Positions 1-57,446 of a stretch of 57,446 nt of DNA are shown here, piece by piece. Position numbers and translations under genes: made by a program. The stretch is from positions 1 to 57,446 of the IMG/VR virus record IMGVR_UViG_3300021108_000002. One strand, written 5' to 3'. This stretch comes from a virus. The notes under the pieces were generated by a model. That model was not told where the DNA came from. It saw nothing but the letters and a program-made list of their open reading frames with translations, and ran no database searches. The stretch's first letter is position 1, and each line of letters begins with the position of its first letter.

Positions 1-1741
1 TACGGTCAGCTGTTAAATCATATGCGTCACCATTAATAGTTAATGTTCTAGCATTTGTTACAGGAGTGTACGTTAAAGCTGTAGTTACATCAGAAGATGT
101 AAGCGTAATAGCACCTGTACGGGTATTGAAACTAGTAACACCACCTTGATATTGAGGAATGTTTAAAACATTTCCTGATAGTGTTGCTGCTCCACTTGTA
201 CCTGTAGTGGTAAGACTTGTTATCCTATTAGTATAAGCACTGTCCCAAGTTGTTTGAGATGCGATTGTAGGTATTGAATATCCTGCTGTTAAACTAAATA
301 CACCTGTTGTATTTGTGTATGTTAAACCAGTTGCAGTAGAACTTAAAGAAACTAATGTGATGTAGTTAGCTCCATTAGTTATTTGATTGTTATCAGTAGG
401 AATGGTTATAACACCAGTGGTAGAATTATATCCACCGCTTCCTGCAACAAATGATAAAGCTAATCTAGCTCTAGCATCAGTGTAATATAGGTTACCAGAT
501 TCAGTGACAAGTGCTGTAGTGTAGTCTCCAGAAGTAGGAACGATTGCTCCTGTTCTTGTATTGAATGATGTAACACCAGAAGCTATTGTGAATGATCTAT
601 CTGCAGACAAATCTAGTGTTGTACCATTAATAGTAATAGTTCTAGTTTGTGGAACTTTAGTTCCTATAGACGTTGCTACAGTAGTTGCAAAGTTCGGATC
701 GTTTCCAAGAGCTACCGCTAATTCATTTAAAGTATCTAATGTGGCGGGAGCAGATGCTACTAAGTTGGCTATTTGAGTTCCAACATAAGTTTGAGTGGCA
801 TATGAATTAGCAGTTAAATAAGATAGTACACGTGCGTCCGTGTAATATAAATTAGTACCCTCAGCAATATTTGTTGTTGTAAGAACAACAGCACCTGTTA
901 AAGTGTTTACACTAGTTACACCTCCTGTTACAGTGATGACGCCAGTGGCAGAATCATAAGATCCAGAACCAGTTACGCTAATAGCAGCACGAGCTCTTGC
1001 ATCTGTGTAATAAAGATTAGTTCCTTCAGTTACTAGTGTAGTGGTATAATCACCGCTCACAGCAACCACTGTACCTGTTCTTCCAAATATTGATACAACA
1101 CCTCCTATATAACTAGGAATGTTCAACACTCCTGTTGAACTATTATAAGTGGCAGATCCACTTGTACCAGTGGTGGTTAATGATATAGCAGCTCTTGCAC
1201 GAGCATTAGTGTAATATAGATTGGTAGATCCTTCAGGTACTTGATCTGTAGTAGATATAAATCCATTATAAATTGGATTATATACAAATATATCTAGTAA
1301 GTCATTTACAATAGCACCATCTGTTAATGTAAATGTAGTACCATTAGTTGATGTTATAGCTGTTGGTGTAAGTAATACACCATTTAAAAATACGTCAATA
1401 AGTCCAGGAGTGTAACCACCTGACACTGTGAATACAGTTTGACCTGCTGTAGCTGTAATTTGTTGTAAAGCTCTAATAGCTCCAACACCAGATGTAGTTA
1501 CAGATACAATACCTGTTCCATCTATAGCTAAGCCACTGCCTATCTTAACACCACCTAGAGTGACACTAGACGCTATTGGTAAAGAGTAGGGTGTAACAAA
1601 CCCTCTAACCCAAGCAGTTGTAGCCAACTTGGTGGAGTTATCGTTAGCATCAGGTGTTTGACCAGTAGCAGTATTGTTAAGTGTAACTACACCATCTACT
1701 GTCAGACCAGCTTTAGCTAGTATGTCAGATAGAAACTTCAT
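1..1741 (-). CDS. Tail fibre protein with YYTDAR repeats (partial, C-terminus beyond the left edge)
   Basis: The minus frame is open from an ATG at 1741 to the window edge (580 codons, no stop), so the protein continues outside. It is rich in Thr, Ser, Gly and Val, as beta-structured phage fibres are. It carries four copies of a repeat with core NLYYTDARAR, encoded near 463-492, 826-855, 985-1020 and 1187-1222, each followed by a beta-rich spacer with GVxSFNTRTGAI or a similar motif. A segment with TLDTLNELAVALGNDPNF, common in marine and environmental phage fibres, lies near 690-760. It follows the next fibre gene (start 2959) after a 12-base gap and is probably co-transcribed with it. The likely role is receptor binding at the tail. 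The repeat family is recognised from general knowledge; the receptor is unknown. Confidence 0.85.
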   Translation of the reverse strand, partial: MKFLSDILAKAGLTVDGVVTLNNTATGQTPDANDNSTKLATTAWVRGFVTPYSLPIASSVTLGGVKIGSGLAIDGTGIVSVTTSGVGAIRALQQITATAGQTVFTVSGGYTPGLIDVFLNGVLLTPTAITSTNGTTFTLTDGAIVNDLLDIFVYNPIYNGFISTTDQVPEGSTNLYYTNARARAAISLTTTGTSGSATYNSSTGVLNIPSYIGGVVSIFGRTGTVVAVSGDYTTTLVTEGTNLYYTDARARAAISVTGSGSYDSATGVITVTGGVTSVNTLTGAVVLTTTNIAEGTNLYYTDARVLSYLTANSYATQTYVGTQIANLVASAPATLDTLNELAVALGNDPNFATTVATSIGTKVPQTRTITINGTTLDLSADRSFTIASGVTSFNTRTGAIVPTSGDYTTALVTESGNLYYTDARARLALSFVAGSGGYNSTTGVITIPTDNNQITNGANYITLVSLSSTATGLTYTNTTGVFSLTAGYSIPTIASQTTWDSAYTNRITSLTTTGTSGAATLSGNVLNIPQYQGGVTSFNTRTGAITLTSSDVTTALTYTPVTNARTLTINGDAYDLTADR

Positions 1742-1753
1742 TCAGTTTGTTTA

Positions 1754-2959
1754 TTATTTCTTGATAATTACACGATACGCATTGGCAGAAGGAGCTACAG
1801 CAAAACTTACAGTTACTGTTGCAGCATCAGTTATAACTACATCTGTCATAACTTCTTCTAATGTTGTATTATCTTTAATCATCACGATTACATCAATAGT
1901 GTTCAAGCCATGTGTTAATGCATAAGAAGTGCCAGCACCTCCAATATTTGCAGCATAACCACCAGTTCTGTTATCTAAATAAGTCTTTAACTTTAAAGGA
2001 GTTACAATTCTAGTATCATCTGTACCAGTTGTTAACTCAGCATCTGTTGCAATCTCTGCAATACCTGTACGAGTTTCTGTAGCAGTACGAGCAGATAAAG
2101 CAGAAGGAGTTACAGCTTTTACAGTGTCTGTACCAGTTTGTGTTTCTGCGTTTGTAGCAATAAACACTAATCCTAATACAGTTGTAGTAGCTTGATCTCT
2201 ATTTACTTCTAATTGAATCCAGTCTGTAGCTACTGATGTAGATGCATTATTAACCTTAGCAACAATTACATCACCAATATTAAAGGCTACACCGCCAGTT
2301 GTTCCTGCTACTGATACATACCAATAGTCACCAGCTTTGGTGCCAGCCACGGGGCTAGAACCTACTGGAAACGAACCACTAGATGCATCCCAAGCTCCTT
2401 CTAAATTACCAAGACTACCTACGTTAGCATCAATGTATGTTTTGATTGCTGTAGATGTAGCTAATGTAGAAGTACTAGAGTTAGCCATATCTGTAATGAT
2501 CGTCACCTCAGCAGGGTTAGCAGTAGCTCCAGATACATTACCAATTACTCTTAGATTAGCAATCTGTTGTAACTTTTCAAAAGTTACAGCATTAGCATTG
2601 ATCTTTAGAGTGGTAACTGCAGAATCTGCTAGTTTACCTGTGCTTACACCAAGATCTTTAATTCTTAGTGTGTCAGCATTAATCTCAATTGTAACGCTAT
2701 CTACGTTTACATCAAGAGTAACCACGTCACCATTAGCTGATGTAGAGGCTGTAAGACCGGCTCCACCAAGAACATCTTGGATATCACCAGACATATCCAC
2801 CCAGGCTAAACTATCCCAGAAGTAAATACGCTTATCTGTAGTGTCAAAATACACCTGACCTGTTACGGGAGATGCAGGAGCACTACTTAAATTGTGGATG
2901 GCCACATTCAAAATCTGATTTTTGGTGAGGTCCAGATTTGTTAAAAACTTTTTAGACAT
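1754..2959 (-). CDS. Tail fibre / tail tip protein
   Basis: A 401-residue beta-rich protein. The N-terminus has a short module, LTKNQILN, followed by GQVYFDTTDKRIYFWD, which recurs in the neighbouring gene 2978-3505. The centre holds Thr/Ala/Asp-rich repeats typical of fibre shafts (ATETRTGIAEIATDAELTTG type). The last 60 residues form a small domain (TSYALTHGLN, then a strand ending in RVIIKK) that resembles the C-termini of the next two proteins. This suggests a tail adhesin assembled with its neighbours. The structural role is secure from composition and context; specificity is unknown. Confidence 0.8.
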   Translation of the reverse strand: MSKKFLTNLDLTKNQILNVAIHNLSSAPASPVTGQVYFDTTDKRIYFWDSLAWVDMSGDIQDVLGGAGLTASTSANGDVVTLDVNVDSVTIEINADTLRIKDLGVSTGKLADSAVTTLKINANAVTFEKLQQIANLRVIGNVSGATANPAEVTIITDMANSSTSTLATSTAIKTYIDANVGSLGNLEGAWDASSGSFPVGSSPVAGTKAGDYWYVSVAGTTGGVAFNIGDVIVAKVNNASTSVATDWIQLEVNRDQATTTVLGLVFIATNAETQTGTDTVKAVTPSALSARTATETRTGIAEIATDAELTTGTDDTRIVTPLKLKTYLDNRTGGYAANIGGAGTSYALTHGLNTIDVIVMIKDNTTLEEVMTDVVITDAATVTVSFAVAPSANAYRVIIKK

Positions 2960-2977
2960 GATATTTATATTTTATAA

Positions 2978-3505
2978 TTAGTTCAAAAATGCTTTCCCAC
3001 TAAATGGTGCAGAAAATTTAACTGTTAATGAATTAGAGTTTGTATATTCTACCTCTCCTATAACTTCTGCATTACTAGAATCCACTATAGAAACGGCTGG
3101 GTATTTATTTAAATTATGTGTAATGCTCCACGTGGAACTAGACACTGTTTGATTATGAATATGAGAGAACTTATAAGTCTCTTGTATAGAAAGTGTATCT
3201 CTATACGTAAGGATAATAGTTCTATTTTCATTATCAGCAGTTACAGTGATGTCAACTACTGTTTTATTAAAAGCCTCAGCTATTTGAGAAAGTTGAGTGT
3301 CAGATAAACTTACCTGATCCCATTGATTACCATCCCATGCATATACTAGTTTTAATGTAGTGTCATATACAATAATACCACTGTCATTAGAATTATACCC
3401 AGATGCTAAAGCATTTCTTTCTGCAGTGGTTACAGGTTGTAACTTAGCATTAAGAATCTGATTCTTATTAAAATCGTAGTCTACATATATTTTCTGTACT
3501 GCCAT
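2978..3505 (-). CDS. Short tail fibre/tip protein with shared N- and C-terminal modules
   Basis: A 175-residue protein. Its N-terminus (FNKNQILNAKLQPV, then a VYDTTLKLVYAWDG strand pair) matches the N-terminal module of the fibre at 1754-2959. Its C-terminus (WSITHNLNKYP, GEVEY, FSAPFSGKAFLN) matches the end of the protein at 3505-4101. It is essentially two small modules without a shaft. It abuts the upstream gene, with stop and start sharing position 3505, so the two are probably translationally coupled. A part in the tail tip or baseplate is inferred. Confidence 0.7.
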   Translation of the reverse strand: MAVQKIYVDYDFNKNQILNAKLQPVTTAERNALASGYNSNDSGIIVYDTTLKLVYAWDGNQWDQVSLSDTQLSQIAEAFNKTVVDITVTADNENRTIILTYRDTLSIQETYKFSHIHNQTVSSSTWSITHNLNKYPAVSIVDSSNAEVIGEVEYTNSNSLTVKFSAPFSGKAFLN

Positions 3506-4101
3506 TATGATAAATATGCTCTACCGGCTACGGGTTGATTAAAGTAAATCTTAAGTCTGTTATTATCAATATACTCTATTGCTCCTTGTATATCTGCACC
3601 AGTTAAATCTTCTATACGCACATTAGGATTTAAGTTCATTCCATGAACTACATCCCACATGGTGGAAGCTGTTTGTTGTGTAAAAACAAAAGAACTATTT
3701 TGATTAATAGTAATGGCAGGATTTAAGTTAATTCTAGTTATACATCCACCAGAGTTAATCTCTATAATATTTTGACCTGCTTGTTGTGTACTCATGTAGT
3801 CTAAACCTAAAGCAGGACCTTTTCCATCTTCAGACATAAAGTAACCTGTGCCTCCTTTAGAATATAATACATCATCATACTTTACACCTAACCAGGTTTT
3901 AAGTTGAATTGTAGTTTCAGATAGAGCTCCATCATCTTCATTAGCTTCCCATTCAACTAACTCTTTTCTCATAGAGATAAGTTGGTTGTCTTGGTCTGGC
4001 TTACAAGAGTCAATACCGTAACGCATCTGCTTATACAGACGGTGCATTACATCAGCAAACTGCTTATTATATTTAACTCTGTTCTGTAGATACGTTCTCA
4101 T
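3505..4101 (-). CDS. Tail protein with tip domain
   Basis: A 198-residue protein. The N-terminal half is helical and charged (YNKQFADVMHRLYKQMRYG), possibly a docking part. The C-terminal 60 residues carry the tip module seen in the two downstream genes (MWDVVHGMNLNPNV, GAIEYIDNNRLKIYF, AGRAYLS). The start at 4101 overlaps the end of the small gene 4073-4237, so coupling is likely. The exact position in the tail is unknown. Confidence 0.7.
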   Translation of the reverse strand: MRTYLQNRVKYNKQFADVMHRLYKQMRYGIDSCKPDQDNQLISMRKELVEWEANEDDGALSETTIQLKTWLGVKYDDVLYSKGGTGYFMSEDGKGPALGLDYMSTQQAGQNIIEINSGGCITRINLNPAITINQNSSFVFTQQTASTMWDVVHGMNLNPNVRIEDLTGADIQGAIEYIDNNRLKIYFNQPVAGRAYLS

Positions 4102-4237
4102 TTTGAGTTTTAATCTGATTAATTAACTGCTGTTCGTACAAAGATATACAATTTGCACAAACTCTGATTCCATTGGATGCTATTCTATCTTGGCATCCGC
4201 AAGAGATTTGGGTTCCACAATTTGAACACTGTCTCAT
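4073..4237 (-). CDS. Small zinc-ribbon-like protein
   Basis: A 54-residue reading frame from ATG 4237 to TAA 4073, translated by hand. It starts MRQCSNCGTQ and contains CxxC, CxC and CANC, a pattern fitting a one-zinc ribbon, then a helical Gln-rich tail. It fills the gap between 4260 and 4101 and overlaps the start of the downstream gene by 29 bases. Compact packing in the operon supports it being real. A structural or assembly role is only a guess. Confidence 0.6.
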   Translation of the reverse strand: MRQCSNCGTQISCGCQDRIASNGIRVCANCISLYEQQLINQIKTQNENVSTEQS

Positions 4238-4259
4238 TATATTTGGTTTTTAGTGAGCT

Positions 4260-4817
4260 TTAACAGTTTGTTCCACAAAGTCCGTTGGTAATTTTATCCA
4301 ATCTTTTCTTTGCGTATAACAACAGTTCCATACCTGCTTCAGGACTATGGCAGTATTCCACCTTAGCCTTTGCTGCATCTATAAAACTTTTTATCAATCT
4401 TAATTCTATAAGTTTTTCTTTTATGTCTGCATCTGGTTCACAAGCACCCATCTCTAGTTCACACATAAGATTGTAATATCTATTTACAGTTTGTGTTACA
4501 CGAAGATGGTTATATTCCACTTGAACTATGCTGTTTGGAGACATAGAATAATTAATAACATAGATACCATCTGGAAGTGGTTGTACTGCTTCACTGCATC
4601 CTGTCTTTTGTAAACCTAAAGTACAGGCTGTTAGTGTGGTGTTAAATCCAGGTAACATCTCAATATTTACAGGAAGATTAAATCCTGGAGAAGTAATACT
4701 TAGAATACCGCAGTCTTTTCCAACTCCTTCAGCATATATGCTGGTATCAAAGATACGTAAAACCTTAATATTGTTAGTATCAGGCAGCTCTAAACTTAGC
4801 TGATGTTTGCTTGCCAT
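4260..4817 (-). CDS. Virion operon protein, function unknown
   Basis: A 185-residue protein. The N-terminal two thirds are predicted beta-rich (LSLELPDTNN, ILSITSPGFNLPV, GIYVINYSMSP). The C-terminal third is helical (IKEKLIELRLIKSFIDAAKAKVEY) and ends CGTNC. Several cysteines (CTLGLQKTGC, CELEMGAC) could bind metal or form disulphides. It lies between tail genes in a leftward operon, so a tail or neck component is likely. I do not recognise the family. Confidence 0.6.
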   Translation of the reverse strand: MASKHQLSLELPDTNNIKVLRIFDTSIYAEGVGKDCGILSITSPGFNLPVNIEMLPGFNTTLTACTLGLQKTGCSEAVQPLPDGIYVINYSMSPNSIVQVEYNHLRVTQTVNRYYNLMCELEMGACEPDADIKEKLIELRLIKSFIDAAKAKVEYCHSPEAGMELLLYAKKRLDKITNGLCGTNC

Positions 4818-4903
4818 TAGTGTAAACTTTTATAGTTTATATAAATTTGAAGACAAAGGTCCTCAATAATAATATACCAAATTTTTGGGAATTATCCAAA
4901 AAC

Positions 4904-4933
4904 AAAAAGGGAGGGACACGAGTCCTCTCCCTT
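4904..4933 (-). terminator. Rho-independent terminator after the 451-residue structural gene
   Basis: On the minus strand a G/C-rich inverted repeat (GGGAGAGGAC and GTCCCTCCC with a TCGT loop) is followed by a T-run. It sits just downstream of the stop at 4957 and separates that gene from 4260-4817. Confidence 0.8.
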
Positions 4934-4956
4934 AGTGTTAGATATTCTTAATATCC

Positions 4957-6312
4957 TTATACAGTCTCTAGAGAAACAGCATTACCAGCAGCACTTGCAC
5001 TAGATACAATGAAGTTAGTAATTGAAGTGGTTGCAGTACCAGTTGGTACGTGAACTACGATCAAATACTGATCATTATCAAAAGTACTAGAAGGATTGTT
5101 AAAACGAGGTACGTTGTGCAAGATCAATACTTGATCATACAAAGCAGACTTAGTTACAGTGTTCAAAGCTGGATCAGCTTCAATCTCACGCATACGTAAG
5201 CTATCTACACGAGAGCTATCAGGATATGCATTTTGTAAGTAACGACCATCTAAGATCAACTCACGAAGTACAGTCTCACCCAAACCAGAAGCTTGCTTAG
5301 GAGCTTGAAGTTCTGCAGATGCAAACAAGTTTGTAGCACAAGGATCACCAGACTCTTCTACAAAAGAAGTGTAGATGAACAAAGGCTCCAAACCGTAGAA
5401 ATCTGTAGGAGTGAAAGTACATGCACCAAACTTAGTCTCAACATAAGCAGCAGTGATCTCAATGTGAGAATCTAAAGCAGCAATGTCGTTAGCTACAGTG
5501 ATTACAGTGTAAGTGTCAGTTGCAATTTCAGAATAGATCTTAGCATTACCATTTGTAGAAGCTACAGCAGCTTTACTAAGAACAACGTTTGCATTACCAG
5601 AACTAGCTGAATCAGCAGCACCAACAGAAACTACATAAGAAGCACCAGCCAAAGAAGCATGAACTACTTTTTCACCAACTTGGAACAAAGTACGATCAGC
5701 ATTTGCTACAACAATAGTTGCAGAAGCAGCAGTTGGGTCAATTGCTACAGAAGCTGTAGTCATATTCCATACTTTAGCCACTACAAACTCTTTCAACAAA
5801 AGAGACTCGTTAATCTGGTCTTTCCACTTAAGTAAGACAACATTTTGGTCTACTGTGTTAGTAGTACCAGCTACAGTGTCACAACCACTGAATCCATCCA
5901 AAGTGTCATAAAGATTACGGCTTACGAAACGTAAAGCAGGTGAACCTTTAACATCTAGACGTAGACGGTAAGTGTTATCACTGTAAATTGTAGCTGCAGA
6001 AGGATCTACAGATACGATTTGGTTCTGAGCAGCATCAGATGTCACTTTGATAAGACGGCTGATGTACTTAGGGTTAATCACTTTAGACTTAACTGACTCT
6101 TTGTAACCACCGTGTACGGGGCCAATTTTGTCAGCAGCAAAGTAACTACCTTGAGCCAAAATAAAAGGGGCAGCTTGTGCAGAAACTACTTGGTAAGATT
6201 TGGCATCAAAGAAACCAATCTGTCCAGCAGTTAAAGCATCAGTTCCACCAGAGCTAGCAAGTGTTGTGCTAGCAGGCAAGAATGACTTGCGGAATGCATT
6301 AGGAAAATACAT
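4957..6312 (-). CDS. Major structural protein, probably tail
   Basis: A 451-residue protein rich in Ala, Val and Thr with few Cys, resembling an abundant virion protein. It has an N-terminal segment (NAFRKSFLPAST, LTAGQIGFFDAKSYQVV) then long alternating beta segments. It has its own strong terminator and a 46-base leader, which suits high expression. The position after the tail-stabilisation gene fits a tail ring or tube component of a crAss-like phage. The exact name is uncertain. Confidence 0.6.
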   Translation of the reverse strand: MYFPNAFRKSFLPASTTLASSGGTDALTAGQIGFFDAKSYQVVSAQAAPFILAQGSYFAADKIGPVHGGYKESVKSKVINPKYISRLIKVTSDAAQNQIVSVDPSAATIYSDNTYRLRLDVKGSPALRFVSRNLYDTLDGFSGCDTVAGTTNTVDQNVVLLKWKDQINESLLLKEFVVAKVWNMTTASVAIDPTAASATIVVANADRTLFQVGEKVVHASLAGASYVVSVGAADSASSGNANVVLSKAAVASTNGNAKIYSEIATDTYTVITVANDIAALDSHIEITAAYVETKFGACTFTPTDFYGLEPLFIYTSFVEESGDPCATNLFASAELQAPKQASGLGETVLRELILDGRYLQNAYPDSSRVDSLRMREIEADPALNTVTKSALYDQVLILHNVPRFNNPSSTFDNDQYLIVVHVPTGTATTSITNFIVSSASAAGNAVSLETV

Positions 6313-6358
6313 AGGGCTTTAATTTAAAGGGTTATAAATAAATAAATAAAAAACAAAT

Positions 6359-6772
6359 TTAACTTAAAAACATTAACTTATACTTGGTTGAAGCAATCAA
6401 ACTCTTCACCTCATCTAGTTGGTTTACTACTTCAGAGAAAGGCATGATCTTTTGTAACTCACTAACTTCTGTATATAATTCTTTTATGTGAGATATTGCT
6501 TCCTGTACAGATCCACATTTATATGGACTCACTGCCGGGAAGTCTAGAAGCTTCTCACGAGCTCCTTGGTATTGTTCAGCTACAGCATCTACTAAATCTG
6601 GCATTTCATCATAAAACTCATTAAGAGCCTTATGTGCTGAAAAAGATCCAGGTCCAGTTATCTTAAGATGTAACTGATGCATACTTGTTGTAAGAGCTTG
6701 AGCATGTGCCAACATTGCTGCTGTTTCTGTACATGGTCCCATTGGACCAGGTCTTTGTAGTTTCTGCATCAT
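6359..6772 (-). CDS. Ferritin/Dps-like four-helix protein
   Basis: A 137-residue protein, nearly all helix. Residues around 28-68 (MHQLHLKITGPGSFSAHKAL, NEFYDEMPDLVDAVAEQYQG) resemble helices A-B of Dps/ferritin-like proteins, with His, Asp and Glu in the order expected of a metal-binding helical bundle. Similar ferritin-like proteins of unknown role occur in other tailed phages (DUF5856-type). Its stop overlaps the upstream start at 6772, so it is coupled to the tail-stabilisation gene. A virion or DNA-protection role is inferred; iron binding is not established. Confidence 0.5.
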   Translation of the reverse strand: MMQKLQRPGPMGPCTETAAMLAHAQALTTSMHQLHLKITGPGSFSAHKALNEFYDEMPDLVDAVAEQYQGAREKLLDFPAVSPYKCGSVQEAISHIKELYTEVSELQKIMPFSEVVNQLDEVKSLIASTKYKLMFLS

Positions 6773-7476
6773 TAACTATTTCTTTGTGCGTTTTGTATTT
6801 CTCTCTGATACTGGTTCATTGACTCTATATCTCCTGCTAAAATAGCAGCTGCGTCATCAACTATAATTTCACAAATATCATCTTTTAACTCACACTCTAC
6901 ATTTACTGTAAACGTTTGTCCAGTTGATATATTGCTACATCCAATAAACTGAATTTCTCTAGGCTTTCTATAATATACTAACTTAGCGTCAAGTACCGTA
7001 AACTTACCATTTGTATAGATTCTAATCTTATCTCCTAAGATTGTGCAAAATGTTTCTGCCCATTCAAAAGAAGGTTGTTTAAAACTATCTGCTAGTAACA
7101 TATCTACGTTAGCTTCTTCAGCTTGGTATATTGTACTTAAAGGTCTTTTAGGACAGCAATCATTCTGTATATTAGCTCCAACTCTTACAAAGTGTAAATA
7201 GTTAGCTGGAATTAATTCACTCTCAAAGAACTTTAATCTTTCATAACCAGTCAGATCAACTTCATTAAGTAAGATCTGTAGATCATCAACAACTGTTACA
7301 CTTTGTTCTGAAGACTCTTTTAAAGCATTCAATCCATGTAATCTTCTACGTGTCCATTCAAGCTGAGCCTTATTAAAAGCTTCTTGTATCATCCAACACT
7401 CTATGTTGTCATAATCAAAGGAGCTAAGCTTATTAAGCCTTTGCTTGATTTTTATTTGTAGCAAGTTGTTATTCAT
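6772..7476 (-). CDS. Tail stabilisation / head-tail adaptor protein (P22 gp4-like)
   Basis: A 234-residue protein. The N-terminus (IKQRLNKLSSFDYDNIECW, EAFNKAQLEWTRRR) matches the tail-stabilisation proteins of crAss-like phages as I know them. These form a ring below the portal, comparable to P22 gp4. A helical N-terminal part is followed by a beta-rich C-terminal half. It lies between a virion gene (7485-8501) and the ferritin-like gene. The assignment is by motif and order. Confidence 0.65.
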   Translation of the reverse strand: MNNNLLQIKIKQRLNKLSSFDYDNIECWMIQEAFNKAQLEWTRRRLHGLNALKESSEQSVTVVDDLQILLNEVDLTGYERLKFFESELIPANYLHFVRVGANIQNDCCPKRPLSTIYQAEEANVDMLLADSFKQPSFEWAETFCTILGDKIRIYTNGKFTVLDAKLVYYRKPREIQFIGCSNISTGQTFTVNVECELKDDICEIIVDDAAAILAGDIESMNQYQREIQNAQRNS

Positions 7477-7484
7477 ATACTATT

Positions 7485-8501
7485 TTACTGATTCCAGTAT
7501 TTTTCTACTTTCTTAGTCAAGTTTACCAAAATCTCCTCATTCAAAGGATTCTTAAGGTATTCTACACAATCAGATGGAGTACGTCCTAACATTGTAGTAG
7601 TTTCCATATGATATATAAACCCATCAGCCTTAGTTGCAATAAACTTGTAATATGTACAGTCTTTTACAATAGCTCTAATCTTTAATGTTTCCATATCAAG
7701 AGTAGATATATCTAAGAACCTTTGAGCAGTCTTACGTTTGTCTTTTTCAACTAACTCTCCGTTTACATACTTATCCATGTTATCATAGATGATGTCATTA
7801 GGAGTAGACTTTTTATACTGAGCACTATTAGGATCTAACACCTTGGCTACATATAATAGTTTATTCTGATTCTTGTCAAATAACTTCTGAAGTTCAGAAA
7901 GAGCTTTATTACGAAGCTTCTTAACTTCTGTTTGTACTGATGCTGTTTCTTCAAGTTTATCAAGATAAAACTTAGGAGGAACTGGCATTCTGCGAGCTTC
8001 TTCTAAACTTTTAGCCACTATACAAAACCCACCTGCTTCAATTGCATATAATCTAATTAGATCATAAGGGTCTTTATCAGGCTCTAGAAAACTTGGTTCA
8101 TTACCACATCTAATTTTGATCTTATCCCAAAACACTGAGTTATCAGGTTTCATGAGTTTGATCTTATTCCAAAACTCTTCGTCAGTTGCATCAACTACAT
8201 TAGCAGCTAATTCTCTTTCTAACTGAGCAACAACTACACGTATCTGCTTAATCTTAGCTTCTTGTTCTTCAGCTGGTAAATCTTTTACATCTGGAGAAAA
8301 CTCATTTAAGCCAGTTACGTATCTTTTGATGCCATTAATCTCTAGACAAGCTAATTGTTCTTCGTGGAACGCTCCGTCAAAAAGACTTAATCCATACTTC
8401 TGTAGTCCCATATTATCAACCATTGGATCAAAGAAAGGTCTAATGGCAATAGTGGACTTTTTGTTTTGTGGATACTTCTCCACGATTGTTACTCCGCTCA
8501 T
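7485..8501 (-). CDS. Virion-associated protein, function unknown
   Basis: A 338-residue mixed alpha/beta protein with an extended N-terminus (VTIVEKYPQNKKSTIAIRPF) and charged helices in the middle (EEQEAKIKQIRVVVAQLERE). It has no catalytic motif that I can identify. It lies directly downstream of the capsid gene and before the tail-stabilisation gene, where crAss-like phages encode head or neck proteins. Leader and spacing suggest expression from the same late transcript as the capsid gene. Confidence 0.6.
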   Translation of the reverse strand: MSGVTIVEKYPQNKKSTIAIRPFFDPMVDNMGLQKYGLSLFDGAFHEEQLACLEINGIKRYVTGLNEFSPDVKDLPAEEQEAKIKQIRVVVAQLERELAANVVDATDEEFWNKIKLMKPDNSVFWDKIKIRCGNEPSFLEPDKDPYDLIRLYAIEAGGFCIVAKSLEEARRMPVPPKFYLDKLEETASVQTEVKKLRNKALSELQKLFDKNQNKLLYVAKVLDPNSAQYKKSTPNDIIYDNMDKYVNGELVEKDKRKTAQRFLDISTLDMETLKIRAIVKDCTYYKFIATKADGFIYHMETTTMLGRTPSDCVEYLKNPLNEEILVNLTKKVEKYWNQ

Positions 8502-8529
8502 GTTTGGTTTGTTTGGTTTTTATTTATAA

Positions 8530-8697
8530 CTGGTTACAAATGTAACCTTTTATATTTAGAACCTATTAAGAGTTGCGAGCTCCTCATGTGATCACCATGG
8601 TACGCATACAATAGGAAGCCTGGAGATACTATCTACAGGGCGGCACTGATGTATCGTTTGGCAGGGGACTTTACACCCCTGCCTTAGATACTATTTT
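8530..8697 (-). ncRNA. Structured intergenic RNA downstream of the capsid gene
   Basis: 168 bases without a reading frame. On the minus strand they hold an 8-bp hairpin (8660-8683, GGCAGGGG/CCCCTGCC), a GATAC/GTATC pairing and a CCTG/CAGG pairing. The hairpin has no T-run on the minus strand, so it is not a classic terminator. It could stabilise the capsid message, be a processing site, or be a leader of gene 7485-8501. I found no tRNA T-arm in it. Confidence 0.4.
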
Positions 8698-10317
8698 TTA
8701 GAATGATCCTCCAGTAACTGGATTTCTCATAACAATTTTCAACACCTTGGTTGGGTCTTTAACCCAGATAGCTGGCATTGTCTGTGTCATGAATACACGG
8801 TAACCGTTGAACTGTCCAGAAGACTGGAAGCCTTGGGTACGTCCCATGTAGTCCATTGTACCGTTTTGGTAGAACCACTTCAATTGATTATCCCAAGATA
8901 ACTTCAACAAGAAGATGTTGTCGTTAGTATTCTGTGTGATATCAAAGATAATGAAATTATAAGAACTTAATGGGAAACCATCAATAATAGGGTTCTCAAT
9001 GTCGTTAGTATGAACGTTATCAAACGCTGGGTTCAATACAAACTTAACGTTAGCCAAGAAAGGAATAACGTATTGAGTGTATGCAAAACCAAAGTTTAGA
9101 TCCATACCTTTTCCAGTGATTGCTCCTACTTCAGATGCATTAATCACTAAGCCAGAGTTGATAGCCTCACGCTTAATAGCTTCGTTTACAAGCTTCATAC
9201 CACCAAGGCCAGTTTGTACAACTAATTCACGCTTAGGATCTGGACCTTGAAACTCAACTTTACCATTAAAGAAGTTGAAGATTTCAGACTTGAACAAATC
9301 TAAGTTGAAAGAACCTTTGTTATAAATACGCTTGTAAGAGTTATCCAACTGCTTCCAAAGACCTACAGACAATCTGATGTCATCTGGACCATCTTGCTTA
9401 ACCTTACCACCTTGACCCCACATTAAGTAGGTCTCAATGTCATTAGCAATTTTGCTCAAGTGAGCTGCTTCCATTGCAGTTAAGAATGTACGAGTAAGCT
9501 GTCCTGATTCGTAAGCTTTCTTTACATAATCTTTACCCATTGTAGAAGCCATAGTCTCCAAACTTGAAACTGAAGGATCAACACTCTTGTCGAAGTTTCT
9601 CCACATTTCAATAACTGGAATAGTTCCGTCAGCTTTCATTCCACCTTTCATCATCAAGTCAGCTCTAGAGCTTACAGAATAATGAACGTGAGCTTCAGCA
9701 CCACCTACGTAGTTGTAAAATTCACGGAAACCTGCATTGATGTTACCGATATCAGAGAAACGCTCACCGTATTCACCACGAGCAGATCCTTTACGGAACA
9801 CCTTAGTACCAACTTTAAGATATTTGTTATCCAAATACTTAGCGTTGTCGTTGTTTACCAACTGAACAGTGTAAATGAAACCGTCACCTGCTGGGATAAT
9901 ATCGTCAGCTGTGATGTACATTTCCACACCATTGTACTTGTCATAAGTGATGATATCACCATGACCAAAAGAACGCTTGTTAATTTTAATCTTGAAAGCT
10001 TGACCATCAATACCTTTAGTGGCATTTGCTGATTCAATATCTTCTGTAATGTATGGGAGATCCTGCGTTACTGGAATCTGCCACTTGTACTCACCACGTG
10101 CATTATCTACTGAGATAACGTTCTTACCGCCAAAGCTGGACATTTGGTACAAAGGCATTTCTACTTTTTGTGCCATAGCCCATAAATCTACTGGACCTAA
10201 ATCTGTAGGTTCAGCTGACTTTAGCAAGTTTGAAAGGTGGTAGCTGTCTACGTGCGAGCTAGTCTGGTAGCTGGTATCTCGTAGAAATATACCATTGTTC
10301 AAAACTGGAGTTGCCAT
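8698..10317 (-). CDS. Major capsid protein (HK97-fold expected)
   Basis: A 539-residue protein downstream of the portal and scaffold-like genes, at the position of the crAss-like capsid gene. An early motif, ARGEYKWQIPV, recalls crAss-like capsid proteins. Further on are long beta segments and a C-terminal stretch (YNFIIFDITQN, LKWFYQNGTMDYMGR). Its length suits the family. Codon use is G/C-richer than in neighbouring accessory genes, consistent with high expression. The fold is inferred; the identity rests on order, size and motif. Confidence 0.8.
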   Translation of the reverse strand: MATPVLNNGIFLRDTSYQTSSHVDSYHLSNLLKSAEPTDLGPVDLWAMAQKVEMPLYQMSSFGGKNVISVDNARGEYKWQIPVTQDLPYITEDIESANATKGIDGQAFKIKINKRSFGHGDIITYDKYNGVEMYITADDIIPAGDGFIYTVQLVNNDNAKYLDNKYLKVGTKVFRKGSARGEYGERFSDIGNINAGFREFYNYVGGAEAHVHYSVSSRADLMMKGGMKADGTIPVIEMWRNFDKSVDPSVSSLETMASTMGKDYVKKAYESGQLTRTFLTAMEAAHLSKIANDIETYLMWGQGGKVKQDGPDDIRLSVGLWKQLDNSYKRIYNKGSFNLDLFKSEIFNFFNGKVEFQGPDPKRELVVQTGLGGMKLVNEAIKREAINSGLVINASEVGAITGKGMDLNFGFAYTQYVIPFLANVKFVLNPAFDNVHTNDIENPIIDGFPLSSYNFIIFDITQNTNDNIFLLKLSWDNQLKWFYQNGTMDYMGRTQGFQSSGQFNGYRVFMTQTMPAIWVKDPTKVLKIVMRNPVTGGSF

Positions 10318-10362
10318 GAGGCTTTTAAATTTAAAGGGTTAATAATAAATAGTTTAAGTAAA

Positions 10363-11631
10363 TTAGCGTTTAAATATGTTTGTAGGTCTAGCAATCTTTC
10401 TAGATCTAGTTTCATCTTCTTCCTGATAAGTAGAAACATTCTTACGACTTTGTTCAGTCTTCAATTGTCTCACTGTTTGTTCTACCGCTTGGTTCTTCCC
10501 TTGTTTTACAAGAGTCTGACGGTATTCTTCAGGATTAGATAGTAACCAAAGTGCTTCAGCAATCAATGGGTAGTTAGGTTCTACAAACTGATACTTCTCT
10601 AAAAGATGACCCAACTGGTTAGTTGGTCTTCCACTAATAGAAGGATAGTTTGGTTGAACTAGTCCACTATATAACTGAGCCTGAGTTTTCTTATCCAACT
10701 TAAGTCCGTTGATCTCTGCCGGTCTAAGAGCTTCAAATACACTTTTCATGTAAGTGTCTGCTGCTTGTTCCTGCTGAATCTTTCTGCTTTCTTGTTCAAC
10801 AATCTGAGATTGTACAAACTCTTCTTGCATCTGATCCAACTTTGGCTTAAACTGCTTGGCTTTTTTCTCTAGTACTCCTAGATCTTTCCAAGTAGTTAGT
10901 TCTTCATCAATCTCCTCTTCGTTACCAAATCCGGTGGCTTGTAAATAAGATCTTACAATACCTTCCTGATCGTTCTCTTTAGTAGGGTCAAGCTGACGAA
11001 CTTGCTCAACTTGTGCTAGAGCTTGGAAAAGACCTTTTAAATCTTGTCCTCCATCTGCCACATACTTAGCTGCATATTGCAACTCTTCTGGTAGTGACTC
11101 AAAAAACTCTTGGGGTGTCTTAGCAGCAACTTCTTGTTTTAAGTTATCAATGTTGGCTTGCCATAGCTCCTCAACATCTTTCTCTCCAAGACCACCTAAG
11201 TACTCTTCAAGAGACTGGTTACCCTCATCATAGTCATCAAAAGCAAACATCTCTTTTGACTCTATTCGTTTTTTAAGAAACTCTACTAAGCCAGACTTTT
11301 CTGTCTTAGGTCTTCCACCTTTAGATTTAGATGGTTGATCAGCATCCTGATCATCATTATCATCTACATTCACAAGGTCATTAATAAAGTTTTTAGCTGC
11401 ATCAGGATCTTTTGGCTTTCCATCTGCATTTTCATCTTTATCAGTGTTATCTTCTTCATCTAGAAAGCTTGTATCAAACTTTCCTTGACTAAAGATGTTG
11501 GGTTTTTGGTCTTTTTTATCTTCAGTGCTAGGAGTAACGATGCTGTCTGCACCAGGTGCTCCTAACCAACTGTCAATATCAAGATCCACTTGTTGTACAG
11601 ATGTCTGTACATTGGTTTGAGTATCAGTCAT
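10363..11631 (-). CDS. Scaffold-like / capsid assembly protein
   Basis: A 422-residue, strongly acidic, largely helical protein. The N-terminal 110 residues are disordered and Asp-rich (DEEDNTDKDENADGKPKD), and the C-terminus is basic (RSRKIARPTNIFKR). A GGRPKTEK motif near residue 105 resembles an AT-hook-like basic patch. Between portal and capsid, an acidic coiled protein is the usual place for a scaffold, and the basic C-terminus could contact capsid subunits. The call comes from composition and location. Confidence 0.65.
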   Translation of the reverse strand: MTDTQTNVQTSVQQVDLDIDSWLGAPGADSIVTPSTEDKKDQKPNIFSQGKFDTSFLDEEDNTDKDENADGKPKDPDAAKNFINDLVNVDDNDDQDADQPSKSKGGRPKTEKSGLVEFLKKRIESKEMFAFDDYDEGNQSLEEYLGGLGEKDVEELWQANIDNLKQEVAAKTPQEFFESLPEELQYAAKYVADGGQDLKGLFQALAQVEQVRQLDPTKENDQEGIVRSYLQATGFGNEEEIDEELTTWKDLGVLEKKAKQFKPKLDQMQEEFVQSQIVEQESRKIQQEQAADTYMKSVFEALRPAEINGLKLDKKTQAQLYSGLVQPNYPSISGRPTNQLGHLLEKYQFVEPNYPLIAEALWLLSNPEEYRQTLVKQGKNQAVEQTVRQLKTEQSRKNVSTYQEEDETRSRKIARPTNIFKR

Positions 11632-11740
11632 TTTGTTTGGTTTTTTTGTGTATCTCTACATAATTAATATACAACTTAAATCTTAAAAATTTACTTATCC
11701 TGTAATATTTTTATCTAAGGTGTGGATAATAGAGCTATAA

Positions 11741-14491
11741 CTATTTTGTCTTTTTATCAGAAGATTTAGAGACATCATATTTATTTTTATTTTCTTTAGC
11801 AACTTGTAACTGTTTGTCTGCTATTTCTTTTCTAGCTTGTAATGATTCACGCTCAATCTGTAGTTTCTGATTACCCTGTTCTTTCTTAGTCATCTCAGAT
11901 TCACGCTTTAAGTTCATCTGATCTTGATAGCGTTGTTCCTGACGAATACCTTCTAAAGCATCTTGGTAATCTGACACCTGGTTTTGATTAATATCTACAG
12001 TGGCACCATAGCCAGCTGCTCTAATCTCTGCCACTGTAAGCTGTGTTTGTCTATCCATATCAGCTTGTTCAGATCTAAACTGTAGATCCATTGCTTTCTG
12101 CTTCTCTTGAGACTCAATCATCTGCTTCTGCATTTCTTGTTGCTGCTGCATTTCAGATTCTTTCTGAGACTGTACCTTTTGTTCTGCATTCTTAAGAACA
12201 CCAGTAAGTTCTGCAATAGACTCAGACTTAATAACATTACCTAGATCATAAATAGAAGCACCAGTGGTATTATTGTTAATAGCTAGTTGTTTAAGCTGCT
12301 CCATTACAGCACGAGAATTAGTCTTAGTGGTGCAGAATATGTTTAAGTCTCTCATTAACAACTCAGTGCCATTAATCTCAAAGTTTACCTTCTCATCTTT
12401 AGAAGTGATATACTGAAGACGTACACTAGGTTTGTTAGAATGATAATACTGAGCCAAGTCAGTTCTCATTTGGTGAACTCTTGGCATTAGGTTATCAGAG
12501 TGTTGTATGAAATACTGCTCTGTCTGTGCATAAGAAGCAGACATAGCTTGTTCAATACCTGTAGCTGTTTGTTGTGCAATAGCTTGACCCATACGTTGTG
12601 GGTTAAGACCAATCACCTCAAAAGCTTGGTTCTTGAAATAACTTGCTAAGTTTACACGAGAAAGTAAACGGTTAGTTTGTTCTAGGTTCAACACTTGATA
12701 GTGTTGGAAGTTAAGAGCATTCTCAGTGTTTGTAATAGACGTATCTAAAGGCAACATCTGGAAGTTCTTCATAGCCACATAGGCTTTGGCCAGATTATTT
12801 TTACCCCAATCTTCTCCCATGGAGTGACGAGGCAAAGAGTTCTGGTCCAACATAATAACCGTACCAAGCTCATCAACCAAGATGTCTGCTATTTGGTTAT
12901 TTACAATGTTATAGCCTATCTGGTATGGTTTCATAAGATCTACCAATGAAATACTGCGGGTATTACGATCACCGAACACAGAACCTTCCACTGGTAGTTT
13001 ACAGCCATATAATGTTGCATCTCCTTTAAACTGGAACGGAACTCTTCCTGGTTTGCCACCATTCAGTCCCAAATAAATTGGATTGATGCCACCTGGGTTA
13101 TTCATACCCCAAAACGCTGGTCTATTAGGACCAATCTTCACTCCACCCCATGTTTCATTAATCCAAATCCAGTCAATATGTTCACCAAAGATTAAGTTAT
13201 CTTTGGACTTTTGTTTGTATATAGATGTATTATACAAAGGCTTATCTGTCACTTTATATTCTTCAGTGATGATATCCTGTATAATTTCTCCTTCTTCTGT
13301 AATTTTAGTTAAGTGACCTATCTTACGTTGGCTCTTCCAATAAATAGTAGAAACACGTAATAAATGAGTCTTACCAAAATCCACAGTGTCTTCTGAGTCT
13401 GATAAGATCCATTCTACAATATCTCCTGTACCAAACTTAGTGTCGTATAAAGAAGTATATTGTCTATACCCCAATGATGGCATTTCTGTATTCCAATCAT
13501 GAGATTTAGTAGGATCATAATAAGTACCGTCATTCTGGTAACCCTGTACAGCATAGCCTGCTGAACGGACCGGATAGATGGCTTCTAAGGACTCCATTTG
13601 TTCCTCGTTCATCATCCATCCATACTTGTCAATAACGTCCGATACGGACATCATATCCATCTTACCGACCCAATTACCTTGGGAGATGTATCTAACATCT
13701 GGAGACTTATGATAAAAAGTTAAAAGTGGGTTCCAAAGTTCTAGTTCATAGTCATCTTCATTCATTTTAAAATGCCAGAACTCTCTATCTGTAATAAGCA
13801 TGTCTTTAAATCCACGCTCTTCTAATTCTTGTAGTTTAAATCTTTCCTCGTCTACAGACATCTGATGACTAGCCCATTGCTCAATCATAGACTTGTAGTC
13901 TTTACGGAAGAATCCTTCAATCTCAGGAAGTTGTTGTAAGCTTTCTGGAGCTAATGCTTTCTGCATTTCTTCAGAGTCAAGCTCAATACCCATAGCCATC
14001 ATCTCCATCATCATCTTCCTTTCAGCATCTTCAAGCAAGACTTTCTCCACCATACCACGCTTTTCTTCCATCATCTCGTTATGAGAGATGTCATCCATAG
14101 CTTTAAACATAATACGTGAGCTTCTTTTGGAAAACTCATTACATAATACGTTAATTACGTTAGGAATAATAGGATAAAACTTAAGTTCTAAAGCAGATTC
14201 ATCTTCTTTTGTAAGTGTGTCAATAAGATCTGCCATCTCATTATCCTCTTCTACAATATAATCAGCTTTGTCAATAATACCTTTAGCAAGCTTGTAGTTC
14301 TTCATCAGCCTACGAGCATTACGTCTAAGCTGTTTCATTCCTTGAAACTCTAGCCAATCTAGGTTCCAAGATCTCCACTCTTCGTCTTTTTCCTTTTCAG
14401 ATATAAACTGGACAGGCTGGGTAAGTGTACCCATTTTATTATAATCCGCCTTTTTCCCAGATTTAAGATCTAGAGCATTGTATATCTGCAT
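11741..14491 (-). CDS. Portal protein
   Basis: A 916-residue protein, in the size range of crAss-like portals, which are larger than most. The core includes a YKSMIEQWASHQM helix, WNPLLTFYHKSPDVRYISQG strands, and a stem/crown-like region with NPQRMGQAIAQQTATGIEQAM. From about residue 720 it is a long Gln/Glu-rich coiled coil (QKQMIESQEKQKAMDLQF) ending in a Lys-rich tail. Twelve copies would form the DNA entry channel and dock the terminase. The gene lies between terminase and scaffold, a canonical order. Confidence 0.85.
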   Translation of the reverse strand: MQIYNALDLKSGKKADYNKMGTLTQPVQFISEKEKDEEWRSWNLDWLEFQGMKQLRRNARRLMKNYKLAKGIIDKADYIVEEDNEMADLIDTLTKEDESALELKFYPIIPNVINVLCNEFSKRSSRIMFKAMDDISHNEMMEEKRGMVEKVLLEDAERKMMMEMMAMGIELDSEEMQKALAPESLQQLPEIEGFFRKDYKSMIEQWASHQMSVDEERFKLQELEERGFKDMLITDREFWHFKMNEDDYELELWNPLLTFYHKSPDVRYISQGNWVGKMDMMSVSDVIDKYGWMMNEEQMESLEAIYPVRSAGYAVQGYQNDGTYYDPTKSHDWNTEMPSLGYRQYTSLYDTKFGTGDIVEWILSDSEDTVDFGKTHLLRVSTIYWKSQRKIGHLTKITEEGEIIQDIITEEYKVTDKPLYNTSIYKQKSKDNLIFGEHIDWIWINETWGGVKIGPNRPAFWGMNNPGGINPIYLGLNGGKPGRVPFQFKGDATLYGCKLPVEGSVFGDRNTRSISLVDLMKPYQIGYNIVNNQIADILVDELGTVIMLDQNSLPRHSMGEDWGKNNLAKAYVAMKNFQMLPLDTSITNTENALNFQHYQVLNLEQTNRLLSRVNLASYFKNQAFEVIGLNPQRMGQAIAQQTATGIEQAMSASYAQTEQYFIQHSDNLMPRVHQMRTDLAQYYHSNKPSVRLQYITSKDEKVNFEINGTELLMRDLNIFCTTKTNSRAVMEQLKQLAINNNTTGASIYDLGNVIKSESIAELTGVLKNAEQKVQSQKESEMQQQQEMQKQMIESQEKQKAMDLQFRSEQADMDRQTQLTVAEIRAAGYGATVDINQNQVSDYQDALEGIRQEQRYQDQMNLKRESEMTKKEQGNQKLQIERESLQARKEIADKQLQVAKENKNKYDVSKSSDKKTK

Positions 14492-14496
14492 GATAG

Positions 14497-14778
14497 TTAA
14501 GTATTTAAGTCTGCTGAATTATCTACAGCTGTATTAATAAAAGATGTGCCAGTTGTAGAGATAAACGAAGGATAGTTAATACCTCTAGTAATTGAACTAC
14601 CTGTATTAGGAAAAATAGCCGTACCACTACTAGTTAAGTATTGTACTGGTTTATCCATCGGTTGTTTTGGCTCTTCATCCTTTAAAAGAAGCAAAGCTTC
14701 CTCAAGGCTTAGGTAGTTTTCTTTAATTAATCTAGAAAGAATAGTTACTTTTTGAGCATGAAGTTCTTGATTTTCCAT
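14497..14778 (-). CDS. Small protein between terminase and portal, function unknown
   Basis: A 93-residue protein. The N-terminal half is helical (LHAQKVTILSRLIKENYLSLEEALLLL) and could mediate assembly. The rest is Ser/Thr-rich and probably unstructured. It is tightly packed, with 2 bases to the terminase stop and 5 to the portal start. A role in portal-terminase assembly is possible but unsupported. Confidence 0.65.
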   Translation of the reverse strand: MENQELHAQKVTILSRLIKENYLSLEEALLLLKDEEPKQPMDKPVQYLTSSGTAIFPNTGSSITRGINYPSFISTTGTSFINTAVDNSADLNT

Positions 14779-14780
14779 AA

Positions 14781-16973
14781 TTATCTCATATTTTTAAAGG
14801 GATTACGTGGGCTTTTTGAATTAACTCCATTACCTTTAGAGCCACCTATATGTCTAAAGGGGCTCCAATTTAATTTACTAAATTTCTGGGAGTTATCCAA
14901 GTTTTCTTTTGTAACTTCTACACGTTTAGTCAGTCCTCTGTTACTCTGTTGCACCTTTGCAAACGCTATAAGAGCACAAAAAGCTACTAATCTATCTACG
15001 TTTAGACCATCTCTGTATGCTTGCATCTCTTTTAGAAGCATAATATCAGGAATACGTTCAACACCATATATTGTCTTTACAATGTCACCATTTTCTTTAG
15101 TCTCATAGTCTAGCTCTTCTTTTGTAAACTCTATACCATAAGATAGTACATTTCCTTTGAATAATGTACCTACGTTTTTCCAACCATATTCTTGGAATAC
15201 ATTTCTATTGGCACCAATATCTTTTAAAAATAAGATCATATCTTTTGGAACTAAGTACTTCTGCTTTCTTTTTGAAATCATGTACTGAATAAACAAAGCT
15301 ACGTTATTTTCTACAATAGTCCAGGCATTATACCATTCTATAAGAAGCTCAAGTCTTTCATGAGTTTTGTTAAGATCATCAAAACGTCCACACCATGATG
15401 CTACAATCATGTCACGTTCTATCTCGTTCTTTACAGATCCGTTACCATCATCCTTTATAACCTCCACTGGATTCTTATATACATATATAGAACATAGTGA
15501 ATCAGATGTAGTGGTCTTTCCTTCACTAACAGGGTCTACAGAAGCATAGTACATCCCAAATGTAGGATCTTTATGAGGTCTTTCGTAAATACACAATACT
15601 CCTTCTTTATCTTCTGTCTTCTTAGACACAGGAAAGTCCATGATAGGAATCTTTCTGGAAGGTTTGTCTACAATCTTACCCTCAGCATTACGAGATAGTT
15701 CTAAATATTCAGTGGGATATTCTTTATCTTGTATACGTTGCATTTGTTTAGCAACTAAGTGTGGAGGAAACACGCTCACCTTACGTGTTGCAAATGCTTC
15801 TTCTATACAACGAGGTTGCTGAGATACTGTCAACTGATAAGCTGCCGGATCTAAATCCTTTTTCATCTTATCAAACTCTTTTTCTAATGCTTCTAAAGCT
15901 TCTTCCACTTTAGAGTTACCCCATTGATCTATGTATGGAGGCATAGACCATTGTTCAGGAATAAACAAACCTGTTTTTCCTATTGTACCATCTTTATCAA
16001 TGAGATTAGACTCTACAGCATAAAATCCATTTTCTTCTGGATGCATGATGTATTCTTTCATAGGCTCGCACTGGTCTAAATCACCGACAGATCCAGCTGC
16101 AATAAACTGGCCCGTAATCATGTGACCAGACTTCAATGCTGGTTTCATAAACCCGTAAGTATCGTCCATCTTTGGAGCAATACCGGCTTCCTCATGAAAG
16201 AAATAGGTGACAGGTCCACCGACACCGTGTGTCGGGTCTTTCTCAAAGGAGTATAAGTTGATCGTGGATTTCAAACCTCTATAAGTGTCACGACCACCCA
16301 TTCTCACTTTAATCTGTTGCTGCCAAGCTCCCACCTTGTCTGGCTCTGCTGGTCTATACCATGCAGTGTGTTCATTTAAGAAGTTCTTGTATTCACCAAG
16401 AAACTTCCATGAACCTTTCTCATTAATGTAATCCTTTAGACTAGCTCCTATCTTTAATACAGCTCCTTCTTCAAACCAATACTGGTTGATTAGTTTAGCC
16501 ATATGAAAATATGAGGATGCTATCTGACGCTTCTTTAGAATGATAGCATGCTTATAATGTAATTCAGCTAAATGCTCATATAGAGCCATGTGATACTGTG
16601 CATCTCTCACCTTAGCAAAGTCAAACCTCTTTTCTTCTTTATCATAGATAGGAAGAAAGTTTAACCACATGTAATAGTCTCTACTTATAAACCAAGAGGT
16701 GCCAGCATCTTTAATAATTACACCGTTACGACATTTATTCTTTTGATCATTCCAGTATGTAATAAAGTCTTTACTCTTTATTGGTGCTGCACAGTAGTAT
16801 CCTTGTTTTTGAAACTTACGTCCTTCTTCATTAAAAATCTTACTAGTTTCATTAAAATTATACTTACCCGGCTCTTTAAACATAGATAAAAGAAAGTCCC
16901 TAAACTCTTCCATTGTATAGAATGTAGTTACATCCCATACGCCATTCTCGTATGTAGGTATTTCTTTAAACAT
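14781..16973 (-). CDS. terL: Terminase large subunit
   Basis: A 730-residue packaging motor. The ATPase half has a Walker A position occupied by ILKKRQIASSYF (about 145-156), lacking the usual GxxxxGK, as seen in divergent phage terminases. Walker B is VTYFFHEEAG (about 255-264). The nuclease half has SVDP (D480), VENN (E555) and a later NVDRLVAF segment (D660), the RNase H-like acidic triad. It ends in a basic tail (RNPFKNMR). The gene overlaps the start of 16973-17257 and precedes the portal. It would cut concatemers and pump DNA into the head. Recognition is by motif order and neighbours. Confidence 0.9.
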   Translation of the reverse strand: MFKEIPTYENGVWDVTTFYTMEEFRDFLLSMFKEPGKYNFNETSKIFNEEGRKFQKQGYYCAAPIKSKDFITYWNDQKNKCRNGVIIKDAGTSWFISRDYYMWLNFLPIYDKEEKRFDFAKVRDAQYHMALYEHLAELHYKHAIILKKRQIASSYFHMAKLINQYWFEEGAVLKIGASLKDYINEKGSWKFLGEYKNFLNEHTAWYRPAEPDKVGAWQQQIKVRMGGRDTYRGLKSTINLYSFEKDPTHGVGGPVTYFFHEEAGIAPKMDDTYGFMKPALKSGHMITGQFIAAGSVGDLDQCEPMKEYIMHPEENGFYAVESNLIDKDGTIGKTGLFIPEQWSMPPYIDQWGNSKVEEALEALEKEFDKMKKDLDPAAYQLTVSQQPRCIEEAFATRKVSVFPPHLVAKQMQRIQDKEYPTEYLELSRNAEGKIVDKPSRKIPIMDFPVSKKTEDKEGVLCIYERPHKDPTFGMYYASVDPVSEGKTTTSDSLCSIYVYKNPVEVIKDDGNGSVKNEIERDMIVASWCGRFDDLNKTHERLELLIEWYNAWTIVENNVALFIQYMISKRKQKYLVPKDMILFLKDIGANRNVFQEYGWKNVGTLFKGNVLSYGIEFTKEELDYETKENGDIVKTIYGVERIPDIMLLKEMQAYRDGLNVDRLVAFCALIAFAKVQQSNRGLTKRVEVTKENLDNSQKFSKLNWSPFRHIGGSKGNGVNSKSPRNPFKNMR

Positions 16974-17257
16974 TATTTAGTATTAACAACAGTGGTTATA
17001 TTACGAATCTCATTTACATCACCTTTAGACTTATGTAATAAGTGCAAAAGAGTGTTAAAATCTTTACTACGTAATACGCCATCCAGTTCACAATTGTCCC
17101 AATACTTGGTATACAAATCTCTCGGAATAGCATTCCATAGTTTATTGTAAGGATTAAAATGAAAAACCCAATCATGCATAAAACCATCAGTATCTGATAG
17201 AGGGGTAATTGCTGCAAACTCTTTAATTTCATAATCTGTGTAAACGTCTTGTGCCAT
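16973..17257 (-). CDS. Small protein upstream of terminase, function unknown
   Basis: A 94-residue protein starting at ATG 17257 (MAQDVYTDYEI), preceded by an A-rich leader like those of other genes here. A longer start at 17308 would lie inside a strong hairpin (17285-17313) and is less likely. The sequence contains an aromatic stretch (MHDWVFHFNPYNKLW) and a KSKGDVNEI helix. Its position just before the large terminase would suit a small terminase subunit, but no helix-turn-helix is evident. Confidence 0.6.
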   Translation of the reverse strand: MAQDVYTDYEIKEFAAITPLSDTDGFMHDWVFHFNPYNKLWNAIPRDLYTKYWDNCELDGVLRSKDFNTLLHLLHKSKGDVNEIRNITTVVNTK

Positions 17258-17284
17258 AGTTTTATAGTTTAATATTTTTAGGAA

Positions 17285-17380
17285 AGCAGAAGATGGGTGC
17301 GTGGACATCTGCTTTTACGACTGGCATTTCTAACCTCTAGGTATCCGCCCTTTCTACAGTTAAAGGATACATTCCAGTCA
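17285..17380 (-). ncRNA. Two hairpin elements downstream of the tRNA-like RNA
   Basis: Going leftward after the tRNA-like element, the minus strand forms a GACTGG/CCAGTC outer stem (about 17318-17379) enclosing a GTATCC/GGATAC stem. It then forms a hairpin from AGCAGATG and CATCTTCTGCT (17285-17313). No protein frame crosses them convincingly. They may be RNA processing or leader structures for the terminase operon. Confidence 0.4.
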
Positions 17381-17391
17381 ACCTAATATGC

Positions 17392-17560
17392 TGTAGAGGG
17401 TGGACTCGAACCACCAAGGTGAGATTCAATTGATGACAGTACGCTTGCAAGCTGGTGGTCTACCCCATATCATCAATCTATTTCTTTGTCACCGCCCACG
17501 AGACAGGTGGGTGCGTATGCCAGGGTCATAACTGAGACAACCCAATTTCGCCACTCTACA
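17392..17560 (-). tRNA. Non-canonical tRNA-like RNA with enlarged D loop and variable region
   Basis: The minus strand can fold with a perfect 7-bp acceptor (TGTAGAG at 17560-17554 with CTCTACA at 17398-17392), a canonical T arm (GGTGG TTCGAGT CCACC) and D-stem bases GCG/CGC. The D loop holds an extra 7-bp hairpin (GGGTTGT/ATGACCC). An anticodon-like arm CCCAC-CTGTCTC-GTGGG would read GTC (Asp). The variable region is about 76 bases, closed by GGTGA/TCACC with an inner 8-bp stem ATTGATGA/TCATCAAT. Total 169 bases, more than twice a normal tRNA. No 3' CCA is encoded. It could be a tRNA with insertions, a tRNA-like regulator, or two fused remnants. Confidence 0.5.
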
Positions 17561-17565
17561 ATGTT

Positions 17566-18078
17566 CTATTGATCATAAGCTAGATTCTGTCCTCCTCTAA
17601 CTTGTGATTGTTGTTCTTCTAACAAATCTCTATACACTCCTTTAAAGCTTTGTCTAACAGCATCAAATCTTTCTGCTATTCTAAGAATAGCTGTAGCAGA
17701 TCCATCTCTACCAGATGTCACTTTTTCTGTAGCCATAAACCCAGCCATATTATCTAGTGCAATCTTAATACCCTGGTATGCTCTATAGGTGGGGGTCTCA
17801 TACATTTTCTTACACATCTTTAACCCATTCACTATAAGATCATCTTCTGTAGAAAAATCCCCGTCTACTTCTGATATAATGATTTCTTCTTTGTCCATTT
17901 CCGGTACATCAAAAAAAGGATTTAAATCTGGATTAGGACATGTCATATAGAACAAATATGTAAACACCTTTACAGATTCATCACCATACTCATCCATTAT
18001 ATCTTTTAAAAACTTTAATGTGTAACAATGCTCACTTGGAACCACCTTACCATTTTGTATATCAAATAATCTTATCAT
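17566..18078 (-). CDS. Conserved phage protein, function unknown
   Basis: A 170-residue protein, acidic and mainly helical. Its pattern (CYTLKFLKDIMDEYGDE, YLFYMTCPNPDLNPFF, a C-terminal VRGGQNLAYDQ) resembles a family I associate with crAss-like and other Bacteroidota phages. It shares position 18078 with the upstream nuclease start-stop pair, so it is coupled to it, and ends 6 bases before the tRNA-like element. The function is not known to me; the setting suggests packaging or DNA handling. Confidence 0.65.
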   Translation of the reverse strand: MIRLFDIQNGKVVPSEHCYTLKFLKDIMDEYGDESVKVFTYLFYMTCPNPDLNPFFDVPEMDKEEIIISEVDGDFSTEDDLIVNGLKMCKKMYETPTYRAYQGIKIALDNMAGFMATEKVTSGRDGSATAILRIAERFDAVRQSFKGVYRDLLEEQQSQVRGGQNLAYDQ

Positions 18079-18917
18079 TAATGTTTTTGTTTTAAATTGT
18101 CTCTATTATCTTCTAACCAATGTAGTAAAGATATAACTTCTGCTTTCAAATATGGTAGATCATACTGAATAATATCTTTAACTATAGGATCACCATTTGT
18201 ATCAAGAGCGGTGATGGGATTACCAAACTTATCTTTACCCACTTCTTCAAATAGAATATGATGTATAGTTAGTATTCCTGGCTTTAGTTTTGGATTATGT
18301 TTCAGTATAATATACATATACAAACTTAATTGTAATGCATAGTGGTTTACATTACAATCATCAAGATGACTAACAGGAGAGTTCATCTTAGTTGTAACAC
18401 CCTCCCAGTTAGTGAATCCTTCTGTCTTAATTTCTTTGTTAGTCTTATAGTCTGTAATATGAACTTCTCCACTAATCACCTCAACAAGATCTGACTGACC
18501 ACATAATCCGGCAGATTTTAGGTAAACCATGTGCTCAGGATATACACCATCTGTGAGCTTCTGGTTTGGAGAAACTTTAATACCGTCAGTCTCAATCGGC
18601 CTAAAAATAGGAACAGTGTTACCATGTCTTTCTATTGTTTCTAATGAACATATATCTGATTCTCTGCAATTGTGATACCATGTACCTAATGTTGTAGCAC
18701 GTAATGCTTCATTAGACCATGCAAGTTTTATTTCTTCTGGCGTCATACCATACCATTTAGACTTCTTAGACTTAGATGTTTTTAGAGCAATCTTATCTGC
18801 GTCAAATGGTTGTTTAAAGTTACCAATAAACGATGTTACAGATACCCATTTGATATCTTCTTGTTTATCTATACTTGTATACTTGTGGTCATGTGGTGTG
18901 AATGTTATAATGCTCAT
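18078..18917 (-). CDS. PD-(D/E)XK nuclease
   Basis: A 279-residue protein with the RecB/Cas4-like core: GLCGQSDLVEV (catalytic Asp), VHITDYKTNK (the D/E-x-K strand) and a later ALQLSLYMYII motif, where Gln sits in the conserved helix. The N-terminal half (VTSFIGNFKQPF, GTWYHNCRES with a Glu) matches motif I of the fold. It probably trims or cuts DNA during recombination or packaging, since it is encoded with the head genes. A second, different PD-(D/E)XK gene lies at 52548-53579. Confidence 0.8.
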   Translation of the reverse strand: MSIITFTPHDHKYTSIDKQEDIKWVSVTSFIGNFKQPFDADKIALKTSKSKKSKWYGMTPEEIKLAWSNEALRATTLGTWYHNCRESDICSLETIERHGNTVPIFRPIETDGIKVSPNQKLTDGVYPEHMVYLKSAGLCGQSDLVEVISGEVHITDYKTNKEIKTEGFTNWEGVTTKMNSPVSHLDDCNVNHYALQLSLYMYIILKHNPKLKPGILTIHHILFEEVGKDKFGNPITALDTNGDPIVKDIIQYDLPYLKAEVISLLHWLEDNRDNLKQKH

Positions 18918-18928
18918 ATGTTTGTTGT

Positions 18929-19258
18929 TTATATTCCTAACTTCTGATTAATTAAATCTTCTTCTTCTTGTGTCACCTCAGCCTTCCAATGTCCCTTTGG
19001 GCAATCTGAAGATAGAGATCTAGTTTTAAAACTTAAACTACATCCGCATCCACTAAGTTCTTGATTGCAACATGGACCTGTACCAGGAACTAAACATCCT
19101 TTATCATCTTCTGTATATAGATCACAGAAGAAGCATATATCCATTCTACGTTTAGCAATCTCCTCTACATCCTCTCTCTTAAAGATGGAGTTAGTTATTC
19201 CCTCCAGGATCTGTCCCTTTGCTTTCCAAATTTGTATTATGTTCTCTTTTAGACTCAT
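18929..19258 (-). CDS. Cys-rich zinc-binding protein
   Basis: A 109-residue protein from ATG 19258 (MSLKENIIQIWKAKG). A longer start at 19309 would overlap the upstream gene by 119 bases. The helical N-terminus is followed by EEIAKRRMDICFFCDLY and many cysteines (CFFC, CC, CGC, then SDCPKGHW), arranged like a two-zinc ribbon known from several phage families. It could bind nucleic acid or bridge proteins. It follows the IHF-like gene in one transcript. Confidence 0.65.
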   Translation of the reverse strand: MSLKENIIQIWKAKGQILEGITNSIFKREDVEEIAKRRMDICFFCDLYTEDDKGCLVPGTGPCCNQELSGCGCSLSFKTRSLSSDCPKGHWKAEVTQEEEDLINQKLGI

Positions 19259-19622
19259 CAGTTTTGGTTTTATGTAACTTAATAAAATCTTTCCTTTGTT
19301 TCTCTTCATCCATCAAAGCTTTAATTGCTTTTAAATCAAAGAGTGTCTCATCTGTTCTAAACCTGGTTACAATTTCTTGTAATCCTTTTTGTCTAAAGTT
19401 GTCTTTAAACTTTTCTAACTTATCAATCTTATCATCTAACTTCCAATGCTTTATTGTAAAGTCTCCAAGATTGGTAATATGTATTCTACTATGTTTTAAG
19501 CTTGATAGACTTTTTCTTATCTCTTGCCAATAGAACGATGTGACATCTGTCACCATCTGTTGCGACAAGTGCAGCTCTTCAGCTACAATAGGAAGTATGT
19601 CTTTATACTTTTTAGGCTTCAA
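19191..19622 (-). CDS. IHF/HU-like DNA-bending protein
   Basis: A 143-residue protein. The first 70 residues fit the HU/IHF fold: an N-terminal helix pair (YKDILPIVAEELHLSQQMV, FYWQEIRKSLSSLKHSRI) then the ITNLGDFTIKHWKLD strand, where IHF-like proteins have GxF. The remainder is a charged coiled coil. An IHF-like gene near the packaging genes is a hallmark of crAss-like phages. It probably organises phage DNA. Its stop lies inside the next gene downstream and its start overlaps the upstream wHTH gene by 11 bases. Confidence 0.7.
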   Translation of the reverse strand: MKPKKYKDILPIVAEELHLSQQMVTDVTSFYWQEIRKSLSSLKHSRIHITNLGDFTIKHWKLDDKIDKLEKFKDNFRQKGLQEIVTRFRTDETLFDLKAIKALMDEEKQRKDFIKLHKTKTDESKREHNTNLESKGTDPGGNN

Positions 19623-19974
19623 CGCTTAAAAATTTATAGTCTAACAAAATATTTCCTTGAGCATGTAGTTTAAGACTAGAATTAATAGAAATCTTTTTCT
19701 TATTCTTTCCTTCTTTTACAATCAATCCTTTCCTTTCAGCTTTAGTGAGACAGTTACGTACAGACTGTGTGCTAGAAAAGATTTTCTTATCATATGCTTT
19801 GTTACAGAAATGTGTTAGTTCTTGATCTCCTTCAATAGCCAATAGAGTGAGACAGTTTAAATCTGCTTCACTAACTGGTATCTCAAAAAGATAACAATGT
19901 GTGAGTATCTGATACTTGACAATCTGCCAAGTGGTCATCTTCACTCTTTTATCCACCTGATTAACTAGTGCCAT
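19612..19974 (-). CDS. Winged-helix DNA-binding protein (probable)
   Basis: A 120-residue basic protein. Residues about 66-95 (STQSVRNCLTKAERKGLIVK, then EGKNKKKISIN) fit a recognition helix followed by a beta wing. The N-terminus is helical (MTTWQIVKYQILTHCYLF). It overlaps both neighbours by a few bases (GNAT at 19974, IHF-like at 19622). It may regulate the late operon, but the fold is only inferred from pattern. Confidence 0.55.
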   Translation of the reverse strand: MALVNQVDKRVKMTTWQIVKYQILTHCYLFEIPVSEADLNCLTLLAIEGDQELTHFCNKAYDKKIFSSTQSVRNCLTKAERKGLIVKEGKNKKKISINSSLKLHAQGNILLDYKFLSVEA

Positions 19975-20405
19975 TATAATGTGATTTTAAAACTCGTGTA
20001 ATTTTCTTTTGTTTTGTTCCAATCCTTATAAGAAAGAATAGACTCAGCTCCTAGGTTTTTGAATATATGCCAACTAGCTCCTTCACGAGCTTCTCCTGTA
20101 ATAAACTCATAACCCATTTCCTGTGCCCAATCCATAAGGGAATGGATTATTGCATATCCCAATCCTTTTTCCCTATGGCTAGGAAGCACAGTGAAACTAT
20201 CTATATGTAATACGTTGCCACTCTGCCATGATGTAATAATCTCTCCAAATAACACTGACTTATCATAGAACCATATCCCTTGACATGTTTCATGTTCTGT
20301 CAGCATGTACAACTTGTACTTATTATCCCATCGTAACTCTTTCGGATGCTCTCGTTCAAAAATAAATGATGATGAGTAGTCCTTAAGCTTATAGGCAACA
20401 ACCAT
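19974..20405 (-). CDS. GNAT-family N-acetyltransferase
   Basis: A 143-residue protein. The acetyl-CoA loop is VLPSHREKGLGYAII (about 73-87), matching the R/Q-x-x-G-x-G/A pattern of GNAT enzymes, preceded by an IDSFTV strand and followed by a MDWAQEMGYEFITGEA segment. The acceptor is unknown. Phage GNATs can modify host or phage proteins or small molecules. The start overlaps no upstream gene, with 6 bases to 20412. Confidence 0.75.
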   Translation of the reverse strand: MVVAYKLKDYSSSFIFEREHPKELRWDNKYKLYMLTEHETCQGIWFYDKSVLFGEIITSWQSGNVLHIDSFTVLPSHREKGLGYAIIHSLMDWAQEMGYEFITGEAREGASWHIFKNLGAESILSYKDWNKTKENYTSFKITL

Positions 20406-20411
20406 ATTAAT

Positions 20412-20759
20412 TTATTTGTCTTTCTTTAAAGATCTTTTTTCTGTAGGAGGCATAGAAGGAATAATCACTTCGTCTCCCACCTTAATACCCTCTTCTACAA
20501 GTTCTGGATTATTATCCATATCTTCTTGTGTAATAGTGTGAGGGGTGCCTTCTGGTTTAGCTCCCCCTTGTTGGGTCATCTGTGCAATAAAAGCTAAAGC
20601 CTTAAGCTCTTCTGCTCTTGCACTAGCTAATCCAGTGTTTAACTCCTGCAACTCTAGCTGCACAGTTTTCACTTCAATCTGCTCTTTAATAAAAGCAATG
20701 ATCTCTTCTTTGGTAGGAACCTTCTGTTCTTCCTGTTCTGTGTTTTGTTCTTTTTTCAT
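20412..20759 (-). CDS. Small coiled-coil protein, function unknown
   Basis: A 115-residue, strongly charged protein. Residues 1-65 form a likely coiled coil (EEIIAFIKEQIEVKTVQLEL). A Pro/Asp-rich linker (EDMDNNPELVEEGIKVGDEVI) and a basic tail (EKRSLKKDK) follow. It is the second gene of the leftward operon. No family is recognised. Confidence 0.55.
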   Translation of the reverse strand: MKKEQNTEQEEQKVPTKEEIIAFIKEQIEVKTVQLELQELNTGLASARAEELKALAFIAQMTQQGGAKPEGTPHTITQEDMDNNPELVEEGIKVGDEVIIPSMPPTEKRSLKKDK

Positions 20760-20777
20760 TTTGGTTTTTTTATTGGT

Positions 20778-21089
20778 TTAAAAATCTAACTCATCCCCAT
20801 CCTTTTGTTCTTTAGGAGGATGAGACACTGTAGGTTGTTCATGATAATCAACAAATAGTTTTAAAAACTCCGGGTACGGTGTGTCTATAATGTACGTATC
20901 CCCAGGCTCTGTGAAGATGGTGGTACAGTTAAACACTAAGGAGTCCTCTTCTAGGGAAGTGAGCTTACAAGCAATCACTACATCTAGATGGAATGCAAAG
21001 GACATCCACTGACCCTTGTCCTCTATACCCATAAGCTCCACTTTTTCAATATCTAATGCGTGACAGTGGATGTTACAAACATGTATCAT
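20778..21089 (-). CDS. First gene of the leftward operon, function unknown
   Basis: A 103-residue acidic protein. Alternating hydrophobic segments (MSFAFHLDVVIACKLTSLEEDSLVF) suggest a small beta domain, ending in an acidic tail (PPKEQKDGDELDF). It begins the leftward cluster and faces the rightward gene at 21334 across a 244-base gap. I do not recognise it. Confidence 0.55.
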   Translation of the reverse strand: MIHVCNIHCHALDIEKVELMGIEDKGQWMSFAFHLDVVIACKLTSLEEDSLVFNCTTIFTEPGDTYIIDTPYPEFLKLFVDYHEQPTVSHPPKEQKDGDELDF

Positions 21090-21333
21090 ATAATCTTGGT
21101 TTATAGTATAATATACTTATTAGGTTTAAACTTAACAAATTTAATTATAAAAAACCAACTTAGCAAATTTTATTTTTTTTTCACCCACCAAATTTACCCC
21201 CCGCCTAACCATACAGTTTATATTAGAGATTGTAAGTGCCACCCCGTTAAATAACTCCACCCCTTCCTGAAGCTGCCGCATACCCCCTTACTTCCAGCAG
21301 TATTATTAATTTAAATCTTTAAACTCTAAAACC
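21090..21333. promoter_or_regulatory. Divergent intergenic region between leftward and rightward clusters
   Basis: A 244-base gap where the two transcription directions separate, so promoters for both are expected here. The left half is very A/T-rich. Around 21180-21300 there are unusual C-rich tracts (ACCCCCCGCC, CCACCCCTTCC) that stand out in this A/T-rich genome. I cannot place a convincing TTTG/TAnnTTTG pair on either strand. Confidence 0.45.
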
Positions 21334-21588
21334 ATGAGCAAGATCACATTTCTTTCAGTAGCCGCTTTCAAGAAAGTAGCAGGACTTACTAAACTAGACA
21401 TCGTTCTAAATTCTAAGTCTGACAAAATCAGCGTCCTTGGTGACGACACAACCTTCTATCGTTGCCAACAAAGCATTGACCCTAAAGGCCATATGGCATT
21501 CTTAATTCCAGACGGAATCTTAGACGATGCATGCTTAGTTAATACGTCTACAGAAGGTAGTCCATTAGAGACACAGTTCAGTCTCTAG
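21334..21588 (+). CDS. Small early-type protein, function unknown
   Basis: An 84-residue protein, start MSKITFLSVAAFKKVAG, with a Lys-rich N-terminus and mixed composition. It heads the rightward cluster, has an A-rich leader (TCTAAAACC before ATG) and is followed at once by a strong terminator, so it forms a single-gene transcript. First genes of this kind often encode host-takeover factors, but that is inference. Confidence 0.65.
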   Translation: MSKITFLSVAAFKKVAGLTKLDIVLNSKSDKISVLGDDTTFYRCQQSIDPKGHMAFLIPDGILDDACLVNTSTEGSPLETQFSL

Positions 21589-21594
21589 TACATT

Positions 21595-21629
21595 AATAAC
21601 AGGCCGGCAGTTTGTCGGCTTGTTATTTT
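21595..21629 (+). terminator. Rho-independent terminator
   Basis: A long hairpin: AATAACAGGCCGGCA pairs with TGTCGGCTTGTTATT with small mismatches, followed by TTTTG. It ends the single-gene transcript 21334-21588. Confidence 0.85.
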
Positions 21630-21692
21630 GTTAGAACAGCTGTTGTTGGTCTGACACGGTTAATTATTCACCCATCCCTAAACTTACGTTCT

Positions 21693-21845
21693 ATGATTAG
21701 ATCTAAGACTCTTGTATTCCATACCTGGGACATGTTCCGTAATTGGTATGAATACATTAAACTACGCTTTACTAACCTAAAGCTAGTACTGGCCAAGCTA
21801 TACTCTGGATATATGTCCAAAGTGTTAGTTGTTGTCACATACTAA
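21693..21845 (+). CDS. Small basic protein, uncertain
   Basis: A 50-residue frame from ATG 21693 (MIRSKTLVFHTWDMFRNWYE), basic and rich in aromatic and hydrophobic residues. An upstream in-frame ATG at 21612 lies inside the terminator hairpin, so the shorter start is preferred. The following terminator-like hairpin supports a short transcript. No family is recognised. Confidence 0.4.
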   Translation: MIRSKTLVFHTWDMFRNWYEYIKLRFTNLKLVLAKLYSGYMSKVLVVVTY

Positions 21846-21876
21846 CTCGTTAATACTTAACTAGTTGTGTGTGTGT

Positions 21877-21912
21877 AAGTGAGTGGTAGGCAACTGTCAC
21901 TCACTTTCTTCA
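21877..21912 (+). terminator. Terminator-like hairpin
   Basis: AAGTGAGTG at 21877-21885 pairs exactly with CACTCACTT at 21898-21906, followed by a T-rich tract. It lies in the gap between the small genes ending at 21845 and starting at 22000. Confidence 0.6.
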
Positions 21913-21999
21913 TCTTTTCCATTAGCCATAAACCACACTTCCGAGTGCGGATAAGATAGCTATAATTAATCATCTCTTAACAATCTCATACAAAACATT

Positions 22000-22278
22000 A
22001 TGAAAAACCTTTCATACTTCTTCACAGCATTAGGTGTATGCTTAATGTTCTTTACTCTCTACATCATGTTTAATCCAGGTGATTATCAAGATAGAGATTT
22101 TGTCTTAGGCTTGTTCTCTGGTATACTTATAAGCTTTATAGGTTTTACACTAGAGACACATACTAGACCTTCCGATTCTAGGTACCAACGTGACCACAAG
22201 CGGAGGCTTTTACGTACTTCCTACTCAGTGGTCATCCTTTCAGCTATCATGGTTGTATTGACGCTTATATGGCTTTAG
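22000..22278 (+). CDS. Small three-pass membrane protein
   Basis: A 92-residue protein with two N-terminal hydrophobic helices (about 4-25 and 36-53), a basic loop (RDHKRRLLR) and a third C-terminal helix (about 73-92, ending VVLTLIWL). It has its own leader (AAAACATT before ATG). It probably sits in the host inner membrane. The role is unknown; superinfection exclusion is one possibility. Confidence 0.7.
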   Translation: MKNLSYFFTALGVCLMFFTLYIMFNPGDYQDRDFVLGLFSGILISFIGFTLETHTRPSDSRYQRDHKRRLLRTSYSVVILSAIMVVLTLIWL

Positions 22279-22286
22279 TTAAGTGA

Positions 22287-22300
22287 GGTCATTTATGACC
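22287..22300 (+). repeat. Short palindromic hairpin
   Basis: GGTCATTTATGACC, a perfect 6-bp stem, starts 9 bases after the stop at 22278. It resembles the larger element at 22346-22365 in the same gap. Confidence 0.5.
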
Positions 22301-22345
22301 CCATTAACATACTACTATATAGTTAACTCTTACTACTATGTTAAG

Positions 22346-22365
22346 GAGGGGTCAAATATGACCTC
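22346..22365 (+). promoter_or_regulatory. Hairpin with AATA loop upstream of gene 22408
   Basis: GAG-G-GGTCA, AATA loop, TGACC-TC. The same architecture occurs at 29276-29303 ahead of another gene. Without a long T-run it may be a weak terminator or a leader hairpin. Confidence 0.45.
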
Positions 22366-22407
22366 ATTAAACAATTATAACCTCTAATCATTTAAAAATA
22401 ATTCGTT

Positions 22408-22719
22408 ATGCGTAATACAATTACACAGCCTTATGGCTACAAGGTATTTAGTATTGGGACAATTACGGTTTACAGTGCTAAAATCCGAGTTAAAGCAGAC
22501 TACAGTGAGTTTGACTTTATGTTTATTAGTATGGCTGACAACCACCCTATAATTATTAGCAACCATAAAAATAACTGTGTTGCTATTAGTTGGGCCACTA
22601 CTGATTACATAGTACATAACATGTACAGAGAGCTACTTAATAACAAGCTAGCCTCGATTATGCATGCACGTATAGACAGTAAGTATACTAAACATACTCC
22701 TGAATATATGTGCTTGTAG
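22408..22719 (+). CDS. Small protein, function unknown
   Basis: A 103-residue protein starting MRNTITQPYGYKVFSIG, with a beta-rich first half (ITVYSAKIRVKADYSEFDF) and a basic C-terminus. A minus-strand frame (22384-22617) overlaps but lacks a sensible leader. No family is recognised. Confidence 0.55.
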   Translation: MRNTITQPYGYKVFSIGTITVYSAKIRVKADYSEFDFMFISMADNHPIIISNHKNNCVAISWATTDYIVHNMYRELLNNKLASIMHARIDSKYTKHTPEYMCL

Positions 22720-22778
22720 CTTAACAAACAGTTTGAAAACAGGAGTTTATCTGGTCTACTTCATTGATCAGAGGCTTT

Positions 22779-22805
22779 GTAGGTTGAAGCACAAAACCTA
22801 CATAT
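22779..22805 (+). terminator. Terminator-like hairpin
   Basis: GTAGGTT pairs with AACCTAC around a 9-base loop. Only a weak T-tract follows (ATATTTC), so it may be a terminator or a leader hairpin for gene 22831. Confidence 0.5.
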
Positions 22806-22830
22806 TTCTAACCATCTAAATAAAACTCAA

Positions 22831-23067
22831 ATGGATAATATTCATTACGATAATCAAAGAATCTATTGTGACACTAACAAGGTTCCTTTCTTTGCATCTT
22901 CTAATTGTAACCATACATATGGTTGGGTTAGAGATGACAGGTACGGTAAGCTTCAGACATTGTCTGAGATGCTAATAGAGAAACATGGAGAAGAAGAAGC
23001 ATTTAAAATCTCTTCCTCTACACATATCATCTCTTGTCCAACATGTAGTAGAAGCTGGTGCGACTAA
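22831..23067 (+). CDS. Small protein with zinc-knuckle-like cysteines
   Basis: A 78-residue protein starting MDNIHYDNQRIYCDTNKVPF. Cysteine pairs CNHTYGW and CPTCSRSWC resemble a zinc-binding unit. The middle is helical (LSEMLIEKHGEEEAFKI). It is followed after 4 bases by a tiny membrane protein gene. No family is recognised. Confidence 0.6.
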   Translation: MDNIHYDNQRIYCDTNKVPFFASSNCNHTYGWVRDDRYGKLQTLSEMLIEKHGEEEAFKISSSTHIISCPTCSRSWCD

Positions 23068-23071
23068 TATT

Positions 23072-23206
23072 ATGAAAAGAAGATATATAATCTTATACAT
23101 AATCAAGTGGACAGTATTCTATACTTGTCTGATAGCACTAATGGCACTGCTCACTACATGGTGGATCAGTTTTATAAAGTATTTCCCTCAAATAGAACAA
23201 TATTAA
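23072..23206 (+). CDS. Small membrane protein
   Basis: A 44-residue frame from ATG 23072 (MKRRYIILYIIKWTVFYTCL). Almost the whole length is hydrophobic, with a basic start, consistent with one or two membrane helices. It lies 4 bases after the preceding stop, supporting a shared transcript. The function is unknown. Confidence 0.55.
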   Translation: MKRRYIILYIIKWTVFYTCLIALMALLTTWWISFIKYFPQIEQY

Positions 23207-23288
23207 ACTTATGTATGGATGGTTAGCCCTGGAGATCACATCAAAGGGGGTACATCTATATAATTATTAATCCTTTAATTCATTAAAC

Positions 23289-23882
23289 ATGAAAGTATTC
23301 AAATTAACTGCTCACGAGCAGACTTACAGTGTAACTATAAAACTAGGTAAGTATGCCAATGGGCGTACAGCTATATATTTAGATGATACAAACGAAGGTT
23401 ATCCTTATGCAACAGCTACAGTGAACATAGATCATGTTCTTTTAGCTGATGATGAAGTGCTAATCAAAGACTACTCAGAGAATGAGGGTATGTTAGACTT
23501 CCTTATAAAGAATAACATAGTGACGCCAACACCTAATGGTGTACAGTCAGGTTTTGTATGGCTACCAGTAGCTATCCTTAATGACGAATCTGTATGGGGT
23601 GAAGCTCCTAATGCATATTGTATGGGTGATGAACCTGAATATGACAGTGCTGGTTATAGTGAATCTGATAGAAAACCTTTAGTTGCATCATATGTTGATG
23701 TTAATGAGCGTAGTGCTCCTAACAGTAATGGTTGGATGTCAATGAATAAATTAGATCCTGCACCAGATGAGATCAACACCACAACAGGTAAATCTATGTG
23801 GATTGTTAAAGGCTACAAGATCTGGGCTGATTCATATCAGCAAGCTGTGAAAGAATTATTACCTCTTATAGAACAAGCTTAA
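23289..23882 (+). CDS. DUF4313-like protein
   Basis: A 197-residue protein. The first 85 residues (YANGRTAIYLDD, GYPYATATVNIDHVLLADDE, VLIKDYSENEGMLDFL) resemble the DUF4313 family found on Bacteroidota and Firmicutes mobile elements, by my recollection of its pattern. The C-terminal half (IVKGYKIWADSYQQAVKELL) looks like a small alpha/beta unit. The function is unknown. It starts a run of evenly spaced rightward genes with leaders ending in AAACAT. Confidence 0.6.
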   Translation: MKVFKLTAHEQTYSVTIKLGKYANGRTAIYLDDTNEGYPYATATVNIDHVLLADDEVLIKDYSENEGMLDFLIKNNIVTPTPNGVQSGFVWLPVAILNDESVWGEAPNAYCMGDEPEYDSAGYSESDRKPLVASYVDVNERSAPNSNGWMSMNKLDPAPDEINTTTGKSMWIVKGYKIWADSYQQAVKELLPLIEQA

Positions 23883-23900
23883 TCATTTAAAAACAAACAT

Positions 23901-24302
23901 ATGTCACAGAAAAAACTGACACCAACAATTGCTAAAGCGTTAGCAGAGAAAGTGAGAGCTGAATTAGTAGCTCGTCACAAAGGAAGTTCTGAAATCCTTA
24001 TAACTAAAGTGCAATCCTCTAAACTCTATAAAGAGTTATTATTAACCATTGCTAAGATCAATGAGCTTGAAGAAAAAAGACAGCTTATCAGAAAAGAAAT
24101 AGAGGATAAATTCTCTACAAAGATATCTGATGTAGGTGTGTCTGCTTATCATTCAGAGCCTCATGTATCTGTTAACTACCATGCTTCATTATCGGTAGAT
24201 AGTATCAAAGACATGATCTTAATAGAAGATTATATGTCTGATGATACAAAAACTGCAGAAGAGTTTATCACTTATATTGCAGACAAGATTCTTAATCATT
24301 AA
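23901..24302 (+). CDS. Coiled-coil protein, function unknown
   Basis: A 133-residue protein with a helical, charged core (LLLTIAKINELEEKRQLIRK) likely to form a coiled coil, and a short C-terminal helical part (DDTKTAEEFITYIADKILNH). It is spaced 18 bases from its upstream neighbour and 21 from the next. No family is recognised. Confidence 0.6.
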   Translation: MSQKKLTPTIAKALAEKVRAELVARHKGSSEILITKVQSSKLYKELLLTIAKINELEEKRQLIRKEIEDKFSTKISDVGVSAYHSEPHVSVNYHASLSVDSIKDMILIEDYMSDDTKTAEEFITYIADKILNH

Positions 24303-24323
24303 TCAATCATAAAATAAACAAAA

Positions 24324-24695
24324 ATGGGTACTATCCAAAAACCAGGTAAATTCTTCACTAATGAAGAAATCAGTAAACTAATGCCATATATCAATGGTAA
24401 TTTAAGGTTTGACTATAATGTAGCTAAAGGATTAGCTGCAGAATTGTCTAGAACAACTAATTCCGTACATAAATATGTACGTAATCAAAAGGTTATCTAC
24501 AAAGACCTTGGAAGAGTTAAGAGAAGATATACTAAGAAAGTTAGTAATGATGTAAAAGTAACTACTGATAAATCTGTAGTTAATACAACTAACATCATTA
24601 AACATGGTGAGTTTATCATTCCAATTAATTCTTTTGAGTTACGTAATGACAAAGGAGTAACTAGTTTGGTATTAAAGTTTAAAAAGTTTAACTAA
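24324..24695 (+). CDS. Putative DNA-binding protein (SANT/HTH-like)
   Basis: A 123-residue basic protein. Residues about 10-55 (FFTNEEISKLMPYI, VAKGLAAELSRTTNSVHKYV) fit a three-helix SANT-like or helix-turn-helix domain. A basic linker (RVKRRYTKKV) and a beta-rich tail follow. It may be a small transcription regulator. A terminator follows at 24705. Confidence 0.5.
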   Translation: MGTIQKPGKFFTNEEISKLMPYINGNLRFDYNVAKGLAAELSRTTNSVHKYVRNQKVIYKDLGRVKRRYTKKVSNDVKVTTDKSVVNTTNIIKHGEFIIPINSFELRNDKGVTSLVLKFKKFN

Positions 24696-24703
24696 ACCAA
24701 TAT

Positions 24704-24732
24704 AGAGAGGTTAGAAATAGCCTCTCTCTTTT
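24704..24732 (+). terminator. Rho-independent terminator
   Basis: AGAGAGG and CCTCTCT pair around a 10-base loop, followed by CTTTT. It closes the transcript carrying 23289-24695. Confidence 0.8.
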
Positions 24733-24744
24733 AAAACTAAAGCT

Positions 24745-25323
24745 ATGTTACTAAAAGAAAGAGACTTTGATCATAACAGGGATGAATTTCATGAAGCTAT
24801 GAATATTCCTGGTTATATTAGAACTAAATGTCGTGAGCGTATTTTCTTTGCAGCTTTCTCAAATGCTCTACAAAGAGCTGAGTTGTTTGAAGATGAAGAT
24901 GATGCTCCTAAAGACATGTCTACCGTTACAGGTGACCTACAACGTTGTCTTAAAATGATCAACGATCCATTAGAATATGAATACACTTTACTTACCTTTT
25001 ATGGTCATCAGCGTATGGCTATGGAAGCATATAGTAGATATAAGTATTTAAATTCATCGTCTCAGTCTAAAGAAGATAAAATTAAGTTAAGTATTATTAA
25101 CTTGATGATGGATCTTAAAGAAAAACAAGAAGACGAAGAAAATAATAGTAAAGAAGATGATGAAATAGATAACATTACGGTTAATACAACCATTAAGAGA
25201 ATATCTATTGTTAAAAGTTCACTTTATAACTTTGATACATACTTAAAACTAGTATCTAAAAAGTTAAGCAGTCGACCAGACAGTGACTTTAATGTAGATG
25301 ATTTCTTGAAGGACTATCTTTGA
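24745..25323 (+). CDS. Acidic protein, function unknown
   Basis: A 192-residue protein, helical and very acidic (EDEDDAPKDM, EKQEDEENNSKEDDEIDN). An early basic segment, IRTKCRERIFFAAFSNALQR, is followed by a long helical part and a C-terminal DFNVDDFLKDYL. It has its own terminator. It may be a protein-binding or DNA-mimicking factor, but nothing beyond charge supports this. Confidence 0.6.
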   Translation: MLLKERDFDHNRDEFHEAMNIPGYIRTKCRERIFFAAFSNALQRAELFEDEDDAPKDMSTVTGDLQRCLKMINDPLEYEYTLLTFYGHQRMAMEAYSRYKYLNSSSQSKEDKIKLSIINLMMDLKEKQEDEENNSKEDDEIDNITVNTTIKRISIVKSSLYNFDTYLKLVSKKLSSRPDSDFNVDDFLKDYL

Positions 25324-25343
25324 TTAGGGTTAGTTAGTAGTTT

Positions 25344-25378
25344 GTAGAGGAAGGTCTTTGGCCTCCTCTACATTTTTT
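25344..25378 (+). terminator. Rho-independent terminator
   Basis: GTAGAGGA and TCCTCTAC form a stem with an inner GG/CC pair, followed by ATTTTTT. Confidence 0.85.
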
Positions 25379-25390
25379 CTACTATATTTG
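25357..25390 (+). promoter_or_regulatory. Bacteroidota-type promoter for the HTH gene and tRNA/ncRNA
   Basis: TTTG at 25357-25360 and TATATTTG at 25383-25390 match the TTTG/TAnnTTTG consensus with 22-base spacing. It overlaps the preceding terminator and lies about 40 bases before ATG 25429. Confidence 0.45.
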
Positions 25391-25428
25391 TATAACAACA
25401 GTCATAAACCACACACAATACATGATGC

Positions 25429-25716
25429 ATGAAAAGCACAAATCCACGTTTACAAAAAGGCTTTGGTCAAGTCTCTAATGAAGTGATGAGAAACCCAGAG
25501 TTATCTTTGAAAGACAAGGGCTTGTACGCATATCTATGTACGTTTGCTGGTAGTCAAACTAATGAACTTATTGTAAGTGTATACCGCATGGCAGATGAAT
25601 GTGGAACAAGTCCGTCATCTATAAAGAGAAGCATAGATACTCTTGTATCTATGGGAATTATAGATAGACTCTTTATGGGTAAGGGTAACACTAGAAAAAC
25701 TATTATATTAAAATAA
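25429..25716 (+). CDS. Helix-turn-helix protein (HTH_36-like)
   Basis: A 95-residue basic protein. It begins with a typical replication-initiator-like segment (GQVSNEVMRNPELSLKDKGL) and a winged helix (MADECGTSPSSIKRSIDTLV, then MGIIDRLF), the pattern of HTH_36 domains at the N-terminus of phage and plasmid replication proteins. Here it stands alone, without a C-terminal domain. It may be a transcription or replication regulator. The tRNA-like gene starts 3 bases after its stop. Confidence 0.7.
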   Translation: MKSTNPRLQKGFGQVSNEVMRNPELSLKDKGLYAYLCTFAGSQTNELIVSVYRMADECGTSPSSIKRSIDTLVSMGIIDRLFMGKGNTRKTIILK

Positions 25717-25719
25717 TAT

Positions 25720-25791
25720 AGTCAGGTGGCTGTAATTGGTAACAGCGGTGCAATATTGCATAGAAATGCAGGTTCAAGTCCTGTCTTGACT
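25720..25791 (+). tRNA. tRNA-like gene with shortened anticodon arm
   Basis: The acceptor AGTCAGG pairs with CTTGACT, and three further pairs extend it outward. The D arm is GCTG/CAGC with TAATTGGTAA loop. The T arm is GCAGG TTCAAGT CCTGT, with a canonical T loop. Between D and T arms there are only 21 bases, and the anticodon region is the 12-base palindrome TGCAATATTGCA, leaving a loop of 4-6 bases rather than 7. No normal anticodon can be assigned. It may be a decayed tRNA or a tRNA-like domain of the following RNA. No CCA is encoded. Confidence 0.6.
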
Positions 25792-26304
25792 ATATATTGA
25801 TATTAGCTGATTGTATTAACGTCATGTAAGTCATTGGCCATCGGCCAGCATTGGCTTGGTATAGTAGCTATTTAATTAAAGGGTCTGATCTGAGGAGCTA
25901 TATAGCGTATTAACTAAATTAGTCAGGGCAGTATCAAGTTGAGCGGTTCCGTCACTCAGTGGTTGCAAACTAAGAGTGGTCATACCTAGTAACAGTCGAT
26001 CAGAACAGCACTAGACCCATAAGAACTATGGAACCCTTGGATAGACCCTTTTTTAAGACATTACCAAATTGAAGTCAGTGGCAATAAGACCGGCCACGTG
26101 AAATGTCCCATGTAACAAGTTATGTGGAGCCATTATAAAACCGGACATTTGGGAGCAGTTAATGAAATCTCCATGTATGGAAGCTACTTATACGTTACGT
26201 GTAGCAGAACGCACTTATAAACAGACGGTAAATCGTTCCAATGGTGCCCCGAAAAAGTAATTAACGAACCATAGAGGATAGATATAACGTCTATCCTCTA
26301 TTTT
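25792..26304 (+). ncRNA. Large structured non-coding RNA candidate downstream of the tRNA
   Basis: About 510 bases with no plausible reading frame and higher G/C than neighbours. Possible helices: TGGCC/GGCCA near 25836-25848, AAAGGGTCT (25878) with AGACCCTTT (26043), GTGGC (26078) with GCCAC (26093), AAATGTCC (26101) with GGACATTT (26143), and GCTAC (26183) with GTAGC (26201). It ends in a 12-bp terminator. Size, phage setting and position next to a tRNA resemble the GOLLD and ROOL giant RNAs; assignment to either is not shown. Confidence 0.6.
26271..26304 (+). terminator. Strong terminator of the large RNA
   Basis: ATAGAGGATAGA at 26271-26282 pairs perfectly with TCTATCCTCTAT at 26290-26301 around a 7-base loop, followed by TTT. 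It lies 12 bases before ATG 26316, so the next gene must use read-through or its own start signal. Confidence 0.8.
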
Positions 26305-26315
26305 AAAACTAGATT

Positions 26316-26747
26316 ATGAAAACAGAAGATATTATTAACAAGTATCCTAAGATATTTGAAGATTACCAAGGTAATCCTAATGGAATTAATTGGCATGGTG
26401 TACCAGATGGCTGGTTACCAATTATAGATAAACTATGTGGTTGTATGCAATCATATATAGATCATAACACTACATATACAAAAGATGGACCTATAAAATC
26501 TATGCAAGTTAAGTGTACCCAAATGAAAGAAAAGTTTGGAGGACTACGTTTTTATGCTGATAGTCATGATGAGATCATAGAAGGTATGATAGAAATGGCT
26601 GAATATATGTGTGATAACACTTGTCAAGACTGTGGATCTGAAGAAGATCTCGGTGTAACATCTAATTGGATAAGTGTATTATGCAGAAATTGCGTAATTG
26701 CAAATGGTGATAGAGCTATGAACGCTTGGAAACCTAAAAGTAAATAA
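26316..26747 (+). CDS. Phage-conserved zinc-ribbon protein
   Basis: A 143-residue protein. The pattern MKEKFGGLRFYADSHDEIIE followed by CQDCGSEEDLG and VLCRNC is widespread in phage and prophage small proteins. Two CxxC pairs suggest one zinc site in the C-terminal third. The N-terminal part is helical (IINKYPKIFEDYQG). The function is unknown in the family. Confidence 0.7.
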   Translation: MKTEDIINKYPKIFEDYQGNPNGINWHGVPDGWLPIIDKLCGCMQSYIDHNTTYTKDGPIKSMQVKCTQMKEKFGGLRFYADSHDEIIEGMIEMAEYMCDNTCQDCGSEEDLGVTSNWISVLCRNCVIANGDRAMNAWKPKSK

Positions 26748-26748
26748 A

Positions 26749-27027
26749 ATGGAAGATAAACATATTCTATTACTCTGTAGCTGTTATAGCTCAGAGCATC
26801 AAATGATTATACATTTAGATAAAGGTGGAGATATGTTTCCTCCAGAAGCATTTGTTCACGTACATCTAGTAAGACGGTCTTTTTTGTACCGTGTTAAGTA
26901 TGCAATTAAATACATATTTGGATTTACATCTAGATATGGAGCATGGGATGAATTTATCTTAGATAAATCTCATGTAAAATCTTTATTAGAAATAGCTAAA
27001 CACTTAGATGATGAAACAGTATACTAA
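26749..27027 (+). CDS. Small phage-conserved protein
   Basis: A 92-residue protein. The start MEDKHILLLCSCYSSEHQMI and a LYRVKYAIKYIFG helix match a common phage hypothetical family with a C-x-C-x(3)-EHQ signature. It overlaps the next gene by 20 bases, so the two are probably co-translated. The function is unknown. Confidence 0.65.
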   Translation: MEDKHILLLCSCYSSEHQMIIHLDKGGDMFPPEAFVHVHLVRRSFLYRVKYAIKYIFGFTSRYGAWDEFILDKSHVKSLLEIAKHLDDETVY

Positions 27028-27577
27028 ACTACCTATACCTAAAGGTACAGCATGGGAGTACAAAAGATTAGATCATAAGTTACTTAGACTTATACATTGG
27101 CGTGTAAAAAACTTCTTTCATGGTATATGGAATATTATAAGATGGATGCCTACTTTATTTAAAGACAAAGATTGGGATGATTATTATATTACTAAGATCT
27201 TACAAAAGAAAATAGAGCATCAACGTGCTTATTTAGTAAAAGCTAATAGACATACTAATGTTGATAGAGATAACTATTGGATGACAGTGGTTCTCAATCT
27301 TATAGAAAGAAAGCATGAAGATTACTATGATATGGAACGTTATAACTATATAGTTCTTGGTCCAGATATATTTGGAGATGTAGAATCTGAAAATTTAGAT
27401 GAGTATATATCAAAATATCCAACTGCTAAACGAGCTGCTTTAAAAAAGTATGGTAAATACAGAAATATTGATGATAAAGAAACTCTTTCTTTATACATGG
27501 GACATATACGTCAACAAAGATGTGATGAACTTATTTATGAAATTCTTAAAAGACGTTCTGCCGAATGGTGGGATTAA
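27008..27577 (+). CDS. Phage-conserved helical protein
   Basis: A 189-residue protein, basic and aromatic. The core IIRWMPTLFKDKDWDDYYI, then ILQKKIEHQRAYL, is a signature of a hypothetical family occurring in many phages, usually beside the family of 26749-27027. The alternative start one codon later (27011) would be equally good. Function unknown. Confidence 0.7.
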   Translation: MMKQYTKLPIPKGTAWEYKRLDHKLLRLIHWRVKNFFHGIWNIIRWMPTLFKDKDWDDYYITKILQKKIEHQRAYLVKANRHTNVDRDNYWMTVVLNLIERKHEDYYDMERYNYIVLGPDIFGDVESENLDEYISKYPTAKRAALKKYGKYRNIDDKETLSLYMGHIRQQRCDELIYEILKRRSAEWWD

Positions 27578-27587
27578 ATAATCTATT

Positions 27588-28124
27588 ATGACAGATACTC
27601 AATTTATAGAAATGAAGGATGCATATCTAGATGATATCAAAAGTATGCTACTTAAAAATGGAAACTTTTCTGCTACAATTAGTATTATAGGTGAAGAGAA
27701 AAAAGATTTATCTTCTTCTATAGTACATATACCTTTACCAGAACAAATTGTTAACTCAGATGAAGGTAAACAATTGTTTGTAGATAAGATGATACCGGAA
27801 CTATCTAAGAAATTAAAAGATAGATTTAATATTCAAGCCGTAACTTGGGCATCAGAGGCATGGATGCGTGAAGCACATAAGGATGATTATAATCCTGATA
27901 TAGATAACTATAAAGATCTACCTATTAAGAAAGAGATACTAATTATCACTATAGATACAAAGACTAATTTAGAAAGTCATGTATATGAGATAGTAAGAAT
28001 GTCTATAGCACCCAACGGAGACTTAATAGAAAAAGTAGATCTCTTAAAACTACCTGAATTAAGTAAAGCATTTGCTTCAACTGAAGGTAGATTTAGTGGA
28101 TTATATAAAAAATTCACAGATTAA
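27588..28124 (+). CDS. Protein of unknown function
   Basis: A 178-residue protein, mixed alpha/beta, with segments IVHIPLPEQIVNSDEGKQLF and KKEILIITIDTKTN. It is well packed after the previous gene (10 bases). I do not recognise a family. The order of 26316-28124 suggests a conserved small-gene run. Confidence 0.6.
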   Translation: MTDTQFIEMKDAYLDDIKSMLLKNGNFSATISIIGEEKKDLSSSIVHIPLPEQIVNSDEGKQLFVDKMIPELSKKLKDRFNIQAVTWASEAWMREAHKDDYNPDIDNYKDLPIKKEILIITIDTKTNLESHVYEIVRMSIAPNGDLIEKVDLLKLPELSKAFASTEGRFSGLYKKFTD

Positions 28125-28151
28125 TTAATTTAATAACGCATAATCAATATT

Positions 28152-28325
28152 ATGATAAAATGGATTCAGAGTTTACTTACTAACTATAAGAAAGTTAAAA
28201 AGTTAGAAAACGAGATAGAAGTCTTGAATGATAGGATTGATGAAAAACAAGACATAATCAACAAGACTAATGCTTATTGGAAGAAAAAGCTCTATCATCA
28301 GAATAAAAAATCTAAAGAAGCCTAA
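28152..28325 (+). CDS. Small coiled-coil protein
   Basis: A 57-residue frame from ATG 28152 to TAA 28325. The N-terminus MIKWIQSLLTNYKK is amphipathic and could attach to membrane. The rest is a charged heptad-like helix (KLENEIEVLNDRIDEKQ). This is similar in design to small Rz-like or regulatory phage proteins; no function is assigned. Confidence 0.55.
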   Translation: MIKWIQSLLTNYKKVKKLENEIEVLNDRIDEKQDIINKTNAYWKKKLYHQNKKSKEA

Positions 28326-28416
28326 CTTATAGCTCTATTATCCATAGATTCTATATATATCGTTTGCTAGTTGTACTATATTACTTAGTTTTATATCATA
28401 CTAACTACGCATAAAA

Positions 28417-28680
28417 ATGCTTTATCAGCTACCCAATGGAAGGGTAATAGAAATAAGTACAGAGCAATTCTTTCAGATGACGGATGATGAGCTTGAATAT
28501 TTGATAGCTTACAACTTTGGAGACAATGTTGAAGACCCATGGTTTGGGTCAGTTATACATAAAAGTTCAAGACCAAGTGTAGAAGAAGATACTCCAGAAG
28601 TAATTCCAGATCTAACTAATATATCTAAAGAAGAAAAAATCAGCTACACTGATATAGACTATAAACCTGAAGAGGATTAG
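28417..28680 (+). CDS. Small acidic protein, function unknown
   Basis: An 87-residue protein. The N-terminus MLYQLPNGRVIEISTEQFF and TDDELEYLIAYNFG resembles a short family seen in phages. The second half is acidic and probably disordered (VEEDTPEVIPDL). A strong terminator follows 29 bases later. Confidence 0.6.
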   Translation: MLYQLPNGRVIEISTEQFFQMTDDELEYLIAYNFGDNVEDPWFGSVIHKSSRPSVEEDTPEVIPDLTNISKEEKISYTDIDYKPEED

Positions 28681-28708
28681 TTTATACATTTATTACGATT
28701 AAGACACA

Positions 28709-28738
28709 ACCCTTGAGATTATCTCAGGGGTTTTTTTA
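28709..28738 (+). terminator. Rho-independent terminator
   Basis: ACCCTTGAGAT and ATCTCAGGGGT pair with one mismatch, followed by seven T. It closes the transcript ending at 28680. Confidence 0.85.
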
Positions 28739-28760
28739 TTTATTTTAAAACAACGTTCAC

Positions 28761-29267
28761 ATGAAACACAGTAAAGTAAGAGTTGCCGCTGATATTAACG
28801 GTAACGTAATTGGGGTATCCCAAAACAATCCAGAGTACGGTTATGTACGTGTTGAGCAATCAGTAACACAAATTAGTGAAGCTGGTTGGTTAAAGCCAGT
28901 AAAACGCTCAGCATTAATTAAGGGTAAAGTAGAAGACTTGGCAGAAGCTGGGTTTGTAGAAGGCCATGAGCTTTCAGGTAAGATTATTGTAAGAGAGTCT
29001 TTAACAGCATTTAACCCAGAAAATCCAGATCGTGATCTAAAGATTGCTGGTGCTACAGGTGTTGTATGTACAATTGATGATCAACCTATCTATCGTCAAA
29101 CATTCTATACGTCTAATCAAGAGGCTTATGATGACTTAATAACTCATGATAATACTGTTGAAATACGTGAGGTACAAATTGCACAAAAAGAGATAACTTC
29201 ACTTAAGAGTAACACTCTTAGGGATTTAGGTAGAAAATTAGTAGCAGAACAAGAAGCTACGTTGTAA
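28761..29267 (+). CDS. Protein of unknown function, probably abundant
   Basis: A 168-residue protein. Its evenly charged sequence (VRVAADINGNVIGVSQNNPE, LIKGKVEDLAEAGF, GVVCTIDDQPIYRQTFY) suggests a beta-rich fold and a C-terminal helix. It is flanked by a terminator upstream and a hairpin downstream, so it is probably a single-gene transcript, as for abundant proteins. A DNA-binding role is possible but not shown. Confidence 0.6.
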   Translation: MKHSKVRVAADINGNVIGVSQNNPEYGYVRVEQSVTQISEAGWLKPVKRSALIKGKVEDLAEAGFVEGHELSGKIIVRESLTAFNPENPDRDLKIAGATGVVCTIDDQPIYRQTFYTSNQEAYDDLITHDNTVEIREVQIAQKEITSLKSNTLRDLGRKLVAEQEATL

Positions 29268-29275
29268 TAATTAAC

Positions 29276-29303
29276 TAGGAGGGCTCAAATATGAGCTCTC
29301 CTA
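29276..29303 (+). promoter_or_regulatory. 12-bp hairpin with AATA loop before gene 29336
   Basis: TAGGAG-GGCTCA, AATA loop, TGAGCT-CTCCTA: a 12-bp stem with one G-T pair. It has the same plan as 22346-22365. An ATG at 29291 lies in the loop, so it is a poor start codon. It may terminate the previous transcript or be a leader structure. Confidence 0.55.
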
Positions 29304-29335
29304 TATTTACACATCCATTCAAACCATACTACGTT

Positions 29336-29857
29336 ATGTATAACCCAAACAAAACAATATCCGCTAACTCTAAAGGCATAGTTGTGTCTTTTGGAGATGT
29401 TAACAAGCATAGATTCGTTAAGTATGAGTCTATAGCTGTTAAACAAATTCAGCTTTATGGTACTGTAAAGTATCAAAAGATTGAACAACCAGGATTTAAC
29501 CCTACACAAGAAAAGCTATTTTATGAAGCTATGTATGGTTTAAACTTTTACACTGCAGCAGAGATTAAAGTTATGCCTGTAGAAAAGAAGAGACATGTGA
29601 TTGTATTATACACAAGAGTACAAAAAATGTTAAACATGTGGAAACAAGAAATTATTGGTAAACAAGTAGATCACTTCTTTGCTACACTATTTCCTAATTC
29701 ACCCTTTACTAAATTTCTTTTAGAGAATGAGTTTTATGATAAAAACTTAGAATGCCCATTAAGTCTTAGAGATCTGGGTGTTAGAAGTGAAAAACTTATA
29801 GCTGAGAAACTAGTAGAATCTAGACTATTACCCTATAACTTTTTTAAATTAACTTAA
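29336..29857 (+). CDS. Protein of unknown function
   Basis: A 173-residue basic protein from ATG 29336 (MYNPNKTISANSKGIVVSFG). An upstream in-frame ATG at 29291 is in a hairpin loop and less likely. The N-terminal part is beta-like. The rest is helical (KLFYEAMYGLNFYTAAEIKV, VQKMLNMWKQEIIG). It has no catalytic motif. It is followed 3 bases later by a small gene. Confidence 0.6.
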   Translation: MYNPNKTISANSKGIVVSFGDVNKHRFVKYESIAVKQIQLYGTVKYQKIEQPGFNPTQEKLFYEAMYGLNFYTAAEIKVMPVEKKRHVIVLYTRVQKMLNMWKQEIIGKQVDHFFATLFPNSPFTKFLLENEFYDKNLECPLSLRDLGVRSEKLIAEKLVESRLLPYNFFKLT

Positions 29858-29860
29858 ATT

Positions 29861-30097
29861 ATGCAGTATACATTTATTATTAATGGTACAGCACAGCTTG
29901 TGCTTATTCCAGAGAATGAACTAGACCGTTTGCTTTTAGAGCGTACTCTAGACACCGGTTCTACAATTGAAGTATCTAAAATCTCACAACCAATTAGTAT
30001 TTTAGGAAAACCTGTTACAGATAGCTATGTATTAAAACGTAAGATTCATTCAACAGTTACAGCTTTAAATAAAGAAGATGATACAAGCGAAACTTAA
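29861..30097 (+). CDS. Small protein, function unknown
   Basis: A 78-residue protein with a beta-rich N-terminus (QYTFIINGTAQLVLIPEN) and an acidic tail (ALNKEDDTSET). Its end overlaps the start of the HNH gene by 20 bases. No family is recognised. Confidence 0.55.
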   Translation: MQYTFIINGTAQLVLIPENELDRLLLERTLDTGSTIEVSKISQPISILGKPVTDSYVLKRKIHSTVTALNKEDDTSET

Positions 30098-30461
30098 ACA
30101 GTGTGCTGGTTGTAACCAGATGAAACACATATGGAAGTCTCATGGTAAGGAAAAATATTGTAAAGAATGCTGGTATAGTATTGAGAAGCCAAAGTCTATA
30201 GCTCCCATCTCTAAAAAGATGAAAGAAACTGTAGATCAGTATTCAAAAATACGTACAGCATACCTTACAGTGAATCCTCATTGTAAAGCCAACTTAGTTG
30301 GTTGTGCAGGTGCAGCAACAGAAGTACATCATAAAGCAGGTAGGGGTGAAAACCATTTACGTATTGCTACATGGTTACCTGTATGCAGACCTTGTCACAC
30401 ATGGATAGAGCTTCATCCTAAAGAAGCTAAAGAACTAAATTTATCAGAAACAAGATTATAA
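30078..30461 (+). CDS. HNH-like endonuclease domain protein
   Basis: A 127-residue protein. An N-terminal zinc ribbon (CAGCNQMKHIW, then CKEC) is followed by an HNH-like unit with EVHHKAGRG, a WLPVCRPCHTWIE segment and a final acidic helix. His-His and two CxxC pairs fit a beta-beta-alpha-metal nuclease fold. Standalone HNH genes are common in phages. Here it precedes a helicase-like gene, so DNA processing is plausible. Confidence 0.75.
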   Translation: MIQAKLKQCAGCNQMKHIWKSHGKEKYCKECWYSIEKPKSIAPISKKMKETVDQYSKIRTAYLTVNPHCKANLVGCAGAATEVHHKAGRGENHLRIATWLPVCRPCHTWIELHPKEAKELNLSETRL

Positions 30462-30462
30462 T

Positions 30463-30744
30463 ATGGAAAATACTTGGGAAGAAACGAGAAACAAATACAA
30501 GATGGCAGCAGCTCATTTTGCAGACAGATATGGAGAAACTGTATCTGAACACGTTTTAGATGTAATGATATCTACAATGTTAACTAAAGATGGTGTATTA
30601 CAAGGTGGTAGCTTTGTAGATGCAATAGTAACTAATAACTTAAAAGAAGCTATTAGTAGGGCTGATAAAGAATGTCTTGCACATTTAAGAATCATTACAC
30701 TATGTGCTAACTTTTGTAACGTAGAATACGAGATGAATGTCTAA
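30463..30744 (+). CDS. Small protein upstream of helicase, function unknown
   Basis: A 93-residue helical protein (MENTWEETRNKYKMAAAHFA). It starts 1 base after the HNH stop and overlaps the start of the helicase (30737) by 8 bases, so translation is probably coupled. No family is recognised. Confidence 0.6.
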   Translation: MENTWEETRNKYKMAAAHFADRYGETVSEHVLDVMISTMLTKDGVLQGGSFVDAIVTNNLKEAISRADKECLAHLRIITLCANFCNVEYEMNV

Positions 30745-31852
30745 AAGAGAAGAAATCCAACATGAAGCCTTAGAAATAGCTATTACAAACAAACGTTGTG
30801 GTTTAGCTATTTCTATGGGTGTTGGTAAAACCTTAATTGGTTTGCAGTATATAGATAAACTAAGAGAAACTAATATAAATCTTAGAGTGTTAGTAGTAGC
30901 ACCTAAGCTATCTATATTTGACTCATGGATAGATGATGGGATAAAGTTTGGTATATCAGGAGCTAATATAGATTTTACAAGTTACCTCTCTTTACATAAA
31001 AAGAATCCACATGAGTATGATGTAGTTGTACTAGACGAATGTCATAGCCTACTTAACTCTCATATAGTATTTCTAAAACCTTTTACTGGTAGAATACTGG
31101 GCCTAACCGGTACGCCTCCCAGGCACAGTAATACAGATAAAGGTAAATTAGTAAGTACATACTGTCCTATGTTATACAAGTATATTACTGATGATGCTGT
31201 AAGTGATGATATTCTAAATGATTATAGAATATTAGTACACAAGATGCCTCTTTCTAATATAAATAGTATCCCTGTTAAAATAAAGAGTAATGGCATGGAG
31301 TTTTATACATCAGAACGTAAAAACTATGAGTATTGGACAAAACGTATAGGTCAAGCTCAAAGTAAAAAACAAGAGCAGATTGCTTCTGTAATGAGAATGC
31401 GAGTTCTTATGGACTTTAGAACTAAAGAAACGTATGTAAAAAAGCTACTTAATGATATAGAAGACAAATGTATTGTATTTTGTAATACACAAGACCAATC
31501 TGATAGAATCTGTAAACAATCTTATCATTCTAATAATCCAGAGTCAGAAGAAAATCTACAGAATTTTAAAGATGGAACTATATCTGAGCTATCATGTGTA
31601 CTTCAGCTTAGTGAAGGTATTAATATACCCAATCTTAGAGCTGGTATCATTATGCATGCATATGGTAACGAGCGTAAATCTAGTCAAAGACTAGGACGTC
31701 TACTGAGACTTAATCCTAACGATACAGCTTATGTACATATTCTTTGTTATCAAGATACTGTAGATGAAAGATGGTTAGCAGAGGCTCTTAGAGATTTAGA
31801 TCCTAGAAAAATTAAATATTTTGACGTAAATACATTATCAAATGAATTATAA
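30737..31852 (+). CDS. SF2 helicase (DEAD/H or SNF2-like)
   Basis: A 371-residue compact helicase. Motif I is ISMGVGKTLIGLQ (about 27-39), motif II VVLDECHSLL (about 95-104), motif III ILGLTGTPPR, motif IV-like CIVFCNTQDQS, and motif VI QRLGRLLRLN. This is a minimal two-RecA-domain core with no accessory domains. It could assist replication or recombination, or act on RNA. Coupled translation with the small genes before and after suggests a functional unit. Confidence 0.85.
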   Translation: MSKREEIQHEALEIAITNKRCGLAISMGVGKTLIGLQYIDKLRETNINLRVLVVAPKLSIFDSWIDDGIKFGISGANIDFTSYLSLHKKNPHEYDVVVLDECHSLLNSHIVFLKPFTGRILGLTGTPPRHSNTDKGKLVSTYCPMLYKYITDDAVSDDILNDYRILVHKMPLSNINSIPVKIKSNGMEFYTSERKNYEYWTKRIGQAQSKKQEQIASVMRMRVLMDFRTKETYVKKLLNDIEDKCIVFCNTQDQSDRICKQSYHSNNPESEENLQNFKDGTISELSCVLQLSEGINIPNLRAGIIMHAYGNERKSSQRLGRLLRLNPNDTAYVHILCYQDTVDERWLAEALRDLDPRKIKYFDVNTLSNEL

Positions 31853-32240
31853 ACCACTTAATGGGAAGTTTATTAAAAGAAACGGCAGGCTAGAATTTTC
31901 TAGCTTAGCTGTTTCTAAACAACATGAAGTTTTTGTATCAGAAGTACCTGATAACACTATAGTAGAGTTTTTCTTTGAGGTGCAACAAGATGACGGTACA
32001 CTTCCTCAATTGGCTAAACTACATGCAATGATAAGAGAACTTGCACTGCATATAGGTGAGCCATTTGAAGATATGAAGCTATTAGTAAAAGATAAAGCTG
32101 GCTTATGTTTATCTAGAGAAGTTGCTGGTAAAGAATATTTCTTAGCTAAAAGCTTTGGTGAATGTTCTAGAGAAGAATTATCACTTGCTATACAAGCAGC
32201 TATAGATATTGGAATCAGTGTTAGCTGTCCAGTTGCGTAA
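31842..32240 (+). CDS. Protein of unknown function (NinB-like architecture, weak)
   Basis: A 132-residue protein with DGTLPQLAKLHAMIRELALHI, KLLVKDKAGLCL and a C-terminal SFGECSREELSLAIQAAIDIG. The order resembles NinB/Orf-type recombination mediators, where a helix pair follows a SREEL-like loop, but similarity is weak. It overlaps the helicase end by 11 bases and is converged on by the reversed gene at 32221. Confidence 0.45.
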   Translation: MNYKPLNGKFIKRNGRLEFSSLAVSKQHEVFVSEVPDNTIVEFFFEVQQDDGTLPQLAKLHAMIRELALHIGEPFEDMKLLVKDKAGLCLSREVAGKEYFLAKSFGECSREELSLAIQAAIDIGISVSCPVA

Positions 32241-32499
32241 CATCTGCATCATAAGTAAAACCTTGCTCTTCAGCTTTAGTTTCTATTTCATTCATTAAAA
32301 GCATCATAGTAGATAGATGTTCCATCCAATCTAATGTAAGTTCTTCTTTTGCAACAGCTTGTCTCTGAAATTCAGCAAGTTCTTCATCAGTTCTATCACT
32401 TACTAAATACAGCACAACTGCTTGTATTTTCTGCATAAAACCAGAACCAACGGTTATTTGGATTGCAGCATCCTTCTTGATCATCTTAATGTTTGACAT
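32221..32499 (-). CDS. Lone leftward gene, function unknown
   Basis: A 92-residue protein starting MSNIKMIKKDAAIQITVGSG, with helical charged segments (DRTDEELAEFQRQAVAKEEL). Composition and a clean leader support it as real. It is the only leftward gene in the 21334-36446 cluster, and its stop overlaps the end of the upstream-strand gene by 20 bases. It may be an antisense-type regulator or an independent acquisition. Confidence 0.65.
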   Translation of the reverse strand: MSNIKMIKKDAAIQITVGSGFMQKIQAVVLYLVSDRTDEELAEFQRQAVAKEELTLDWMEHLSTMMLLMNEIETKAEEQGFTYDADVTQLDS

Positions 32500-32559
32500 A
32501 TAATTATAGTTTTACTTTACAGATTAATAGCATTTTGCTTTACAAAAATATAAAACTTT

Positions 32560-33276
32560 ATGACACAAACCGTAAACTTAGAAGAAATAAAATGTAAGCT
32601 TATAGAAAAGCTTACTCCTTCAGGCTGGGCAACAAAACTACGTGGATTTATACAATCCAGTGATTTTGATGCCATATTAGAAACACTTTATATAGAAAGA
32701 GAGCAGGGTAGACGATTTACACCTCCATTAAAAGACGTATTTAAAGCATTTGAAGAATGTCCAGAAAAAGACCTTAAGGTTGTAATAATTGGACAAGACC
32801 CATATCCTCACATGAATGTAGCAGATGGTATAGCTTTTAGCTGTAGCCGTACTGGTAAACCACAACCCAGTTTAAAGTTCATATTTCAAGAAATAGAACG
32901 TACTGTATTTCAAGAATGGCCTTCTCATCAAGAACCAGATTTAACCCGTTGGGCTAAACAAGGTGTGCTATTACTTAATACTGCTCTCACTTGTCAAATT
33001 GATAAAGTGGGTAGTCACTATGATATATGGCATGACTTTATTATGTATGTATTAGATATGATAAACCTAACTAACTCAGGTGTCATATTTATTCTATTAG
33101 GAGCTAAGGCTCAAGAACTAGAGTCCGTACTTGGTCAAAATCATTATATTCTTAAAGCATCACATCCTGCATCTGCTGTATACAGTGGAGGCACATGGGA
33201 TTGTAATGATGTCTTTAATAAGACTAATGAGATAATTGTAGCAAACAACGGACCTTTATTTAAAATCAATTGGTAA
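32560..33276 (+). CDS. ung: Uracil-DNA glycosylase
   Basis: A 238-residue family 1 UDG. Motif A is IIGQDPYPHMNVADGIAFSC (catalytic Asp in GQDPYP, about residue 78). A central GVLLLNTALTC motif and a C-terminal LKASHPASAVYSG (about 205-217, HPSP-like loop with catalytic His) are intact. The extended N-terminus is typical. It removes uracil from DNA to begin base-excision repair. Several crAss-like phages carry it. Length and motifs show an active enzyme. Confidence 0.95.
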   Translation: MTQTVNLEEIKCKLIEKLTPSGWATKLRGFIQSSDFDAILETLYIEREQGRRFTPPLKDVFKAFEECPEKDLKVVIIGQDPYPHMNVADGIAFSCSRTGKPQPSLKFIFQEIERTVFQEWPSHQEPDLTRWAKQGVLLLNTALTCQIDKVGSHYDIWHDFIMYVLDMINLTNSGVIFILLGAKAQELESVLGQNHYILKASHPASAVYSGGTWDCNDVFNKTNEIIVANNGPLFKINW

Positions 33277-33295
33277 ACTTTTAAAAACAAACAAA

Positions 33296-33649
33296 ATGGC
33301 AGTTAACAAAGTGGAGATCTACGTATCTCAAATTCTAGAAGATTTAGACAATGGTCTAACATGGTTAAAGAGAGATGATTTAGGTTATGGATCTATCCAA
33401 GACAAGTACAATGCAAAAGATCAGCAGATTGTTATGATCAGAAAACACCCTGCTCTTAAAAATGCAGAGACAACAGTGACAGTATTTACTGTTATTGATG
33501 ATACTAAGAAACAAGAAGTAGTTGCATCTGTAGATAACACTCCAGTTAAAGACACTACTCCTTTTATAGAAGCTAAACCTGAAATGCAGACTTTAGTAGC
33601 ACAACCATCTAGCAGTGATGATGAACTATCAGCATTTGCAAACTTATAA
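33296..33649 (+). CDS. Small protein beside MoxR, function unknown
   Basis: A 117-residue protein. The first 60 residues are structured (VEIYVSQILEDLDNGLTWLK). The rest is disordered and ends in an acidic SSDDELSAFANL tail. It sits 35 bases before the MoxR-like ATPase and could belong with it. No family is recognised. Confidence 0.6.
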   Translation: MAVNKVEIYVSQILEDLDNGLTWLKRDDLGYGSIQDKYNAKDQQIVMIRKHPALKNAETTVTVFTVIDDTKKQEVVASVDNTPVKDTTPFIEAKPEMQTLVAQPSSSDDELSAFANL

Positions 33650-33683
33650 TCAACCCACAAATACAAATTAAAAAAACACTAAC

Positions 33684-34823
33684 ATGTCTAGAGTAAAATC
33701 TATTACCAAAAGAACTACGCAAGAAGTGCGTCAGATTGAGACCTCTCTAATTAATAAAGAGGAAGTATTTAAAATGCTAGCTTTAGCAGAAGCAACAGGA
33801 CTACCATGTCTATTGATTGGTGCACCAGGCGTAGCAAAAACTAAAACTGTACTTGACTATGCTAAAGCATGGTTGAACAGAGACGGTAAAATGACAGCAA
33901 AAGATTTTGCTGAAAAGATTTATATTTTAGAAACTGATGAGGGTACTAAAGCATCAGAAATTAAGGGTATGCCTGACTTAGGTAAGTTATTTACTGATAA
34001 TGAGTATTCACTTAGTACACCTATTGCTGATGCAGAGATTGTTATCATCAACGAGGTGGATAAAGCTAGCTCAGCTATCCGTAATGCTATGCTTGGTGTA
34101 ATGAATGAGAAGTTCTTATTCAACGGCAAGCATAAAATCCCATGTAAATGGAAGTTATTTGTAGCTACATGTAATGAGATACCTAAAGAAGAAAAAAACT
34201 CTCCTTTCTGGGACCGTTTCATGTTGAAGCATACAGTTAATCGTGTATCTGCAGGTGAGATGATTAAGTATTACAACAAAGGTGGTCGTGAGTACCGTGA
34301 GAAGTTTACAATTGGTATTCCTAACAAAGTTGAGATTAACGAAGTTGAAATTCCAGTGACTAAACTAGAAAAGTATATGGAAGTAGGTTACAACCATAGC
34401 TCTGATAGAACTCTAACCTTTGTACCAACACTTTCTAAAGCAGTATCTTATATATGGGATATTTCAGTAGATAAAGCTCTTGTAAAAACAGCTCAGATCA
34501 TGATTGATCAAACTGCAGGTTCTGAATTACAGAACAAACTAATGTCACCAGAAGTTAAAGCAGTGATGAGTAAGGTGGAGATGTTACATAGCTACCAAAC
34601 CAACGAGCAGCTAGAGCTTGCTATTGCAGAGATTGAGGGTCTTGTTAACACCTATGCTACAAGAGGTATTATGGACTCTGGGCAAGTAAATGAGATTGAG
34701 ATCTCTATGCAGTATATCTTACAGAATCATCCGGCACGTGTAGATGATACAAATACTGAAGACTTAGAAGAAATGATGGCAGAAGTAGAATCTTTGCCGG
34801 CAACTTCTTCAAACCCTTTTTAG
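33684..34823 (+). CDS. MoxR-type AAA+ ATPase
   Basis: A 379-residue protein. Walker A is LLIGAPGVAKTKT (about 38-50). Walker B is VIINEVDKASSA (about 115-126), with Asn-Glu in place of Asp-Glu. Sensor 1 is FVATCNEIPKEEK. The C-terminal domain has a DRTLTFVPTLSKAV segment. This matches the MoxR/RavA group, whose members act with VWA proteins, and a VWA gene follows. It probably remodels a protein complex. The C-terminus is acidic and short. A slippery heptamer lies at its stop (see findings). Confidence 0.85.
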   Translation: MSRVKSITKRTTQEVRQIETSLINKEEVFKMLALAEATGLPCLLIGAPGVAKTKTVLDYAKAWLNRDGKMTAKDFAEKIYILETDEGTKASEIKGMPDLGKLFTDNEYSLSTPIADAEIVIINEVDKASSAIRNAMLGVMNEKFLFNGKHKIPCKWKLFVATCNEIPKEEKNSPFWDRFMLKHTVNRVSAGEMIKYYNKGGREYREKFTIGIPNKVEINEVEIPVTKLEKYMEVGYNHSSDRTLTFVPTLSKAVSYIWDISVDKALVKTAQIMIDQTAGSELQNKLMSPEVKAVMSKVEMLHSYQTNEQLELAIAEIEGLVNTYATRGIMDSGQVNEIEISMQYILQNHPARVDDTNTEDLEEMMAEVESLPATSSNPF

Positions 34824-34891
34824 AACAGGGTTATAAGCATATAACAGAAAATTATTACTGGAAAACCGGTGAAATATATTTTCTAAATGAA

Positions 34892-34932
34892 ATTGGTGAG
34901 ATGTATCCTATATTGGGTACATCTCCACCAAT
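34892..34932 (+). other. Long hairpin between the MoxR and VWA genes
   Basis: ATTGGTG/CACCAAT, GATGTA/TACATC and TCC/GGG pair with one internal mismatch, leaving a 6-base TATATT loop. No T-run follows. It may be an attenuator or mRNA processing site between two partner genes. Confidence 0.55.
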
Positions 34933-34958
34933 ATTTATAACCCGTAAACCATAAACAA

Positions 34959-36446
34959 ATGGCTAGTCCTAAACAATACAAGAATGTATATACTATTCTT
35001 GAAAAAGTAAAGAAAGGTGAGATTCAGTCTTACTATAACGATGATGATGATGGTTTGTTTGGTAAAATTAACTTTTATAAAAAGTCTGATTTGATCAAAC
35101 CGTACATGCATTATATAGATGAGCGTAAAGTGGATACAGTTATTGATACATACATTGGTAATGGAGATGTACTTTCAGAAGCATATCATAAGCTTAACAA
35201 AATGGCTCCAGACCAAAGACCTGATATGGCTGCATTTGCACAAAAGGTTAAAGAAACTTATAGAAAGTTTCCTAAACACTTGTCTAAGGATATCCAAAAA
35301 ATGTTCTATCATAAAATGGAAAAGTTGGAGTTTGAAGATCGTACTGATGCTAATCATACTAAGTTCAGATTACTAGAAAAAGCTAATAATCCTGTAGCTA
35401 AAATTATGGCAGAAGGCAGTAATCTTAAATCTACAATATTTGCTAGAAATATCATGGCATACTATGCTATGCAGTCTACTGTTATGGAATACATTGATCC
35501 AGACACCAATGATCAATTTATGAACGGTATGAATGGTGACGGTGATCCTAAAGATTCAGATAATGCTATGAACAAAATGTTTGGGAATAGCTCTTCTAAG
35601 AAGATGTTTGACAAAGCTGTTCAAGATGCAACAGATACATGTAAAAGCATGGATGAGTGTATAGATAAAGACACCCAAGATAAAATGTTTGAAAACATTA
35701 ATAAAGATGGAGGTCAACAAGCTGGTAACATGAGTCCAGATTACATTAGAAAAGTTGCACAAGAGCTATCTAAATTAAAGCTTTCTATGGGTAGTCTTAA
35801 AGAAAAGATTAAGAAGCTTATGGATAAGTCTGCTAGTTATTTCTCTTCAAAGAAGCAGGTAACATATGATGACTTATTTAATTCTGATAATCTTGCTGGC
35901 TTAAATGATTACATAGAGCTACATCCTAAACTACGTAAAGTATTTATAGAGGATATTCTTGTAAAAGATGAGAAGCCAATTGGTAAGCTAGATATTTATA
36001 TAGATATATCAGGTTCAATGTCTGATAACTGTGGAGTAGAAGATGGTAATGGTCAAAGAATAAGTAAACTAGATTTCTGTAAAGCTTTTACAATGAAGCT
36101 TAAAGAAATGGAAATGCTTAATGATGTATATTTATTTAATACATCAGTTACTAAATATAGTAGCGATCCTATATCATTAGCTATGTTAGATACATGTGGG
36201 GGTACTAAAATTGATAACGCTATATTAAGAATTAATAAAGAAGGTGTCAATGCATTAGTAATCACAGATGCTGAAGACAGATGTAGTATATTTTCTGATA
36301 AAGCATTCTTTATAGGTATTAAAGGAGCTCGTTTTAGCCACTTTAATACTGATGTAATAGAAAAATATTCCGAGAATAACCAAGTAGTAGTATTTGATGG
36401 TACTAGAATTTATAATGTAAACCGTAATGGTGACGCTATAAACTAG
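34959..36446 (+). CDS. VWA-domain protein, MoxR partner
   Basis: A 495-residue protein. The N-terminal 300 residues are helical and charged, with a Gly/Asp/Asn-rich linker around 190-240. The C-terminal VWA domain has an intact MIDAS: DISGSMS (about 349-355), a GGTKID Thr and ITDAED. No HExxH metallopeptidase motif is present. The pair of MoxR ATPase plus VWA protein is known to act as a chaperone-like unit in bacteria. In a phage, its target is unknown. Its TAG stop overlaps the stop of the converging gene in a CTAG palindrome. Confidence 0.85.
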   Translation: MASPKQYKNVYTILEKVKKGEIQSYYNDDDDGLFGKINFYKKSDLIKPYMHYIDERKVDTVIDTYIGNGDVLSEAYHKLNKMAPDQRPDMAAFAQKVKETYRKFPKHLSKDIQKMFYHKMEKLEFEDRTDANHTKFRLLEKANNPVAKIMAEGSNLKSTIFARNIMAYYAMQSTVMEYIDPDTNDQFMNGMNGDGDPKDSDNAMNKMFGNSSSKKMFDKAVQDATDTCKSMDECIDKDTQDKMFENINKDGGQQAGNMSPDYIRKVAQELSKLKLSMGSLKEKIKKLMDKSASYFSSKKQVTYDDLFNSDNLAGLNDYIELHPKLRKVFIEDILVKDEKPIGKLDIYIDISGSMSDNCGVEDGNGQRISKLDFCKAFTMKLKEMEMLNDVYLFNTSVTKYSSDPISLAMLDTCGGTKIDNAILRINKEGVNALVITDAEDRCSIFSDKAFFIGIKGARFSHFNTDVIEKYSENNQVVVFDGTRIYNVNRNGDAIN

Positions 36447-37795
36447 AGATTTATCTTAGAACCTACAACAGCAAACATTAACATAGGTATTTCAGGATTA
36501 GTAGAAATACTAGTCTTGAAACCTATGTTTAATTTAAATCTTTTAGTAAAAGAGTAATCAAAACCAAAACCTGTAAGTATTCCCATGTCAGAAGACTCTG
36601 TAAAGGTACCATCTTTACTAAGGTATACTAAAGGACTACCTGACAAGTATATATCAGGAGATATAGATAACCGTTTACTTAGTGTAAATGGTTTAGTGTA
36701 GAATAATAAAATAGAACTAGTTAAACTAATTTGACTAGATGCATCTATCATTGGGTCCGGTTGATATGCTGCTTCAGCAAAACTTAAAGTGTAATTGACA
36801 CCAGTTACACCCCATTTACCCAATGGTTTGATATAAGCATACGTACCAAAACCAAACTTTGTACCAAAAGCATAAGCTGCTGTAAAACCAAAGTTAGATA
36901 TACCCTGAAGTTTACCTTCATCAAAATGCATTAATGTATATCTAGAACTAATAGCAAACTGTTGAAGATTGCTCCACACCATACCGGTTACTCCCCAGGA
37001 AGATTGTCCAGTCATAGAAGACCTAGACATACCACCGGTCATAATAACACTGAAACTATTATCTAGACTTTGCCCACCAGTAAAGTCAGAATTAAATAAT
37101 ATAGGATTTACCTTAGCAGGTCCCTTTGCGGCAGCTTTAGATTTAGATCCACCTGATTTAGAAGAACCTTTTGATTCTGATTTAGACTCAGACTTAGATT
37201 CTGAACTACTTGATGAAGACTCTGAACTAGATGATTCAGAACTTGAAGAACTTTCCCCGCTAGAGCTGCTGCTACTAGACTCTGAGCTCGATCCTTGAGA
37301 ATTGCTTGAACTAGAAGCAGAGCTACTAGCTGAGGAAGAAGCTGAACCTGCAGCAGAAGAACTTGCAGATGACGCTGCACTACTAGAAGCTGACGAGGCA
37401 GCCGAACTTGCTGCTGATGAAGCTGCACTAGCCGCAGCAGAAGATGCTGCCGTAGAAGCAGCCGCAGAGGCCGCAGCACTTACTGCAGCAGAAACAGCAC
37501 TGGCTGTAATCTGAGTGCTAGTTGCTGTAGCCTGAGCCACAGAACAGGGAGATAGCTTTCTATATTCTTCATAAACTTGATTAAGCCAAGAATTAAATAC
37601 GCCATTTCTAACATCAGCTGATGTAAAAATACGAGACTTATTATAAAAAACAATGACAGTGCTACCATTAAGAGGTATAACAAACGTAGAAACAACCTTA
37701 GTACAAGGGTCCACAAATGTTTGTACCAAAGTTTGAGAATACCCATAGATTGGTAGTAATACTACTATTAACAAGCTAAATATAAACTTTTTCAT
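36443..37795 (-). CDS. Exported Ser/Ala-rich protein with beta-barrel-like C-terminus
   Basis: A 450-residue protein with a clear signal peptide (MKKFIFSLLIVVLLPIYGYS, cleavage before Q21) and a short N-terminal domain with two cysteines (C31, C84). Residues 98-225 are a low-complexity linker that changes from Ala-rich to Ser/Ala, then Ser/Glu, then Lys/Ser. The C-terminal 220 residues alternate aromatic/hydrophobic and polar residues (FGFGTYAYIKPLGKWGVTGV), as in outer-membrane barrels. It is the last gene of the exported-protein cassette. It would sit in the outer membrane of the host; the role is unknown. Confidence 0.75.
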   Translation of the reverse strand: MKKFIFSLLIVVLLPIYGYSQTLVQTFVDPCTKVVSTFVIPLNGSTVIVFYNKSRIFTSADVRNGVFNSWLNQVYEEYRKLSPCSVAQATATSTQITASAVSAAVSAAASAAASTAASSAAASAASSAASSAASSASSSAASSASSSAAGSASSSASSSASSSSNSQGSSSESSSSSSSGESSSSSESSSSESSSSSSESKSESKSESKGSSKSGGSKSKAAAKGPAKVNPILFNSDFTGGQSLDNSFSVIMTGGMSRSSMTGQSSWGVTGMVWSNLQQFAISSRYTLMHFDEGKLQGISNFGFTAAYAFGTKFGFGTYAYIKPLGKWGVTGVNYTLSFAEAAYQPDPMIDASSQISLTSSILLFYTKPFTLSKRLSISPDIYLSGSPLVYLSKDGTFTESSDMGILTGFGFDYSFTKRFKLNIGFKTSISTNPEIPMLMFAVVGSKINL

Positions 37796-38526
37796 TACTT
37801 ATCAAAGATTCCTTTTTTAACCATACGGTCAAGGATTCTTGCACAAGCAATATCTAGGGCTTTTTTAGTAGCTATTGAAATAGTAGATTGATTAAATTTT
37901 ACAGGGTCTAGACTAGCGTCAGATAATCCTGAAGTTTCTTTAGTACTTTTAGCTTCACCTAATCCAGATCCAGATATAACTGTACCAGTTTCTGCATTAG
38001 TAAATCTAACTTGAAGACCAATACGTGTAACTAATAGTTGTTTAGTGTCACCTTTTATATAAACAGATTCATCTTCTGATATAGAATAGTCATAGCATTC
38101 TATGGTGACAAAGTATTCTGCTAGATTAATCTTACCACGTCCGTCTAGTTTATTTTCAGAGATCCCGGCAGCGGAAGCTTGAAACTGTTTTACCATTCTG
38201 TTTTTAATCTCTGTCTTATCTTCAGTGAACTTAAACCTATTAAGGTTTTCTAAGTATTCCATAGAGATATTAGCTACACCTAATCCTACACGCTTTTCTT
38301 TAAGCTCAGGATAAAGTTCATACATCTCTTCAGAAATACCAGCTTTAAGAATCTGTATAGGAATCTGTTTACCTTCATAATCCATAAACTGACTGATGTC
38401 AATAGCTTTCTCAAAGTCTGCTTTATAGTTCTCAGTGGTAGTTTTAGCCACTTGAGAAAAACCAGCATGCCCCACTAAGAGCATGCCGGAAAGAAACATA
38501 AACCAAACAATATATTTATTTCTCAT
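37795..38526 (-). CDS. Exported CsgG-like protein
   Basis: A 243-residue protein with a signal peptide ending GFSQ (about residue 25). Residues 80-237 fit the CsgG/Lpo-type pattern: VGLGVANISMEYLENLNRF, a VTIECYDY strand, RIGLQVRFTNAETGTVISGS and a final FNQSTISIATKKALDIACAR helix. CsgG forms an outer-membrane export pore for curli, and CsgG-like genes are known in other phages. There is no lipobox cysteine, unlike bacterial CsgG. It abuts its neighbour at 37795. Confidence 0.55.
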   Translation of the reverse strand: MRNKYIVWFMFLSGMLLVGHAGFSQVAKTTTENYKADFEKAIDISQFMDYEGKQIPIQILKAGISEEMYELYPELKEKRVGLGVANISMEYLENLNRFKFTEDKTEIKNRMVKQFQASAAGISENKLDGRGKINLAEYFVTIECYDYSISEDESVYIKGDTKQLLVTRIGLQVRFTNAETGTVISGSGLGEAKSTKETSGLSDASLDPVKFNQSTISIATKKALDIACARILDRMVKKGIFDK

Positions 38527-38746
38527 AAGTTTTTAGTTTATTAGAGTACTTGTGTAGAAGCCAATACAATAGCCAGAATAGCCCTGACAAACAGTAAAAT
38601 ATGATATCTGTAACCCAAAAGCTCCCAGTAATATTTAAGAGAGTCTTGAATAAAATGTCGTATCCTAGTGGTAGAAAAAACATAGCTAGTATTAAGCTGA
38701 TGTCTTTGAGAGAATTTGCACTCCGTAGTTTTGTTCTTCTGTTCAT
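38516..38746 (-). CDS. Small membrane protein
   Basis: A 76-residue protein from ATG 38746 (MNRRTKLRSANSLKDISLIL) with two hydrophobic helices (about 16-34 and 45-64) and a basic C-terminus. The overlapping frame 38541-38756 has a start with a better leader but a non-descript product, and is judged a shadow. It overlaps the CsgG-like gene by 11 bases. Confidence 0.6.
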   Translation of the reverse strand: MNRRTKLRSANSLKDISLILAMFFLPLGYDILFKTLLNITGSFWVTDIIFYCLSGLFWLLYWLLHKYSNKLKTYEK

Positions 38747-38770
38747 CAGGCTCCATGTTAGTTAATTAAG

Positions 38771-39391
38771 TTAAACAATATCTTTTATCTTGCCACACTT
38801 AAGGCATTCTTCAATACCATCTCCATCAGCGTCACCCCAAACGTGCTCACACTGACGGTGTGCAAAATACTCATCAATCTTACCATCACCATCAAAATCT
38901 AGACCGTCCATAACACCGTCTCCATCTTCATCAATTTCTACACCTTTTTTAACTGGTGCAGCAACTGGAGCTTCAGGTTTAACTTCTTCTTCTTTAGAAG
39001 CTTGTGATTGAGCATTAGCTCTATCAGCAGCAGCTAAAAAAGCAGGATCTACTAACGGTGTATGATCTTTAGGTGACTCTTTCATATCATTAGTATGACT
39101 TAGAGTGACACCATCTTCTTCATCCATTTTCTGTACTAACATTTTATCTTTGTCTGTATCAGAAAACCAGTAATCAATGATTTTACCATAAGAGCCAATA
39201 AAAGCTCCTAGTAATAATAATAATAGTTCTTTCCATTCTCCTGCAATAGCAGTGCCATATGTAATAGCAGTAAAAATACCTGCTATAATAAGCATGAATG
39301 AACCTAGTACTAACGCTGTAATAAACCAGCGTCTTTGCATCATGTCTGCTAGTAATTGTTTAAAACCACTAGCTTGTGTGTTGTTTTCCAT
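38771..39391 (-). CDS. Membrane protein with Ca-binding-like repeats and a zinc-ribbon end
   Basis: A 206-residue protein. Two hydrophobic helices (about 22-45 and 53-70) are followed by an acidic and Pro/Ala-rich linker. The C-terminus (about 152-206) has DEDGDGVMDG, DFDGDGKIDE and DADGDGIEE, each fitting an EF-hand-like Asp loop as in thrombospondin type 3 repeats. It ends with CEHVWG and CLKCG, a possible zinc site. The domain set suggests an envelope protein that senses or holds Ca. Its place in the cassette fits the exported proteins around it. Confidence 0.65.
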   Translation of the reverse strand: MENNTQASGFKQLLADMMQRRWFITALVLGSFMLIIAGIFTAITYGTAIAGEWKELLLLLLGAFIGSYGKIIDYWFSDTDKDKMLVQKMDEEDGVTLSHTNDMKESPKDHTPLVDPAFLAAADRANAQSQASKEEEVKPEAPVAAPVKKGVEIDEDGDGVMDGLDFDGDGKIDEYFAHRQCEHVWGDADGDGIEECLKCGKIKDIV

Positions 39392-39410
39392 CTTTATATT
39401 TGTTTAATAA

Positions 39411-39725
39411 TTACCACTTAGGATCTGCTTCCTTAAACTCATCACCTTCTTTTTTCTTAACCGGCTTAGCTGGTTCTTTAACAGTTTCTTTTTCTTTAAT
39501 GATAACTGTTTTACCACCACCTGCAGCTTGAGACTGTTGGTTTGAGTTAGTAATATTAATTACTGGAGCTGCTTGTTGTACAGGAGCTGGTTCATCACCT
39601 CCACCTGTAAGTTGGGTTATACCCCAAGTTCCTAATCCCATAACTGCTGTAGTGATTACACCAATAATGGTTTTCTTTAATCCGGAAAATGTTCCGTCAT
39701 TTGCACTTTCTACTTCTTCTGACAT
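39411..39725 (-). CDS. Small membrane-anchored protein
   Basis: A 104-residue protein with one transmembrane segment (about 18-40, KKTIIGVITTAVMGLGTWGI) and a polar tail rich in Gln/Pro, then a Lys/Glu repeat (EKETVKEPAKPVKKKEG). The layout is like a periplasmic linker. It is 6 bases from the lipoprotein gene. No family is recognised. Confidence 0.6.
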   Translation of the reverse strand: MSEEVESANDGTFSGLKKTIIGVITTAVMGLGTWGITQLTGGGDEPAPVQQAAPVINITNSNQQSQAAGGGKTVIIKEKETVKEPAKPVKKKEGDEFKEADPKW

Positions 39726-39731
39726 GATATT

Positions 39732-40112
39732 TTATTTTATAATTATTGGATACTTAACTTCTTTACCATTTACGTCTATAAAAATAAGATCATAATCTTG
39801 TTTGGCCAAACCAGTCAAGTTATATACCTTTTTAGTTATAGAATCTGTAGCTGTAAAGCCTTCTTTTTTAACTGGTTCTTCTTTACCAAATGGTACAATC
39901 TGTACAGAGTATTTAGCTCCTTCAGTTGTATTAAACTCAGCAGTAACAATGTTACCATTTTGACTAATAGACTTAATCTTTGTAGACAATGAGAAAGTAC
40001 CTAAATTAATAGGTGGTGCTGGTTCTGGTAGTTCCATCTTAGTACAAGAGTATATTACGAATATGCCCATGATTATCAAGTAGATGGCTAATATTTTATT
40101 TGTTTCTTTCAT
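39732..40112 (-). CDS. Putative lipoprotein
   Basis: A 126-residue protein. A hydrophobic leader (ILAIYLIIMGIFVIYSC) ends in a Cys at about residue 23 with preceding Tyr-Ser, fitting a signal peptidase II site. The mature part is a small beta domain of FN3-like type (SLSTKIKSISQNGNIVTAEF, a NLTGLAKQDYDLIF segment). It is 1 base from the downstream-strand neighbour's stop. It probably attaches to the host membrane. Confidence 0.7.
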   Translation of the reverse strand: MKETNKILAIYLIIMGIFVIYSCTKMELPEPAPPINLGTFSLSTKIKSISQNGNIVTAEFNTTEGAKYSVQIVPFGKEEPVKKEGFTATDSITKKVYNLTGLAKQDYDLIFIDVNGKEVKYPIIIK

Positions 40113-40113
40113 T

Positions 40114-42249
40114 TTAAAAGTTATTATAACCGGTTAACTTAATTTGTGTAGAGTTAAGACTTATTCCTAACTGATTTCCTTTAGAATCTGCAGCATCCAT
40201 AAGTTGACTAACTTTTACAGATGTAAGAATATCTACTCCTTGACCTATTGTAGTAAACTTAAGTTTAAAAGGAACCTTCACTCCAGATATAGCTTCTGAA
40301 TTATTCTTATCCAAGGCACCAAACTTAACTCTGCCGTCCTTAGATTTTGCAAACACATACCATGTATTTGGTACATTGGTTAACAGCTCTTCAAACTTGA
40401 TTTTAGTTGGATCATAAGTAAATTCAAACTGTAATCCAGTAACAGATACTCCTCTAGTATCTATACTTACTGGGATCTCAATAGTATTAGATGTAACTGT
40501 AAGATTATTAAGGTTAACTTCAATTTCTTTTACACTAGTTGGTGCTGAAATAGAGTTACCAGTTGTATTAGCTTGTATAGACATTGTTCTAAATGCACTA
40601 TTAGTAACTAAACTATTAACAGCATTTGTTTGTACAGTAGCAGTACCTCCTGAACTAGTGATCACTTGAGAAGAGTGAGATCTGTTTACATCACCCCATA
40701 AAAGATATTTCAGATCTAAAATAGCATTAGTACCAGGAGTTCCAGTCTTAAAGAAAGTTTTTGGCACAGTAATATTCTTCCAGTTAGCTGCAGTGATGGC
40801 TCCCCAAGATGCATTTACAGAGCTATTAAACTCAAACTCAGCTCTTAAAGAATAATCAACATTCTGATCGTTAACATTACGTATAGAAGATACATATAAA
40901 GACGTACCATCTTTTGCTTTAACAAGTGTAGAAGGTACAGTGTATTGGGCCCAAGTTCCATCTTGAGAAACATATTCAATAGGTCCTGTATAGATATCAA
41001 AAAGCTGTACACTTTTAATAGTATTAGGTGCTACACCACTAGCAAACTCTCTCATATCAATACGAAGAGTACTAGAAGATGTGCCTGGAGTAACATAAGC
41101 CCATTCAACTTGGCCAGCAAGTGTAGTTGCATCAGAAGCATTCCATGTAGGAAGAGACATATAACCTCCAGTTCCTGCTGTATAACCACTAGGGAGCATA
41201 AACAATGTATCTATACCTGCCACTTGTGCAAGCAATTGGGGAAGATCTCCACCATCTATCGTTTTATTACGATTAATGTCTGCGGCATATAATGACTGTC
41301 CAGTTTTGATACTTTGGCCATTAGATCCGTCCAGTCCCATTGAAGTAAATTCACCCTGAGCTGTAGTAAAATCAGATATAGTGATTGCATTACCATATAT
41401 AGTATACAACTTATCCATATCGTGCATTACAGTAACCTCATACACTTTATTATTTGCTAAAGAAGCTTGATTAATATCAACCTCTCCTGTAGAAGTAATG
41501 GGAAATAATACCCCTGTATTAGTAAGAGTATCTCTAAAAGAAACTCTTAAGTTAGATAGATTAAATAAATTAGAGTTTAGATCAACCTTAGCAGATACAT
41601 ACTTACCATAGTTTTGGTTCATAGTAACTGCAGTGGATAAAGGAGCTTCCATTGTAGTAGCATCATAGACACCATTAGCTGTCCAACCAGCTACAAAGTT
41701 TAACTTAATAGGATTAAATGTATATGCTGTAGAAGCAGCTTTAAGTCTAAACTTAATCTTAATTAAATCACTATAACTACTATAAGGCATAGCTGAATTA
41801 GTAGCCCATGATAGAGTAGTTCTTAAAATAGCATTAAGTCCACCTGCACCATTAAAAGTATAATTGGCGTATTGATAATTAGTAGTACCGTTACTAGTAT
41901 TATTAGCTGCTGACCCAGAAGTTATTGAGTTCCAAGTGTAGTTAGGATAGTTATAATATGATAACTGAATATTAGAACCTTGTGGAAGAATGCCACCATT
42001 ACCCCCGGTACCAGTGTGAGCTACAGATACAATCTCAAAATTCACATGATCATACATGATATCAAATAACAACTGACGTGTTGTGTTGTTATTCATACCA
42101 TTACCATAAATGATATAATCAAAAGTTTCTCCTCTGTTAAGAGAAGAACCTCCAATAGATGTAGCAGCTTTAAACTTAATCTGACCATAAGAAAGTGTCG
42201 TGATAACACAAAAAAATGTCACAAAAAGAGACGTAATAAGTTTATTCAT
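40114..42249 (-). CDS. Exported cohesin/dockerin-like protein
   Basis: A 711-residue protein with a signal peptide ending SYGQ (about residue 23). Residues 24-215 and 575-708 both resemble cohesin-type beta sandwiches (IEIPVSIDTRGVSVTGLQF, EFTYDPTKIKF). Between them is a dockerin-like Ca loop (AADINRNKTIDGGDLPQLL, 322-340) and a second short one (GDVNRSHSS, 519-527). The middle holds further beta domains. Such modules assemble extracellular complexes in bacteria. In a phage cassette with a CsgG-like protein it may be secreted to the cell surface. Function unproven; alternatives are an adhesin or a spike decoration. Confidence 0.65.
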   Translation of the reverse strand: MNKLITSLFVTFFCVITTLSYGQIKFKAATSIGGSSLNRGETFDYIIYGNGMNNNTTRQLLFDIMYDHVNFEIVSVAHTGTGGNGGILPQGSNIQLSYYNYPNYTWNSITSGSAANNTSNGTTNYQYANYTFNGAGGLNAILRTTLSWATNSAMPYSSYSDLIKIKFRLKAASTAYTFNPIKLNFVAGWTANGVYDATTMEAPLSTAVTMNQNYGKYVSAKVDLNSNLFNLSNLRVSFRDTLTNTGVLFPITSTGEVDINQASLANNKVYEVTVMHDMDKLYTIYGNAITISDFTTAQGEFTSMGLDGSNGQSIKTGQSLYAADINRNKTIDGGDLPQLLAQVAGIDTLFMLPSGYTAGTGGYMSLPTWNASDATTLAGQVEWAYVTPGTSSSTLRIDMREFASGVAPNTIKSVQLFDIYTGPIEYVSQDGTWAQYTVPSTLVKAKDGTSLYVSSIRNVNDQNVDYSLRAEFEFNSSVNASWGAITAANWKNITVPKTFFKTGTPGTNAILDLKYLLWGDVNRSHSSQVITSSGGTATVQTNAVNSLVTNSAFRTMSIQANTTGNSISAPTSVKEIEVNLNNLTVTSNTIEIPVSIDTRGVSVTGLQFEFTYDPTKIKFEELLTNVPNTWYVFAKSKDGRVKFGALDKNNSEAISGVKVPFKLKFTTIGQGVDILTSVKVSQLMDAADSKGNQLGISLNSTQIKLTGYNNF

Positions 42250-42893
42250 TATAATAGTTTATTTACCAATGAAACAGAAGCTTTCTTTAGAGCTGAACTT
42301 AAATTTTGTTGGTTAAACTTACCACCTTCGTCTACTAGTAAAGCAGACATGCTAACCTCATCAGCAGATTCCTCAACAGTTATTTTCTTCTCAAGTTTAC
42401 CATCTTTGTATAGGTATCCTCTAAGTCTAATAACAACTGATTCTTTATTATTATGTAATACTGAAAAACTAGATTGTGTTTTTAATACATCTAGATATAT
42501 TATCTCTGCTGTAATTTTAAGACTAGCAGCTGTATCTAGTTCATAATCTTTTTCTTGAACTACCTCTTCTAAAATATTCTTTAAGCCAAACTCTAGATTT
42601 CTATTACCGGCTAAAGACCCAACAACGACTTTATTACTTACAGAAGATATATTTATCTTTTTAGGTTCTTCATACCAAATATTATTTGGATTATTTTTAA
42701 ACGTACCATCAATTCTCCATTCAATCCAGTTAGAAATAGCCAAAGTCTTTTCTTCATCTCCTAAGAAATGTAGATATAGCATATAACTTTGAAAAGATAA
42801 TGCAAATACTATCCATAGTCCAGCAAAGACTATAAAGGCTTTACCTATAAGGTCAAAAATCCTTTGGCCATAATTAATTACAAGTGCTCTCAT
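42249..42893 (-). CDS. Membrane-anchored periplasmic protein (CsgG/Lpo-like ending)
   Basis: A 214-residue protein. One N-terminal membrane helix (about 17-38) anchors a soluble domain with VVVGSLAGNRNLEFGLKNIL, ASLKITAEIIYLDV and SVVIRLRGYLY strands. It ends in KFNQQNLSSALKKASVSLVN, a helix like that of the CsgG-like protein at 37795-38526. The two may be distant relatives with different anchors. Its stop and the next start share position 42249. Confidence 0.5.
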   Translation of the reverse strand: MRALVINYGQRIFDLIGKAFIVFAGLWIVFALSFQSYMLYLHFLGDEEKTLAISNWIEWRIDGTFKNNPNNIWYEEPKKINISSVSNKVVVGSLAGNRNLEFGLKNILEEVVQEKDYELDTAASLKITAEIIYLDVLKTQSSFSVLHNNKESVVIRLRGYLYKDGKLEKKITVEESADEVSMSALLVDEGGKFNQQNLSSALKKASVSLVNKLL

Positions 42894-42925
42894 ATATTTA
42901 TATATTAAAGAGAGCTAAGTAAGTA

Positions 42926-43051
42926 TTACCTTCCTTGCCCCCTATATTTACTAACTTTTTTAGCTTTAGGACCACTACTTTTACGTAAACGTCCTGTTTT
43001 TCTTTTTCCAAAAGTGACTTTTTTTGAGTCACCTGCTTTAACTTTAGCCAT
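42926..43051 (-). CDS. Very small, highly basic protein
   Basis: A 41-residue frame from ATG 43051 to TAA 42926 (MAKVKAGDSKKVTFGKRKTG), ending KYRGQGR. Almost half of the residues are Lys/Arg. Small basic proteins of this pattern are known in Bacteroidota phages, possibly bound to nucleic acid in the particle. It fills the gap between the spike gene and 42893. Confidence 0.65.
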   Translation of the reverse strand: MAKVKAGDSKKVTFGKRKTGRLRKSSGPKAKKVSKYRGQGR

Positions 43052-43061
43052 TGCTTAGTTT

Positions 43062-44102
43062 TTATGTAAATGAAGTTGATAAAGCTGTTGCTACTAATGT
43101 TGGACTAGCTGTTTTAGCAGTATTAGATCCTGGGTAAAACGAAAGGTATTGGTATAATAAAATAGTTGTTGCTACACCATATACAGCTTTACCTGTTGTA
43201 ACTCCTGAAGCATTGATATTAAATAAACAATTACCAACAGTAGCTATAGATCCTGAAACATTTAATGCAATACCATGTCCATTAACTTTAGTATTACTAA
43301 TAATAGATCTTGTAACAATAATAGTTCCTCCATACACTTCAATTGCTGCATCTCCAGTAGCATCTATTTCAGAGCTATCTAGAGTTACAACAGCTGTTGC
43401 CCCCACTCTAACAACTTGTACGTTAGACCCACTAGTTTCAATATCTGTCATGTAACATCCACCAGTTCTAGCATCTACACAATATACATCTCCTGTACCA
43501 CTATGAGTTAAGTGAGCATCGTTTAAGTGTAATGTGCTTCCTGATCCTGAGTTGTCTATATAAATACCAGAACCTGTAGTTCCAGATGCATCTACCCAAA
43601 TGTCTTTTAAGAATACTTTCTGAGGATTAGTTCCTGTAGAATAGATACCCTTACCATTAGATGGTGCAATGATTCTTACATTAGCCATCATAAAATGGTT
43701 TTCAAATGTAGAACTAGCACTACCATTAAATGTAATAGTACCAGTAATATTATAAGAACCATGTGTTCCTGATCCAATACTAGTTAACCAAATACCACCT
43801 TGTGTAAAAGTTACATTTTCAGTAATGTTACTTAACAATACTATAAATGCAGGATTGCTATCATTATAACCTGAAGCTACTGCTGCATTATATGCATCTG
43901 TTATAGTATTAAAAGGAGTTAAAATATTACCTGTTCGGTTATATCCTTCACTTGTTCTTGTACCATCAACATATATAGTTGATTTTGTACTCTTATTTAA
44001 ATCAACATTACCATCTATAATGGTATTTACTGAAAGTCTAAACTCTGTTGAATTAAAAAGTTTTTTTACGGGTTGTCCTACATACTGTATTAAATTTTTC
44101 AT
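43062..44102 (-). CDS. Beta-helix tail spike-like protein
   Basis: A 346-residue protein with repeated short turns of Val, Ile, Asn and Gly (ENVTFTQGGIWLTSIGSG, a SGIYIDNSGSGSTLHLNDAH segment) as in right-handed parallel beta helices. A short N-terminal segment (IYVDGTRTSEGYNRTGNILT) precedes it, typical of pectate-lyase-like spikes. It probably binds or cuts a surface polysaccharide. No catalytic set can be assigned. Its place beside the endolysin puts it in the envelope-related block. Confidence 0.7.
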   Translation of the reverse strand: MKNLIQYVGQPVKKLFNSTEFRLSVNTIIDGNVDLNKSTKSTIYVDGTRTSEGYNRTGNILTPFNTITDAYNAAVASGYNDSNPAFIVLLSNITENVTFTQGGIWLTSIGSGTHGSYNITGTITFNGSASSTFENHFMMANVRIIAPSNGKGIYSTGTNPQKVFLKDIWVDASGTTGSGIYIDNSGSGSTLHLNDAHLTHSGTGDVYCVDARTGGCYMTDIETSGSNVQVVRVGATAVVTLDSSEIDATGDAAIEVYGGTIIVTRSIISNTKVNGHGIALNVSGSIATVGNCLFNINASGVTTGKAVYGVATTILLYQYLSFYPGSNTAKTASPTLVATALSTSFT

Positions 44103-44110
44103 ATTTGCTT

Positions 44111-44710
44111 TTAAGTTATTAATTCATAGAATTCCTTAAAATGCTTAATACGATCTGGTAATCCAATAGTACCGCCATTAACACGTTTAGTAATTTTAGT
44201 TACTACTTCTGCACTAGATCCTGTATCAGCAATTAGACTTAATCCATTCTTTTTCCAGAACCAAGCAGCAGAAGATAATGCATGCTTAGAAGATACTAAA
44301 TCTGGATTAGCAAGAATATCATCTTCTACAGCTAGATCAAATGCTGTATAGTTTTGTTTACCAGTTAACTGGATATAACCACGTCCACGGAATTTATATC
44401 CTTCACCTGAAGCTTCTAAACCGTTACCCATACGACCACCATAAACTTTGTTAGCAATCTTTTGTGGTTGACGAGCATATGCATTAGCTAATGCTTCTGT
44501 AGGAAAGTATTTCTTGAATGTACCCATAAGACCCTTAGCTGAATAGTTAAGATTCTCTTGAGTTAATCTAAATCCACCTGATTCATGACCACACTGAGCT
44601 AAAAAATGAGCCAATCTTAATGGTGTATTAACACCAAAGTTTTCCATTACACCAGGGATCTGTGCAATAACAGTATCCGGGATGTGTCCTTTTAGTTTTT
44701 CTAAGTTCAT
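44111..44710 (-). CDS. Endolysin, GH19 chitinase-like lysozyme
   Basis: A 199-residue single-domain enzyme. The GH19 core starts with RLAHFLAQCGHESGGF (catalytic Glu in HESGG, about residue 43), then a YKFRGRGYIQLTGKQNY motif and a SAAWFWKKNGL helix near the C-terminus. GH19 enzymes of phages cut peptidoglycan and cause lysis. There is no signal peptide, so export needs the holin. It is in the same transcript as holin-like and spanin-like genes. Confidence 0.9.
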   Translation of the reverse strand: MNLEKLKGHIPDTVIAQIPGVMENFGVNTPLRLAHFLAQCGHESGGFRLTQENLNYSAKGLMGTFKKYFPTEALANAYARQPQKIANKVYGGRMGNGLEASGEGYKFRGRGYIQLTGKQNYTAFDLAVEDDILANPDLVSSKHALSSAAWFWKKNGLSLIADTGSSAEVVTKITKRVNGGTIGLPDRIKHFKEFYELIT

Positions 44711-44724
44711 ATATAGTGTGTTTA

Positions 44725-44865
44725 TTACTTCTTCTTACTAACACCACCAGTCTTAATCTTTACTGATGTTTTCTTAACTTCTTTAACAACTTGAGCAGCA
44801 GCAACTGCTTTCTGAACTTTAGTTCCAAATAAAAACTTCTTAACTAATTCAATAATCTTTTTCAT
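44725..44865 (-). CDS. Small basic membrane-active protein, uncertain
   Basis: A 46-residue protein from ATG 44865 (MKKIIELVKKFLFGTKVQKA), amphipathic and Lys-rich. An upstream start at 44925 would overlap the previous gene by 59 bases and is less likely. Its position between spanin-like and endolysin genes suggests a lysis accessory, such as a pinholin or antiholin. Confidence 0.5.
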   Translation of the reverse strand: MKKIIELVKKFLFGTKVQKAVAAAQVVKEVKKTSVKIKTGGVSKKK

Positions 44866-44866
44866 A

Positions 44867-45493
44867 TTATTTATTTTTTTTACCGATTTTCCAGTATGTT
44901 TGGAAACCGTAAGATATGTTACCATTTATATCAGATCCGGCTTTAAGTCCGTAGATCTTATCAGTTTTAGTCTTTAGAATAACTCCTGCTTCTGCAGAAT
45001 GTAATCCTAATGTTTGTGTTGTATTAACACCACCCCCAACATACAATTGTGTCTTAGCTGGAGCTTGGTTAGTAATTGTTACCGTTTTGGTAACAAAAGG
45101 TATTTTATAATTATACTTCCAGGATCTTCCTTTGATACCGTTTTCTTGAATTGTATCTGTCACTGTAACATAGCCTAGTGTATCTAGCTTTACGCTGTCT
45201 ACATAAATAGCTAATGCTGTATATTTTCTAACAAGATCATCAAACTGCACCTTTAGAGCAGCATAATTAGTATCAGCTAAATATTCTGTTTTACCCTCAA
45301 TAAATAAACTGTCATGAATAATCTTAGCCGGCTTAGGTTTAGAAAAAATCAAACTATCTCTAACTGACCAAGTGGTATCATGTACTACAAGAGTATCAGA
45401 CCCAGATCTAACGCCTCCGCCTACACAACCTTTATTCTGTAAAAGAACAAAGACTACTAGTACACCTATAATGAAAAAATATATCTTATTCAT
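44867..45493 (-). CDS. Spanin-like / envelope protein
   Basis: A 208-residue protein with an N-terminal membrane helix (IYFFIIGVLVVFVLLQ) followed by a Cys/Gly-rich stretch, a coiled-coil-like region, and a C-terminal beta part (YVGGGVNTTQTLGLHSAEAG, GNISYGFQTYW). Such anchors with a periplasmic stalk are found in spanin-type lysis genes of Bacteroidota phages. It lies between holin-like and endolysin genes. The spanin call is inferred. Confidence 0.55.
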   Translation of the reverse strand: MNKIYFFIIGVLVVFVLLQNKGCVGGGVRSGSDTLVVHDTTWSVRDSLIFSKPKPAKIIHDSLFIEGKTEYLADTNYAALKVQFDDLVRKYTALAIYVDSVKLDTLGYVTVTDTIQENGIKGRSWKYNYKIPFVTKTVTITNQAPAKTQLYVGGGVNTTQTLGLHSAEAGVILKTKTDKIYGLKAGSDINGNISYGFQTYWKIGKKNK

Positions 45494-45728
45494 CTACCTT
45501 CTTTTTAAATGAGAACTTATCACCCGTGTCACCAATCAATGCTGCTATACAGATGTACATTACAGCGTCAACTAAAGCGTCCGAAGGTTTAACATCACCA
45601 TGAGAAAAGCTATTAGCTGTTAGTGTTATACATAGAAACAATGCACACATAAAACCTACTACTGGTTTAATAGAAGTGGAACCACGTTCATCTTTAAAAA
45701 GATCTAGAGCCCATTGTTTAAAAGTCAT
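45486..45728 (-). CDS. Holin-like protein
   Basis: An 80-residue protein with two hydrophobic helices (about 22-43 and 52-67) and charged ends (KDERG, KKKVDE). The size and topology suit a class II holin. It overlaps its neighbours by 8 and 11 bases. It would let the endolysin cross the inner membrane. Confirmed only by context. Confidence 0.6.
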   Translation of the reverse strand: MTFKQWALDLFKDERGSTSIKPVVGFMCALFLCITLTANSFSHGDVKPSDALVDAVMYICIAALIGDTGDKFSFKKKVDE

Positions 45729-46005
45729 ACTTAATTGTTTTATATTTGTTATCCGGCAGAATAGCTACAAGTGATTGATAATCATTAAGATGCTTAATAG
45801 GAGTAGCAGGAAAACCTGCTGATTTAAACAACTGACGTTCTAAATTATCTATTCTGGTCTTGTCTATATTAGACTGAGCCATTAGCAACTTTACATCAGA
45901 TTTAATCTCGTTTACATCATTCCAGATAAGCAAACTAACAAGAGATACAAGTGTTGGGAATACCCACACCTTGAATGCTGCTATAGATGGGTTCTCTTTG
46001 ATCAT
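45718..46005 (-). CDS. Membrane-anchored coiled-coil protein (lysis block)
   Basis: A 95-residue protein with an N-terminal hydrophobic helix (WVFPTLVSLVSLLIW), a short coiled coil (NEIKSDVKLLMAQSNIDKTR) and a polar C-terminus. The form is like Rz-type inner spanins or small holin partners. It is the second gene of the leftward lysis block. Confidence 0.55.
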   Translation of the reverse strand: MIKENPSIAAFKVWVFPTLVSLVSLLIWNDVNEIKSDVKLLMAQSNIDKTRIDNLERQLFKSAGFPATPIKHLNDYQSLVAILPDNKYKTIKYDF

Positions 46006-46013
46006 TTAGGTTT

Positions 46014-46289
46014 CTATTTTAAAAGTTTGAACTCATAAACAGAACCAAATGGTTTCTTTAGACTGATAGTCAACGTGTTAGGTACAATCCCACCGTTAGC
46101 GTCTCTACGTACAAAGTAGCGTAGTCCTGTTGGTTGGTTAACAACTACCTTTCCTCCACCTGCTGCAACATTTTGTGCAGGAATAAGGATTGAATCTGCA
46201 GGAATGTTAGCTGGAACAGTAACAGACATCATTGTGCCAGGAATTGGGAAGCCTAAAGCGTCTTTCTGGGCATAAAACTTTTTAGCCAT
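46014..46289 (-). CDS. Small beta-rich protein, function unknown
   Basis: A 91-residue protein starting MAKKFYAQKDALGFPIPGTM, with a Gly/Pro-rich beta pattern and no membrane segment. It begins the leftward lysis block and is separated by 133 bases from the rightward gene at 46423. It may be a virion decoration protein, but this is a guess. Confidence 0.6.
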   Translation of the reverse strand: MAKKFYAQKDALGFPIPGTMMSVTVPANIPADSILIPAQNVAAGGGKVVVNQPTGLRYFVRRDANGGIVPNTLTISLKKPFGSVYEFKLLK

Positions 46290-46422
46290 GGTATAATTAA
46301 TTTATATATAAATATCAGAAGTGTAAGATTTCTATAAACCCTACATTATAATATACAAAATATCTGTTAGAAAACCATCACATATAATATAATTTACATC
46401 CTTAAACATATAAACCATCAAT
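46290..46422. promoter_or_regulatory. Divergent intergenic region
   Basis: 133 very A/T-rich bases between the leftward lysis block and the rightward replication block, so promoters in both directions are expected. I see no clear consensus pair or repeat. Confidence 0.4.
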
Positions 46423-47049
46423 ATGAGTCATCAACTATGGACCACACTTATTAAGTATAGTGTTAGCCCTAATCAGATTTATTTCCTAGACTGCTGTAGA
46501 AGTAGAATTAAGCCAACTAACATCATCAATCCAGATGCTGAGGCTAATATCTGCAGAGCTAAGGGATATATTAACGAGCAGGGGGAGCTAACACAAAAAG
46601 CATTAGTAATTCTAGACGAGTTTGAGACTTTTCTTGTCAAAACAAAGAAAAAAATAGCTACAGAAGTGCTAGGTGACAAGTTTTTAGAAAAGATTGCATA
46701 TTACAGGGAGTTATTCCCAGCTCAGGCTTTACCGTCTGGGGCCATGGGTAGACAATCTGTAGAAGAGCTAAAGAAAAAGTTTATTGTATTCTTTAAAACT
46801 TATCCACAGTTTAACTGGCCCTTGGTTCATCTTGCCACTGACTACTATGTCTTTGAGAAAGAAAAAAAGGGATACATGTACATGATGAATAGTAGCTATT
46901 TTATACAAAAGACAGATAATATTAGCAAAACAACCAAGTCTGAACTAGCCGATCATTGTGAATTTCTACTAGATAATCCAGATATACTAAAACCTGCTTT
47001 AGCTAGTTATAAAGAACAAAAAAGTGTCTGGTTTCAAAAAGAACAGTAA
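46423..47049 (+). CDS. Protein of unknown function at the start of the replication block
   Basis: A 208-residue basic, largely helical protein (MSHQLWTTLIKYSVSPNQIY). Hints of a DNA-binding start (SRIKPTNIINPDAEANICRA) are weak. It lies just before the helicase transcript and may be a replication accessory. No family is recognised. Confidence 0.6.
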   Translation: MSHQLWTTLIKYSVSPNQIYFLDCCRSRIKPTNIINPDAEANICRAKGYINEQGELTQKALVILDEFETFLVKTKKKIATEVLGDKFLEKIAYYRELFPAQALPSGAMGRQSVEELKKKFIVFFKTYPQFNWPLVHLATDYYVFEKEKKGYMYMMNSSYFIQKTDNISKTTKSELADHCEFLLDNPDILKPALASYKEQKSVWFQKEQ

Positions 47050-47055
47050 AAATAT

Positions 47056-47086
47056 TTTGTCAATTACTAGAATTATCTTAAATTTG
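47056..47086 (+). promoter_or_regulatory. Bacteroidota-type promoter
   Basis: TTTG at 47056-47059, exactly 19 bases, then TAAATTTG at 47079-47086: a close match to the TTTG-N19-TAnnTTTG consensus of Bacteroidota sigma factors. It is followed 22 bases later by ATG 47109. Confidence 0.65.
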
Positions 47087-47108
47087 AATTACAATAAAAC
47101 AATCCAAC

Positions 47109-47333
47109 ATGGTTAACACACCCAACAATTATGAAGAGCTTAGAAAGATATTTGAGTCTCTTCCTACCGTAGATGATTCAAGATCCAGTCTACGTATTAT
47201 AAACTTTGAAGTACTAAAAGGTATTGTAGATGACGCTACAAGAAAAGCTTATTTAACAGCAGGCATTGAGTCTTATACAAAGGCTAATGACATTATTAAA
47301 GAGGTTTTTAGTAAATCATTTCCTAGTTTATAA
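47109..47333 (+). CDS. Small protein before the helicase, function unknown
   Basis: A 74-residue mainly helical protein (NYEELRKIFESLPTVDDSRS). It is 12 bases from the helicase start and has a consensus promoter upstream. It may be a helicase loader or partner, but nothing in the sequence shows that. Confidence 0.6.
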   Translation: MVNTPNNYEELRKIFESLPTVDDSRSSLRIINFEVLKGIVDDATRKAYLTAGIESYTKANDIIKEVFSKSFPSL

Positions 47334-47345
47334 TACAAACCTTTT

Positions 47346-48401
47346 ATGGATCAAAAAATAGACAGACCTTATGGTGCTATTACGCATGCTGAAGGTTTAC
47401 GAATAGGTCTAAAGTATATTAACGATAGACGTAAAGGACGGATTAAGTCCTTAAAAACACCGTGGGATGCTATTAACAATGCTACTATTGGTGGTATAGA
47501 ATGGGGGAGCCTAGTTACAATTGGTGCTCGTCCTGCTGCAGGTAAGACTATGTTCATTAGTCACATTCTTAGAGAGTCTAAAAGACTTAATCCTGATCAA
47601 GAGTTTTCCATATTAGAGTTTCAGTTTGAAATGGGTGATGAGTCCTATGCTGCAAGAGAATTTGCGGCACAGGTTGCTATGGATTATAACGTAGTGCTCT
47701 CATCTAAAAAACAACTTGACGACTTTGCTTATGAGCAGATGGAAAATTATCTAAAAGAATCAGAAGAACTAGAAAGACTTGGTATTCAAAGAATACGTAT
47801 TAAGAAGCCGCTCACTTCTCCTGACATGAAAAAAGCTATCCATCATTATTTTAATGAACTGGGTGGTAAACCAATGATTGTCACTATTGACCACAGCTGG
47901 CTTGTAAAGAAAGCAGCAGACGAGAGAGAGAAATTACAGACTCTATACAACATAGCAGATATGCTGATTGATGTAAAAAGAGACCTACCTGTAATTGTAA
48001 TTATCCTTACACAACTTAATCGTACCATGGAAGATGTATCACGCAGAACTCCAGGTACAATTGCTAACTATCCTAGCTCATCAGATATATTTGGTGGTGA
48101 CGCTCTTATGCAGGGATCAGACTTAGTCTTTGCAATAAGTAGACCGTTTACACTAAACATAGAAGACTATGGGCCAGAACACTATCAAGCTAGTAAAGAA
48201 AACGTATTCCTTCATCTACTAAAGCTACGTAACGGTGCTACAGATGATAATATTATTTTCTTACAAACAGATTTCAAAAGACAGAGGATGATTGAGTCCA
48301 GTCCTCCACCTATGGTTCAGCAACAACAGCAGACATGGGCACCTAGAGGACCAAGAACAAACAGACAAGCACCTTCGGCTGATGTTGGCCAGGAATTATA
48401 A
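47346..48401 (+). CDS. DnaB-type replicative helicase
   Basis: A 351-residue RecA-like helicase. Walker A is TIGARPAAGKTMFISHIL (about 57-74). Walker B is IVTIDHSWLV (about 177-186). A loop with VIILTQLNRTMED follows, like the DnaB H3 and arginine-finger region. The N-terminal primase-binding domain is short or missing, as in compact phage helicases. The C-terminus is Gln/Pro-rich. It would unwind the fork ahead of polymerase at 54675. Confidence 0.85.
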   Translation: MDQKIDRPYGAITHAEGLRIGLKYINDRRKGRIKSLKTPWDAINNATIGGIEWGSLVTIGARPAAGKTMFISHILRESKRLNPDQEFSILEFQFEMGDESYAAREFAAQVAMDYNVVLSSKKQLDDFAYEQMENYLKESEELERLGIQRIRIKKPLTSPDMKKAIHHYFNELGGKPMIVTIDHSWLVKKAADEREKLQTLYNIADMLIDVKRDLPVIVIILTQLNRTMEDVSRRTPGTIANYPSSSDIFGGDALMQGSDLVFAISRPFTLNIEDYGPEHYQASKENVFLHLLKLRNGATDDNIIFLQTDFKRQRMIESSPPPMVQQQQQTWAPRGPRTNRQAPSADVGQEL

Positions 48402-48416
48402 ACAAAAATACACAGT

Positions 48417-48992
48417 ATGACAAGTAACACCCCACAAACAACGGACGTTAAAGAATTAAAAAGACTAAAGCTTGAGTCTATTAGAGACTACCATCAAGAT
48501 CTAATTGATGATCTACAGATTTCAAGAGTTGACTTTAACATGAAAATGCCATTCTATGATAAACATGGTAGAATGGTAGTAGGCATTTTCTCTTCAGAGT
48601 TTAGAAAAGACAAAGGTTTTTTCTTTGAGCTAATTACAAGAGACTTAAGCCCTGCAGATGCAGAACGTAAAGTTTACAGAGTTCCTGTAAGCGGATCTTA
48701 TGAGGAAGAGTATGAACTTAACGAAAAAGGTTCTTATCTTGTTCCCCTTGAAGAACTAAGAGTAGTAAATCCTAGCTCAGTGGCTATTAAAAAGACAGGA
48801 ATGTTTGGTATTGATACCGATCCATTACCTTCTTCTTTACCTAAGACACCTATGCAAGCTTACAAAGCTCCTGCTACAATGGAAGACGCACCTTACAGTG
48901 ACATGACTATTAGAGATTACTTTGCTATCCAAACAGGTAAGCCAGTAAGTTCTAAAACATGGCTAAACGAGTTAATCAAATCTACAAAATAA
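48417..48992 (+). CDS. Replication-block protein, function unknown
   Basis: A 191-residue protein. The first 130 residues look beta-rich (DFNMKMPFYDKHGRMVVGIF), the end is Pro-rich and helical (DYFAIQTGKPVSSKTWLNEL). It is 3 bases from the AAA ATPase start, so the two are co-translated. A role in recombination or replication is inferred only from order. Confidence 0.6.
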   Translation: MTSNTPQTTDVKELKRLKLESIRDYHQDLIDDLQISRVDFNMKMPFYDKHGRMVVGIFSSEFRKDKGFFFELITRDLSPADAERKVYRVPVSGSYEEEYELNEKGSYLVPLEELRVVNPSSVAIKKTGMFGIDTDPLPSSLPKTPMQAYKAPATMEDAPYSDMTIRDYFAIQTGKPVSSKTWLNELIKSTK

Positions 48993-48995
48993 CAT

Positions 48996-49679
48996 ATGGC
49001 ACAAGGGATTCTAATTATTGCAGAGTCTGGGTCAGGAAAATCAACAGCTATTGAGAACCTAGATCCAGCAGAGACGTTTATCATAAACGTAGCTAACAAA
49101 GCTCTACCTTTTAAAGGATGGAGAAAGAAGTATGTACCGTGGAGCAAAGATAACCCAACAGGTAATCTTTATTCTGCTAGTTCATCAGAACAAATAGAAG
49201 CATGCATTAAGTATGTTTCAGAGAAACGTAAAGACATTAAGAACTTAGTTGTTGATGACTTTCAGTATATGAGCTCATTTGAGTTCTTTGATAGAAGTGA
49301 CGAGAAAGGTTACGAAAAGTTTACACAGATTGGTGCTAAACTTGCCCGTATTGCACGTATGCCAAAGGATTTAAGAGAGGATCTATTAGTTTTTATCCTA
49401 ACCCATGCTGAAGAATCTACAGATATGGAAGGTAAAAAGAAGTTTAAAGCCAAAACTATTGGTAAAATGGTTGACGAAAAACTTACTTTGGAAGGATTAT
49501 TTTCCATAGTTTTGTTCGGCAAAGTTAAGAAAGACAAAGACGGTAACATCAGATATGTATTTGAGACGTCTAACAATGGTGAGAACACATGTAAGTCTCC
49601 CAGAGGTATGTTTACTGACTTTGAGGTAGAAAACGACCTAGCTTTAGTTAGAAAAGCTATCATAGATTACGAGAACTAG
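48996..49679 (+). CDS. AAA ATPase, Sak4/AAA_24-like
   Basis: A 227-residue RecA-fold ATPase. Walker A is IAESGSGKSTAIENL (about 7-21). A NLVVDDFQYMSSFE segment is Walker B (about 85-98). VFILTHAEES is a sensor-like strand. The pattern matches the phage AAA_24 group, which includes Sak4-type single-strand annealing recombinases. It precedes a probable SSB, and Sak4 is known to work with SSB. It probably acts in recombination-dependent replication. Confidence 0.8.
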   Translation: MAQGILIIAESGSGKSTAIENLDPAETFIINVANKALPFKGWRKKYVPWSKDNPTGNLYSASSSEQIEACIKYVSEKRKDIKNLVVDDFQYMSSFEFFDRSDEKGYEKFTQIGAKLARIARMPKDLREDLLVFILTHAEESTDMEGKKKFKAKTIGKMVDEKLTLEGLFSIVLFGKVKKDKDGNIRYVFETSNNGENTCKSPRGMFTDFEVENDLALVRKAIIDYEN

Positions 49680-49719
49680 TATTCATTTTTCATTCACAAA
49701 TAGTTTAAATTAACAGAAC

Positions 49720-50331
49720 ATGTTTAGTACAAAAGGACAAGAAGTCAAAACAACAGGAGGGACAGCTAAGTCTCTACAAACAGGAGTAGTGTATGCACAC
49801 ATTTATAGTGGGCAAGTTAGAACATCTAACAAAGGTGATAAGAAAACCTTAGAGTTGATCCTAGAAGGACCAGCGTCTGAAGGTTTTGAAGGTTGGGCAA
49901 TTGATAAGAATGATTTAGAAGGTCCAAAGTTTACAGGACAATCAAGTCGTGTATCTGCAACCATCTGGACAGATCAGTTTAATGAGACCAACGTAACTAA
50001 AAATGAGATCATGTATAAGATTGCAGTTATTGCATCTGAGCTTGGTCTTAGAGATCAGATTGATAATATTTCTGCTTCTAATTTAGAAGAGTGGGTTGAG
50101 AAAGCAATGACTATGCTTAAAGGAAACAATTTATATTGGTTCTTGAAAGGTACAGAAGAAGAGTACAATGGTAAAACTATCATTAAGTTATCTCTTCCTA
50201 AGTATAAGTTTGTTTCAGCAGATGAAGCTAAGCTTGATAAGTTTGATAAGAACAACCAATACCACTATAAGGCTTTACAAAATAAGCCTGTAGCTAGCTT
50301 TGAGCCAGCTAATAGTGATTTTGATATGTAA
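49720..50331 (+). CDS. Probable single-strand DNA-binding protein
   Basis: A 203-residue protein with a beta-rich N-terminus (TGVVYAHIYSGQVRTS, KKTLELILEGPASEGFEGWA) suited to an OB fold, and a C-terminal tail ending ANSDFDM, acidic with a terminal hydrophobic, as in SSB tails that recruit partners. It sits between a Sak4-like ATPase and the primase. A hairpin terminator follows. No direct family match was seen. Confidence 0.6.
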   Translation: MFSTKGQEVKTTGGTAKSLQTGVVYAHIYSGQVRTSNKGDKKTLELILEGPASEGFEGWAIDKNDLEGPKFTGQSSRVSATIWTDQFNETNVTKNEIMYKIAVIASELGLRDQIDNISASNLEEWVEKAMTMLKGNNLYWFLKGTEEEYNGKTIIKLSLPKYKFVSADEAKLDKFDKNNQYHYKALQNKPVASFEPANSDFDM

Positions 50332-50348
50332 TTTACTGCTAGAAGACT

Positions 50349-50378
50349 GGGGGAGTGGTTTTACTCCCCCTTTTTTCG
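50349..50378 (+). terminator. Rho-independent terminator
   Basis: GGGGGAGT pairs with ACTCCCCC around a short loop, followed by TTTTTT. It ends the helicase-ATPase-SSB transcript. Confidence 0.9.
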
Positions 50379-50393
50379 TTTAATCACAAGCCC

Positions 50394-51398
50394 ATGTTTA
50401 AGATAAAAAATATGGTACATGACATCAAGGATGTTCCTGTATCATGGATATTTGAACACTTTTGTAAGCTGAGAGAAAAGCTTGCTGGGCATGATGTAAA
50501 GATTAAAAGTCTTTTTAATTCTAAGGAACGTACACCTAGTATGTGTATTTACTACGAACCTACAAAAGATACATACAAGTATAAAGATTTTTCATCTGGT
50601 CACGGTGGATCTGCAATAGATCTAGTAAAAGAAATCACTGGATTAAATTATCATAAAGCTTGTACTCTTGTAGTAGAGAATTATAATGATTTTGTACTCC
50701 ACAATAATGGGGGGTACGATGTACAAAAATTTAAACAAGCTTCTAAATATAAAGTTAGTCAGTTTGTTTTCAGATCCTGGACCACTCAAGACCAATATTT
50801 CTGGACTCAGTTCAATATTGGATCACGTCTTCTAGATGAATATAATGTAAGACCTTTAGAGTATTACACTATGCATAAGGATTGTGATGAGGGACCCATT
50901 GATCTAACCATTAAAGGTAACTATCTATATGGTTACTTTAAATCAGATGGTACACTGTACAAAATCTATCAGCCCAAAACGTTAGATAAAAAATTTATAA
51001 AAGTAGATGACTACGTTCAGGGATCTGAACAAGTTAAAGCTGCACCTTATCTAATTATAACGTCTTCTCTAAAAGATGTAATGTCTTTAAAAAGTCTTAA
51101 GATTCCTACACTGGATATCATAGCACCAGACTCAGAGAACACTATCATACGTAAAGAACTTATGGATCAATACTTAAAGAAGTATAAGAAAGTAATTATA
51201 CTCTTTGACTTTGATGAACCCGGTATTAAAGCTATGGAAAGATATAAAGAATTGTATCCTGAAGTAGAGTATGCTGTTTTACCAATGAGTAAAGATCCAT
51301 CTGATTCAATTAAGGATTACGGTCCTAAAGAAGTATATGTAAGGTTAATACCTATACTTAATAAAAAAATTATAAATGACCAAGAAGAAAACAATTAG
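50394..51398 (+). CDS. DnaG-type primase with TOPRIM domain
   Basis: A 334-residue protein from ATG 50394 (MFKIKNMVHDIKDVPVSWIF). An in-frame ATG at 50355 is inside the terminator and rejected. The N-terminal half has the primase-like SLFNSKERTPSMCIYY and FSSGHGGSAIDLVKEITGL but no CxxC zinc site. The TOPRIM part has a DSENTII segment and VIILFDFDEPGIKAMERYK with the DxD pair. It would synthesise primers for the polymerase. Length is short for DnaG, as for phage primases. Confidence 0.8.
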   Translation: MFKIKNMVHDIKDVPVSWIFEHFCKLREKLAGHDVKIKSLFNSKERTPSMCIYYEPTKDTYKYKDFSSGHGGSAIDLVKEITGLNYHKACTLVVENYNDFVLHNNGGYDVQKFKQASKYKVSQFVFRSWTTQDQYFWTQFNIGSRLLDEYNVRPLEYYTMHKDCDEGPIDLTIKGNYLYGYFKSDGTLYKIYQPKTLDKKFIKVDDYVQGSEQVKAAPYLIITSSLKDVMSLKSLKIPTLDIIAPDSENTIIRKELMDQYLKKYKKVIILFDFDEPGIKAMERYKELYPEVEYAVLPMSKDPSDSIKDYGPKEVYVRLIPILNKKIINDQEENN

Positions 51399-51765
51399 AC
51401 GTACTGCAGCTCCTAAAACTAGGAATGCAGGTACTATGAGTGAGTCCGCATTTTGGACTTTCATTAGAAGTGCATTACGTCAAAAATCAAGATGGTGGAA
51501 ACCTATTACAGAGTGCAAACTAAAAGCTCGCAGACCTTATAAAGGTGTTAACAGAAGACAAAAGTTTGAATACCAATGTAATACTTGTAAAAAATGGTTT
51601 CCAGATAAAGAGATTAATGTAGACCATATAGTTGGAGCAGGTAGTCTTAACTGTTCTGCAGATCTTGCAGGGTTTGTAGATAGACTATTTTGTGAACAAG
51701 ATAACCTACAAGTGCTGTGTGAGACCTGTCATAATACAAAGACACAATTAGAAAAACAAAAGTAA
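51376..51765 (+). CDS. HNH endonuclease
   Basis: A 129-residue basic protein. A zinc pair (CNTCKKWFPDKEINVDHIVG) precedes the HNH core: DHIVGAGS, then LQVLCETCHNTKTQLE with a second CxxC and a His. The N-terminus is Lys/Arg-rich (MTKKKTIRRTAAPKTRN). It overlaps the primase end by 23 bases. Free-standing HNH proteins in phage genomes nick or cleave DNA; here it may be a homing nuclease or a replication or packaging aid. Confidence 0.85.
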   Translation: MTKKKTIRRTAAPKTRNAGTMSESAFWTFIRSALRQKSRWWKPITECKLKARRPYKGVNRRQKFEYQCNTCKKWFPDKEINVDHIVGAGSLNCSADLAGFVDRLFCEQDNLQVLCETCHNTKTQLEKQK

Positions 51766-51766
51766 A

Positions 51767-51928
51767 ATGGAAGACCCTATAATTGAAGCTGTTATACAAC
51801 AGATAAAAGAAGACCTTGCCATGCAAGATGAAACTGCTATCTATGAACTTCTAGAGTTTTTACCAAAGAAAAACATGCTAGCCTATTTACCAGAAGAAAT
51901 TTCTGAACAATTAAAAAACTTTAAATAA
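51767..51928 (+). CDS. Small acidic protein
   Basis: A 53-residue frame from ATG 51767 (MEDPIIEAVIQQIKEDLAMQ) to TAA 51928, helical and acidic. It is tightly placed, 1 base after the HNH stop and 1 base before the next ATG. The tiling supports it as real. Function unknown. Confidence 0.6.
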   Translation: MEDPIIEAVIQQIKEDLAMQDETAIYELLEFLPKKNMLAYLPEEISEQLKNFK

Positions 51929-51929
51929 C

Positions 51930-52136
51930 ATGGAAGATATACATAAAGATACTTTCAGAGCAGAAGACTGTAGAGCTGAACTAGCTCAAGTAAAATCTGA
52001 ACTTACCAACTGTAATGATCTTATTAAAGAGTTAGTAGCTCTTCTTGAATATGAAGAAGCTCTCACTGTAGATACAAGATCACAACAAAAGATGAGTGCT
52101 AAACTAATAGAACTAGGACTATGGCCTAGTAGATAA
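51930..52136 (+). CDS. Small helical protein
   Basis: A 68-residue protein (MEDIHKDTFRAEDCRAELAQ) with a predicted long helix (VKSELTNCNDLIKELVALLE), ending LGLWPSR. It is packed between two small genes. No family is recognised. Confidence 0.55.
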   Translation: MEDIHKDTFRAEDCRAELAQVKSELTNCNDLIKELVALLEYEEALTVDTRSQQKMSAKLIELGLWPSR

Positions 52137-52148
52137 AATCTAACTATT

Positions 52149-52541
52149 ATGAACGGATTAGAACAAATTGTATTTAGTACTGCCACTTGTAAAAAGTGTG
52201 GTGATGTACTTATATCAAGACATAGACATGATTATGTAATGTGTACTTGTGATAATAAAAGTATGTTAGATGGAGGTACAGACTATCAACGTTATGGTGG
52301 TGTAGATCTTGATTTATTAGATCTTTCTGGTACTGTTTATTTAACAGACGGTTTTGAAAAGTGTAGAGTGGTTCCTATTTGGGGTAGTTATGGTAAAGAT
52401 GGTACAGAACCTGTAAAATACATGTCTGTAGCAGAAATGGAAACGGAACACTTAGGAGCTATTATTAGAGAAATGGGTCCAAGAATTGAAAAATGGAGAC
52501 TTGATCTCATGAAACAAGAGTTAGAACAAAGAATAAATTAA
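52149..52541 (+). CDS. Phage-conserved zinc-binding protein
   Basis: A 130-residue protein. CKKCGDVLISRHRHDYVMCTC and a DNKSMLDGGTDYQRYGG motif define a known phage hypothetical family with a Cys4-type site at the N-terminus and a GGxxYxRYGG core. The C-terminal part is helical. The function in the family is unknown. It lies between small genes and a nuclease. Confidence 0.7.
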   Translation: MNGLEQIVFSTATCKKCGDVLISRHRHDYVMCTCDNKSMLDGGTDYQRYGGVDLDLLDLSGTVYLTDGFEKCRVVPIWGSYGKDGTEPVKYMSVAEMETEHLGAIIREMGPRIEKWRLDLMKQELEQRIN

Positions 52542-52547
52542 AACAAC

Positions 52548-53579
52548 ATGGAGTTAGAACAAATCATGCAGGAATCTGCAGAAACATTAGAGAAAGACTT
52601 TTACTTAAAAAAGTTTTATTTTAGTTATAGTAGCCTTAACAAGCTCATGTGGAATCCAGCAGTATTTTACCAAATGTATATACTGGGAATTAAAGAAGAA
52701 CGTACAGATAGTCACTTAGTACAAGGTAAGATTGTACATGCTCTTCTTTTAGAAGAAGAAAAGTTTAATGATAATTTTATCATCAGCCCATCTAAACTAC
52801 CGGGTGATTCAGTTAAGATAGTTATAGACAGAGTGTTTGCTCACTATCAAGAGCTAGCTCAAAACGGTGATACACGTTCAGAGTTAAACCATTTTGATCA
52901 AGCTATCCTTGATGTAATGGTAGACATGAACTACCATCAGAGTCTTAAGACAGATCAACAACGTTTAGATAAAATTATTTCTCCAGAGTCTACCAGTTAT
53001 TGGTCATTCTTAAAAACTAAAGGTAATAAAACTCTTATAGATCAAGACTCTTATGAGTTCTGTAAGAATGCTGTAGAATTAGTTAAAACAGATAAAGACT
53101 TATGTAGTCTTATTGGTTGTAACATAACTGAATTTGACAATGTAGAAGTGTATAATGAGATTCCTTTAAGTGTAGAACATTCTAAAGCACCATTTGGTAT
53201 TAAAGGTATTATAGATAATGTTGTAATTAATCACGATAAGAAAACTATCTTTATCAATGATATAAAAACTACAAGTAAGGATCTAAAAGACTTTCCAGAA
53301 ACTATAGAGTTTTACTCTTATTGGTTACAAGCTGTAATGTATTGTACATTAGTAGCTAAGACTTATAAAGAACTTATAGAAATTAATGGATATGAAATGA
53401 AGTTCCACTTTGTAGTTATAGATAGAGCTTTTCAAACATACCCTTTCTTAGTAACTGAAAGCACCTTAAAAAGGTGGTTTAACAGAATGGAAGAAGTCTT
53501 AGAAGCAGCTAACTGGCATTATGTAAATAAAAGATACGATTTACCTCATAGTTTTGCTACAGGTAGCGTAGTTTTGTAA
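52548..53579 (+). CDS. PD-(D/E)XK exonuclease (RecB/RecE-like)
   Basis: A 343-residue protein. An N-terminal FSYSSLNKLMWNPAVFYQMY helix and a HLVQGKIVHALLLEEE motif (Gly-x-x-x-His) are typical of the RecB-like phage nucleases. Later PFGIKGIIDNVVINHDKKT holds the catalytic Asp and IFINDIKTTSK the D/E-x-K. A SYWLQAVMYC segment is motif QxxxY-like. It differs from the nuclease at 18078-18917. It lies just before the polymerase and would process ends for recombination. Confidence 0.85.
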   Translation: MELEQIMQESAETLEKDFYLKKFYFSYSSLNKLMWNPAVFYQMYILGIKEERTDSHLVQGKIVHALLLEEEKFNDNFIISPSKLPGDSVKIVIDRVFAHYQELAQNGDTRSELNHFDQAILDVMVDMNYHQSLKTDQQRLDKIISPESTSYWSFLKTKGNKTLIDQDSYEFCKNAVELVKTDKDLCSLIGCNITEFDNVEVYNEIPLSVEHSKAPFGIKGIIDNVVINHDKKTIFINDIKTTSKDLKDFPETIEFYSYWLQAVMYCTLVAKTYKELIEINGYEMKFHFVVIDRAFQTYPFLVTESTLKRWFNRMEEVLEAANWHYVNKRYDLPHSFATGSVVL

Positions 53580-53591
53580 TCAAATATTAAA

Positions 53592-54152
53592 ATGATAGAC
53601 AGCTTATACACAAAATATTTCCAGAAATCTAGATCATTTCTGTTTCCTGCTTTGGGTATAAAGCGTACTAGCAATTTTACACCCTCTGGTACTTATCTCT
53701 CTATAGAAGGAGTGATAAGGCCAGAGGATATGAAGCTAGTTTGTAGTTTTATAGACGATAAGTCTGAAGGCTTCAAGGCTTTTGAGCAGCACATGCTTTT
53801 AAGTAATCCTTTATTCATAGAAGTTATACCTATACAAGGATATAAGTTATATGTGTTTGATTTTCAAATATATAAAGCAGATTGGTTCAATTTTATATTA
53901 GGTAAATACTCTAAGTTATCTAATGTATTAAAGAGAGCCATTAAAAACTATTACGGTGACAGATCAAGTGAGTATAAGTACATAGAAACATTTTTGTTTC
54001 CTGAAAAGTATTTTAGTATCTATGCAAAACTTCTAGATATAGATGTAAACGTACTAGAAAAGACAGGTGAATTGTGTGATGCTTGTGATATGAATAGAGA
54101 AAACTTAAAAATTCCCACAGAAGAGTTGGAATTATTAAAAAAAGGTACTTAA
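53592..54152 (+). CDS. Protein of unknown function, conserved type
   Basis: A 186-residue protein starting MIDSLYTKYFQKSRSFLFPA. It is mixed alpha/beta with several aromatic residues and no catalytic motif. It is 12 bases after the nuclease gene. Families with this start are common in Bacteroidota phages, but I cannot name it. Confidence 0.6.
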   Translation: MIDSLYTKYFQKSRSFLFPALGIKRTSNFTPSGTYLSIEGVIRPEDMKLVCSFIDDKSEGFKAFEQHMLLSNPLFIEVIPIQGYKLYVFDFQIYKADWFNFILGKYSKLSNVLKRAIKNYYGDRSSEYKYIETFLFPEKYFSIYAKLLDIDVNVLEKTGELCDACDMNRENLKIPTEELELLKKGT

Positions 54153-54158
54153 ATTTGT
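54127..54158 (+). promoter_or_regulatory. Bacteroidota-type promoter upstream of gene 54178
   Basis: TTG at 54127-54129 and TAAATTTG at 54151-54158 with 21-base spacing fit the TTTG/TAnnTTTG pattern. It overlaps the end of the previous gene and leads into ATG 54178. Confidence 0.5.
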
Positions 54159-54177
54159 ATAAATAATAAAAAAAAAC

Positions 54178-54582
54178 ATGAAAAATTCAATGATGTTGGT
54201 TACCAGTAGCTGGGGTAATGATAAGACTTTTAAGCTGATACCAATTACACCTGAATGCCCGTACAATGAGTGCATTTTTGACGTTTCAAGTAAAGTGTTA
54301 GCAGTTATCGGTAAAGAAAAGAAAGAATCTTTTCATATGATGCCTAAACTATCTGATGATGGTGATGTTTTACACTTAAAGATTGGTAAAAGACCAAACG
54401 GTAAAGATTACAAAGAAGAGAGAAAGACGCTTGCAACTTTCTATGAGTACTATGTTGAGAACCTTGATGAGATTAAAGACTTCATTAATATGTTTGCTGT
54501 TAACGCAGACAGTTTTGACTATAAAGAGTATGTAGATAAGAAATTAGAAACACCAAAACAGTCGAGTATTATAACTGTATAG
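54178..54582 (+). CDS. Small protein, function unknown
   Basis: A 134-residue protein starting MKNSMMLVTSSWGNDKTFKL. It has a compact beta-rich core (CIFDVSSKVLAVIGKEKKES) and a helical end (TFYEYYVENLDEIKDFINMF). It stands as a separate transcript between a promoter-like site and a terminator, which suggests strong expression. No family is recognised. Confidence 0.6.
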   Translation: MKNSMMLVTSSWGNDKTFKLIPITPECPYNECIFDVSSKVLAVIGKEKKESFHMMPKLSDDGDVLHLKIGKRPNGKDYKEERKTLATFYEYYVENLDEIKDFINMFAVNADSFDYKEYVDKKLETPKQSSIITV

Positions 54583-54609
54583 TATTAATTTTGTCCTATT
54601 AAACCAATT

Positions 54610-54633
54610 AAGGCAGATCTTCTGCCTTTTTTT
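54610..54633 (+). terminator. Rho-independent terminator
   Basis: AGGCAGA and TCTGCCT pair perfectly, followed by TTTTTT. It separates 54178-54582 from the polymerase gene. Confidence 0.85.
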
Positions 54634-54674
54634 GGCGGCATAAAAGGGGGAACAGCTTAACTGAACCAAATACA

Positions 54675-56615
54675 ATGGAAGAGAAAAAGCCGGCCCACTG
54701 GGTTATGGATTATGAGACGCTGGTAAATTGTTTCATAGCTGTGTTTCAACATTATAAAGATGAAACAATCAGAAAGACCTTTGTCATATACAAAGATCGT
54801 AATGACCTACCACAATTTATAGACTTTCTGAATGAGTGTAAGAATAAAAATCAGTGGCATATTAGCTACAATGGTTTAGCTTTTGACGGTCAGATAAGTC
54901 AGCATATATTAGATAAACAACGACAGCTACTAACTCTTAGTACTGAAGCAGTTATAAATGATATCTATGCTTTTGCACAAAAGACAATTAATCTTAAGGA
55001 TCAAAACAGTTTTCTAGAATACGCTCCTGCTAAAATTAAAATCAGGCAGATAGATCTATTCAAGATGAACCACTGGGACAATCGTGCTAAGATGAGTAGT
55101 CTAAAGTGGATACAGTATAGTATGGACTGGCAGAATGTAGAAGAGATGCCTCATCATCATACGGCCCCGGTAGAAACGGACGAACAGCTTAAGATGATAA
55201 CAGAGTATTGTGTTAACGATGTACTTAGTACTAAAAAGATCTTAGAACATTCTAAGGAACAAATAGTATTAAGACAAACATTAACCAATGACTATGGGAT
55301 AGATCTTTATTCTGCATCAGAGCCAAGAATATCTAAAGAGCTATTCTTGCATTTTCTATCTCAGAAGCTTGGTTGGGAGAAATCCCATATCAAAACTCTA
55401 AGAACTCATCATAGTGAGATCTATTTAGGACAGTGTATGCTGCCCTATGTAAAGTTTCAGACTGAAGAGTTTAAGAAGATGCACGACTATCTTCGTACAC
55501 AAGTGATTATATCTACTAAGAACGGGTTTAAGTACACTCTAGATTACAAAGGTATGAAAACTGACTACGGATTGGGCGGTATTCACGGTGCCAGAACAGC
55601 AGGAGTTTATGAAGCCAAGCAGGGGTACACTATTATGACCTCAGATGTAACTTCATTCTATCCTAATCTAGCTATTAGAAATGGGTTCCATCCTAGTCAT
55701 CTACCTAAAGAAGAGTTTTGTGATCTGTACGAATGGTTCTTTGAAGAACGTAAGAAGATCCCTAAAAGCGATCCTAAGAACTATGTTTATAAGATCATTC
55801 TAAATAGTACTTACGGCCTTACAGGAGACGAGAATAGCTTCCTGTACGATCCTAAGATGACTATGCAGATTACTATCAACGGTCAGCTACTATTATCTAT
55901 GCTCTATGAGATGATATGTGAAGAAATACCTGAAGCTGTACCTCTTATGCAAAACACTGACGGTTTTGAAACATTGATGCCTACCTATTGTATAGATAAG
56001 TATCACGAGATTTGTGACCGCTGGTGTAAAATTACCCAGTTAGAGTTAGAACATGATGAGTATTCTAAGATGATCATCAGAGATGTAAATAATTACATAG
56101 CAGTTTCTAAGTCCGGGAAAGTAAAATGCAAGGGTGCATTTGAATGGGAGGACCTGGACAAAAAGAAGGTGGCAGTGTTCCACAAGAACAAAAGCTTTCT
56201 TGTTATTCCTAAAGCTATCCATGCTTACTTTACAAAAGGTATAAAGCCTGAAGACTTTATAGCAAGTAATCAAAACATCTTTGATTATTGTGCAGGTATC
56301 AAGTCTAAAGGAGGTTGGTACTTTGAGAATAAAGAAATGAAAAACGGTGAGCTTATCACCATTAGACAACAAAAGATTGTCAGATACTATGTTTCAAACA
56401 AAGGTGGGAAACTAGTTAAGTGTCATCCAGACGGTAGACTTATACAAGTTGAGTCTGGACCATGGTTACAAACCACCATAAACGAAATAAACGAAACGGT
56501 TCCATTTGATTCTTATAGTATTAACAAAAGTTACTACTTAGAACAAATCTATAAAGAGATCAATCAGATAGAAAAAGAAAGAAGTTTATCATCTACACAA
56601 TTATCACTATTTTAA
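54675..56615 (+). CDS. DNA polymerase, family B
   Basis: A 646-residue polymerase. The 3'-5' exonuclease has MDYETL (Exo I, about 11), YNGLAFDGQ (Exo II, about 64) and YCVNDVLS (Exo III, about 178). Polymerase motif A is SDVTSFYPNLA (about 325-335), motif B KIILNSTYGLTGD (about 374-386), and motif C QNTDGFE (about 426-432). All catalytic residues are present. It is short for family B, with a reduced thumb. Family B enzymes are found in one part of the crAss-like phages, family A in others. The gene has a terminator upstream and probably its own promoter. Confidence 0.9.
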   Translation: MEEKKPAHWVMDYETLVNCFIAVFQHYKDETIRKTFVIYKDRNDLPQFIDFLNECKNKNQWHISYNGLAFDGQISQHILDKQRQLLTLSTEAVINDIYAFAQKTINLKDQNSFLEYAPAKIKIRQIDLFKMNHWDNRAKMSSLKWIQYSMDWQNVEEMPHHHTAPVETDEQLKMITEYCVNDVLSTKKILEHSKEQIVLRQTLTNDYGIDLYSASEPRISKELFLHFLSQKLGWEKSHIKTLRTHHSEIYLGQCMLPYVKFQTEEFKKMHDYLRTQVIISTKNGFKYTLDYKGMKTDYGLGGIHGARTAGVYEAKQGYTIMTSDVTSFYPNLAIRNGFHPSHLPKEEFCDLYEWFFEERKKIPKSDPKNYVYKIILNSTYGLTGDENSFLYDPKMTMQITINGQLLLSMLYEMICEEIPEAVPLMQNTDGFETLMPTYCIDKYHEICDRWCKITQLELEHDEYSKMIIRDVNNYIAVSKSGKVKCKGAFEWEDLDKKKVAVFHKNKSFLVIPKAIHAYFTKGIKPEDFIASNQNIFDYCAGIKSKGGWYFENKEMKNGELITIRQQKIVRYYVSNKGGKLVKCHPDGRLIQVESGPWLQTTINEINETVPFDSYSINKSYYLEQIYKEINQIEKERSLSSTQLSLF

Positions 56616-56625
56616 CATTACAAAT

Positions 56626-57446
56626 ATGCCAGTAAAAACAGTCTTTGAAACAGAATATTATTTAAGAAGTTCTGCCCTTCCCAATTACGGGAAGTCTTAT
56701 ACAATTATATCACACGGAGCAGTGATAGATGAAGCTAGAACCCAGTTGGCAGCAGCTGGTTTTGCCATCAAGAAAGAATTATATAAAGCTACACAAACAG
56801 GTGACATAGCACAAGGTATGTATCATTTAGAATCAGGCAACGATCCAGATATGGGTCTTATGTTTGTCTGGTCAAACAGTTATAATAAAACCATGGCATT
56901 TAAGTGTGCCATTGGTGCACATGTATTTATCTGCTCAAATGGCGTAGTGTCAGGAGATCTAGGTAACTATAGAAGAAGACACAGTGGATCAGCACTAACT
57001 GATGTAACCACTTTTATGCAAGAACAGATATCAGATGCTTCTAAGTATTATGATAAACTAATTCATGACAAGCAGATGCTTAAAGATGTGAGTCTTAGTC
57101 CAAGAGAAAAGGGCACCATCCTAGGTAGATTGTTTGCTGAAGATGAAATCTTAACACTTACCCAGGTAGGTATTGTAAAACGTGAGATAGACAAGCCTAG
57201 TCATTTCTATAGTGACAATGCAAACAGTGCTTGGGATATGTACAATCATATCACCTTAGCATTAAAAGATTCTCACCCTACTAGATATCTATCTAATCAC
57301 CAAAGAGTACATGACTTCTTTGTAAACGAGTTTGGTAATCTTGTATCAACGACAGGTAATATAATAAATCCTGTGGATCTAGATTCTATTGTTATGGAAG
57401 AAGAACAAGAAGAACTAGTTACTGACTTTGGTGTAAACTTTCTTTA
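56626..57446 (+). CDS. DUF932-type protein (partial, runs off the right edge)
   Basis: An open frame from ATG 56626 to the window edge (273 codons, no stop). The sequence KCAIGAHVFICSNGVVSGDL with a later FMQEQISDASKYYDKLIHDK helix matches the DUF932 phage/plasmid-like family. Members are common in phage replication regions; their function is unknown. It starts 10 bases after the polymerase stop, so it is probably co-transcribed with it. Confidence 0.75.
   Translation, partial: MPVKTVFETEYYLRSSALPNYGKSYTIISHGAVIDEARTQLAAAGFAIKKELYKATQTGDIAQGMYHLESGNDPDMGLMFVWSNSYNKTMAFKCAIGAHVFICSNGVVSGDLGNYRRRHSGSALTDVTTFMQEQISDASKYYDKLIHDKQMLKDVSLSPREKGTILGRLFAEDEILTLTQVGIVKREIDKPSHFYSDNANSAWDMYNHITLALKDSHPTRYLSNHQRVHDFFVNEFGNLVSTTGNIINPVDLDSIVMEEEQEELVTDFGVNFL

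Follow-up and report, generated by a model that had tools for sequence, protein, structure and literature searches.

A stretch of about 510 bases in a viral genome record raises the question of whether it encodes one large structured RNA of a known phage class or something else. The window analysed here is the whole 57,446-nt IMG/VR record IMGVR_UViG_3300021108_000002, and the stretch lies between an HTH_36 gene on one side and, on the other, a gene for a 143-aa product without known family (26316-26747). The initial annotation described the stretch as a single structured, non-coding RNA next to a tRNA and proposed it as a strong candidate for GOLLD or ROOL, or perhaps a new class.

Genomic setting and coding status

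A major capsid protein of the crAss-like type is encoded in the window (Crass_capsid, E 8e-31). By capsid, the closest named phage is Leptolyngbya phage Lbo-JY46 at only 29% identity, and the phage is therefore distant from cultured ones. A 13-base core pattern of RNA A, the RNA described below, is absent from Lbo-JY46. DNA similarity searches against annotated phages returned only tRNA-sized or marginal matches for the window locus and no matches for the divergent locus L108. Elsewhere, the window encodes a MoxR-type AAA ATPase (33684-34823, plus strand) and a 711-aa protein (40114-42249, minus strand) whose C-terminus matches a cohesin domain (E 1.9e-6) and which has no relatives in the annotated phage collection.

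The interval 25793-26304 contains no ORF of at least 40 aa, and the ORF-free span scanned extends from 25717 to 26315. The GC content of the interval is 40.0% compared to 35.0% window-wide, approximately the 94th percentile among 512-base windows. The description of the region as non-coding and G/C-richer than its surroundings is thus correct. Its fold is also more stable than those of shuffled sequences (z -2.3), with none of 100 shuffles as stable. The features identified in and around the interval are collected in Table 1.

Table 1. Features of the RNA locus in the window, and GOLLD homologues in related phages.
Feature	Position	Strand	Basis
Terminator-like hairpin and T-run just 5' of the HTH_36 gene	25343-25378	+	fold z -3.8
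Putative promoter of the unit, -7 element TATATTTG (TAnnTTTG)	25383-25390	+	sequence
HTH_36 protein, 95 aa	25429-25716	+	Pfam PF13730, E 1.3e-9
tRNA-shaped element, cloverleaf, 4-nt anticodon loop (AUAU)	25718-25793	+	Rfam RF00005 and fold
RNA A (domains R1 and R2)	25802-26050	+	covariation in relatives
RNA A domain R1 (69 nt), long hairpin with internal loops	25802-25870	+	covariation
RNA A domain R2 (172 nt), closed by P1, inner helix P4	25879-26050	+	covariation
U-run adjoining P1 of R2, where RNA A may end	26049-26054	+	sequence
RNA B, two domains	26064-26265	+	closing helices 26064-26069/26147-26152 and 26158-26163/26260-26265
Intrinsic terminator, 13-bp stem and U-run	26271-26304	+	fold z -6.4
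GOLLD homologues L064-L068	G007:28266-28660, G020:21198-21599, G019:9369-9767, G008:38517-38912, G012:73466-73861		RF02032
GOLLD homologues L156, L157	G037:13851-14246, G029:4902-5296		RF02032

Two covarying RNAs

Related loci were gathered from IMG/VR using two flanking proteins, short RNA patterns, and an alignment of the HTH_36 protein. Because the RNA sequence played no part in assembling the protein-based sets, these guard against finding only the content of the patterns. Pattern matches L042, L044, L051, L052, and L055 were dropped as their context or partner strands were missing.

In domain R1 of RNA A, 88% of cells are paired across 13 distinct sequences, with two-sided changes at 16 of the 22 pairs. 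A covariance model of R1 recovers one copy per record at E ≤ 0.05 in 21 of 26 related records, including short variants outside its building set; the few extra weak matches are at chance level. Domain R2 is closed by helix P1, in which GGGUCU-GAU-CUGAGG (25881-25895) pairs with CCUUGG-AU-AGACCC (26035-26048), that is, 25881-25886 with 26043-26048 and 25890-25895 with 26035-26040, separated by a conserved GAU/AU internal loop. The 21 loci compared carry 19 distinct P1 sequences, in which pairing holds for 189 of 190 cells, with up to six pair types per position, and the most divergent P1 stems belong to relatives recovered via the HTH_36 protein rather than via the RNA pattern. The inner helix P4 (25919-25923/26010-26014) varies among phages as UUAGU/ACUAG, UUACC/GGUAG, and UUACA/UGUAG, and stem B covaries in relatives bearing an insert that is absent from the window. 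The strands of P4, stem B, and the extended P1 set were extracted manually. In RNA B, 98.6% of cells are paired across 11 sequences, with two-sided changes at 13 of 26 pairs.

The compensatory changes exceed both shuffled and slid controls. None of 500 shuffles matches the pairing of R1, none of 20,000 strand shuffles equals that of P1, and none of 500 reaches the level observed for RNA B, although these counts are not probabilities because related sequences are not independent. Slid controls were far lower wherever run (R1, P1 of R2, and RNA B), dropping to 24-43% for R1. The long-range pairings first noticed in the window are therefore backed by covariation in P1, and conserved folds are kept through compensating mutations in dozens of uncultured relatives, for RNA A and RNA B alike.

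The covariation also bears on whether the element acts as RNA or as DNA, for instance as a replication origin with cruciforms and HTH_36 as its initiator. An HTH_36 homologue of another phage is annotated as a replication initiation protein, which favors such an origin. However, the many G-U pairs among the covarying positions argue for RNA rather than DNA cruciforms, the unit is bounded by terminators and putative promoters, and no iteron array is seen in the sequence. We consider a DNA element very unlikely.

The initial annotation further proposed alternative folding, in which GGGTCT at 25881 pairs with AGACCC at either 26013 or 26043. Both pairings can form in the window, but only the 26043 copy tracks its partner in relatives (GGGTCT/AGACCC, AAGTCT/AGACTT, and ATGTCT/AGACAT). 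The 26013 copy changes to AGATCC, AGAACC, or AGTCAC without matching changes and overlaps the 3' strand of P4 (TTAGT at 25919-25923 with ACTAG at 26010-26014). The pairing with 26013 was accordingly rejected, and the alternative fold is, from these comparisons, probably due to chance.

Nor does the stretch appear to be a single RNA of about 510 bases. RNA B directly follows R2 in L012, L013, L016, L018, and L019, as in the window, whereas it sits behind a ParB-like gene, away from RNA A, in L046, L047, L048, L090, and L099, and the span therefore consists of two separable RNAs.

Several further elements accompany RNA A in relatives. A GTTC/GAAC stem adjoins and crosses stem B in relatives of R2, and the two cannot both form at full length because there is no linker. 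The AGUA/GAA segments were considered by eye as a possible E-loop. A domain 5' of R1, termed R5 (L015:5452-5617, L017, L018, and L013), resembles R2 in its start (CCUGAUC..AGAGCUAGUAA) and end (UCCUGUGAUAG), and is perhaps an internal duplication of R2. A conserved non-coding module of approximately 90 nt, termed R3, lies 3' of R2 (L041:2127-2216, L023, L024, L031, and L040) and has no Rfam match. An RNA-A insert pattern was not found in 84,980 prokaryote genomes.

Relation to tRNA, GOLLD, ROOL, and other families

The tRNA initially reported beside the RNA is present in shape but probably not in function. The Rfam tRNA model (RF00005) scores positions 25720-25792 at 39.1 bits, and the element shares the cloverleaf with acceptor, D, and T arms. 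However, ARAGORN called no tRNA on 25718-25793, and the anticodon loop has 4 nt in place of the 7 nt of a tRNA. There is consequently no normal anticodon, and the element, as modeled, is probably a tRNA-shaped structure unable to decode. A sister copy with 97% identity is found in L012, and different closed domains precede R1 and R2 in other phages (e.g., L015, L017, and L048).

The locus shares several traits with GOLLD. It is phage-encoded and multi-domain, with a tRNA-shaped element 9 nt before RNA A in a window encoding Crass_capsid, and GOLLD itself is present in related phages. On the other hand, neither GOLLD (RF02032) nor ROOL (RF03087) matches the window at gathering score, and neither was detected around the locus at E-values up to 5. 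RF01998, initially cited as GOLLD, is in fact group-II-D1D4-1, a group II intron. The GOLLD test is sensitive since seven relatives give RF02032 matches with E-values of 1e-22 to 1e-32, albeit below the curated cut-off. The ROOL test is weaker, as RF03087 matches none of 21 related records and the control genomes are also without a match. Moreover, in phages carrying both GOLLD and RNA A (L023, L024, L031, L040, L047, and L099), GOLLD lies elsewhere in the genome; in the three measured (L023, L024, and L047), it precedes RNA A by approximately 3-6 kb on the same strand. The idea that this locus encodes a diverged GOLLD or ROOL RNA is thus largely refuted and extremely improbable, and the candidacy proposed at the outset is not upheld.

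The GOLLD homologues of the crAss-like phage relatives (L064-L068, L156, and L157) are diverged, scoring 81-112 bits against an Rfam cut-off of 150, and were probably overlooked by standard annotation.

In size, RNA A (approximately 250 nt) and RNA B (approximately 200 nt) fall far below GOLLD, which is often longer than 800 nt (PMC12286853). GOLLD and ROOL assemble into RNA-only nanocages of unknown function (PMC12286853). The ROOL family resembles the present RNAs in being phage-associated, near tRNAs, and supported by covariation, and a long RNA of Ligilactobacillus salivarius, which has been equated with ROOL (PMC12286853), also adjoins an HTH gene (PMC5643018). The HTH gene of the window differs in lying upstream on the same strand. 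By analogy, a mode of action comparable to that of GOLLD and ROOL may apply to RNA A and RNA B.

Among other Rfam families searched at relaxed E-values, only sub-threshold matches to SpF39_sRNA, rpsL_ricks, and nos_TCE were obtained, and these were judged to be chance. The complex closed domains could in principle belong to an intron or a self-cleaving ribozyme, and a hatchet ribozyme (L025:94-226, 78 bits) precedes the HTH_36-R2 locus by approximately 5 kb in one relative. However, the locus has no Rfam ribozyme or intron match, and the genes on both sides of the region are complete, with no ORF interrupted by it, so that the chance of this explanation is very slight.

The tmRNA (RF00023) is a frequent downstream neighbor of RNA A, found within approximately 2.5 kb of R2 in about 12 relatives, whereas RNA A and RNA B do not match its model and the window itself has no tmRNA match. 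These tmRNA genes lie 3' of HTH_36/R2 in L020, L022, L023, L050, L086, L101, L104, and L106-L109 and at G011:106580-107005 and G014:11705-12122. ARAGORN, run on three of the loci, did not report the tmRNA genes there. Very short sub-threshold matches of 86-142 nt span the whole model (G019:3184-3325, G020:13946-14087, and G009:29571-29656) and are possibly tmRNA-like RNAs without the messenger part.

No description of RNA A or RNA B was found in the literature. Comparative sequence evidence identifies two new non-coding RNA families, RNA A and RNA B, that are not in Rfam, in agreement with the early suggestion of a structured RNA of a new class.

Transcription, exchange between phages, and possible roles

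The HTH_36 gene directly adjoins RNA A on its upstream side in 20 of 20 loci by gene order, while the downstream gene varies. Just 5' of the gene, TAnnTTTG at 25383-25390 (TATATTTG) is what we take to be a Bacteroidota-type -7 promoter element, a call made by consensus match only. The same element precedes HTH_36 in many relatives but not all, with several having no recognizable element, and T-run-trailed hairpins occupy the equivalent place 5' of HTH_36 in most relatives. At the other end of the unit, the terminator initially given as 12 bp is present with a stem of 13 bp (26271-26283/26289-26301) followed by UUUU, and hairpins of similar shape and unrelated stem sequence follow RNA B in most relatives. 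Past P1 of R2, 24 of 30 loci have TTTT within approximately 24 nt, and the U-run is absent in the other six. Of the 30 loci, 8 have a TAnnTTTG element that starts right after R2, as though the RNA stopped at this point and another unit began.

A riboswitch-like cis leader of the downstream gene could account for the next start codon lying only 17-26 nt past R2 in L015, L017, and L020, where a leader role is possible, and R1 has conserved internal loops with an aptamer-like look. However, the relatives carry unrelated genes 3' of RNA A (143 aa, 92 aa, 189 aa, ParB-like, and tmRNA), and the conserved downstream gene expected for a leader of one gene is thus missing. In addition, a terminator separates RNA B from the next gene in the window, TAnnTTTG follows R2 in the 8 loci mentioned, and the proposed switching pairing lacks covariation support. 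We regard a leader function as improbable; the position of TTTT or TAnnTTTG after R2 and the differing next genes fit the 3' end of an HTH_36 unit better.

The RNAs may instead be a cis-acting 3'-UTR element on the HTH_36 transcript, which would be bound by HTH_36 or set transcript stability for autoregulation, without an independent RNA product. In support of this, HTH_36 is always immediately upstream with its stop codon often just approximately 10 nt 5' of R1 in relatives, and the putative HTH_36 promoter in L024, L040, L049, L053, and L054 is overlapped by the palindrome TGTAGAA..TTCTACA, a possible autoregulatory operator. RNA B, however, moves off HTH_36 to a position behind a ParB-like gene, and the several domains gained and lost go beyond the needs of a protein-binding site. 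RNA A is also exchanged independently of HTH_36. The closest RNA A (R1 and R2) to that of the window is in L048 (81%), whose HTH_36 is only 71% alike over partial length, whereas the closest HTH_36 gene is in L012 (98.6% identical), where RNA A is only 79% alike. RNA A is therefore exchanged as a module because its closest relative and that of HTH_36 differ, and these alignments indicate that the RNAs are swapped between phages independently of the flanking genes. A purely cis-acting 3'-UTR element is accordingly given a minor, though not negligible, chance.

The likeliest reading, which we favor with moderate confidence, is that processing of the HTH_36 transcript yields RNA A and RNA B and that both act in trans. 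In this crAss-like phage, a single transcription unit would comprise the first terminator, the promoter, the HTH_36 gene, the tRNA-shaped element, RNA A, RNA B, and the final terminator, and both RNAs would derive from the 3' portion of the HTH_36 transcript. Processing around the tRNA-shaped element would free the RNAs, the U-run and the final hairpin would terminate them, and they would fold into compact closed domains acting as stable phage RNAs.

The role of such RNAs is the most speculative part of this reading, and may concern the handling of host translation or a GOLLD/ROOL-like RNA particle. It is conceivable, though we give it a low probability, that RNA A and RNA B belong to a phage RNA toolkit, including tmRNA, tRNA-shaped decoys, and sometimes GOLLD, that seizes or protects translation, with RNA A swapping closed domains like a multidomain protein and perhaps forming RNA-only particles.

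Large phage RNAs near tRNAs, such as GOLLD and ROOL, are abundant, elaborate, and functionally unexplained. The locus adds two RNA families of crAss-like phages with a fixed HTH_36 neighbor, a frequent tmRNA neighbor, and visible domain shuffling. At approximately 250 and 200 nt, RNA A and RNA B are suited to probing, structure determination, and deletion, and would thereby make the function of such RNAs easier to test.
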